Origin: a virus
Virus record (IMG/VR): IMGVR_UViG_3300044641_001598
Location: 1 to 30,919 of that record
Direction: 5' to 3' (one strand)
Length of the DNA stretch: 30,919 bases
Below, piece by piece: positions 1 through 30,919 of the stretch. The translations under genes and the position numbers were made by a program. Under the pieces are notes generated by a model that worked only from the letters and a program-made list of their open reading frames with translations, was not told where the DNA came from and made no database searches. Position 1 is the first letter of the stretch, and every line of letters begins with the position of its first letter.

Positions 1-38
1 ATAGTATTGGTTCGATTGCTTCTAATGCAGAATTTATA
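1..38. repeat. Window-end overlap (matches 30882-30919)
   Basis: Bases 1-38 match 30882-30919 at 36 of 38 positions; the differences are at 19 (c versus a) and 35 (t versus a). The overlap joins both halves of one ERF reading frame, so it is best read as the closure of a circular or circularly permuted genome, not as a biological terminal repeat. Confidence 0.85.
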
Positions 39-178
39 TCTACATAATTACTCTTGAAGTGTGGATTCTTTGCGTTTTTACTTGCTTTGCCAATTTGTTG
101 CTTGGCTTTCCACATTTTAAAGTAGATTCCTTGTGGTTTAGGAATCTCATCCTCAAAGGATTGTTTTGTTGTTTTCAT
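1..178 (-). CDS. erf: ERF-family single-strand annealing recombinase, N-terminal part (cut by window start)
   Basis: This ORF starts at the ATG at 178 (context AATAATATG, 11 bases after the stop of the HTH gene) and runs off the window start without a stop. The visible residues include the ERF hallmark NPHFKSNYVDINSALEAIEP. The C-terminal remainder is at 30505-30919. The last 38 bases of the window repeat the first 38, and the reading frame is preserved across the join, giving a 184-residue protein after merging. ERF proteins anneal complementary single strands in phage recombination. The neighbouring exonuclease gene makes a two-component recombination system likely. Alternative recombinase families (RecT, Redβ) do not share this motif. 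Confidence 0.9.
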   Translation of the reverse strand, partial: MKTTKQSFEDEIPKPQGIYFKMWKAKQQIGKASKNAKNPHFKSNYVDINSALEAIEPIL

Positions 179-189
179 ATTATTTGTTT

Positions 190-636
190 TTAGTTTATGC
201 TAATATACTTATTTAATTCTAATCTATCTACATAGACAACATAAATATGCCGTGAATATGTAAAATTTATTTTGTCATACTTGGAATTACAGACAGTTAC
301 AGGATATAATCCTTTTTCTATTAATTCCTTCCATTGATACTTTACTTCAAAGCATTGCGAATCTTCTTTTCGGTGTTTATGAAGATGCTGAACTGATGAC
401 TGGTGCATATTTAAATAGTCTGCTATTTCTTCGTATGTATGTCCTGCATCTCTTAATTGAATACAGACTTCTTGTTTTAGTGTGATGAAATAAACTCCTC
501 TGTATCTGATGCCTTTGAAATAGTTTCTTATTAATTCTTTGTCTATTCCTATTTCTTTAGGCTCTGTGATATTACGTTCTTTTCTGATGTACTTATTCTT
601 TATTTGTACCTGCCCTTTAATCTCTGTAAGTTTCAT
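190..636 (-). CDS. Helix-turn-helix protein, 148 aa
   Basis: The middle of the protein (QLRDAGHTYEEIADYLNMHQ and the following SSVQHLHKHR) is a good helix-turn-helix: helix, glycine turn, and a recognition helix rich in polar residues. It is probably a DNA-binding regulator. The flanks are basic and I do not recognise a wider family. I place the start at 636, where ATG overlaps the upstream stop as ATGA. An upstream in-frame ATG at 669 would add 11 residues and overlap the previous gene more. Its position just before the recombination genes fits an early regulator, but its target is unknown. Confidence 0.7.
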   Translation of the reverse strand: MKLTEIKGQVQIKNKYIRKERNITEPKEIGIDKELIRNYFKGIRYRGVYFITLKQEVCIQLRDAGHTYEEIADYLNMHQSSVQHLHKHRKEDSQCFEVKYQWKELIEKGLYPVTVCNSKYDKINFTYSRHIYVVYVDRLELNKYISIN

Positions 637-878
637 AATTGATTTATTTCGTGTTTTACTTCTTGCCAATAAGATACAAACTGAAAATCAAAAGCACTAA
701 ATTGGTCTTCTGTATCTCGTTTTTTTTCATCAAAATAAGGACATACTTTTATAACCTCATCTACTGCTATTAATGCACATTGTTTCGCTTGAATACTACA
801 TTGTATTTCTTCGGTAAATTCTTGACAAATAATATAATATTTATCAATTAACTCTTTTGCTTTTTCTTTTGGTTTCAT
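633..878 (-). CDS. Small early protein, paralogue of the next upstream gene (81 aa)
   Basis: Begins MKPKEKAKELIDKY and ends EVKHEINQL, matching the ends of the protein encoded at 875-1120 (MTPKEKAKELVIKY and EVKHEIEKL), while the middle differs. It contains AKQCALIAVDEVI, a segment I associate with a widespread family of small Bacteroidota phage proteins of unknown function. It is predicted soluble and largely helical. ATGA stop/start overlaps on both sides indicate translational coupling. No function can be assigned. Confidence 0.75.
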   Translation of the reverse strand: MKPKEKAKELIDKYYIICQEFTEEIQCSIQAKQCALIAVDEVIKVCPYFDEKKRDTEDQFSAFDFQFVSYWQEVKHEINQL

Positions 879-1120
879 AGTTTTTCTATTTCGTGTTTTA
901 CTTCAACTAAATATAATATTTTGTCAAATCTCTCATTCATATCTCCACCTGCAAATTCCATTGCAAATTCTATTGCTATTAATGCAAATTCTCTTGGGTC
1001 ATATCTCATAATATCAGTTAAATAATTTAAATCTAAGTCATAAAAATCAACATTTACATAATCATAATCAATATTAATATATTTTATAACTAATTCTTTT
1101 GCTTTTTCTTTCGGTGTCAT
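875..1120 (-). CDS. Small early protein, paralogue of the gene at 633-878 (81 aa)
   Basis: Same length and same N- and C-terminal motifs as its downstream neighbour, so the pair is probably a tandem duplication followed by divergence of the centre. The middle is acidic and rich in Asp and Tyr, then FALIAIEFAMEFAG aligns with the ALIAVDEVI part of the paralogue. Its start overlaps the stop of the 59-residue gene upstream (ATGA). Function is unknown. Confidence 0.75.
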   Translation of the reverse strand: MTPKEKAKELVIKYINIDYDYVNVDFYDLDLNYLTDIMRYDPREFALIAIEFAMEFAGGDMNERFDKILYLVEVKHEIEKL

Positions 1121-1296
1121 AATTCACTTTTTAATCGTTCAATATATAGCGTTGCATCCATTAACTCTTCCTGTAAGTGATTGAGCCAGTCTAATAGGTT
1201 TAAATCTTCACGTTCTAACGTTGTTCCGTATTTTTCTAAACCTGCTTCTGCTCTTTCACAGTACTTACTTAATACTTGTTTTACGAATCTGTCCAT
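1117..1296 (-). CDS. Small MazG-like or phage-conserved protein, 59 aa
   Basis: The protein begins MDRFVKQVLSKYCERAEAGL and contains KYGTTL, DLNLLDWLNHLQEELMDATL and YIERLK. This KYG-T-L, WL-H-QEE-MDA pattern is shared by small phage proteins. The EE-xx-D arrangement resembles part of the MazG nucleotide pyrophosphohydrolase helix, but the protein is too short for a complete active site, so enzymatic activity is doubtful. The start at 1296 is preceded by AACT, as for many genes here. It overlaps the upstream 51-residue ORF by 32 bases and ends in an ATGA overlap with the next gene. Confidence 0.7.
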   Translation of the reverse strand: MDRFVKQVLSKYCERAEAGLEKYGTTLEREDLNLLDWLNHLQEELMDATLYIERLKSEL

Positions 1297-1420
1297 AGTT
1301 GTTTAGTTTAATGTCGCATACTCGAAGGTATAAATCCATATTAAAATTACCTCCTTTTTCCTGTTTTACTGATGGCTTACTCCACCATCTTTTAATCATT
1401 GCTATTGGTATTGTTTTCAT
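1265..1420 (-). CDS. Small hypothetical protein, 51 aa
   Basis: An open frame starting MKTIPIAMIKRWWSKPSVKQ and ending KTSIK. It fills what would otherwise be an empty interval, and its 3' end overlaps the next gene by 32 bases in another frame. It is basic, with no membrane segment and no recognised family. An AAAAAGGAGG stretch lies inside it, upstream of the internal Met at NMDLYL, and is the only Shine-Dalgarno-like string I noticed. Coding status is plausible but not certain. Confidence 0.5.
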   Translation of the reverse strand: MKTIPIAMIKRWWSKPSVKQEKGGNFNMDLYLRVCDIKLNNYGQIRKTSIK

Positions 1421-1430
1421 TGTTATTAGT

Positions 1431-1706
1431 TTAATTTAATGCTATTAATTCTTTTTCTAAATTATTAATTATTTTACTGTGATGCTGTGCATTGTTTTTA
1501 TAGAAATATTCTAATAAATAAATCATTCTATCCATATCGTCATCATGTGCTTCGACTTTAATTGATCCTTCTCCTTCGCATTCTACACATTTGATTCGTT
1601 CTGTACAACCACCACAACACATTGATGTTGGTTTAAAACATCCGACAAAGACATCATCATAACCTTGTCCTTGACATTCTCGGCATTCTAATTCAATTGT
1701 TTTCAT
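1431..1706 (-). CDS. Cysteine-rich zinc-finger-like protein, 91 aa
   Basis: The N-terminal half carries CRECQGQG, CCGGC and CVECEGEG: two CxxCxGxG motifs like those of the DnaJ zinc domain around a central CCxxC. A zinc-bound fold of about 40 residues is likely. The second half (from EAHDDDMDRM) is acidic and helical. Such proteins are often small early phage proteins of unknown role. The start at 1706 is preceded by AAACT and overlaps the end of the upstream gene by 14 bases. Confidence 0.7.
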   Translation of the reverse strand: MKTIELECRECQGQGYDDVFVGCFKPTSMCCGGCTERIKCVECEGEGSIKVEAHDDDMDRMIYLLEYFYKNNAQHHSKIINNLEKELIALN

Positions 1707-1875
1707 AGTTTTCTATTTTATATGCTTCTATTAGACTATCACAAAGTTTAATCATTCGTTTAATATCTAATTCAGATACATTACCACATTTTAAAGTAAA
1801 CTCAAGTTGGTCTTTAATCAATTCTGTTGTTTCTGTTTTTCCTTTTAGATAGGATTTGAAATCAAATTTTTCCAT
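1693..1875 (-). CDS. Small hypothetical protein, 60 aa
   Basis: Starts MEKFDFKSYLKGKTETTELI at 1875 after GGAACT. It is helical and charged, with no membrane segment and no recognised family. It lies second in the early run, between the 32-residue membrane peptide and the cysteine-rich protein. Its reading frame is complete and closely packed with both neighbours. Confidence 0.65.
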   Translation of the reverse strand: MEKFDFKSYLKGKTETTELIKDQLEFTLKCGNVSELDIKRMIKLCDSLIEAYKIENYENN

Positions 1876-1886
1876 AGTTCCTGTTT

Positions 1887-1985
1887 TTAAACGTTAATAT
1901 CTCTTGTTAAATAAAGTCCGTAAAGAACTACAGACCAGAAAATTGCATAGACTAATTTTTGTCCAAGTGGTGTTAAATGTTTCAT
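1887..1985 (-). CDS. Tiny single-pass membrane peptide, 32 aa (first gene of early run)
   Basis: The frame reads MKHLTPLGQKLVYAIFWSVV followed by LYGLYLTRDINV. The segment from LVYAIF to LYGLYL is one hydrophobic helix with basic residues before it. It is the first frame downstream of the putative early promoter (start about 37 bases from the TATTTTTG box). Small inner-membrane peptides encoded at this position in phages can act on the host envelope or exclude other phages; that role is only a guess here. Confidence 0.5.
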   Translation of the reverse strand: MKHLTPLGQKLVYAIFWSVVLYGLYLTRDINV

Positions 1986-2021
1986 ATTGTTTGTTTTTAA
2001 TTTTGTGCCTTATTGACTTTA

Positions 2022-2061
2022 CAAAAATACAACAATATTAATATCGTGTAACTTTTTACAC
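2022..2061 (-). promoter_or_regulatory. Putative early promoter with palindromic operator
   Basis: On the minus strand, TATTTTTG (2029 to 2022) matches the Bacteroidota -7 box TAnnTTTG. Upstream, GTGTAA-AAAG-TTACAC (2061 to 2046) is a perfect 6-base inverted repeat lying where the -33 region should be. No clear TTTG -33 box is present, so the promoter may depend on an activator, or the palindrome may be a repressor site. It sits between the terminator of the late genes and the first early gene. Confidence 0.5.
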
Positions 2062-2114
2062 AATTATTTTTAAATTATTTTCACTTTCTCAATGTTTATA
2101 AGGCTTTCAGAAGC

Positions 2115-2146
2115 AAAAAAAATCCCCTAACATTTCTGAAAGGGGA
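2115..2146 (-). terminator. Rho-independent terminator of the late transcript
   Basis: On the minus strand TCCCCT, a 12-base spacer and AGGGGA form a hairpin (2146 to 2123) followed directly by eight T residues (2122 to 2115). It lies 54 bases after the stop of the phosphoesterase gene, the last late gene, and before the early promoter. Confidence 0.8.
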
Positions 2147-2199
2147 CTTAAACTAACCAAACAAACTATGAAAAACTAACTTGTCAAAGATATATTATA

Positions 2200-3210
2200 T
2201 TATCTAACTTGCCCATTTATTATTCTATGGTTATTAACAATGAAATTTCCATTTTCAAAAGTTTCAACATAGCAAAAACCCAAATTCCACTTATTGAAAG
2301 GCATATATTCTGGGGACAATCCACATAAACAACCAACTGACCAAGTAGTAACAACATTACCGTTTAAGTCTTTTTCTGAATGTTCCGATGTTTGGTGATG
2401 GTGACCTACTAAAGAATCACTTTTAGCTCTCATATAAAGACCTCTCGCAGCGTTTACAGGACTAAATACACTTTGCCCAAACTCATGCCCGTGAAGTATA
2501 CTTAAATTACCTGCTTTGATAATTTGTGTTGATTTAATTTCTTGAATTCCTAAAGCACCAAATTGTAGAACAGATGACAATTCAAAGTCTGCAATACCTA
2601 ATAGTTCAGGAGCAGATACTCGTAAATAGTTTTCCCATCGTGCTTCGTGGTTTCCTATCTTAAAGTATATAGGACAACTAAACTCATCTTTAAGGTAATT
2701 AAGGAAATCTCTTACCATTTCTAACTCTCCTGCTAAATCACGCAAACGTCTATCTTTAATGAATCTTGATGCCTGATACATATCAATAGTATCTCCGTTA
2801 AGTAATATTGCATTAGGATTCAATTTTTTACCATATTCCAATGCGATTTGTAAAGCATCTATGTCGTGATATGGAATGTGTATATCGGTAAGTACTAAAA
2901 TACGATTATTTCCTTTAGGCATTATAAAAGGCATTACTTCCTTATAATCGCTTTCAGGTATCTTTTTACTTGCCATTGCTTCTTTCTTTTGTTCTGCTGT
3001 TCTTTTAAACATAGTTATTTTTGAATTATATTTAGTACTATCTTCCCCTCGTAATCTTTTAATTGTTGACCTTACAGAATCAAAATTATTAAATTCATTA
3101 GGATGATTTTTAATAAGTAATGTTGCAAGTGTTCTCGTAGGTATTAATGGATTTTTAGTAAGATATTCAATTATAATATCTTTTCTTACTTGTGTATCAA
3201 TTTTATTCAT
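2200..3210 (-). CDS. Calcineurin-like metallophosphoesterase with N-terminal helical domain, 336 aa
   Basis: All metallophosphoesterase motifs are visible: DIH near residue 109, GDTID near 139-143, GNHE at 186-189, HGH at 240-242 and GHHH near 269-272. These bind a dinuclear metal centre. The first 90 residues (IEYLTKNPLIPTRTLATLLI, then SVRSTIKRLRGE) look like a separate helix-turn-helix-type domain. Family members hydrolyse phosphodiesters or phosphomonoesters; in phages the substrate is usually unknown, with nucleic acid ends or nucleotides as candidates. The start shares a TAATG junction with the endolysin stop. It is the final gene before the terminator at 2115-2146. Confidence 0.88.
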   Translation of the reverse strand: MNKIDTQVRKDIIIEYLTKNPLIPTRTLATLLIKNHPNEFNNFDSVRSTIKRLRGEDSTKYNSKITMFKRTAEQKKEAMASKKIPESDYKEVMPFIMPKGNNRILVLTDIHIPYHDIDALQIALEYGKKLNPNAILLNGDTIDMYQASRFIKDRRLRDLAGELEMVRDFLNYLKDEFSCPIYFKIGNHEARWENYLRVSAPELLGIADFELSSVLQFGALGIQEIKSTQIIKAGNLSILHGHEFGQSVFSPVNAARGLYMRAKSDSLVGHHHQTSEHSEKDLNGNVVTTWSVGCLCGLSPEYMPFNKWNLGFCYVETFENGNFIVNNHRIINGQVR

Positions 3211-3659
3211 TAATAGGATGTATAAGGTACATATAATGTTTGTCCTTGTTTTTTTATCATTCGTAACACTTGATTACGATTACCATCTTTTTTGTATGAT
3301 ATGTGAAACCAATCAGCACTATGTTGATTACCTCCTTCCCAAATTAATTGGTCAAATGTAATATTCTTAATTATCCACTGAAATATGTCTTTTTCGTGTA
3401 GGTCTAAATCCATTGCTTCGCCTTTGCAATGTTGTGATGATGTGCTACCTCCTATCTTTTTATTCAGTTTTGCACTTCTAAAACCAGAATTTACTTTTAT
3501 AGGATGTCCTACCTTTGCTCTGATAGGCTCAAAAACATTAACGCACAAAAGTATTGCTTTCGTTGTTTGTTCTTCATTCATTTGGTTGTCTATTCCTAAT
3601 CTAACTGCCGTAGGAGATAACTCAAATTCTGACTTGGTAACGTGTTTACTTAAATTCAT
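3210..3659 (-). CDS. Endolysin, peptidase M15 family, 149 aa
   Basis: The protein has the M15 signature: SGFRSAKLNKKIGGSTSSQH followed by CKGEAMDLDL, supplying zinc ligands H77 and D84, with the third ligand in WFHISY (H119). M15 enzymes cleave peptide cross-links in peptidoglycan. There is no signal peptide, so release through a holin is expected. Its location directly after two holin-like membrane proteins and a tiny membrane peptide supports an endolysin role. Length is typical of single-domain phage M15 lysins. Confidence 0.88.
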   Translation of the reverse strand: MNLSKHVTKSEFELSPTAVRLGIDNQMNEEQTTKAILLCVNVFEPIRAKVGHPIKVNSGFRSAKLNKKIGGSTSSQHCKGEAMDLDLHEKDIFQWIIKNITFDQLIWEGGNQHSADWFHISYKKDGNRNQVLRMIKKQGQTLYVPYTSY

Positions 3660-3751
3660 TTCAATTGATTGTTATCGTTGTTAATAATAAATGTAGTGTA
3701 AATAAGTAACACTAATACAAATACCACTATTAAAAAACGATTTTCAATCAT
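3656..3751 (-). CDS. Tiny membrane peptide in the lysis cassette, 31 aa
   Basis: Starts MIENRFLIVVFVLVLLIYTT and ends NNDNNQLK. About 18 consecutive hydrophobic residues form one membrane helix with a basic N-terminal side and polar C-terminus. It has ATGA overlaps with both the upstream coiled-coil membrane protein and the downstream endolysin, strong support for translation. It may be an accessory holin, antiholin or spanin component. There is no lipobox cysteine, which argues against an Rz1-type lipoprotein. Confidence 0.6.
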   Translation of the reverse strand: MIENRFLIVVFVLVLLIYTTFIINNDNNQLK

Positions 3752-4014
3752 CTGTCAAGTATTAATTGTTTAACTGCACTGGATAACTCACTCACATTTT
3801 TAGCAAGGTTCTTTATTTCAAGTTGTGTTTGCTCTTGGATTGCTTGATACTTCAATCGTGCTTCTTGCTCTACTAACTCAATCTTACCTTTTTGCTTTCC
3901 TATTTCTTCGGTATTTTTACGTACATCATTATGTACAATTTTAAGGAAGTAACCGATAATAGTTGTTGCAGTAGCAATAATAAACATCCAAATTGTTGCA
4001 CTATCTATTGTCAT
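3748..4014 (-). CDS. Membrane-anchored coiled-coil protein, holin/XhlA-like, 88 aa
   Basis: One membrane helix near the N-terminus (about residues 7-24, IWMFIIATATTIIGYFLK) is followed by a long charged helix with heptad character to the end (NTEEIGKQKGKIELVEQEAR and onward). This topology recalls XhlA/holin-associated proteins or an inner-membrane spanin. It sits between another membrane protein and the endolysin with ATGA overlaps, so a lysis role is likely, though which one is unclear. Confidence 0.65.
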   Translation of the reverse strand: MTIDSATIWMFIIATATTIIGYFLKIVHNDVRKNTEEIGKQKGKIELVEQEARLKYQAIQEQTQLEIKNLAKNVSELSSAVKQLILDR

Positions 4015-4214
4015 CGTTGTTCAGCAGTTTGTGCAATTGTGGCAGTAGTTGTGCCTATTGCGATTAAATATGAAGATACTGCTACCAATCCAACTGGTAA
4101 ACTAACAGGAAGTGTTGCTATTGCAGTTCCCACTCCTGCAACGATTAATCCGATATTACGCACTTTCTTAAAGAAAGGTGGTGTTGTCGCTTTTATTCTT
4201 TTTATAATTCTCAT
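4011..4214 (-). CDS. Putative holin with two membrane helices, 67 aa
   Basis: A basic N-terminus (MRIIKRIKATTPPFFKKVRN) is followed by two hydrophobic segments (about 20-36 and 41-58) separated by a proline-containing turn (LPVSLP), then a short polar tail. Small size, two helices and placement in the lysis cassette fit a class II holin. Its ATG overlaps the stop of the 24-residue ORF upstream. A role in membrane pore formation is inferred from context only. Confidence 0.65.
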   Translation of the reverse strand: MRIIKRIKATTPPFFKKVRNIGLIVAGVGTAIATLPVSLPVGLVAVSSYLIAIGTTTATIAQTAEQR

Positions 4215-4285
4215 TTTGCTAATGATTTAATGAATGCTTGTAATTTAATTATATTACTTTCTTTCGGTTTATAAGTACCAGCCAT
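4211..4285 (-). CDS. Tiny basic ORF between connector and holin, 24 aa
   Basis: The frame MAGTYKPKESNIIKLQAFIK-SLAK starts inside the end of the connector gene and stops in an ATGA overlap with the holin. An upstream ATG at 4402 would put most of a 63-residue version inside the connector gene, so I prefer the short form. It may be a coupling ORF and not a functional protein. Confidence 0.4.
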   Translation of the reverse strand: MAGTYKPKESNIIKLQAFIKSLAK

Positions 4286-4769
4286 AATTAATCGTGTTTT
4301 GGTTCGGAAACATATCTCCATTACTATTCTCATAGTATTCAGGAAAAGATGCCTGATTGAAGCACATATAGTCTTTGAATCTCGTTGTATAGTGTTGTGC
4401 AATGCTCTGTTGTTTATTGATTAGATAATCAACTTCTTCTTTGCTTACTGTTTCACTTGTTTCGCTACCACCTTTATAAATACCTTTATTTGCTATTTGA
4501 TAACTCGCAAAAGGTAAATATTCATACAATGCCCAATGTATAACCATTGGTTTAATATATGTCGTTAAAAGCGATGTATAAGGCTCTGCCAAGTCATCAG
4601 CTACAATATCATCGTTGAACTTCATAAATAGACGAGTGCCTAAATACTCCTGTATATGCGTATCTTGTGCTATTTTGACAAATTGAATGAACTTATCAGA
4701 GTCTACATTGCCATTTAATGCAGTGAATTTCTTAATATCTTCTGTTGTTACAAATAATGCTTGTGCCAT
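4269..4769 (-). CDS. Head-tail connector-like protein, 166 aa
   Basis: Starts MAQALFVTTEDIKKFTALNG at 4769, immediately after the portal stop. Longer starts would overlap the portal gene. The mostly helical pattern with IQEYLGTRLFMKF and IKPMVIHWALYEYLPFASYQ is characteristic of small Bacteroidota phage proteins placed after the portal and thought to be head-tail adaptors. The C-terminus is polar (NSNGDMFPNQ). Assignment is by family resemblance and position. Confidence 0.6.
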   Translation of the reverse strand: MAQALFVTTEDIKKFTALNGNVDSDKFIQFVKIAQDTHIQEYLGTRLFMKFNDDIVADDLAEPYTSLLTTYIKPMVIHWALYEYLPFASYQIANKGIYKGGSETSETVSKEEVDYLINKQQSIAQHYTTRFKDYMCFNQASFPEYYENSNGDMFPNQNTINYGWYL

Positions 4770-4770
4770 A

Positions 4771-6507
4771 TTATTTTCCGTAATTTGGGTGATGCCCATT
4801 GTTAGGCATATCAATAGGTGCTATCTTACTTTCAGCAGTTCCGTAAGGTCTTGGCTTGTATGATTTAGGTATACTTGCTACTTCTTCGGAAGAACTTAAT
4901 GCCTTATCTTCTACATAGCCTTTACCATCTTTTTTAGTCTTTAGTTTATAAAGTACTTCACTCCAGTAATGTCCACAATTTACACCACCTTTAAACTTAA
5001 ATAAATCGTAAGGTTGTCCTTTATGACCTAATTGCTTATTAACTCCTGCTCTACTTGCCTTATCTATGTCTTCTAAACGATAAACTACACCGTTAGCAGT
5101 TCTGCTCATCATATTAGAACAGAATCTTCGTGTTTTGTCTTTGTTATATCGTGCAGAATATTCATATCTAACTTTATAAACTGACTTGTCAAGATTTGAA
5201 TCTCTGCTTGGAAAAGAAGTAATATAATCAGCAAGTTTAGTAAGCATTGATTTCTTAGGTTCGTGTTCTTCTATCCAATCTTCAATACTGCAATTTGTAT
5301 CTTTGTATTCTCGTTTATCTACTACTTCCCATTCATCACCCATTGATTCTCCTTGCAATTCTTCAAGAATACTATCTCCTACCTCATCAGTTAAATCTAC
5401 ATCAGCACTCATATTGACTGAAGTTTCAGTAGGGTCTATGATAGTCAACCTTTCAAAATATAAGTCGAGTGAAATACCATTAAATGCAAGTATTTGGTCT
5501 AAGCCATCAATAATCAACTCTTGGAATGGCTTAATCGTAGTATTATAGAAATAAGCAGAAGCAACTTTAATCTCATCAGCATTAGAACTAAAACCTTGAC
5601 CACCTTGATTAATTCCTATCAACATTGAACTCGTTACATTGTGTCCATTCAATATCTTATCTCTTGCTTCTGTTGCTAACCACGAATAGTGTTCAGGTGC
5701 ATCTGTCAAACTTATATCTTCTACAGTAGTAGCCAAGTCTTTGTTATTGTTAAAAGAAACAATTACTTTTTGTCCTGTGCTACCTGTTAACTTGCTCATC
5801 ACTTTTGAAGTGATTTCTTGCTGTTGTTCTTCAGTAGGTACAAGTCCATTGAAGTTTATAACCTTCGTACCTGAGAAACTATTTTTAATCTCGTTGATTA
5901 GATATAATGCTATTTCTTCTTCTGCCACACAATAGTCTAAAGCACCCAAATAATCAACAAAACTAAAGTATTTCTGACCTACGGAGTAATGACCTAAAAC
6001 AAGTACTTCAATACTTTCTGATGAAGTTCCCATTGTGGGAATTCGTGTCGGTGCATATCGTTTTATATCCTCCCAATTATCAGAATAATAGTAAGCGTTT
6101 ATTTTACCTTTCTCATCACACTTTTCAGGTCTTAATAGATTCATCGGTATATGCTCGACCTTTGCTATCTTCTTTCTGTCCTTTGTGTAGATAAGTTGAA
6201 ATGCACAATTACCCAACATCTTTAAATCCATAATCACAGAACGAAGCATATTCTTACCGAATAGCATCTTCATCTGTGCATATTCGTTAGGCTTCCTTCC
6301 TGCATCTTTAGCACTTAAGCCATTGCCATAAATCAATCGTGAAATGTTGTTTATACAAGCATTGTTTGTAGTTGAATTTTGATAGCAATCTATAAGAAAA
6401 TCATAATATTTATTATGCTCTCCATATTCCACCCATTCATTACGTTTGCTTTCGACAATTTTAGGCTGTGTGTATTGGCTTAAATTGATAACGTGAATAT
6501 CATTCAT
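4771..6507 (-). CDS. Portal protein with C-terminal extension, 578 aa
   Basis: The first 400 residues have portal features: an N-terminal NSTTNNACINNISRLIYGNG segment, LRSVIMDLKMLGNCAFQLIY, then HIPMNLLRPEKCDEKGKINA, a GINQGGQGFSSNADEIKVAS segment near the clip/stem, and DLYFERLTIIDP. Portals form the dodecameric ring through which DNA is packaged. After about residue 425 there is an added domain with RRFCSNMMSR, EDIDKASRAGVN and KGGVNCGHYW. The C/H-rich end is reminiscent of the MuF minor head domain found next to or fused with other portals. The gene is unusually placed after the capsid and tail genes. Confidence 0.85.
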   Translation of the reverse strand: MNDIHVINLSQYTQPKIVESKRNEWVEYGEHNKYYDFLIDCYQNSTTNNACINNISRLIYGNGLSAKDAGRKPNEYAQMKMLFGKNMLRSVIMDLKMLGNCAFQLIYTKDRKKIAKVEHIPMNLLRPEKCDEKGKINAYYYSDNWEDIKRYAPTRIPTMGTSSESIEVLVLGHYSVGQKYFSFVDYLGALDYCVAEEEIALYLINEIKNSFSGTKVINFNGLVPTEEQQQEITSKVMSKLTGSTGQKVIVSFNNNKDLATTVEDISLTDAPEHYSWLATEARDKILNGHNVTSSMLIGINQGGQGFSSNADEIKVASAYFYNTTIKPFQELIIDGLDQILAFNGISLDLYFERLTIIDPTETSVNMSADVDLTDEVGDSILEELQGESMGDEWEVVDKREYKDTNCSIEDWIEEHEPKKSMLTKLADYITSFPSRDSNLDKSVYKVRYEYSARYNKDKTRRFCSNMMSRTANGVVYRLEDIDKASRAGVNKQLGHKGQPYDLFKFKGGVNCGHYWSEVLYKLKTKKDGKGYVEDKALSSSEEVASIPKSYKPRPYGTAESKIAPIDMPNNGHHPNYGK

Positions 6508-6832
6508 AAATTATAAATTCGTTGTCAGATGACTTTTGTACATACTCATCCTTATTAATTGTGTATTCGGTGATTTCCTGATTTGTGCAAAACACTTTAT
6601 CCTTGTAAACTACATTCGCATCATCATCGAATATAGTAAGTGAGTAAAAGTTTCCTTCTTTAGTATCTACGATGTGCGTAATCTGATGGTAATATCCGAT
6701 ACGTTCAGGAGATACGTTATAACTATATACCTGCCCACTACTTTCGTTGACTAAACGTAAATTCACTCCTGTATAATATCTCGGAATAAACTTAAAAGTC
6801 TGCGATGTATTTTGCTCTTTTAGGATAATCAT
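6500..6832 (-). CDS. Small structural protein of unknown role, 110 aa
   Basis: Mostly β-strand sequence with few charged clusters: FKFIPRYYTGVNLRLVNESS, FYSLTIFDDDANVVYKDKVF, then CTNQEITEYTINKDEY. This pattern (FIPR near the N-terminus, YKDK-FCTNQ near the end) recurs in small proteins encoded in head/tail modules of Bacteroidota phages. It lies between the major tail gene and the portal, overlapping the portal start by 8 bases. The start is preceded by the repeated element TAAGTTATATAA. A virion role is inferred. Confidence 0.55.
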   Translation of the reverse strand: MIILKEQNTSQTFKFIPRYYTGVNLRLVNESSGQVYSYNVSPERIGYYHQITHIVDTKEGNFYSLTIFDDDANVVYKDKVFCTNQEITEYTINKDEYVQKSSDNEFIIYE

Positions 6833-6836
6833 ATAC

Positions 6837-6848
6837 TTATATAACTTA
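6837..6848 (-). repeat. Start-proximal element TAAGTTATATAA, copy 1
   Basis: The 12-base sequence TAAGTTATATAA lies four bases before the ATG at 6832. Identical copies precede the starts at 9828 and 19732. All three genes encode structural or assembly proteins. It may be a translation-initiation enhancer in a host that does not use Shine-Dalgarno pairing. Confidence 0.5.
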
Positions 6849-6870
6849 TAGTTCGTGTTTTTGTTTTAAA

Positions 6871-6899
6871 TAAAAAAAGGGATACATCTCTGCATCCCT
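6871..6899 (-). terminator. Terminator after the major tail gene
   Basis: On the minus strand AGGGAT, a 10-base loop and ATCCCT (6899 to 6878) are followed by a T run (to 6872). It lies about 20 bases after the stop of the tail gene at 6920-7462 and may reduce read-through into the portal genes. Confidence 0.75.
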
Positions 6900-6919
6900 C
6901 TTTTATCGTTGTTTAGGTA

Positions 6920-7462
6920 TTATTCTACTATAGTACCATTTAATAATGATGCCATCCCAGTTTCTGTAGAAGTATCTAAATAGTTTGCAAATGTTTTTTC
7001 ACGTGCAACAAGAGTAACTTCGTATCCTGTCATATCGCCCATTGCTGCACCTGTATTTGCATTAATTGTAGTTATATCACATCCAAACTCTAATCCCATT
7101 AAAAAGAAATCTCCTGAAGTTGTGCGAACTACTGCCTTTGGATTACTTGCAGCCAATAATTTGAATTCTTTATGTGTAACTGAACTCATTACAGGAAGAT
7201 TCAAAACAAGTGTTTGTTCAGCAAAACGAGTACCATTCTCACGAGATACATTCATTACTTGATTAAAAGTAGATGTACCTTTTAAATCATATTTGTAAAG
7301 TGAAGGTGTACCACCTGTAACATCTGTAATCATATCTATATTATCACCAGTACCAAATACAGGAACCCCCAATGTATCTTGATTAATAAAATAGATAGCA
7401 TCTAAACCACCTACTGAATCTGTGCAAGGTAAAACTCTACCTTTTGAAATATCACAAGCCAT
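6920..7462 (-). CDS. Major tail (tube) protein, 180 aa
   Basis: Starts MACDISKGRVLPCTDSVGGL, followed by AIYFIN and a long β-rich body ending in EVTLVAREKTFANYL. Length, composition and the VGG-x-x-IYF-N opening match major tail proteins I know from Bacteroidota siphophages. It would polymerise around the tape measure to form the tail tube. It is flanked on both sides by terminators, which fits separately tuned high expression. A minor capsid/decoration protein is the main alternative. Confidence 0.65.
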   Translation of the reverse strand: MACDISKGRVLPCTDSVGGLDAIYFINQDTLGVPVFGTGDNIDMITDVTGGTPSLYKYDLKGTSTFNQVMNVSRENGTRFAEQTLVLNLPVMSSVTHKEFKLLAASNPKAVVRTTSGDFFLMGLEFGCDITTINANTGAAMGDMTGYEVTLVAREKTFANYLDTSTETGMASLLNGTIVE

Positions 7463-7483
7463 TTTTTAAATTATTTAATGTTT

Positions 7484-7516
7484 ATAAAAAAAGGGTGGCA
7501 GATATTCCACCACCCT
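7484..7516 (-). terminator. Strong terminator after the major capsid gene
   Basis: On the minus strand AGGGTGG and CCACCCT pair over 7 bases with an 11-base loop (7516 to 7492), then a T run follows (to 7485). It lies 20 bases after the capsid stop codon. Confidence 0.85.
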
Positions 7517-7536
7517 CGATAATTAATAGGTTAATA

Positions 7537-8481
7537 TTAGTTAGCAGAATTTGTGATTCCGTAAGTAACCATATCTTCAGCCCATCCGTAAGTAGCACCA
7601 GCAGCGAATTTCATAATAACTCTTACGTTGTTTGAACCATCCAAATCAGACATATCCAAAACTTTAACTTCCGACAAATCAGAAAGCAAAGAACATCCGA
7701 AGTAAAGGTTGTCTACAGTTGTAGCTATTGCAGTATTGTTTGCCATTCCGTTAGCCATAAAGATTGGAATACCATCAAAAGATAATGCTCCGTTAGTATA
7801 CCACATTGTTCCCTCGTTATTGATACCATTAGCACCTACTCCCGAAGCATAACCTCCCAAAGCACGAACATAAGCCTTACAAATATTCTGAGATAGATAT
7901 AAACGTAAACCTTCTTTTCCGTACAAACGTGACGGAACGGCATCGACCAACAACCCGAGCTGAGCTAATACATTCGATGATGTTACAGTTGTACCAGCAA
8001 CTTCTTGTGCAGAAGGCAAAGCAGCATCTAAAGCAATTGCAGTTGAGATTCCGTTAAACTCTCCTGCTGTTGCGTTAGCACCTACCCAAATAGTAGATTC
8101 CATTGATGCAGCGACTTTTTCAGCAGCATAAGCGATTAAGTAATCAGCAAATGATGTAGGCAATTGGTCGAATGAAGAATATCCCATCTCCATAGACTGC
8201 CAAGTTGAATGGAAAGTCTTTTTACACAAAGTCAAGTTAACTTGGAAATCTTCAGTTTGTAATATTCTTTCAGTAAGTGTAACTGTTCCTGATGCGTCAA
8301 AATCACAAGTTGCATCTTTAACGATTGAGTCAGTTGCAAACTTTTGAATAACGTGCTTGTATTTAACGTTAGGAATAACTGTTACCCCTCCGTTTTCGAT
8401 TGTTGGTGCAGACAATAAAGCTGCTGCGATGTACTTACCTGCGAATTCACCAGCGTAAGTAGTAGTAATTGATAATGCCAT
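7537..8481 (-). CDS. Major capsid protein, 314 aa
   Basis: The N-terminus (MALSITTTYAGEFAGKYIAA) and body (TLCKKTFHSTWQSMEMGYSS, LLVDAVPSRLYGKEGLRLYL) match the HK97-fold capsid family common in Bacteroidota phages. Alanine- and glycine-rich composition, a preceding scaffold gene and protease gene, and a strong terminator directly downstream all fit the most highly expressed virion protein. No obvious N-terminal delta domain is present; the separate scaffold supplies that function. Confidence 0.85.
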   Translation of the reverse strand: MALSITTTYAGEFAGKYIAAALLSAPTIENGGVTVIPNVKYKHVIQKFATDSIVKDATCDFDASGTVTLTERILQTEDFQVNLTLCKKTFHSTWQSMEMGYSSFDQLPTSFADYLIAYAAEKVAASMESTIWVGANATAGEFNGISTAIALDAALPSAQEVAGTTVTSSNVLAQLGLLVDAVPSRLYGKEGLRLYLSQNICKAYVRALGGYASGVGANGINNEGTMWYTNGALSFDGIPIFMANGMANNTAIATTVDNLYFGCSLLSDLSEVKVLDMSDLDGSNNVRVIMKFAAGATYGWAEDMVTYGITNSAN

Positions 8482-8499
8482 TTTTTTTACTTTTTTAAA

Positions 8500-9078
8500 T
8501 TAATTGTTAACTATTTTGTTTAATACAGAATCCATAATGTTTTTAGGTCTGTTCTTTCCGTACTGCATAAGTTGTACAGGTTTTTTATTTTCAGGATTGA
8601 AAGTGATAGGCTCAACAGCAGGTTCGTTGTTTTCAACTACTACTTCTTCTTTTACCTCACTCAACTTTACAAGTTGTTCTTTCAACTCTAAGTTTTCTTT
8701 TTTCAATGCTTCAATTTCCGAGAAAAAACTTTCTTTAGAAATTGTTTCAATGATTTTTTTAGCAGTAGGCTCTGATACTTCCTCAGATGCTTCTACTTCT
8801 ACTTCCATTTCAGGTTCAGGCTGTTCAGTTTGAGCGTCTTTGATTTCTTTAATTACTCCTTCTTGCTCGATAACTAATACACGACCATCTTCTAAAATGT
8901 GTTCACCAACAGGTGCAGGAACTATCCCCTCTTCTGTAACTATTCCAACTGAATAACCTGCTTCGAAACTTTCTGCTTCGATTACAGTTACTCCGTCTTG
9001 TAGTTTCATCTGAGCAAGTTTTACTTCCATCCCGAGTAGTGTCTTCACTTCGTTAAGAATTTTTGTTGTCTTGTTCAT
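8500..9078 (-). CDS. Scaffold protein, 192 aa
   Basis: The N-terminal third is β-rich (MELKLQDG-like VKLAQMKLQDGVTVIEAESF). A highly acidic linker follows (EPEMEVEVEASEEVSEP), then a coiled coil (FFSEIEALKKENLELKEQLV) and a basic C-terminal tail (YGKNRPKNIMDSVLNKIV). This acidic/coiled-coil/basic-tail plan is typical of capsid scaffolds, whose C-terminus contacts the capsid protein. It lies directly upstream of the capsid gene. Cleavage by the nearby protease is expected. Confidence 0.75.
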   Translation of the reverse strand: MNKTTKILNEVKTLLGMEVKLAQMKLQDGVTVIEAESFEAGYSVGIVTEEGIVPAPVGEHILEDGRVLVIEQEGVIKEIKDAQTEQPEPEMEVEVEASEEVSEPTAKKIIETISKESFFSEIEALKKENLELKEQLVKLSEVKEEVVVENNEPAVEPITFNPENKKPVQLMQYGKNRPKNIMDSVLNKIVNN

Positions 9079-9106
9079 ACTATTACTATTTACTTATTTA
9101 ACTTAC

Positions 9107-9259
9107 TTACAATTCTCTTGTTTCATTTTCGTTTACTATCTCGTCTTGTTGAGCAGTAACTAAACTTCCTAATCCTTGACCTTTAGATTCTTCTAAATAG
9201 TCTTTTAATTGTGGTTCTAACACTTCGCCAAAACCTTCTAATTTTACTTTTTTAGCCAT
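9107..9259 (-). CDS. Small protein between protease and scaffold, 50 aa
   Basis: Reads MAKKVKLEGFGEVLEPQLKD and ends NENETREL. Its ATG overlaps the protease stop (TAATG). It is acidic and helical, with no membrane segment and no recognised family. Its position in the capsid assembly block suggests an assembly or scaffold-associated role, but this is inference. Confidence 0.6.
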   Translation of the reverse strand: MAKKVKLEGFGEVLEPQLKDYLEESKGQGLGSLVTAQQDEIVNENETREL

Positions 9260-9828
9260 TATATTTGATTTAATAATTCCTTTATTTGTTCTAAAAGTTC
9301 TTCGTCTTTTGATAGTCCTAACTTTTCAAGTCCACTAAACATTGCTTCAATAGAGTAACCTTTATATGTTCCGTCTTTTACTTGTTGCCATACTTTGTCG
9401 TTATCAATCTTACTCATTACTACCCACTCTCCACCTTTAGGATTTAGGTTGTATAAATTAGATTTGTCGTTACTCGGATCTTCTACTATCCAACTTTCAA
9501 TTACACTTACTCCATCCGTGTTTTTCTCATGTTCTAAAGTGAAGTTTTGTAGATTAAGTTGTTTCATATATAACTCTTGTGCTTCACGTATTGTATCAGC
9601 AGAAAAATAAATGTTAAACTCTTTGCCTTTCAAAACACGATATATCCTCTTGTCAGGAACTAATGCAAAACCTACTACTATTCTTCTTTCAGAATCGATA
9701 ACTTTTAGTTCTACCTTTTCAGAAGATAATGCAATAAAATCTTCTTCAATTGCAGGATTCTCTACGAGTGAAATAGCGAAAACACCATCTTTCGCATCTT
9801 CTATTTTTAATTCTACTTCTTGTAACAT
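9259..9828 (-). CDS. Prohead protease, XkdF-type (peptidase U35_2), 189 aa
   Basis: Starts MLQEVELKIEDAKDGVFAIS. It then shows RRIVVGFALVPDKRIYR, NFTLEHEKNTDGVSVIESWI, VEDPSNDKS and KDGTYKGYSIEAMF. This matches the XkdF-like prohead protease family, with His near 100 (LEH) and Ser near 159 (GYSIEA) as the likely catalytic pair. Such proteases cleave scaffold and capsid during head maturation. It sits upstream of scaffold and capsid genes as expected. TAAGTTATATAA lies just before its start codon. Confidence 0.85.
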   Translation of the reverse strand: MLQEVELKIEDAKDGVFAISLVENPAIEEDFIALSSEKVELKVIDSERRIVVGFALVPDKRIYRVLKGKEFNIYFSADTIREAQELYMKQLNLQNFTLEHEKNTDGVSVIESWIVEDPSNDKSNLYNLNPKGGEWVVMSKIDNDKVWQQVKDGTYKGYSIEAMFSGLEKLGLSKDEELLEQIKELLNQI

Positions 9829-9830
9829 AC

Positions 9831-9842
9831 TTATATAACTTA
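9831..9842 (-). repeat. Start-proximal element TAAGTTATATAA, copy 2
   Basis: Identical 12-base copy placed two bases before the protease ATG at 9828. It falls in the gap of only 15 bases between the tape measure stop and the protease start, so it cannot be far from the ribosome-loading site. Confidence 0.5.
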
Positions 9843-9843
9843 A

Positions 9844-11586
9844 TTATAATACACTTGTTTTAATTGCTTTTTGCTCGAGCATTTGAGCAGTTGTAATATC
9901 ACTTGCAACAACATAGGCTTTAAGTGGTTGTGCAGATAAACCTTGTAATAGTTGCGATGTTTGATTACCACCTACTACGTTGAATTGTGGTGTCATTGAT
10001 TGTGAAGCACCACCCATAGGTGCATTTGATGAATCTATGTTATTATTCCCACCTTGAAATTGTGTTTGTGATATTTTTGCAATATTAACTGCTGCAAAAG
10101 CACCTGCCAAACCTGCTTGTATTGCTGGATAAGCAGGAAATAAAGCAGTTATAGGAGATTTCTGCGCAGTTGTATAGGCGTTTATAGTTCCTTCAATACC
10201 TGAAATAGTTGCACTTGCTAACTTAGCAGCCTTATCTATTTGAAATGCTTTCTTTGCTTCTTTCTCATTACGTTGACCAAATAGGCTTGTAATATCAGAA
10301 ATTAAAGCAAGTGAATCATAAGCAATTTGAAACTTTGCATTTGTTACATCTTTTTGTAATTGTTTTTCTTTTTCTGCTCTTTGTGCATTTTCAGAAAAGA
10401 ATTTATCTGCTAATGCTGAAACTTCTTTATAATAATTATCATCAACTTCTAATTGTCTATCTTTTGCATCTTTATATTCTGATATTGATTTAGTTTGCAT
10501 AAACCCAATATCATCAACCATTTTTTGTGAATCTTCACGTTGTTTCTTTAACCTTTCTAATTCTTTTTTTGCTAATTCTTCTTGTGCTTTTCTTATCTCT
10601 TCTTGATGCTTTATATATGCATCTTTTAATTGTTTTTGATGTGTAGCAATAAGTATTTTTTCCTCTTGTCTTAGTTTCTGTAATTCTTCTTGATTACCTT
10701 TTGCTAATTCTTTTTTACGTTTATAGTTTTCTAATTCTAATTTATAAGTTTCTTTGCCTTTTGCCTTTTCAACTGCTATTTCATCATCTTTTTGTTTTAT
10801 TAATGCTTCTAATCGTTTTTTATTAGCATCCTCTTGTTGTGCTTGTCTTTCATTTAAAGCACCTTTTTGATAGTTTCCTACTAAATCTATTCCGTCTTTT
10901 ATTTCTTCTAATGCACCTTTAAAATCACCTTGTAATAATTTACCTATTGCCTTAAATGGTGATAAAATAAAGTTTGTAATAGCACTACCTACACCAAAAG
11001 CAACTTCTTTAATTTTATTAAATATTGTTCCTATATTCTCAAATGCAGGAAAAGATGCCTTAACTGATTTAGTAATATCATCCCAATAAGCATAAATAGT
11101 ACCTAATGCAACAACTAATAATCCTATTCCTGTGCTACCTATTGCAGTTTTAATAGAATTAAAAGCATTTACACCTACTGTTTTAACATTTTTTAAAGCA
11201 TCTGCCAATCCTCCTAATTGTTCTAATCCTTGACTTAATGCTAAAGCAGATTGAACTTTTAAAAGTTGTTGTTGTAGATTTTCACTTTCTACACCTGCCA
11301 AACCTAAAGCACCTTGAAAAGCAGTGAATCCACCTGCTGCTGCTCCTACTGCTTGACCTATTGCTGCAAATTTTGCCTCAGGATTAAATGCAGCAGTTAA
11401 ATTTTTAGCATCTTGAATTCTATCACGCAATTCTGCTGCTCTTTTTGCTGCGTTGGCTGCTTCAGCACTCGTTGCACCGAATTTATCAGCCATTGCTGCT
11501 ACTTCAGCCTGTGCTGCTCTTAACTGACTTCTTAAACTACCTAAGTTTGTTTCTACTTCTAACTGTATTGTTTTATTTTCTGCCAT
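9844..11586 (-). CDS. Tail tape measure protein, 580 aa
   Basis: The N-terminus has helical Ala-rich repeats (LRSQLRAAQAEVAAMADKFG), a hydrophobic segment near residues 150-168 (GIGLLVVALGTIYAYW), a long Lys/Glu-rich coiled coil (about 245-370), and a second hydrophobic Ala/Gly region near the end (QAGLAGAFAAVNIAKI). This plan is standard for tape measures, which set siphovirus tail length. At 580 residues it is short, so the tail should be short for a siphovirus. The reading frame is intact and its start lies within the end of the 53-residue ORF upstream. Confidence 0.82.
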   Translation of the reverse strand: MAENKTIQLEVETNLGSLRSQLRAAQAEVAAMADKFGATSAEAANAAKRAAELRDRIQDAKNLTAAFNPEAKFAAIGQAVGAAAGGFTAFQGALGLAGVESENLQQQLLKVQSALALSQGLEQLGGLADALKNVKTVGVNAFNSIKTAIGSTGIGLLVVALGTIYAYWDDITKSVKASFPAFENIGTIFNKIKEVAFGVGSAITNFILSPFKAIGKLLQGDFKGALEEIKDGIDLVGNYQKGALNERQAQQEDANKKRLEALIKQKDDEIAVEKAKGKETYKLELENYKRKKELAKGNQEELQKLRQEEKILIATHQKQLKDAYIKHQEEIRKAQEELAKKELERLKKQREDSQKMVDDIGFMQTKSISEYKDAKDRQLEVDDNYYKEVSALADKFFSENAQRAEKEKQLQKDVTNAKFQIAYDSLALISDITSLFGQRNEKEAKKAFQIDKAAKLASATISGIEGTINAYTTAQKSPITALFPAYPAIQAGLAGAFAAVNIAKISQTQFQGGNNNIDSSNAPMGGASQSMTPQFNVVGGNQTSQLLQGLSAQPLKAYVVASDITTAQMLEQKAIKTSVL

Positions 11587-11734
11587 CTTTTAGGTTTTTA
11601 AGTTGTCTTTTACCTTGTTTAATTGCGTGTTTTACTGATGTAGGAAGTTGGTATTTTCCTTTTGCTATTTCGATATTCTCCGACTTTCCGTAGAACTCAT
11701 CTAACTGTAATAAATCTAAAATATTTCTTATCAT
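11573..11734 (-). CDS. Small basic ORF upstream of tape measure, 53 aa
   Basis: Reads MIRNILDLLQLDEFYGKSEN and ends QLKNLKDGRK. It begins in an ATGA overlap with the stop of the tail protein at 11731-14094 and ends 14 bases into the tape measure gene. It is basic and helical in its second half (SVKHAIKQGKRQLKNLK). No family is recognised; a small tail assembly factor is possible. Confidence 0.6.
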   Translation of the reverse strand: MIRNILDLLQLDEFYGKSENIEIAKGKYQLPTSVKHAIKQGKRQLKNLKDGRK

Positions 11735-14094
11735 CCTGCTACATTTGGATATTCTTCTGGGTCATTCTGCCAATTAAGTGTGTCAATGAATCTGAAGTCA
11801 TTTAGTAACTTAAATTGTACATCTCCACTTGTTAAGTCTGCTTGGTAATCGTTTATGATGTATCTCTTATCTCTTATTACTAACCTATCATTTAGTTTCA
11901 ATCTTGTAAGTATTGATAGTGGTAGATTCGTCTTTATGGTAGTTATCCTGTTTTTCTTGTTGTATAAGTTTAGTAAGTATGATTGATAATAAAGTGAATA
12001 ACTATTGAAATCCATTTGCTTTTCTAATAGACTCGAATTATCTGTACTCCAGTTTAAACTTATGTCTTGACTGCCATATCTTACATCCTGACCAAATGGT
12101 TGATAAGATGTTAAATTAAAAGTAGAAGTGCCATCTGTAATATTTATATCTACATCTGTATCTTGCCACAAATACTTATATAGTAAAATAGGCTTAGGAA
12201 CATAATCATTATACTCTTGATTTAAACAATATCCTACTTGTACATTTGTCGGAATAGTGTAATTTAATTTACTGAAAAGTAGATTCTCAAATGGAAGTTC
12301 AATATTATAATCACCACCATCGAAATCTTTTGTATCTCTTAAATCACCATACTCATAATTATTCAAAGCAAAGAATTGCCTGTTAATAAATGAATCACTT
12401 TGTTGGTGTGTAAATCTTATAGCCTTAAATAATGATACTCTTTCGATGTCTATACTTTCAGTATCTGTATATTCTGTAATATCGTAAATAGTTCCATCAC
12501 TATACCAAGCATCCAAAGGTTCAATAATGTAATTAGTATCTGAAGTTGGTACACACGTTAAATTAAATTGTTTTAATACTCCACTAATAAAATCCGTGAT
12601 TTTAATGTCCGGTAAATATTTACCAAAGTCAAGTGTTGAACTTGTTAAGTCAATATGTTTATACGCATCAAAGAAATACTCATTTAATCCACTTGTATAT
12701 CTGAAACGTATATCTATATCAAATGATATTGTAGTAACAGATGAAACGTAAAATTTGTACTTTGAATTTATTGAATCATTATAGTTTCCAAATGTTGTCG
12801 CAAATAAATCTGTATGATACTTTTCACCATCTCCAGATGTTTCAATGGTATTTATAAGTACATCGTCTTTATAAACGTATATCTTATAATTATCCGTGTT
12901 TGTAGTGCCTGATACATTAAATGTCAATATTACACTATCGTAATAGTTGAAATACTGCATATAAGCAACACTATTAGTTATGTCAAATACTACACCATTT
13001 GTTATAGAATCAAAAGATACTAATTGTCTACCAAATTGAGAATTAATAGTAGGAATAGTACCATTTAATCCTATTTCTTGATTTTTCATCCACAAAAACA
13101 AGTTTGTGAATCTGTCATTAGATAAGAAATCACTTGTAAAAGTTATTCCGAATTGATTTTCAATAGTGTTAAATAACTCTTTTACTTTGATAGCAGGAAA
13201 TAACTCTGTAAAATAAAATGCTTTAGCAGGGTCTGTAATGTCATAAGTACCACCATCGCCATAACTCCATAGATTCTTACTCGTTATCAATGGAAACTTT
13301 ATAGCACTATCGAAGTCTAAAGAAACTAAATCAGATACATTCGCTAAATTATATTCGAATGAATATTCTGATAGATCTAATGTGTTTAAACTTGCTTCGC
13401 CTAATGTGTCTTTTAAACTTACTAAATCACCGAAGAATTGTAGTGTATAAGATTCTATTCGCTTATTCTTGATGTTTGCCTTTTCAAGTTGTAGGTTTCC
13501 TGTTTTGAAAGGTATATGGTCTATCTCTATTCGTGCTTTTCTACGGATACGATTATCTTGTAATGCGTTTATATCACTATTATACCAATGCTCTAAAATT
13601 TGGTTGTTATGTGTTGAAGCAGGAACTACAAAAGACTGCGAATAATCACTGAAAACACTTGATATATCTGATACATTCTGTACTGAAGAATTAATAACAA
13701 TTTTCTCATCATCAAATAAATCTAATCTTTCGTAATATTGTTTGTTTACTGTGCAACTTTCAGTTAAAATAGATGTTCTAATTTCCGATATCCAATTATC
13801 AGAAACAGGACAATTTGTACCTACATCAAATGTATATCCTTCAACTCTATCACCTATTGCATCTCTATAAAGCACCCAAGCATTATCTCCTAATCCTGCT
13901 GGACCACCTGCTAATTCATATACAATAAAATAGTGATATTCTCCTATATAGAATTCATAAATATTATACCCTCCCTCTGTTGATGAAATAGAACCTGCCT
14001 GATAAGGAACATCTTCTAATGTAATTACAATACACGAACAAAAGTTCTCATCAATCTTATCTGTCTGAATGTAAATTTGGACTTTTCTATTCAT
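11731..14094 (-). CDS. Baseplate or tail-tip protein, 787 aa
   Basis: A large, mostly β-rich protein. A central conserved segment (YERLDLFDDEKIVINSSVQN, SVFSDYSQSFVVPASTHNNQ, then RIRRKARIEIDHIPFKTGNL) is one I know from large structural proteins of Bacteroidota phages. Later parts contain LPDIKITDFISGVLKQFNLT, resembling the hub segment of tail-associated proteins. No enzymatic motif is visible. Placement next to the tape measure and a probable distal-tail protein supports a tail-tip or hub role. Confidence 0.65.
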   Translation of the reverse strand: MNRKVQIYIQTDKIDENFCSCIVITLEDVPYQAGSISSTEGGYNIYEFYIGEYHYFIVYELAGGPAGLGDNAWVLYRDAIGDRVEGYTFDVGTNCPVSDNWISEIRTSILTESCTVNKQYYERLDLFDDEKIVINSSVQNVSDISSVFSDYSQSFVVPASTHNNQILEHWYNSDINALQDNRIRRKARIEIDHIPFKTGNLQLEKANIKNKRIESYTLQFFGDLVSLKDTLGEASLNTLDLSEYSFEYNLANVSDLVSLDFDSAIKFPLITSKNLWSYGDGGTYDITDPAKAFYFTELFPAIKVKELFNTIENQFGITFTSDFLSNDRFTNLFLWMKNQEIGLNGTIPTINSQFGRQLVSFDSITNGVVFDITNSVAYMQYFNYYDSVILTFNVSGTTNTDNYKIYVYKDDVLINTIETSGDGEKYHTDLFATTFGNYNDSINSKYKFYVSSVTTISFDIDIRFRYTSGLNEYFFDAYKHIDLTSSTLDFGKYLPDIKITDFISGVLKQFNLTCVPTSDTNYIIEPLDAWYSDGTIYDITEYTDTESIDIERVSLFKAIRFTHQQSDSFINRQFFALNNYEYGDLRDTKDFDGGDYNIELPFENLLFSKLNYTIPTNVQVGYCLNQEYNDYVPKPILLYKYLWQDTDVDINITDGTSTFNLTSYQPFGQDVRYGSQDISLNWSTDNSSLLEKQMDFNSYSLYYQSYLLNLYNKKNRITTIKTNLPLSILTRLKLNDRLVIRDKRYIINDYQADLTSGDVQFKLLNDFRFIDTLNWQNDPEEYPNVAG

Positions 14095-15158
14095 TACATA
14101 TTGGTATATACGAGTGCTTTTAAATATTCAAACTCCAATTGATAATTGATTAGTTTATCGTTTATGTGTCTGAATAATTGTGTTTGATTCGTGTTTAGTT
14201 TGACAGGAAAAGGCATATATTCAGTTTCTTCTATTGTAGCATCATTTCCAATAGTTAAAAGCAATTTTTCGGATAACATTATTTGTTGTAGAATAATATT
14301 CCAACTTTCAGGCTTCCAATTTGTGTTTATGGTAAATGAATGCACTCCATTCTTATTGAATTCCTGTTTTTCTGCTTCTACTGCATAATTATCGAAGTTA
14401 GTCTGATATAACTGATAAGAATTAGCATTTACTTGCATATTGTACTTAATGCTTCCACTCATACAACTACTTTCAAAGAATCCGTATTTGTTTATGTAGG
14501 TGACTTCTGAATAATTAGTGCAAATTTCTTCTGATTTGAATGTATATGTAACAATTAATTCATCGCTTGAATTATATACTGATACCTCAAAATTTAACAA
14601 TGTTATTCCGTTATATTGGATTGGATTGTCTGTATCTATTGTGTAATTACCAAACCCCTCTCCTCCTATTTCATCCCATTCTAAATAATAACCATTACCA
14701 TTGATAAAATTAAATACAGGTGTTGAACAGAAATAATTTATTTCCGTGTTTGAGTAGTTATTACCTATCGTTATAGTTGTATCTGAAATAGGATTATTAT
14801 AACTACTTTTTCCACTTATAACATAACCATCTACTGCGTAATATTCAGTAGTATCTAATAGTGTATATGTTCCTGTAACTAAATTGTATCTCTTTACTTT
14901 TACATTACACCAATGGAAATCTGTGTCATCTGTGTACGGATGTTCATTCTTTATGTACTCACGGATGTAATTACTTATATCGTATCTCATTAAGAAGTTA
15001 GTAGGAGAAGCAACAAACTTACTCAACACATAATTAGGCGAAACAGGTGCAGAGCCAGTACCATTCCAAATAAATATTTCTATTTTACTTCCATCAGATG
15101 GGTCTTCATTTACTTCAATTAAAAAAGGGCTTCTCGCTAATATGATAGATTTACTCAT
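14094..15158 (-). CDS. Probable distal tail or baseplate protein, 354 aa
   Basis: β-rich throughout, starting MSKSIILARSPFLIEVNEDP and containing FLMRYDISNYIREYI, CMSGSIKYNMQVNANSYQLY, and LRYQLEFEYL-like sequence near the end (INYQLEFEYLKALVYTNM). Its start overlaps the gp10-like gene by 4 bases, and its stop touches the start of the 787-residue protein. Together they look like a baseplate pair. Function is inferred from position and composition. Confidence 0.55.
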   Translation of the reverse strand: MSKSIILARSPFLIEVNEDPSDGSKIEIFIWNGTGSAPVSPNYVLSKFVASPTNFLMRYDISNYIREYIKNEHPYTDDTDFHWCNVKVKRYNLVTGTYTLLDTTEYYAVDGYVISGKSSYNNPISDTTITIGNNYSNTEINYFCSTPVFNFINGNGYYLEWDEIGGEGFGNYTIDTDNPIQYNGITLLNFEVSVYNSSDELIVTYTFKSEEICTNYSEVTYINKYGFFESSCMSGSIKYNMQVNANSYQLYQTNFDNYAVEAEKQEFNKNGVHSFTINTNWKPESWNIILQQIMLSEKLLLTIGNDATIEETEYMPFPVKLNTNQTQLFRHINDKLINYQLEFEYLKALVYTNM

Positions 15159-15673
15159 TTCTTATAATTTGTTAGTGTGTATTGTAGGAATTCACTCATA
15201 TCTAATCCGTAGGCTTCAATCAAATCGTTTGACAACTTTTTATATTCGTTTTCGAATGGTTTAGTAAAGAATAGACTTGGTTTAATTCCTTTTTTAAATA
15301 TGTTTTTCGCAATAGCAAATTTTAAAGACCTTCTATCTATGAATTTTCCGTTTTTATCTCTTGGTGCTATTCCTCTTTTTACTACCCATTTATCAAGTGA
15401 ATTAAGCATCTTTCTACTTGGTACTCCTTTCTTGAAACTAAATGGTGCATTTCTGTTTATTTTTAACCCATTTACTCCCTTATCTTGAAACTCTCCATAG
15501 TCAGCCATCATAAAATCCAACTGAAAAGAATTAGGACTACCTTTTAAGTTAGAATCTAAACTATTATACAAGCGTTTTGATGCGTTCTTTCCTGTTTTGG
15601 TAAGGTTAGACTTCGCTTGTTGTATAACTCGCTTTCTAAACGTATTTAATTCGTCTTTTAGATGCTCTAACAT
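15155..15673 (-). CDS. HK97 gp10-like neck/tail completion protein, 172 aa
   Basis: Contains MMADYGEFQDKGVNGLK, DKWVVKRGIAPRDKNGKFID, RRSLKFAIAKNIFKKGIKPS and LFFTKPFENEYKKLSNDL. The YGEFQDKGV and GIKPS-FFTKPFE motifs characterise the gp10-like family in Bacteroidota phages, which acts at the head-tail junction. It is basic and helical. Its location among tail fibre and baseplate genes, away from the portal, is atypical but consistent with the rearranged order of this genome. Confidence 0.72.
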   Translation of the reverse strand: MLEHLKDELNTFRKRVIQQAKSNLTKTGKNASKRLYNSLDSNLKGSPNSFQLDFMMADYGEFQDKGVNGLKINRNAPFSFKKGVPSRKMLNSLDKWVVKRGIAPRDKNGKFIDRRSLKFAIAKNIFKKGIKPSLFFTKPFENEYKKLSNDLIEAYGLDMSEFLQYTLTNYKK

Positions 15674-16827
15674 TAATTAATTGTTGCGATTTGGTCTCCT
15701 GTACTTTGAACACTTGCAGGATTTGTTGGTATTCTATCTGTTGCAGTTTTTATGGCTGTTGAATTTATCTCTGTGTCATCTGTTGTTATGTTTTTTGCAG
15801 ATGTCAACTCCCTTGTTGCATATGCCCAAATACTTGCTTCGGTTACTGTTGTTGCCGATGGTGTTTGGTCTCTATAATTCTTAAAAGTAGTAGGCGTATC
15901 GTAATAATAAATATTAGTAACAGATAATAATGCTTTAAATAACATTAAGGCATCCATTCCGTTTGAATTACCATTAATATTCGTTGCGTTAATTATAAAT
16001 TGTGTTTTATTTATATATGGTGCTGTACCTGTATAAGATTGAATTGCTGGGGATGTTGTACTTGCAGTAATATCGGTTATTGGTGATGCTGTAGGTGTTG
16101 CTGTGGTAAAATTCCAAGTATAACCTACATATTGACTTTGTGCATTGTTTTCATTTTGTTGCTGAATACCTGCAATACTATTTCCTCCTTCAATTGTTGT
16201 TGCTTTATATATTACTATTCCAGATGTTGTGTTGTTGTTTATTGCTGCTGCTGTACCACCTGTAATTTTAGTGCAATTTACATAAATAGTATTTCCTGTT
16301 GCAGCAGATGGAATATGTATTGCATAAGCAGTATTTGCAGTAATACCACTCAAAATTTCATCGGCAGTCATATATATTTTTGAGTTAGTGCAGTTGATAT
16401 ATATTCCGTGTGATGTTGCAGCAGATGAAAAGCCACCTGTAATATCCCCACTACACAATATTTGCATTACTGATGGCTGTGATGTTGGTGAACCTAAAAT
16501 TGTTATTGTATTACCTGCTGTTGTTAACTGACTTGACTCAATTCCTCCTGAGCCAACTGTTACTGTTGGTGAGTAAGTATTTGTAATTGTAATTTGTGCT
16601 GTACCTCCTGCATTTGCATTGACAGTAAAACCTGTTGTTGCTTTATTACTAATTTTATTAACGTTTACTGTTACTCCTGAATCTATTATAACTGTCTTAT
16701 TATGTAAATAAGCATCATCTGCTGATGTTGGAACTGTACCAGTTGTGTTTGTAGCCATATTAGTCCAATTGGCTGCTGTACTCCAATTTAAAATACCTGT
16801 TGTTCCTGAATATAAATAACTTGCCAT
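15673..16827 (-). CDS. β-solenoid tail fibre or spike-like protein, 384 aa
   Basis: Low-complexity Thr/Asn/Ala/Ile-rich sequence with regularly spaced strands (VIIDSGVTVNVNKISNKATT, GHGIYINCTNSKIYMTADEI-like segments) is typical of parallel β-helix fibres. The N-terminus (SGTTGILNWSTAANWTNMAT) resembles autotransporter or fibre capping modules. The C-terminus has EASIWAYATRELTSA followed by a short helical segment, a motif seen in phage fibres. It is adjacent to another fibre-like gene, so a role in host recognition is inferred. Confidence 0.6.
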   Translation of the reverse strand: MASYLYSGTTGILNWSTAANWTNMATNTTGTVPTSADDAYLHNKTVIIDSGVTVNVNKISNKATTGFTVNANAGGTAQITITNTYSPTVTVGSGGIESSQLTTAGNTITILGSPTSQPSVMQILCSGDITGGFSSAATSHGIYINCTNSKIYMTADEILSGITANTAYAIHIPSAATGNTIYVNCTKITGGTAAAINNNTTSGIVIYKATTIEGGNSIAGIQQQNENNAQSQYVGYTWNFTTATPTASPITDITASTTSPAIQSYTGTAPYINKTQFIINATNINGNSNGMDALMLFKALLSVTNIYYYDTPTTFKNYRDQTPSATTVTEASIWAYATRELTSAKNITTDDTEINSTAIKTATDRIPTNPASVQSTGDQIATIN

Positions 16828-16830
16828 ATC

Positions 16831-18333
16831 TTAACTATAAATTAAATCTGCTCTATTTGTCCAAGCACCTGTAGCAACTCCTTTTGTTGTTGTTCCATCA
16901 CTTGCTAATGTTAATTTTGTTATTGTCCATACTGATGCACTCTCTGAACTTCCTTGTGATGCGTGACCATTATAGTCATAAGGAGAAGCAAATGAGTGTA
17001 ATCTGTCTAATTGTGTTTCAGCCATTACTCCTGCTTGTTGTGTAACAGTAAAAATTGCACTTGCAGTTGAAGGAGGATTACCTGCTGCATAATACTGCAT
17101 TGTGACTTGTGTACTTGATGCACTCCAAACTAACTCGTAATAATCTCCCGAATTTAATTCAAGCAAGTAATTCCAAGAAACAATTGTATGACCATTTACT
17201 CCTGCGTGTTTATTTGGTATCGAACAATATCCTGATGAACCTGCTACATCTGTTCCGTTCTTCCTTAACCAAATAGTTACATCTTGTAATTGTGTATCCG
17301 TGTTTTGAAACTGACTACTGAATTGTAAGTTATAAACACCACCATTTGCAAACGTTATTCTTGAATCACTTACTACTGTTACCTCGTTTGATAAGTCCAT
17401 AGTTCTGAACTTCATTGGATAACCTGTGTTTATTGTAGCAACAGTCTGTGTTGCGTCATCTTGATATTGTGCGTAATAACCTAATGTAGTTAATTGCGAA
17501 GGTTTATTTTTTATGTAGTCTAAAGCACTTGTGTTGGCTTGTGTCCAATCTGATTGAATCTGTGCAGCAGGAATAGTTAAAGTAACAGCACCTGTTAATC
17601 CATTTACTGAAGTTACTGCATCCGTAGCTGGAGAATGTTGCCAAATGCTACCATTGTACATCACCCAATCACCAACTCCAAAACTTATAGCACCTGCTCC
17701 AAAGTTTACACTACCTGCAACTGAACAACGATACACATCTCCTGCGTTACCTGTTCCATTCGCTAAAGTTGGTGTATTTGTTGAAGCATCCCAAGCACCT
17801 TTAAACTCCATTACTGAATTTGGTAATTGTGTAGCTGGAATCTTACCACCTGAATCTAATGAAGCGTAACCATTTGCGTTTCCTTTTTCCTCTGTTGTTT
17901 GAATAATATAATTTCCAGCAGATGCTTTGTCAGGAATTTGTAGATTTATTCCATTTATATTTACTTCTAAATTATCAAGTGTACTATCATAGCCTCCTGA
18001 TTTAAGTCCTAAAACACCTGTTGAACCTAAATAAGCATAAGTCCCTGTATTTTTATCTTCCGTACCTATTTCAGTTGGTGCAATTAAAGAGTAAGCATTT
18101 GCACTATCTATTGTTAATGAATTGGTGGTAGTTGCTCCGTTATCTGTTACACTTTGTAAGTCTTGGTTTCCACCACCACCTCCCGATAGTTGTACATACC
18201 CCGTACCATCCCAATAATAACTGAAATCAGAATCCTCTGCTATGTAGATAGTTTTTACACTACCCGTTGCAGGAAAAGATGCTAAATCAGCATACGTTAG
18301 TATCTGTGAATTTATGTTAATATCTATTGCCAT
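16831..18333 (-). CDS. Tail fibre / receptor-binding-like protein, 500 aa
   Basis: The N-terminus contains IYIAEDSDFSYYWDGTGYVQ, then a glycine hinge and SGGGGGNQDLQSVTDNG, a module common in Bacteroidota phage fibres. The middle holds GYASLDSGGKIPATQLPNSV and DAVTSVNGLTGAVTL, both frequent in fibre shafts. The C-terminal 200 residues are β-rich and probably the receptor-binding head. It overlaps the end of the tail-completion gene by 10 bases. Host specificity is likely determined here, but this is inference. Confidence 0.68.
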   Translation of the reverse strand: MAIDININSQILTYADLASFPATGSVKTIYIAEDSDFSYYWDGTGYVQLSGGGGGNQDLQSVTDNGATTTNSLTIDSANAYSLIAPTEIGTEDKNTGTYAYLGSTGVLGLKSGGYDSTLDNLEVNINGINLQIPDKASAGNYIIQTTEEKGNANGYASLDSGGKIPATQLPNSVMEFKGAWDASTNTPTLANGTGNAGDVYRCSVAGSVNFGAGAISFGVGDWVMYNGSIWQHSPATDAVTSVNGLTGAVTLTIPAAQIQSDWTQANTSALDYIKNKPSQLTTLGYYAQYQDDATQTVATINTGYPMKFRTMDLSNEVTVVSDSRITFANGGVYNLQFSSQFQNTDTQLQDVTIWLRKNGTDVAGSSGYCSIPNKHAGVNGHTIVSWNYLLELNSGDYYELVWSASSTQVTMQYYAAGNPPSTASAIFTVTQQAGVMAETQLDRLHSFASPYDYNGHASQGSSESASVWTITKLTLASDGTTTKGVATGAWTNRADLIYS

Positions 18334-18995
18334 ACGATGTTAATTGTTTCGTTGCTTAAAGTTGCTACTTCTATTGATTCCTGTAGTACTTCATCAACAT
18401 ATACGTTAAATGTTGTATCAGGTAGTATGATTATCTCTTCTGCTCCACTTTCTATATAACCTTGCTCAATTATTGTATTATCCGTGTTTTTAATTACAAA
18501 GTGTGCAGCCAAACAATCATCAGGTATAGGAACTAATCCATCACAAGATGTCATTGTGTTAGGAATAAGAACATCAAATGTACCTGTCCATCCGGCAAGA
18601 CTATTTTCAAATCGTTCTGTGAAGTTTTCACAAGTTGGATTGCCATCTAACTGATACAAGTCTTTAGATAAACTTCCTGTTTTTAATACTTGAAATAATC
18701 TATTTAAAACTGCCAGTTGTGTATTAAGAATGTCCTGTTCATTCGTGTTACCTACAAACCAATCTGTGATGTTATCTTTGCTCTCATCGAGAATATCCAT
18801 AGCGATAACAGAAACGTTAAATCGCCATATATTATTCTCCATCGTTGCTTCATTCACCATCAAGTGGCAAAGTGGAAAAATAGTCTGTTTATTTAAGTCA
18901 ATTTTAAAGATGTCGCCATAAGTAACCGTGTTTACATTCGGATCATCTTCAAGTTGAATTTTTATTCTTTCTAATATGTTGTAAAAACCTTGCAT
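18324..18995 (-). CDS. Tail completion/terminator-like protein, 223 aa
   Basis: The N-terminal 150 residues (MQGFYNILERIKIQLEDDPN, NKQTIFPLCHLMVNEATMEN, FNVSVIAMDIL) match a family encoded near tail genes of Bacteroidota phages and resembling tail-terminator proteins. The C-terminal 60 residues (DTTFNVYVDEVLQESIEVAT) look like an added β domain. ATG follows the stop of the frameshifted ORF without a gap. Its role at the head-tail joint is inferred. Confidence 0.58.
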   Translation of the reverse strand: MQGFYNILERIKIQLEDDPNVNTVTYGDIFKIDLNKQTIFPLCHLMVNEATMENNIWRFNVSVIAMDILDESKDNITDWFVGNTNEQDILNTQLAVLNRLFQVLKTGSLSKDLYQLDGNPTCENFTERFENSLAGWTGTFDVLIPNTMTSCDGLVPIPDDCLAAHFVIKNTDNTIIEQGYIESGAEEIIILPDTTFNVYVDEVLQESIEVATLSNETINIVWQ

Positions 18996-19244
18996 CTATT
19001 TCTTTAGTCTTGCTATTTCAATATCGTTCTTTTCTTTCTCATACATCAAGTATGTAAGGCATTGCCTAACTGGTAACTCGGTAACTGCATCAAATCGTGT
19101 AAGGTCTCCTTTAGCGATTGTATAGATTGAATTATACCATCCCCATTTTGCTCCAAATTGTGCTTCTGCTGAATAGTCATTTCCGTTACTTCCTCCTTTA
19201 AATAGTCCATCGTAGCCATCAATAAGTCGTTGCTTAAATTCCAA
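18996..19244 (-). CDS. Tail assembly chaperone -1 frame extension (gpT-like), 82 codons
   Basis: This frame has no ATG start: its first codon is TTG inside the nine-T run. It encodes EFKQRLIDGYDGLFKGGSNG, then QFGAKWGWYNSIYTIAKGDL, TRFDAVTELPVRQCLTYLMY and a Lys-rich end. The W-GWY-S-Y-A-GD-RFD pattern is conserved in Bacteroidota tail modules. A -1 slip at 19244 joins it to residue 163 of the upstream frame, giving about 245 residues, analogous to gpG-T of lambda. An independent protein from the TTG codon is less likely. Confidence 0.72.
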   Translation of the reverse strand: MEFKQRLIDGYDGLFKGGSNGNDYSAEAQFGAKWGWYNSIYTIAKGDLTRFDAVTELPVRQCLTYLMYEKEKNDIEIARLKK

Positions 19245-19732
19245 AAAAAAAGCATACTACCAAATACTGCACTCATAGGTGCAAACTTCATCGCTTCTTC
19301 TAATGCTTCTGTTCCTGTGTACTTGGCAATCTCGTATTGTTCTTTCTTCGTCTTTATGACAGGCCGATACATTACAGCCATTGCCTTGTTCATCGTTTCC
19401 CAATTTCCGATAGTTGTTTCAAGGTCTATGTACTCACCGAAACTCATATCTTCCAAATTAGGAATGAATCCAAACTCCATATCAGTTAATTTGAATCTCT
19501 GCACTAACTTAGGTTTATTCTCAAACATCTTAGTTAGTGATTCAATTATGGCTACTGCATCCGAGTACTTAATCATTTGAACGTAACTCATCTTGATGTT
19601 ACAGAATATAGAAATCATCTTTTGTGCGATAAATTCCTCATCCTTGTTTTGGTCAACTACCTTTAAGTATTCTTGATACTGACCAAGTGTTATCTCATCT
19701 AATGAAGTTGGTATCTGTATATCTACGTTCAT
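19046..19732 (-). CDS. Tail assembly chaperone, zero-frame product (gpG-like), 228 aa
   Basis: I start at 19732 (MNVDIQIPTSLDEITLGQYQ), preceded by TAAGTTATATAA, and not at 19777, which lies inside the upstream 56-residue gene. Motifs include FGFIPNLEDMSFGEYIDLET, MAVMYRPVIK and FAPMSAVFGSMLFFWNL, a pattern I associate with Bacteroidota phage proteins encoded beside tail genes. A nine-T run at codons 161-164 allows -1 slippage into the 18996-19244 frame. Unlike lambda gpG, the zero frame continues for 65 residues after the slip site. Chaperoning of the tape measure is the expected role. Confidence 0.65.
   Translation of the reverse strand: MNVDIQIPTSLDEITLGQYQEYLKVVDQNKDEEFIAQKMISIFCNIKMSYVQMIKYSDAVAIIESLTKMFENKPKLVQRFKLTDMEFGFIPNLEDMSFGEYIDLETTIGNWETMNKAMAVMYRPVIKTKKEQYEIAKYTGTEALEEAMKFAPMSAVFGSMLFFWNLSNDLLMATMDYLKEEVTEMTIQQKHNLEQNGDGIIQSIQSLKETLHDLMQLPSYQLGNALHT
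19243..19251 (-). other. Slippery nine-T run (programmed -1 frameshift or slippage site)
   Basis: Nine consecutive T on the minus strand, read CTT TTT TTT TGG in the zero frame. Slipping back one base after the second TTT gives TTG GAA TTT and enters the 82-codon frame. Both ribosomal frameshifting and transcriptional slippage are possible, and a homopolymer assembly error must be excluded. Confidence 0.68.
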
Positions 19733-19736
19733 ATAT

Positions 19737-19748
19737 TTATATAACTTA
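19737..19748 (-). repeat. Start-proximal element TAAGTTATATAA, copy 3
   Basis: Identical to the elements at 6837 and 9831 and four bases before the ATG at 19732. It supports choosing that ATG over the one at 19777. Confidence 0.5.
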
Positions 19749-19916
19749 ATTTCCGTGTTTCTGTTGTATGTAATCAAATGCCTTGCAAAGAAGTTGAAAA
19801 TGTCGGTGCATTACAAATGGATTATCGAATACTATCTTCACTCGCTTACCTGTAGTATCAAATATGTAATCTTGTATTACTGCACTATAATGTTCTATGC
19901 TTATATGCTCTACCAT
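19746..19916 (-). CDS. Small hypothetical protein after large terminase, 56 aa
   Basis: Reads MVEHISIEHYSAVIQDYIFD, then a segment containing KRVKIVFDNPFVMHRHFQLL and ends in QQKHGN. Its ATG overlaps the terminase stop (ATGGTAG), and it ends 13 bases before the chaperone start. It fills the interval with no other frame. No family is recognised. Confidence 0.6.
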   Translation of the reverse strand: MVEHISIEHYSAVIQDYIFDTTGKRVKIVFDNPFVMHRHFQLLCKAFDYIQQKHGN

Positions 19917-21175
19917 ATATGATATTTATCTCTGTTGTTTAATAAAAAATACATTCGCATCATTAAAGCATCTGAATAATCTGGAGACCTTCCAATTCGT
20001 TTTTTTATTTCGTCTTTTGATAACAAAGTGATTTTATTTATATCAAGTTCTTTTGATAATCGTACAAGTTCCAATTCTTCAGTTAAATATTTTTCTATAT
20101 TACTATCACAATTAACATATATCTCATTTCTATTTATATATTCTGCTAATTTATAATAACATTGTGCTTTTAAGTTTGCGAAGTTTTCAGTATTTCCATT
20201 TATTGATTTTGCTTTTGAATTATTTACAAATCCAATACAATTTAATATATCAACTACTCCGCCACCTACACCATCTTCATCACAAATAATATTATTCGTA
20301 TTTACGTTATATTTTAATTGTAAGTCTTTTATAATATTTGCAGATTCTGTAACTAAAGATGTATTCTTTTCAACTATTTCAATTACTCTCATTCCATCCC
20401 ATACATAAATAACAGTCTTATCATTTCCTAATCGTGCAATATCAGCAGTAATATATTTTACTCCACCTGATATATGTGTATTTGAAAATAATTTTATTAT
20501 AGATTGATTATTTATTAATTGTCCTTCATCTTCTGATGGCTCTGCTTCATATAGTTCTTTAAATATTTTTGCAGGTAAATCTCGTTGTGCTTGTAAAACT
20601 TCTTCTTCACTTAATATTCCTTCTCTTATAGCATCCCAACAAGTAATCTTAAAATATTCATATAACTTATCATTTTTTGATTTTTCTTTTAATTTATGAA
20701 CCCAATTAGATATACCACCAAAATTTCCAATTATTTTACATGGTGCTTCTGTTGCAGTTAATGTTGAACGTAATGCATACCAACTTTCTTCTCTTGCTCT
20801 TGGTGCTTCATCAAATACACAAGCATATACATCTTCTCCGTATAAATTATCAGGTTTTTCTGCACTTTTAAAATGTATTTCTGCACCATTAGGACATAAA
20901 ATAATTAAAGAAGTTTCATTAAATACAAATACTTTATATTTACCTAAATTTCTTCTTAATCTTTTAAATGCTATTTTCGCTTGATTATATACAGGTGCTA
21001 TCCACCAATAGTTTTTTCCTTTAGCATTTGTTTCAGACATTGCCTTACCAAATAACCAAATAATATGAGAATGTGTTTTACCTACTTTTGTAGATGCTTC
21101 AGTAATTGTAAATCTTGCTTTACTAAATAAAATATCCTTTTGATAAGATGTTAAATAAGGCTTGTTTATATCCAT
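19910..21175 (-). CDS. terL: Terminase large subunit, 421 aa
   Basis: ATPase half: Walker A-like ASTKVGKTH near residues 27-35, Walker B VYACVFDEA near 116-124 and coupling motif KIIGNFGG near 147-154. Nuclease half: YITADIARLGNDKT (D245), ICDEDGVGGGVVD (D299/D301) and SPDYSDALMM (D399/D402), the acidic RNase H-like cluster. The enzyme docks on the portal, drives DNA into the prohead and cuts it. The start overlaps the small terminase stop by 10 bases. Length is typical. Confidence 0.93.
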   Translation of the reverse strand: MDINKPYLTSYQKDILFSKARFTITEASTKVGKTHSHIIWLFGKAMSETNAKGKNYWWIAPVYNQAKIAFKRLRRNLGKYKVFVFNETSLIILCPNGAEIHFKSAEKPDNLYGEDVYACVFDEAPRAREESWYALRSTLTATEAPCKIIGNFGGISNWVHKLKEKSKNDKLYEYFKITCWDAIREGILSEEEVLQAQRDLPAKIFKELYEAEPSEDEGQLINNQSIIKLFSNTHISGGVKYITADIARLGNDKTVIYVWDGMRVIEIVEKNTSLVTESANIIKDLQLKYNVNTNNIICDEDGVGGGVVDILNCIGFVNNSKAKSINGNTENFANLKAQCYYKLAEYINRNEIYVNCDSNIEKYLTEELELVRLSKELDINKITLLSKDEIKKRIGRSPDYSDALMMRMYFLLNNRDKYHIW

Positions 21176-21441
21176 TCATTCATATCTATTGTAGGAAATT
21201 TATGTTCTATTTCTTCAGTTATTGTTTGGTGCGGTTTTCCAAGCGTATATTCAAGTAATATTTTTAATGCAGCCATTCTATCCTTATCATCACTTAATGC
21301 AATGTCTTTACATCTGCGAAGTATTAATGCAATATCTTCAGTTGTCATTGCTTGTTCTATTGCTTGGCGATAATCATTTTTTCTTTTATCTATTCCTTTT
21401 GCTTTAGTTGAATGACCTCCGTTTTGCTTTCGCTTATCCAT
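21166..21441 (-). CDS. Terminase small subunit-like protein, 91 aa
   Basis: Basic N-terminus (MDKRKQNGGHSTKAKGIDKR) followed by a helical part (EDIALILRRCKDIALSDDKD, then MAALKILLEYTLGKPHQ). This fits small terminase proteins that carry a DNA-binding basic tail and helical core, and it lies directly before terL with a 10-base overlap. It is short for the class, and no classic helix-turn-helix stands out. An AAAACACGAA motif lies in its leader. Confidence 0.65.
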   Translation of the reverse strand: MDKRKQNGGHSTKAKGIDKRKNDYRQAIEQAMTTEDIALILRRCKDIALSDDKDRMAALKILLEYTLGKPHQTITEEIEHKFPTIDMNEWI

Positions 21442-21476
21442 AATTAATACAAATTAAATTTTAATTCGTGTTTTTG

Positions 21477-21905
21477 TTAGAATTTCTTTCCTATGTTACC
21501 TAATTCTTTAACTACATCATCATTATTATCGTAGTGTCTACTTATACCTAATCGCTTTACTGCTTCAATCTTTTTCTCATTACTTCCTGTTGCGTAAACT
21601 CTGCTCTCCGGTATACCTGCTTCTTTTGCTCTTTGAAGCATAGGCACTTTATTATCTCTTGCTGATATGATATAAACGTTGTTAGATTCGTTTAGTTTCT
21701 TTGCTAAATCAAATCCTTCTTTAGTTGAGAATGTACCATCATAGTCAAAGGAGATTCGTGTTTCTGCTAACTTCGTATTAAAAGCATCTTGGCACACTGC
21801 ATAACGTTGTGAAGTGGTATACTCCTTTAGCATCTTATGGTCAATCATACATCTCTGTACAAACTCTTTTCTATGTTCTCCTTTTCGTGGTTTAGGTATT
21901 GGCAT
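21477..21905 (-). CDS. HAD-superfamily phosphatase-like protein, 142 aa
   Basis: The first 45 residues (MPIPKPRKGEHRKEFVQRCM and TSQRYAVCQDAFN) match a short module I know from N-termini of Bacteroidota phage head proteins. The rest is HAD-like: FDYDGTFS (nucleophile D54, acid D56), YIISARDN (S81), KKIEAVKRLG (Lys near 111) and HYDNNDDVV (D126, D129/D130). A phosphatase acting on nucleotides or nucleic acid ends is plausible. I start at MPIPKP (21905); the ATG at 21938 would lengthen the overlap with the upstream gene. Confidence 0.72.
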   Translation of the reverse strand: MPIPKPRKGEHRKEFVQRCMIDHKMLKEYTTSQRYAVCQDAFNTKLAETRISFDYDGTFSTKEGFDLAKKLNESNNVYIISARDNKVPMLQRAKEAGIPESRVYATGSNEKKIEAVKRLGISRHYDNNDDVVKELGNIGKKF

Positions 21906-22185
21906 AATCTTCGTAATTACTGTATTCGTGATAAACAAAAAATCTTTCTATATAAGATAATTTTAATATTGCTTTTAATGCTTCTATACTTTTTATTCGT
22001 GTTTCTTCAGAAAGTTTAAATATATTATTTTCTGCATTTTCTATGCATAATAATATTGATTCATTATCTAAATTACCATCATCAAATACTATATGACCAT
22101 AACCACCTACTCCTCCATCAACAGTTTCATATAATTCACAAACTAATTTACAACAGTCTAAAATATTTTTATCTATTTCATCCAT
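21892..22185 (-). CDS. Hypothetical protein, 97 aa
   Basis: Acidic, starting MDEIDKNILDCCKLVCELYE, then a glycine-rich turn (VDGGVGGYGHIVFDDGNLDN) and a helical second half with ETRIKSIEALKAILKLSYIE. It is predicted soluble. It overlaps both neighbours slightly. I recognise no characterised family; a late gene, possibly related to DNA packaging given its position. Confidence 0.6.
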   Translation of the reverse strand: MDEIDKNILDCCKLVCELYETVDGGVGGYGHIVFDDGNLDNESILLCIENAENNIFKLSEETRIKSIEALKAILKLSYIERFFVYHEYSNYEDYANT

Positions 22186-22555
22186 TATTTTCTTCTTTGT
22201 ATGTATTGTAAACTTTTGCTAACTCTGAATGTACCTCTCTGAAACAACTTGAGCAGGATGTAGGTCTTTTATTTGTGTTGAATACTCTATTGTATATCTT
22301 GAGTAACATCTGTTGTGTACTTACGTTTATTTCGTTCCGTGTTTCTGCAAAATAAGTATGTAGGTAATTATACTCATCCTCATTTAAACAATGTGGCTTT
22401 TTATATGGAAACCACTCATTAAGTTTCTGTTTACGTTGCTCACATCCACAATCATCTCCAGCTATAAATTTTACTGCCTGTGCGATACCTGTTGCTTCAA
22501 GTACTTTCTCTACTGTATCTCCGAGTCCTTTACTTGGTTTTCTTCCCCTTGCCAT
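22178..22555 (-). CDS. Conserved Bacteroidota phage protein with cysteine pairs, 125 aa
   Basis: Starts MARGRKPSKGLGDTVEKVLE, with IAQAVKFIAGDDCGCEQRKQ, KLNEWFPYKKPHCLNEDEY and later SCSSCFREVH. The GDTVEKV, CGC-xRK-LN-FPY pattern recurs upstream of terminase genes in Bacteroidota phages and prophages. The spaced cysteines may bind a metal. Its function is unknown; a small-terminase-associated or packaging role is suggested by synteny only. Confidence 0.65.
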   Translation of the reverse strand: MARGRKPSKGLGDTVEKVLEATGIAQAVKFIAGDDCGCEQRKQKLNEWFPYKKPHCLNEDEYNYLHTYFAETRNEINVSTQQMLLKIYNRVFNTNKRPTSCSSCFREVHSELAKVYNTYKEENNG

Positions 22556-22703
22556 TTTGCTCTAATAAATAGTTAACACCCATTAATAATCCTATTAGGA
22601 AATGATAATCCACTGTGTTGAATCTATCTTGCTTTCCTATTACTTCAATCTTGGCAGTTATATCTTCTAACTGCTCTTTGAGAAACTTATCTACTTGTTT
22701 CAT
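22530..22703 (-). CDS. Small hypothetical protein, 57 aa
   Basis: Reads MKQVDKFLKEQLEDITAKIE, then a stretch with DYHFLIGLLMGVNYLLEQNG and a Lys-rich end. The middle is hydrophobic enough for an amphipathic or partly membrane-associated helix. Its start lies inside the end of the 56-residue gene upstream and it overlaps the next gene by 26 bases. Confidence 0.55.
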   Translation of the reverse strand: MKQVDKFLKEQLEDITAKIEVIGKQDRFNTVDYHFLIGLLMGVNYLLEQNGKGKKTK

Positions 22704-22857
22704 TACTTATATATTTAATTAACTCTTTTTCGTTCTTTATGTTTTTTGCTTCGTGTTTTTGTATCCTTATGTATTCAGTCTTTCCTTTATGGAGTACTGT
22801 AAAAATAGTTGTCAATTCTCCCTGCTCGTAATATTCCTCTATGTTTAATACTTTCAT
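22687..22857 (-). CDS. Small hypothetical protein, 56 aa
   Basis: Reads MKVLNIEEYYEQGELTTIFT, then VLHKGKTEYIRIQKHEAKNI and ends SNETSR. It starts in a TGATG junction with the upstream gene, and its frame is open across a gap that otherwise has none. It contains one AAACACGAA motif inside codons for Lys-His-Glu. Function unknown. Confidence 0.55.
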   Translation of the reverse strand: MKVLNIEEYYEQGELTTIFTVLHKGKTEYIRIQKHEAKNIKNEKELIKYISNETSR

Positions 22858-23060
22858 CAGTTTAATGTAAATAAAATATTTTTATGCTCTGCTATTTCAA
22901 AATCAAAATGATTGCTTTGTTCTATTCCTTGCATTAAAATATATTGGTGAAATCCGTAAAGTATCATATATCCGATAACAATTCTTTCTAACTGCTCAAA
23001 GTCTGTCTTAAGATAGACTATTTGACCAATGCGAAATTTAAATTCTCTCGTAATCTTCAT
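22857..23060 (-). CDS. Small conserved phage protein, 67 aa
   Basis: Contains FRIGQIVYLKTDFEQLERIV, IGYMILYGFHQYILMQGIEQ and SNHFDFEIAEHKN. This G-x-IVYLKTD-EQLxRIV pattern is shared by small Bacteroidota phage proteins with a probable SH3-like β-barrel. It overlaps the end of the sigma factor gene by 23 bases, so the two are likely co-translated. Function is unknown. Confidence 0.65.
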   Translation of the reverse strand: MKITREFKFRIGQIVYLKTDFEQLERIVIGYMILYGFHQYILMQGIEQSNHFDFEIAEHKNILFTLN

Positions 23061-23571
23061 TTAGGAAATCTTCGTAGTGTTCACTGCAATTATCTTGTAC
23101 TCTTTCTTTGCAGTTCTTTAGTGTGTTGTATATAGAAGACAAACTTATCTTAGTCTTGTCTGCAAGTTCTCTCATTGTTATATCTGAATCTTTATAGACT
23201 TTGAATAGCATTGCATCATACCAGTGCCACGAATCTATCTCATCGTTTAATCGTTGACTAAATATCTCAAATCCGTGTTTTGCTTCATCTAATTCTTCAT
23301 CCTCTACATCGAACTTATCAGATAACCTTGCAATGTCAATTCTGTTTCCGTGTTTCTTTAGGTCATTGTAGATATTTCGTAGCACAAACCAAACATAAGC
23401 CTTATTCACTTCTCCGTTATTGACTATCTTATCTTCGGTAGTATATCGGTTGATTCGTAGATACATTTCCTGCACTATGTCCTCTGCATAGTCACTTTCT
23501 CCCCAACTTCGTACTATCTTCAAGTATTCGTTGTGATATTTAGCAATGTATGTTAACCAATCTGCACTCAA
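23038..23571 (-). CDS. Phage-encoded ECF-like sigma factor, 177 aa
   Basis: Region 2-like part: EYLKIVRSWGESDYAEDIVQ, MYLRINRY and YVWFVLRNIYNDL (about residues 15-70). C-terminal helix-turn-helix: ITMRELADKTKISLSSIYNT (131-150), as in region 4. The spacer is acidic. The start is TTG at 23571, as no suitable ATG precedes the conserved DWLTYIAKYH opening. It would direct RNA polymerase to phage promoters, and its placement between accessory and late genes suggests control of late transcription. Confidence 0.75.
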   Translation of the reverse strand: MSADWLTYIAKYHNEYLKIVRSWGESDYAEDIVQEMYLRINRYTTEDKIVNNGEVNKAYVWFVLRNIYNDLKKHGNRIDIARLSDKFDVEDEELDEAKHGFEIFSQRLNDEIDSWHWYDAMLFKVYKDSDITMRELADKTKISLSSIYNTLKNCKERVQDNCSEHYEDFLNEDYERI

Positions 23572-23582
23572 TAGTGCAAAAT

Positions 23583-23657
23583 TTAATCTAATTTTTTATA
23601 TATCAGTATCAAAACAGAAGATATTACAAAATCAGTTATTAACAATAGTAGTTTCAT
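23583..23657 (-). CDS. Tiny membrane peptide, 24 aa
   Basis: Reads MKLLLLITDFVISSVLILIY-KKLD: a single hydrophobic helix with a basic end. Its ATG overlaps the stop of the Tad2-like gene (ATGA), and it occupies the interval before the sigma factor. The short length makes coding status uncertain. Confidence 0.4.
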   Translation of the reverse strand: MKLLLLITDFVISSVLILIYKKLD

Positions 23658-23968
23658 TTTATAATTTCAATATTTATTAAAGACCAATCATCTGATAGTA
23701 AATCATTACAATTAGGTTGCCATCCATTATTTAAACTTCCAGTAGTATCACGAAAACAAATATTTGGCAATTTTGTTATTATATCAGATTCATATATATC
23801 AAAATAAAATTTAGAAATTCCATTTATTTTTTGATATTTATTATTTTTTGACAAACATCCTTTATCAATAAAAATATAGTTTCCTTTTCCTTTCCAAAAT
23901 TTTCTTTGTACTACGTTTCCTTTTTTTAATTCTTCTAATGCTTGTGAAAAATTCATGTAATTTATCAT
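23654..23968 (-). CDS. DUF2829 / Tad2-like (Thoeris anti-defence 2) protein, 104 aa
   Basis: Hallmarks of the family are present: MNFSQALEELKKGNVVQRKF with WKGKGNYIF at the N-terminus, LPNICFRD in the middle and GWQPNCNDLLSDDW near the end. DUF2829 proteins include Tad2, which sequesters the cyclic ADP-ribose signal of Thoeris defence. This member has an insertion-like central segment (about 36-65). Whether it binds the same ligand cannot be read from sequence alone. The start could also be the second Met (23956). It lies in a cluster of small accessory genes. Confidence 0.75.
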   Translation of the reverse strand: MINYMNFSQALEELKKGNVVQRKFWKGKGNYIFIDKGCLSKNNKYQKINGISKFYFDIYESDIITKLPNICFRDTTGSLNNGWQPNCNDLLSDDWSLINIEIIK

Positions 23969-23979
23969 ATATATTTAAT

Positions 23980-24237
23980 TTAAAGTTTTGCTTGTTGTTT
24001 AAGTTCTTTAATATGTTTTAACACTTGATTTTTAGATGTAAAGTATAATGTTTCAAACTTTTGCGTTTCAGAATTTAAAATAATTAGTTTCATATCTCTT
24101 AATGCTCTTGCTTTTGTACAGGAATGACAGACAATGCATCTGCCCATGTCAGCCTTTAACTGATATTTGCGTGAATTGACAGTGAAACAGTCTAATGTTT
24201 TAATTTTCTTACACTCAAAGCATCTCTTCTTTTCCAT
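23980..24237 (-). CDS. Zinc-ribbon protein, 85 aa
   Basis: CFECKKIKTLDCF at the N-terminus and CIVCHSCTKARAL after residue 30 supply two metal-binding knuckles, with the spacer FTVNSRKYQLKADMGRC typical of small Bacteroidota phage zinc-ribbon proteins. The C-terminal half is basic and helical (NQVLKHIKELKQQAKL). DNA or protein binding is possible; the function is unknown. Its start lies within the end of the upstream gene. Confidence 0.7.
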   Translation of the reverse strand: MEKKRCFECKKIKTLDCFTVNSRKYQLKADMGRCIVCHSCTKARALRDMKLIILNSETQKFETLYFTSKNQVLKHIKELKQQAKL

Positions 24238-24565
24238 TACTTTCTACAATTTCAATTAACTTCTCTAAACAAGCAAGTTCTGCTTCTTCGTATGAATCAT
24301 AAACTTCTGAAGTCCAACTTCCCCAATTCGCCCACCATTTAGTTTCATCATATTTTTCAATTCTGATATGAACATTATACTTCTCTCTAAACCATCTAAA
24401 TGCTTGTGAGTAGGTTGGTGCTAAAACAGTATATTCTCCGTGATTAATGTATTCACATATATCTAATCTTCTACCTGCGTGATAATAAGAAGCCAAACAA
24501 GGTTCATCAAATCCAAGTTGCTTCATTCTTAAAGCTAACTCATAAGGTACAAATTCTTTTTCCAT
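24215..24565 (-). CDS. Conserved phage/prophage protein, 116 aa
   Basis: Contains FVPYELALRMKQLGFDEPCL, APTYSQAFRWFREKYNVHIR and YEEAELACLEKLIEIVE. This set of motifs is very common in Bacteroidota phages and prophages, without known function. The predicted fold is mixed α/β and soluble. It overlaps the downstream zinc-ribbon start. Confidence 0.72.
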   Translation of the reverse strand: MEKEFVPYELALRMKQLGFDEPCLASYYHAGRRLDICEYINHGEYTVLAPTYSQAFRWFREKYNVHIRIEKYDETKWWANWGSWTSEVYDSYEEAELACLEKLIEIVESNGKEEML

Positions 24566-24570
24566 AACTT

Positions 24571-24885
24571 TTAAATTGAATATTTCTCCTGTACTTCAGG
24601 TATTGCTGTAAATATTGGCGTTACCTTATACACAGAATTAAGCGTGTAGATTAAATCATATCCTTCATGCTCTTCTTGTTTCTGTATTTCTGATGTATGA
24701 AACCATTTGCCATCACCATAATTTACAAATAAACAGTTAAACTTTTTAGATAGTTCTAAATTTATAAAAGTATTTTTGGCTTTAAATCCTTTATTAAAAC
24801 CATTAGGATGATTGTTGTTAAATTTAGTATCATCTACCTTTTCTAAATCCATACGTATAAGAGCGTATTTGTCGTAGTTAATCAT
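24571..24885 (-). CDS. Hypothetical protein, 104 aa
   Basis: Starts MINYDKYALIRMDLEKVDDT. The second half has NCLFVNYGDGKWFHTSEIQK and YDLIYTLNSVYKVTPIF, suggesting a compact β fold. Predicted soluble with no membrane segment. No family with known function is recognised. Confidence 0.62.
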   Translation of the reverse strand: MINYDKYALIRMDLEKVDDTKFNNNHPNGFNKGFKAKNTFINLELSKKFNCLFVNYGDGKWFHTSEIQKQEEHEGYDLIYTLNSVYKVTPIFTAIPEVQEKYSI

Positions 24886-24907
24886 ATTTAAAACACCTTT
24901 TTTTTCA

Positions 24908-25039
24908 TTATTCTTCAGGATTTAAGCGTTCAAATGCAGTATCTTGATATACCCAACTTAATACATAGTTAGTTGCTCTTTGCCAGTTTCTTTTTAGAAA
25001 CGGGTGCTTTTCGTGTTTTCTTCGTCTATTCTTGTTCAT
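24908..25039 (-). CDS. Small basic protein, 43 aa
   Basis: I start at the Met in MNKNRRRKHEKHPFLKRNWQ (25039), just inside the end of the upstream gene, because the longer frame from 25105 would overlap that gene by 80 bases. The protein is strongly basic at the N-terminus, then has ATNYVLSWVYQDTAFERL. It may bind nucleic acid. Family unknown. Confidence 0.5.
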   Translation of the reverse strand: MNKNRRRKHEKHPFLKRNWQRATNYVLSWVYQDTAFERLNPEE

Positions 25040-25289
25040 CTGATTTAAAAGTTTCGTTGTAGTATTGTTCAAATTCTTGATTGTTTTCTTGTGTTGAGTC
25101 TTCATCCCAATCTACGTCAAGTTCCCAATTCCAAGTATCTCGATAAGCAAACCCTTGTTTATATGAATCTTTCATCTGCTGCTTCTCCATTTCTTTGGCT
25201 TGATTGATAATTTCTTCAAATGTTAGCTTTTCATACCAATATTCATCTGATAGTAATTTTTCTTTAATATACTCTATTGCTGTTTTCAT
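25026..25289 (-). CDS. Small acidic protein, paralogue of 25442-25663 (87 aa)
   Basis: Contains MKTAIEYIKEKLLSDEYWYE, FEEIINQAKEMEKQQMKDSY and ends near EQYYNETFKSDEQE. The EIINQAKE-EK-Q segment and the YYN-TFKS ending match the protein at 25442-25663. A very acidic insert (ELDVDWDEDSTQENN) distinguishes it. Function unknown. Confidence 0.7.
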   Translation of the reverse strand: MKTAIEYIKEKLLSDEYWYEKLTFEEIINQAKEMEKQQMKDSYKQGFAYRDTWNWELDVDWDEDSTQENNQEFEQYYNETFKSDEQE

Positions 25290-25290
25290 A

Positions 25291-25440
25291 CTATTCTGAT
25301 TTAAAATAAATTAATATCGAATCAATTGCTTTTGTTATCATCTCTGGTGTTTGTGTAAGTTCATCAACTTCACCAATACGCCATTCTTGATATTCTTCTA
25401 ATACCAGTAATGCTATATCAATATCTAATTCTTTTTCCAT
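25291..25440 (-). CDS. Small acidic protein, 49 aa
   Basis: I choose the start at 25440 (MEKELDIDIALLVLEEYQEW), one base after the upstream stop; the open frame extends further up but only by overlapping that gene. It ends KAIDSILIYFKSE. Helical and acidic. It sits between two paralogous genes. Function unknown. Confidence 0.6.
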   Translation of the reverse strand: MEKELDIDIALLVLEEYQEWRIGEVDELTQTPEMITKAIDSILIYFKSE

Positions 25441-25441
25441 A

Positions 25442-25663
25442 CTATTTTGATTTAAAGGTTTTGTTATAATATTGTTCTGCAAATTCTTTTGAGTTTTGTT
25501 CTGATGTACAGTCTGTGTTATCACCATTCCAAAAAGCATCCATTATCTGCTCCTTCTCAATTTCTTTGGCTTGATTAATTATTTCATTTTTAATTGATTC
25601 AGGCAACCAATACCAATCATTATTTTCTAATTCTTCTAAAAACCAATCTATTGCTGTCATCAT
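25442..25663 (-). CDS. Small protein, paralogue of 25026-25289 (73 aa)
   Basis: Contains MTAIDWFLEELENNDWYWLP, NEIINQAKEIEKEQIMDAFW and EQYYNKTFKSK, aligning with the protein at 25026-25289 through most of its length except the acidic insert. The duplication is interrupted by the 49-residue gene. The start overlaps the stop of the upstream gene (ATGATGA region). Function unknown. Confidence 0.7.
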   Translation of the reverse strand: MMTAIDWFLEELENNDWYWLPESIKNEIINQAKEIEKEQIMDAFWNGDNTDCTSEQNSKEFAEQYYNKTFKSK

Positions 25664-25878
25664 AATTCTATTCCGTTTTCAGTTAATATTCCGTTAAATT
25701 CTTCTCTGATTCTTTCAAAAGTATCTCTTTCAATATCAGATAGTTGTTGATTGTATTTTATTTCTCGTTTTAAATATTGAAATAAATCAAACAAACAAAC
25801 GTAATAATCTGCTGATTTTACTGCACGATTAAATTCTTCGTTATCTTCTGGAAGATTAAATGTAAGTGTTGCTTTCAT
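25660..25878 (-). CDS. Small phage protein, 72 aa
   Basis: Starts MKATLTFNLPEDNEEFNRAV, with FDLFQYLKREIKYNQ and FERIREEFNGILTENGIEL. This TLTFNLPED-EF opening is found in a small protein family of diverse phages with no known function. ATGA overlap with the 47-residue gene upstream. Confidence 0.68.
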   Translation of the reverse strand: MKATLTFNLPEDNEEFNRAVKSADYYVCLFDLFQYLKREIKYNQQLSDIERDTFERIREEFNGILTENGIEL

Positions 25879-26018
25879 AGTTTTTCTAATTGTTCTTCTA
25901 ATATTTCTAACTCTGCTTCGTACTTCTGCATATCATATAGTAAGTCATTTACTTTGCAGTAGTATATCTTACCTTGTAGGTAATCTATTTCTTGTTCTAT
26001 TTCTATTCGTGTTTTCAT
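25875..26018 (-). CDS. Small coiled-coil protein, 47 aa
   Basis: Reads MKTRIEIEQEIDYLQGKIYY, then CKVNDLLYDMQKYEAELEIL and EEQLEKL. It is almost entirely helical with heptad spacing. The ATG follows AAACT and the stop overlaps the next start (ATGA). The dispersed AAACACGA motif begins inside codon 2. It fills an interval that otherwise has no gene. Confidence 0.62.
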   Translation of the reverse strand: MKTRIEIEQEIDYLQGKIYYCKVNDLLYDMQKYEAELEILEEQLEKL

Positions 26019-26030
26019 AGTTTTTTTTTA

Positions 26031-26561
26031 CTAATGTAATTCTTTTATTTTATTCTTATACATTTCGATAATATTTTTTAATTCTTCTTTGGTCCACTTT
26101 TTAGTAATACTACTATTTGATTCTAACCATTCAACTCTTTCAACTCCTATTTTATCAATTAATCTGATTCTATATTTAATTTGATTACCTGATAACATTA
26201 CGTTGCATTTATAACAAGATACCCATACATTGTCTTCGTGAAATCTAACATTAGAATGACCACCAGCACTTAAATAATGTGATGCGTGTTTTACTCCGTT
26301 TATTTCTTTTCCACAACTTATGCAAGGTTGATGTTTATCTCTTTCACGGATATATTTATTAAATACTTGTTGAGCAATCTTAAGATAGTCCTGTAAGGTC
26401 ATTAATTCCTCTTTTCGTTGCTTCTGTCTTTTCTTTTCTTCCTTCGCTTTAGTCTCCTTCCAAAACACAGATAAACATTCTTCTTTAGTACAATACTTTT
26501 GAAATGATGTATATGGGTGAAACTTCTCTTGGCAATGTTTACACTTCTTGCTTCTTATCAT
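26031..26561 (-). CDS. ninG: NinG/Rap-type recombination endonuclease, 176 aa
   Basis: An N-terminal zinc knuckle (CKHC, then CTKEEC) is followed by a charged helix and the NinG core: CISCGKEINGVKHASHYLSA, GGHSNVRFHEDNVWVSCYKC and SGNQIKYRIRLIDKIGVERV. The paired cysteines and histidines form an HNH-like metal site. Lambda NinG (Rap) cuts branched recombination intermediates such as D-loops and Holliday junctions. Its place beside the replication ATPase and in a genome with ERF and exonuclease fits a recombination role. Confidence 0.85.
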   Translation of the reverse strand: MIRSKKCKHCQEKFHPYTSFQKYCTKEECLSVFWKETKAKEEKKRQKQRKEELMTLQDYLKIAQQVFNKYIRERDKHQPCISCGKEINGVKHASHYLSAGGHSNVRFHEDNVWVSCYKCNVMLSGNQIKYRIRLIDKIGVERVEWLESNSSITKKWTKEELKNIIEMYKNKIKELH

Positions 26562-26821
26562 AATTCATATATTTTTTCTATTGCTAACTTACTATTTAAC
26601 TCTAAATTGATTCTTAATAGTTCCGTGTTTTCCTGCATTAACTGTCTATTCTCTGCTTCTAATTCAGATAAAGTTATTCGTACTTGCTCCAAATCGTTGC
26701 AGATACGTTGTATTCCTTTTCTCTTTTCATCACTCATTTTTTCTAACTGCAATCGTAATAGCATTTTATTGATAGTTAGATTGATGTTGATTCGTGCTGT
26801 TGTTAGTTTTAAATTATCCAT
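26558..26821 (-). CDS. Coiled-coil protein upstream of ninG, 87 aa
   Basis: Two helical parts: MDNLKLTTARININLTINKM and a strong coiled coil (RITLSELEAENRQLMQENTE-like, about residues 45-85). The start lies directly after an AAAACACGGAAAT motif that also spans the ATPase stop. It may be a small assembly partner of replication proteins; no family is recognised. Confidence 0.6.
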   Translation of the reverse strand: MDNLKLTTARININLTINKMLLRLQLEKMSDEKRKGIQRICNDLEQVRITLSELEAENRQLMQENTELLRINLELNSKLAIEKIYEL

Positions 26822-26832
26822 ATTTCCGTGTT

Positions 26833-27723
26833 TTAAAATGGTAGCCCATCGTCAAAGTTATTATTTTCTATTCGTCTTTTTATAGGGTCAATTCCTCCTA
26901 TTTTAAATCCTAATCCAAAATTATAATCAAATAATAAAGGGTCATTTAGTTCTGTTTGTTGTCCTCCTGTATCTCTATCCTTTATTTTTTCAATATCAAT
27001 CATTGTCATATATTTCATTTCAGGATGCTTTATAAGTCTATGAATTACTAACATATCATCACATCTATTCAAAAATGGCTTACCTCCTTCAATATGTGCC
27101 TTTAATGGTGGTTTAAGATGACCGAACCACCTATGGTCTTGTGGGTAAATCATTCCACTCCTTCCACTTTCTGAATTTGGATGCGTTGAAATATACAAAG
27201 TTTTGCCTGTACTATTGCAAAATTCTCGTGTAATATTTAAAAATTCATAATTATCAGAATGTTGCATCCCTCTATTTAATCCTGTAAATGGGTCTATAAA
27301 AGCAACATCACAATCTGAATTTCTAATTATTTCTAATATCTCAAAAGGTGTGTACATTTTTTCATTTGATATAAATTGAAAATATTGTTCCAATTCATCT
27401 TGATATTGTAATATTCTATTAGGTGGTATATCTGAATATTTAACTCCAGCAAACATTTGTATTAAATCACGCATAACTTGACCTGAACTATTTTCTCCCA
27501 TCCAAAGAAGAAATTTAAGTTTATGATTAGTAGCAAGTGCTAAAAAATACCATAACATCCAATATGACTTACCTACATTATCGTGTCCTAATACGATATT
27601 AAGTTGTTTACGTTTAAATAAAATATAATCATCCAAACTACATCCTATTCCTAATCCTCTGCTTATTTTACCATCTCGGTAGTCAAGCAAGTATTGTGTG
27701 TTATATCCTCGTGGTAGTATCAT
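26833..27723 (-). CDS. RecA/DnaB-like replicative ATPase, 296 aa
   Basis: Walker A GHDNVGKS near residues 46-53, a following acidic WMGEN near 74-78, and Walker B VAFIDPF near 140-146 identify an AAA_25/RepA/DnaB-like ATPase. It is probably the replicative helicase or its motor. The extreme C-terminus, NNNFDDGLPF, resembles the acidic tip by which SSB proteins recruit partners. It follows the initiator gene with an ATGA overlap. Confidence 0.82.
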   Translation of the reverse strand: MILPRGYNTQYLLDYRDGKISRGLGIGCSLDDYILFKRKQLNIVLGHDNVGKSYWMLWYFLALATNHKLKFLLWMGENSSGQVMRDLIQMFAGVKYSDIPPNRILQYQDELEQYFQFISNEKMYTPFEILEIIRNSDCDVAFIDPFTGLNRGMQHSDNYEFLNITREFCNSTGKTLYISTHPNSESGRSGMIYPQDHRWFGHLKPPLKAHIEGGKPFLNRCDDMLVIHRLIKHPEMKYMTMIDIEKIKDRDTGGQQTELNDPLLFDYNFGLGFKIGGIDPIKRRIENNNFDDGLPF

Positions 27724-28367
27724 TTGTTAACATTCATTTGTTTCATTACATTTTCATATAGTTGTTGGTCTAATGATTTGACTTTATTTTCTTGTATGTT
27801 TTCCTGTTTTTCCCAAGTCCTAACACAAGCCTTCCAATCTTTCATTTTATTTCTACCAACCATCCAACCTTTACTATCGTAGAAATTAATAAACTGATAA
27901 GCATCTATTTTATTATTTCTTTCAATGCAATATTGTAATACTTCTTGCAAAGAAGGTTTTATAAATATATTCTTTTCATTATTATCATTCTTGTTTGTTG
28001 TTAGTTGCTTGTTAGTTGTTTGTTGTTTGTTTGTTAGTTGCTTGTTAGATATACTTTCTTCACTTTGATAAACATCATATTTACAAATAGTTATAGTGGT
28101 ATATTTGTTTGTTGTTTGTATGTTGATTTCATTTGTTAATACAAACCTTTTTAAAATTGTTCTAATTGTCTGAATTGATATACCTGTATCACTTGAAATT
28201 TTATTATATGAAGTAATAAATTGACCTTTATTTATTTTGATTCCTTGCCAACTTCCGTCAGTATGATTTGCTTTTAATAACATATATAAAAATAAATGTA
28301 CTGCTTCACTTTTATTAAACCATTCCCAACTTATAAACTGCCTATGTAATTTAATCCACCCACTCAT
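27720..28367 (-). CDS. Replication initiator-like winged-helix protein, 215 aa
   Basis: The N-terminal 100 residues (GWIKLHRQFISWEWFNKSEA, then KGQFITSYNKISSDTGISIQ, TIRTILKRF) form the winged-helix domain seen in phage replisome organisers and DnaD-related proteins. A Gln/Thr/Asn/Lys-rich linker follows, encoded by direct DNA repeats, and then a C-terminal part with FYDSKGWMVGRNKMKDW, the FYxxxGWxxG-xxxxDW motif found at the ends of such proteins. It should bind origin DNA and load the ATPase encoded next. Confidence 0.8.
   Translation of the reverse strand: MSGWIKLHRQFISWEWFNKSEAVHLFLYMLLKANHTDGSWQGIKINKGQFITSYNKISSDTGISIQTIRTILKRFVLTNEINIQTTNKYTTITICKYDVYQSEESISNKQLTNKQQTTNKQLTTNKNDNNEKNIFIKPSLQEVLQYCIERNNKIDAYQFINFYDSKGWMVGRNKMKDWKACVRTWEKQENIQENKVKSLDQQLYENVMKQMNVNK
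27998..28048. repeat. Two 18-bp direct repeats within the initiator gene (possible iterons)
   Basis: TTGTTAGTTGCTTGTTAG occurs at 27998-28015 and again at 28031-28048, 33 bases apart, with shorter TTGTTTGTT units in between. They encode the linker of the initiator in frame. In lambda-type phages the origin lies as repeats inside the initiator gene, so this is the best origin candidate in the window. Confidence 0.5.
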
Positions 28368-28395
28368 AACTGTTCATCTGTAATTTTTAATAAAT

Positions 28396-28481
28396 AAAAA
28401 ACCCGACCTTTATCCAGTAGGGTTCGACGTCTACTTTCAAAAAATCGGGTAATAATTTTTTTAGTTACTTAATGTCGAACC
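28396..28481 (-). ncRNA. Putative attenuator leader with terminator and pseudoknot pairing
   Basis: Read on the minus strand, GGTTCGAC (28481 to 28474) comes first. Then ACCCGA (28450 to 28445) pairs with TCGGGT (28406 to 28401), followed by a T run: a terminator. Within it AGTAG and CTACT form a small hairpin whose loop contains GTCGAACC (28428 to 28421), the exact complement of the first segment. That pairing would cross the terminator stem, as in a pseudoknot or an antiterminator. It lies directly before the replication genes. Confidence 0.5.
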
Positions 28482-28492
28482 GTAACCGTATA

Positions 28493-28500
28493 CAAATATA
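28493..28500 (-). promoter_or_regulatory. Putative -7 box TATATTTG before replication leader
   Basis: TATATTTG matches the Bacteroidota -7 consensus TAnnTTTG on the minus strand. A start a few bases downstream would place GGTTCGAC at the very 5' end of the leader RNA. No clear -33 box is present. Confidence 0.4.
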
Positions 28501-28505
28501 ACTAA

Positions 28506-28700
28506 TTATTCTGATTCTTGTTTTGCATATATGCCTAATCGTTTTTCACAATTATCTATCCAGTCATCTAATAGCCATACATCGTATATGTCATCAGGAT
28601 TTCTGTCAGACTTTTTAATGGCATCTTCTTTGCTATTTGCTTTGCCTATCCAATAGTTAGGGCTTCCTTCATTCCATACGAATACTTTATAATATTTCAT
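28506..28700 (-). CDS. Small hypothetical protein, 64 aa
   Basis: Reads MKYYKVFVWNEGSPNYWIGK, then ANSKEDAIKKSDRNPDDIYD and a tryptophan-rich acidic end (VWLLDDWIDNC). A small β-α-β-like fold is likely. The start is preceded by AAAAACACGAACT, a copy of the dispersed motif next to ATG. It overlaps the end of the GIY-YIG gene by 14 bases. Confidence 0.62.
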   Translation of the reverse strand: MKYYKVFVWNEGSPNYWIGKANSKEDAIKKSDRNPDDIYDVWLLDDWIDNCEKRLGIYAKQESE

Positions 28701-29205
28701 AGTTCGTGTTTTTATATACTACCCAATGAAATGCTTTATACTTTCTACTTTTTTTCTTTTCTCCTATTGACATTTCATTTTTCATTTTATTATATAACCA
28801 AACGCAATAATCATATTTTTCATCAGATAGCATTTCATTTATTGGTGTTCCTTTATATTTTCCAAAATCAATAATATACTTTTCTGATAATTTGAATGAT
28901 TTTTTACTACCATTAATTAATTTACTTACAGATTCATCGTAAATATTACCTTCACTATTTTCTCCAAACTTGATTAACCTTATAGCAGTTTCTATTTGTT
29001 TTTCATTTAATTTAAACCACTCTCCAGATAATCTATTTTGAAAAAATCTATTATGCATATATTGTTCAGATACACCTTTACCATAACATATCAATTCAGC
29101 ATTTATATTTCCTGTTTTAATTTGTTTTAATCGTTTTTCAGGATTTACTGATTTACCTATCTTATGGTTTGTACCATCATATATTAAGTATGTATAATGA
29201 TTCAT
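28687..29205 (-). CDS. GIY-YIG (T5orf172/MUG113-type) protein with DUF3820-like tail, 172 aa
   Basis: Residues 1-70 (YTYLIYDGTNHKIGKSVNPE, KRLKQIKTGN, then HNRFFQNRLSGEWFKL) match the T5orf172/MUG113 subgroup of GIY-YIG nucleases, including the KIGKS-x-P-xRL and GEWF motifs. After about residue 105, FGKYKGTPINEMLSDEKYDY and CVWLYNKM resemble the DUF3820/exonuclease X C-terminal domain. It may be a DNA-processing enzyme or mobile-type endonuclease. The gene follows a terminator-like structure, with an AAAACACGAA motif before the ATG. Confidence 0.7.
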   Translation of the reverse strand: MNHYTYLIYDGTNHKIGKSVNPEKRLKQIKTGNINAELICYGKGVSEQYMHNRFFQNRLSGEWFKLNEKQIETAIRLIKFGENSEGNIYDESVSKLINGSKKSFKLSEKYIIDFGKYKGTPINEMLSDEKYDYCVWLYNKMKNEMSIGEKKKSRKYKAFHWVVYKNTNYEIL

Positions 29206-29222
29206 AGTTTCGTGTTTTAGTT

Positions 29223-29293
29223 AAAAAATGCTCGTCTTTCCGAGCCGTCAACAGGACATCGCTTAACCTGTGGTGTTGATATCATTACACACC
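29223..29293 (-). terminator. Structured intergenic RNA ending in a terminator
   Basis: Read on the minus strand, GGTGT/ACACC arms (29293-29289 with 29276-29272), ACAGG/CCTGT arms (29271-29267 with 29255-29251) and GCTCG/CGAGC arms (29245-29241 with 29234-29230) lie in succession. They are followed by ATTTTTT. The last hairpin is a standard terminator for the early transcript; the others may be alternative helices of a regulatory leader for the GIY-YIG gene. Confidence 0.6.
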
Positions 29294-29322
29294 TTTAATG
29301 TTTCCATCTACGATTTTTTTTA

Positions 29323-29622
29323 CTAAAATGGCAAATCAGGAATATCTTTGAACTTATCAGATGTATTTTGAAGTGGTTTATCTTGCTTCTCTGCTACTTT
29401 TACCTCTCCATTGGTATAAACTACTTTGCCATTGCCTAAGTATGTCTTAGAAGCCTTTATTTCACGTTCTTCTTTTGACTGCTGAATAGTTAAAGATACA
29501 TTGTTTCCGTAGTTGTCTAAATTGTCATTCACAGCGATAGTTAAATTTAGATACTTTCCTTTGACAAGTTTTGTCTTGTCTACTTTTGTCAAGTCAATAC
29601 TTGCATTAATTAGTGTTGCCAT
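29323..29622 (-). CDS. SSB-like single-strand DNA-binding protein, 99 aa
   Basis: The body is β-rich (LVKGKYLNLTIAVNDNLDNY, NVSLTIQQSKEEREIKASKT, YLGNGKVVYTNGEVKV), consistent with an OB-like fold, and the C-terminus DKFKDIPDLPF ends in the acidic-hydrophobic tip of SSB proteins. Position after exonuclease and ERF supports a role in recombination and replication. It is shorter than cellular SSB and the family assignment rests mainly on the tip and context. Confidence 0.62.
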   Translation of the reverse strand: MATLINASIDLTKVDKTKLVKGKYLNLTIAVNDNLDNYGNNVSLTIQQSKEEREIKASKTYLGNGKVVYTNGEVKVAEKQDKPLQNTSDKFKDIPDLPF

Positions 29623-29637
29623 ATTTATTTTTATTTA

Positions 29638-29832
29638 TTAATTACTTTGTCTTGATGGTTTAATTCTAATGTATAGATTGTTAAATCGTGTTTTTGTACA
29701 CTTAAAAATCTTCATTGGATTATGATAGTTACCTTGTGTTACTTTATACACTACACTTATACCATCTAATTCTAATAATTCTACAATTTGTTCTGCTCTT
29801 GAACAGTTGTAATAACGTTGTCCTGTTTTCAT
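29638..29832 (-). CDS. Small hypothetical protein, 64 aa
   Basis: Reads MKTGQRYYNCSRAEQIVELL, then ELDGISVVYKVTQGNYHNPM and a basic end (KTRFNNLYIRIKPSRQSN). It looks like a small β fold. It sits between the exonuclease and the SSB-like gene with tight spacing and an AAACT-ATG start. Function unknown. Confidence 0.62.
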   Translation of the reverse strand: MKTGQRYYNCSRAEQIVELLELDGISVVYKVTQGNYHNPMKIFKCTKTRFNNLYIRIKPSRQSN

Positions 29833-29836
29833 AGTT

Positions 29837-30508
29837 TTACTTTTTTAAAGATAAATAATAATCGTTTGCTTGTTCTACTTTTTCCTTGATTCTATTTTCT
29901 GCGTCAATGCTTCCTTCAACAATAAATCGTTTGATTCTTAGATTGTCTGATAAATGGTCAAAGTTATGTTGACATTGCACTGCATCTCTTACATTTAAAC
30001 TTTCTTCTAATAGATTTAGTTTCCAGTGCATTCTACGAACTTCATCTTCTACGATTTGTTGTGGAGTATTCATAAGACAATAAACTAACTCTGCTTGTAA
30101 ATGTCCTGTAAGCATCATATAACCTTGTAACTGCCAAAAGTAATCTTTGTTCGGAAGTTCAGTATCGAAGAAAGGAAAGGTAGATCCACTCCAAGAGCAT
30201 TTAATATCTGCAAGTAGTGTTTCCGTGTTTATGTCAGGAATGCCTGTTATCCATTCATTCTTTAATCGTTCTTCGTTTTTGTTTACGTTTAAATCCCATC
30301 CAAGAACATTACCTGCTAATTGTATGGCTTCATCTTCCATCTGAATGCCTTTGTCGGTGTAACGTGAAGAAATGTCTTTGTATATTCCGTATTCTTTCTC
30401 TCGGAACACATCTTCAATAAAAGTCTTTGCAGTTTCGGATAAGACCTCTCCCTTGCTACGGGGAGAAGTCATAAGTTTACCTAAACCACTGCATCTAAAT
30501 TGTATCAT
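29837..30508 (-). CDS. YqaJ-type recombination exonuclease, 223 aa
   Basis: PD-(D/E)XK nuclease motifs are visible: the early acidic helix KGIQMEDEAIQLA (about 53-65), GIPDI near 89-93, LADIKCSWSG near 99-108 and YFWQLQGYM near 123-131. YqaJ-like enzymes resect double-stranded DNA to give 3' single strands for the annealing protein. It starts in an ATGA overlap with the ERF gene, as expected for a coupled exonuclease/annealase pair. Confidence 0.87.
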   Translation of the reverse strand: MIQFRCSGLGKLMTSPRSKGEVLSETAKTFIEDVFREKEYGIYKDISSRYTDKGIQMEDEAIQLAGNVLGWDLNVNKNEERLKNEWITGIPDINTETLLADIKCSWSGSTFPFFDTELPNKDYFWQLQGYMMLTGHLQAELVYCLMNTPQQIVEDEVRRMHWKLNLLEESLNVRDAVQCQHNFDHLSDNLRIKRFIVEGSIDAENRIKEKVEQANDYYLSLKK

Positions 30509-30919
30509 AATAATGCGATAGTTTTAGTTTGTGATTCCGTTAACTGAAATTTAGATAGTATTTTCTTAAACTCATCTTTTGTCATATCTCCAGCATCTAC
30601 TTGTTTAAGTCCATTTTGGAATCTATCCTCCGTGATGCTTGGCTTCGTGTTTTTAACGTAATCAGAAGCACTATTTGAGTCATCATCCCCTGACTGCATC
30701 GAACACAAAGAAAGTAAAGTATATCTACGATAGTAAGTAATTGCACTTCCTATCTTTTGTGGGTCAAGAATATCAGGAAGTCGCATAAAAGATTCAATGG
30801 TTTCATTAGTATCAGTATCAATGATAATACTGAATACGTTGCCATCTTTAATAGGTTGAATAAGTAGTAAGCCATTTTCTAATAGTATTGGTTCGATTGA
30901 TTCTAATGCAGAATTAATA
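30505..30919 (-). CDS. erf: ERF-family recombinase, C-terminal part (cut by window end)
   Basis: The frame is open to the window end and has no start here. It encodes INSALESIEPILLENGLLLI, then DPQKIGSAITYYRRYTLLSL and the acidic QSGDDDSN, all classic ERF motifs. The first residues repeat those at the end of the 1-178 segment (one Ala/Ser difference), so both are one gene of 184 codons crossing the circle junction. The C-terminal 50 residues form a separate small domain (TKDEFKKILSKFQLTESQTK). It overlaps the exonuclease start (ATGA). Confidence 0.92.
   Translation of the reverse strand, partial: INSALESIEPILLENGLLLIQPIKDGNVFSIIIDTDTNETIESFMRLPDILDPQKIGSAITYYRRYTLLSLCSMQSGDDDSNSASDYVKNTKPSITEDRFQNGLKQVDAGDMTKDEFKKILSKFQLTESQTKTIALL
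30882..30919. repeat. Window-end overlap (matches 1-38)
   Basis: Second copy of the end overlap. Both differences from 1-38 keep the ERF frame: one is synonymous (Ile) and the other is Ala versus Ser, as expected for variants within a phage population. Confidence 0.85.

Follow-up and report, generated by a model that had tools for sequence, protein, structure and literature searches.

A kissing-loop RNA family with an intrinsic terminator located before replication genes in Bacteroidota phages

Described leader RNAs and the element in the window

Some attenuators and riboswitches that act through an intrinsic terminator, such as the purine riboswitch, are leader RNAs that combine a terminator with a loop-loop tertiary contact. 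Loop-loop kissing upstream of replication functions is also a feature of plasmid copy control, for example, in the RNA I/RNA II pair of ColE1 and the attenuator of pT181. Among phage leaders, putL, with a length of some 70 nucleotides (nt), lies immediately downstream of PL (PMC9378689). HMP_4078 is a candidate structured RNA of 109 bp that is found mostly in Bacteroidetes, near phage D5_N domains (PMC8040213).

The element described here lies within a 30,919-nt stretch of viral DNA (IMG/VR record IMGVR_UViG_3300044641_001598), referred to as the window. Direct reading of the minus strand gives, in order, a TATATTTG box, hairpin P1, an A/T-rich linker, stem P2, hairpin P3, and a U-run (Table 1). 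The strand GGTTCGAC sits in the loop of P1 and its complement, GTCGAACC, in the loop of P3. Because GGTTCGAC is enclosed by the GGTTAC/GTAACT hairpin, the crossing pair joins two hairpin loops in a kissing interaction.

Table 1. Features of the element and of the two genes that follow it, in the order in which the minus strand is read
Feature	Position	Strand	Sequence or match	Basis
Whole element	28389..28500	-		Direct reading
Bacteroidota-type -7 promoter box	28493..28500	-	TATATTTG	Direct reading; same box in most homologues
Hairpin P1	28463..28487	-	GGTTAC/GTAACT	
P1 5' arm	28482..28487	-	GGTTAC	Pairs with 28463-28468; double-sided changes in 5/5 modelled P1 pairs
Kissing strand 1, 5' side of P1 loop	28474..28481	-	GGTTCGAC	Exact complement of 28421-28428; 6/8 pairs covary
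P1 3' arm	28463..28468	-	GTAACT	Covariation count on alignment; folding
A/T-rich linker	28451..28462	-	Consensus AAGGnATTATT	Conserved; length 14-15 nt in most elements
P2, 11-bp stem	28440..28450 with 28401..28411	-	ACCCGATTTTT/AAAGGTCGGGT	
P2 5' arm (terminator stem)	28440..28450	-	ACCCGATTTTT	8/10 modelled P2 pairs with double-sided changes; excess of G.U over A.C
Internal loop (4 by 4), first strand	28436..28439	-	UGAA	TGAA/GGAT in 50/87 distinct elements
Hairpin P3	28416..28435	-	AGTAG/CTACT	
P3 5' arm	28431..28435	-	AGTAG	Covariation in 4/4 modelled P3 pairs
Kissing strand 2, 3' side of 10-nt P3 loop	28421..28428	-	GTCGAACC	Covariation; less biased test
P3 3' arm	28416..28420	-	CTACT	Covariation
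Internal loop (4 by 4), second strand	28412..28415	-	GGAU	Loop conservation count
P2 3' arm	28401..28411	-	AAAGGTCGGGT	Folding; covariation
Intrinsic-terminator U-run	28389..28401	-		Direct reading; also in homologues
DnaD-like helicase loader, 215 aa, first gene past the element	27720..28367	-	phrog_2514	PHROG, E = 1.6e-31
Replicative helicase/primase-helicase-like (DnaB-type) ATPase, 296 aa, second gene	26833..27723	-	phrog_239; phrog_19	PHROG, E = 6.5e-17; E = 2.1e-8

Like leaders of the purine riboswitch type, the element has a terminator and a loop-loop contact. Unlike attenuators and riboswitches, it has no leader peptide, no recognized ligand core, and a kissing helix of 8 bp whose sequence is variable, and no antiterminator was found. 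The element differs from the ColE1 and pT181 systems in that both loops are in one RNA, an antisense transcript is not needed, and the carrier is a phage rather than a plasmid. As a predicted leader, the element resembles HK022 putL and putR, which are phage leader RNAs that follow an early promoter, form two hairpins, and affect polymerase entry into early genes (PMC9378689). However, the put fold contains no terminator, whereas the kissing pair and the terminator define the present element, and no homology between the two was found. HMP_4078 is of similar size and has a similar Bacteroidetes phage-domain context but is described as palindromic and without a predicted intrinsic terminator (PMC8040213), a comparison that is by description only.

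There was no gathering-level match to Rfam 15 in the window and four further loci. Positions 28300 to 28600 gave nothing relevant at E values of up to 10, and loci from five cultured phages gave nothing at an E value of 0.5 or below. The search for a tRNA or other known RNA was negative, and among the papers listed in literature searches, none was recognizable by title or abstract as describing the element. Apparently, this RNA family is undescribed to date, although HMP_4078 may overlap with it.

Comparative evidence for the RNA family

The fold of the window sequence alone is unremarkable (z = -1.67; 10 of 200 shuffles fold equally well), and complements of 7 to 8 nt are frequent in A+T-rich DNA (244 in real versus 108 in shuffled sequence in loose scans). 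As far as sequence can settle the matter, it is comparison among relatives, not single-sequence folding, that establishes the element and shows its helices, kissing pair, strand, terminator, and genomic position. For this comparison, 80 viral loci were gathered via the protein of the gene after the element, and a scan of these loci yielded 49 distinct elements. In their alignment, 95.1% of pair cells were paired, compared with 67.3% in shuffles. Cells with double-sided changes, which were present in all four helices, numbered 360; the corresponding numbers were 100 for shuffled sequences and no more than 72 for slid partner strands.

The 49 homologues were selected partly on complementarity, and a model without the kissing helix provides the less biased test. 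A covariance model of P1, P2, and P3 only was run on loci retrieved by a promoter-like pattern rather than by protein. With a pattern that fixed AC at the end of kissing strand 1, and with some elements coming from protein-derived loci, exact kissing complementarity in the 29 distinct elements of this set extended over 7 to 10 nt in 26, 6 nt in one, and 4 nt in two; mismatched cross-pairs, the control, peaked at 4 to 5 nt. The two 4-nt cases (L006 267 and L037 798) are sub-threshold matches that were rejected as members, being short promoter-terminators without kissing.

These comparisons bear on an earlier sequence-only reading of the window. The promoter-like box, the terminator, and the leader position that it described are confirmed by direct reading and by the homologues, and the initiator and helicase genes that it placed after the leader correspond to the helicase loader and the ATPase of Table 1. 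The exact, crossing 8-bp pairing that it noticed is real, but it overlooked that the 5' strand additionally lies in a hairpin loop. The pseudoknot that it proposed takes the form of a kissing loop. Loss of complementarity without compensation, which it had named as evidence against the pairing, was looked for in relatives and not seen; pairing is kept through many compensatory changes. Two loops are thus joined by covarying Watson-Crick pairs, as in kissing-loop RNAs, and P2, a G+C-containing stem with the U-run directly after it, is a conserved and covarying intrinsic terminator. We regard it as practically certain that the element is a genuine conserved RNA family.

Several further properties emerged from the alignments. 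RNAalifold found P1, P2, and P3 unprompted and all together in the consensus. P2 cells across homologues include 77 G.U but only 4 A.C, an excess indicating that the selected molecule is RNA of the minus (element) strand. The strands of the internal loop are exchanged (GGAT/TGAA) in 2 of the 87 distinct elements; exchanged strands (GGAU/UGAA) are seen in Cellulophaga phage phi18:3 (NC_021794, 3067-3183). The exchange suggests a symmetrical stack of noncanonical pairs. The invariance of the box in alignment A1 is partly by construction because the set was picked with a box pattern, and the exact box is absent in L022 and L038. No strong conserved motif was found in the -33 region, which has A/T tracts only.

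A structural parse, which in its strict form 15 of the 90 aligned elements failed, recognized 33 kissing sequences among 73 distinct elements. For example, the near-identical elements L095 4990 and L099 14805 differ mainly by compensated kissing changes (CTCTCAC/GTGAGAG versus CTTCCAC/GTGGAAG). In comparisons of close relatives, no accelerated evolution of the kissing helix relative to the rest of the element was observed. Most close pairs share the kissing sequence, and we therefore do not claim diversifying selection.

Distribution and genomic setting

Of the 80 related viral loci, 74 contain a covariance-model match to the element, with a few weak matches and one clipped at a contig end. 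L051 and L079 have little upstream sequence. The element is absent from four of the 80 loci (L008, L033, L060, and L061) despite enough upstream sequence, and thus it is not essential for such operons. A search of whole records, mostly of 20 to 35 kb, found one copy in 26 of 30 viral records, and in some of these a second, weaker match as well.

At least seven cultured Bacteroidota phages carry the element: Cellulophaga phages phi10:1, phi18:3, and phi19:1, Tenacibaculum phage Gundel_1, Polaribacter phage P12002L, and Flavobacterium phages 11b and FCL-2. Gundel_1 and phi18:3 have two copies each. These members were found mostly by the covariance model. Blastn with L140 for further cultured members returned chance matches only, and one degenerate DNA pattern, which was too strict, returned none. 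Matches in phi19:1 (30970) and RAP44 (31593) were rejected as chance matches. Kissing strands in the cultured phages include GCTCTCAC, GTACGAC, CTTCTGAC, CGGGCAGG, and CATCCAC; the kissing pair of P12002L has no clean parse. Croceibacter phage P2559S is a less certain member, with a match that overlaps an annotated frame and a kissing core of GTGCAG/CTGCAC.

The element is nearly always directly upstream of the replication operon and on the same strand. An open frame begins 7 to 95 nt (mostly 20 to 35) past the start of the U-run region in all 90 aligned elements. The downstream genes form a replication module in most cases, but the initiators vary. The initiator is DnaD-like in the window and phi18:3, O-like or primosomal in P12002L and after copy 2 of Gundel_1, and weakly primosomal in phi10:1 and phi19:1. 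FCL-2 has a replication initiation protein, and a phrog_19415-type initiator with a helicase follows the element in L115 and L180 and the second copy in the L038 record. No PHROG match was obtained for the genes that follow L124 and L128. The element is thus retained while the following gene changes. Further copies head Ant in Gundel_1 and gp059 in phi18:3. A search of 84,980 species genomes found only two remote relatives of the helicase loader. Between the recombination genes and the leader, the window also carries a gene for a MUG113/T5orf172 (GIY-YIG-like) protein, possibly a mobile endonuclease, at 28687-29205.

Possible roles at the entry to the replication operon

The best reading, and a somewhat probable one, is that the element is a cis-acting, promoter-proximal conditional terminator (attenuator) with a kissing loop, placed before the replication operon. 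We infer both transcription of the element and its attenuator role in cis. A promoter-like box stands in front of the element and none behind it (in none of the 90 aligned elements was TAnnTTTG found in the gap between U-run and frame). Transcripts that enter the operon should therefore pass through P2, which favors a conditional terminator. Alternatively, the operon could receive read-through from same-strand upstream genes.

A conditional terminator of this kind would give a transcript of approximately 95 nt that starts at the TATATTTG promoter, with its 5' end predicted near the P1 5' arm, forms two hairpins that kiss via about 8 bp, and ends at the intrinsic terminator. P1 would fold first, and the P3 loop would kiss the P1 loop while the polymerase was still transcribing the 3' arm of P2. 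The preformed kissing structure would then set the frequency of termination at P2, perhaps jointly with a factor that recognizes the linker and the UGAA/GGAU loop, both of which are conserved. Read-through would yield the mRNA for the helicase loader and helicase, and the element would in this way meter the expression of the replication genes. For RNA that ends short of the P2 3' arm, RNAalifold gave the kissing helix as the consensus fold, and thus kissing can precede closure of the terminator.

The sequence-only reading had also proposed that the RNA could switch between termination and read-through. The part of this proposal that rests on mutually exclusive pairings did not hold. No base of the kissing strands belongs to P1, P2, or P3, and these three fold together; therefore, these are not a pair of mutually exclusive structures. 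The mutually exclusive antiterminator and terminator stems of classical attenuators and riboswitches were not found. The only plausible candidate antiterminator, which pairs AAGG of the linker with CCTT of the P2 5' arm, was rejected because it was paired in 74.0% of cases, compared with 73.7% in shuffles, and did not covary. Consensus folding of the truncated RNA gave no competing helix except the kissing helix. A peptide-leader attenuator was not found either, as the window has no ATG from 28487 to 28440. What stands is a kinetic option, in which kissing occurs before P2 closes.

It is conceivable, but unlikely, that the terminated RNA is itself the product, a small RNA with trans-acting effects on RNAs of the host or phage or on a protein, and that its location is historical. 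A promoter-like box and terminator of its own would make a complete small RNA, and the compact fold and conserved unpaired linker fit this role. However, the fixed site directly before the replication operon in unrelated phages favors a role in cis, and both kissing strands are already paired inside one RNA. A leader that, as in HK022, binds RNA polymerase and antiterminates at its own and later terminators without phage proteins is rather improbable. The promoter-proximal position, the two hairpins, and a size near that of putL (PMC9378689) are as expected of such a leader, but there is no Rfam match and the put fold has no terminator.

The constant helicase-loader and helicase neighborhood across differing initiator families might also point to an origin of replication, with the transcript serving, in the manner of ColE1-type plasmids, as a structured preprimer or origin-activating RNA beside the initiator gene. 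We consider this quite improbable because a primer needs neither a terminator nor a U-run, and the extra copies before Ant and gp059 fit a leader better than an origin. That the element is simply an ordinary terminator belonging to the operon upstream, with a new operon starting after it and with kissing that only stabilizes the RNA 3' end, accords with the same-strand upstream gene that often stops shortly before the element but is very improbable, as a promoter-like box precedes the terminator, the stretch up to the next gene has no such box, and a covarying P1 and kissing helix would be superfluous.

The conditional terminator remains the preferred reading, and the element would represent an unannotated regulatory RNA family common to phages that are unrelated to one another and belong to a major bacterial phylum of hosts, cultured phages included, at the point of entry to the replication genes. 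Early gene control in Bacteroidota phages, which is little treated in the literature searched, becomes directly testable, and the 33 matched kissing pairs are a natural series for RNA folding studies. It is highly doubtful, but would be of interest, that the interchangeable 8-bp kissing sequences are specificity codes that prevent cross-pairing between the RNAs of different operons or coinfecting phages or that enable action in trans on the nascent leader of a same-type phage. If the trans reading were true, the terminated RNA would silence the replication genes of a same-type phage, a superinfection control by RNA only.

Some minor observations concern variants of the element. Four records have two copies: L260 283-395 (in the record of L038), L029 (2713 and 4752), NC_062747 (33891 and 16794), and NC_021794 (3067 and 23584). 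The copies within each of the four carry different kissing sequences. A divergent subgroup (L017 2891, L019 2891, L062 2408, and NC_018276 33901) has the kissing core GATGCAG/CTGCATC, or GTGCAG/CTGCAC in P2559S, with strand 2 followed by CCCCGAAA or CCCGAAA, and aligns weakly to the main family. Another conserved promoter-terminator leader (AACCCTTACTTCGGTAGGGGTTTTTTAGTTT), which is shorter and has no kissing hairpins, is present at L002 675, L006 317, L028 1064, and L037 849 and shares some phages with the kissing element.
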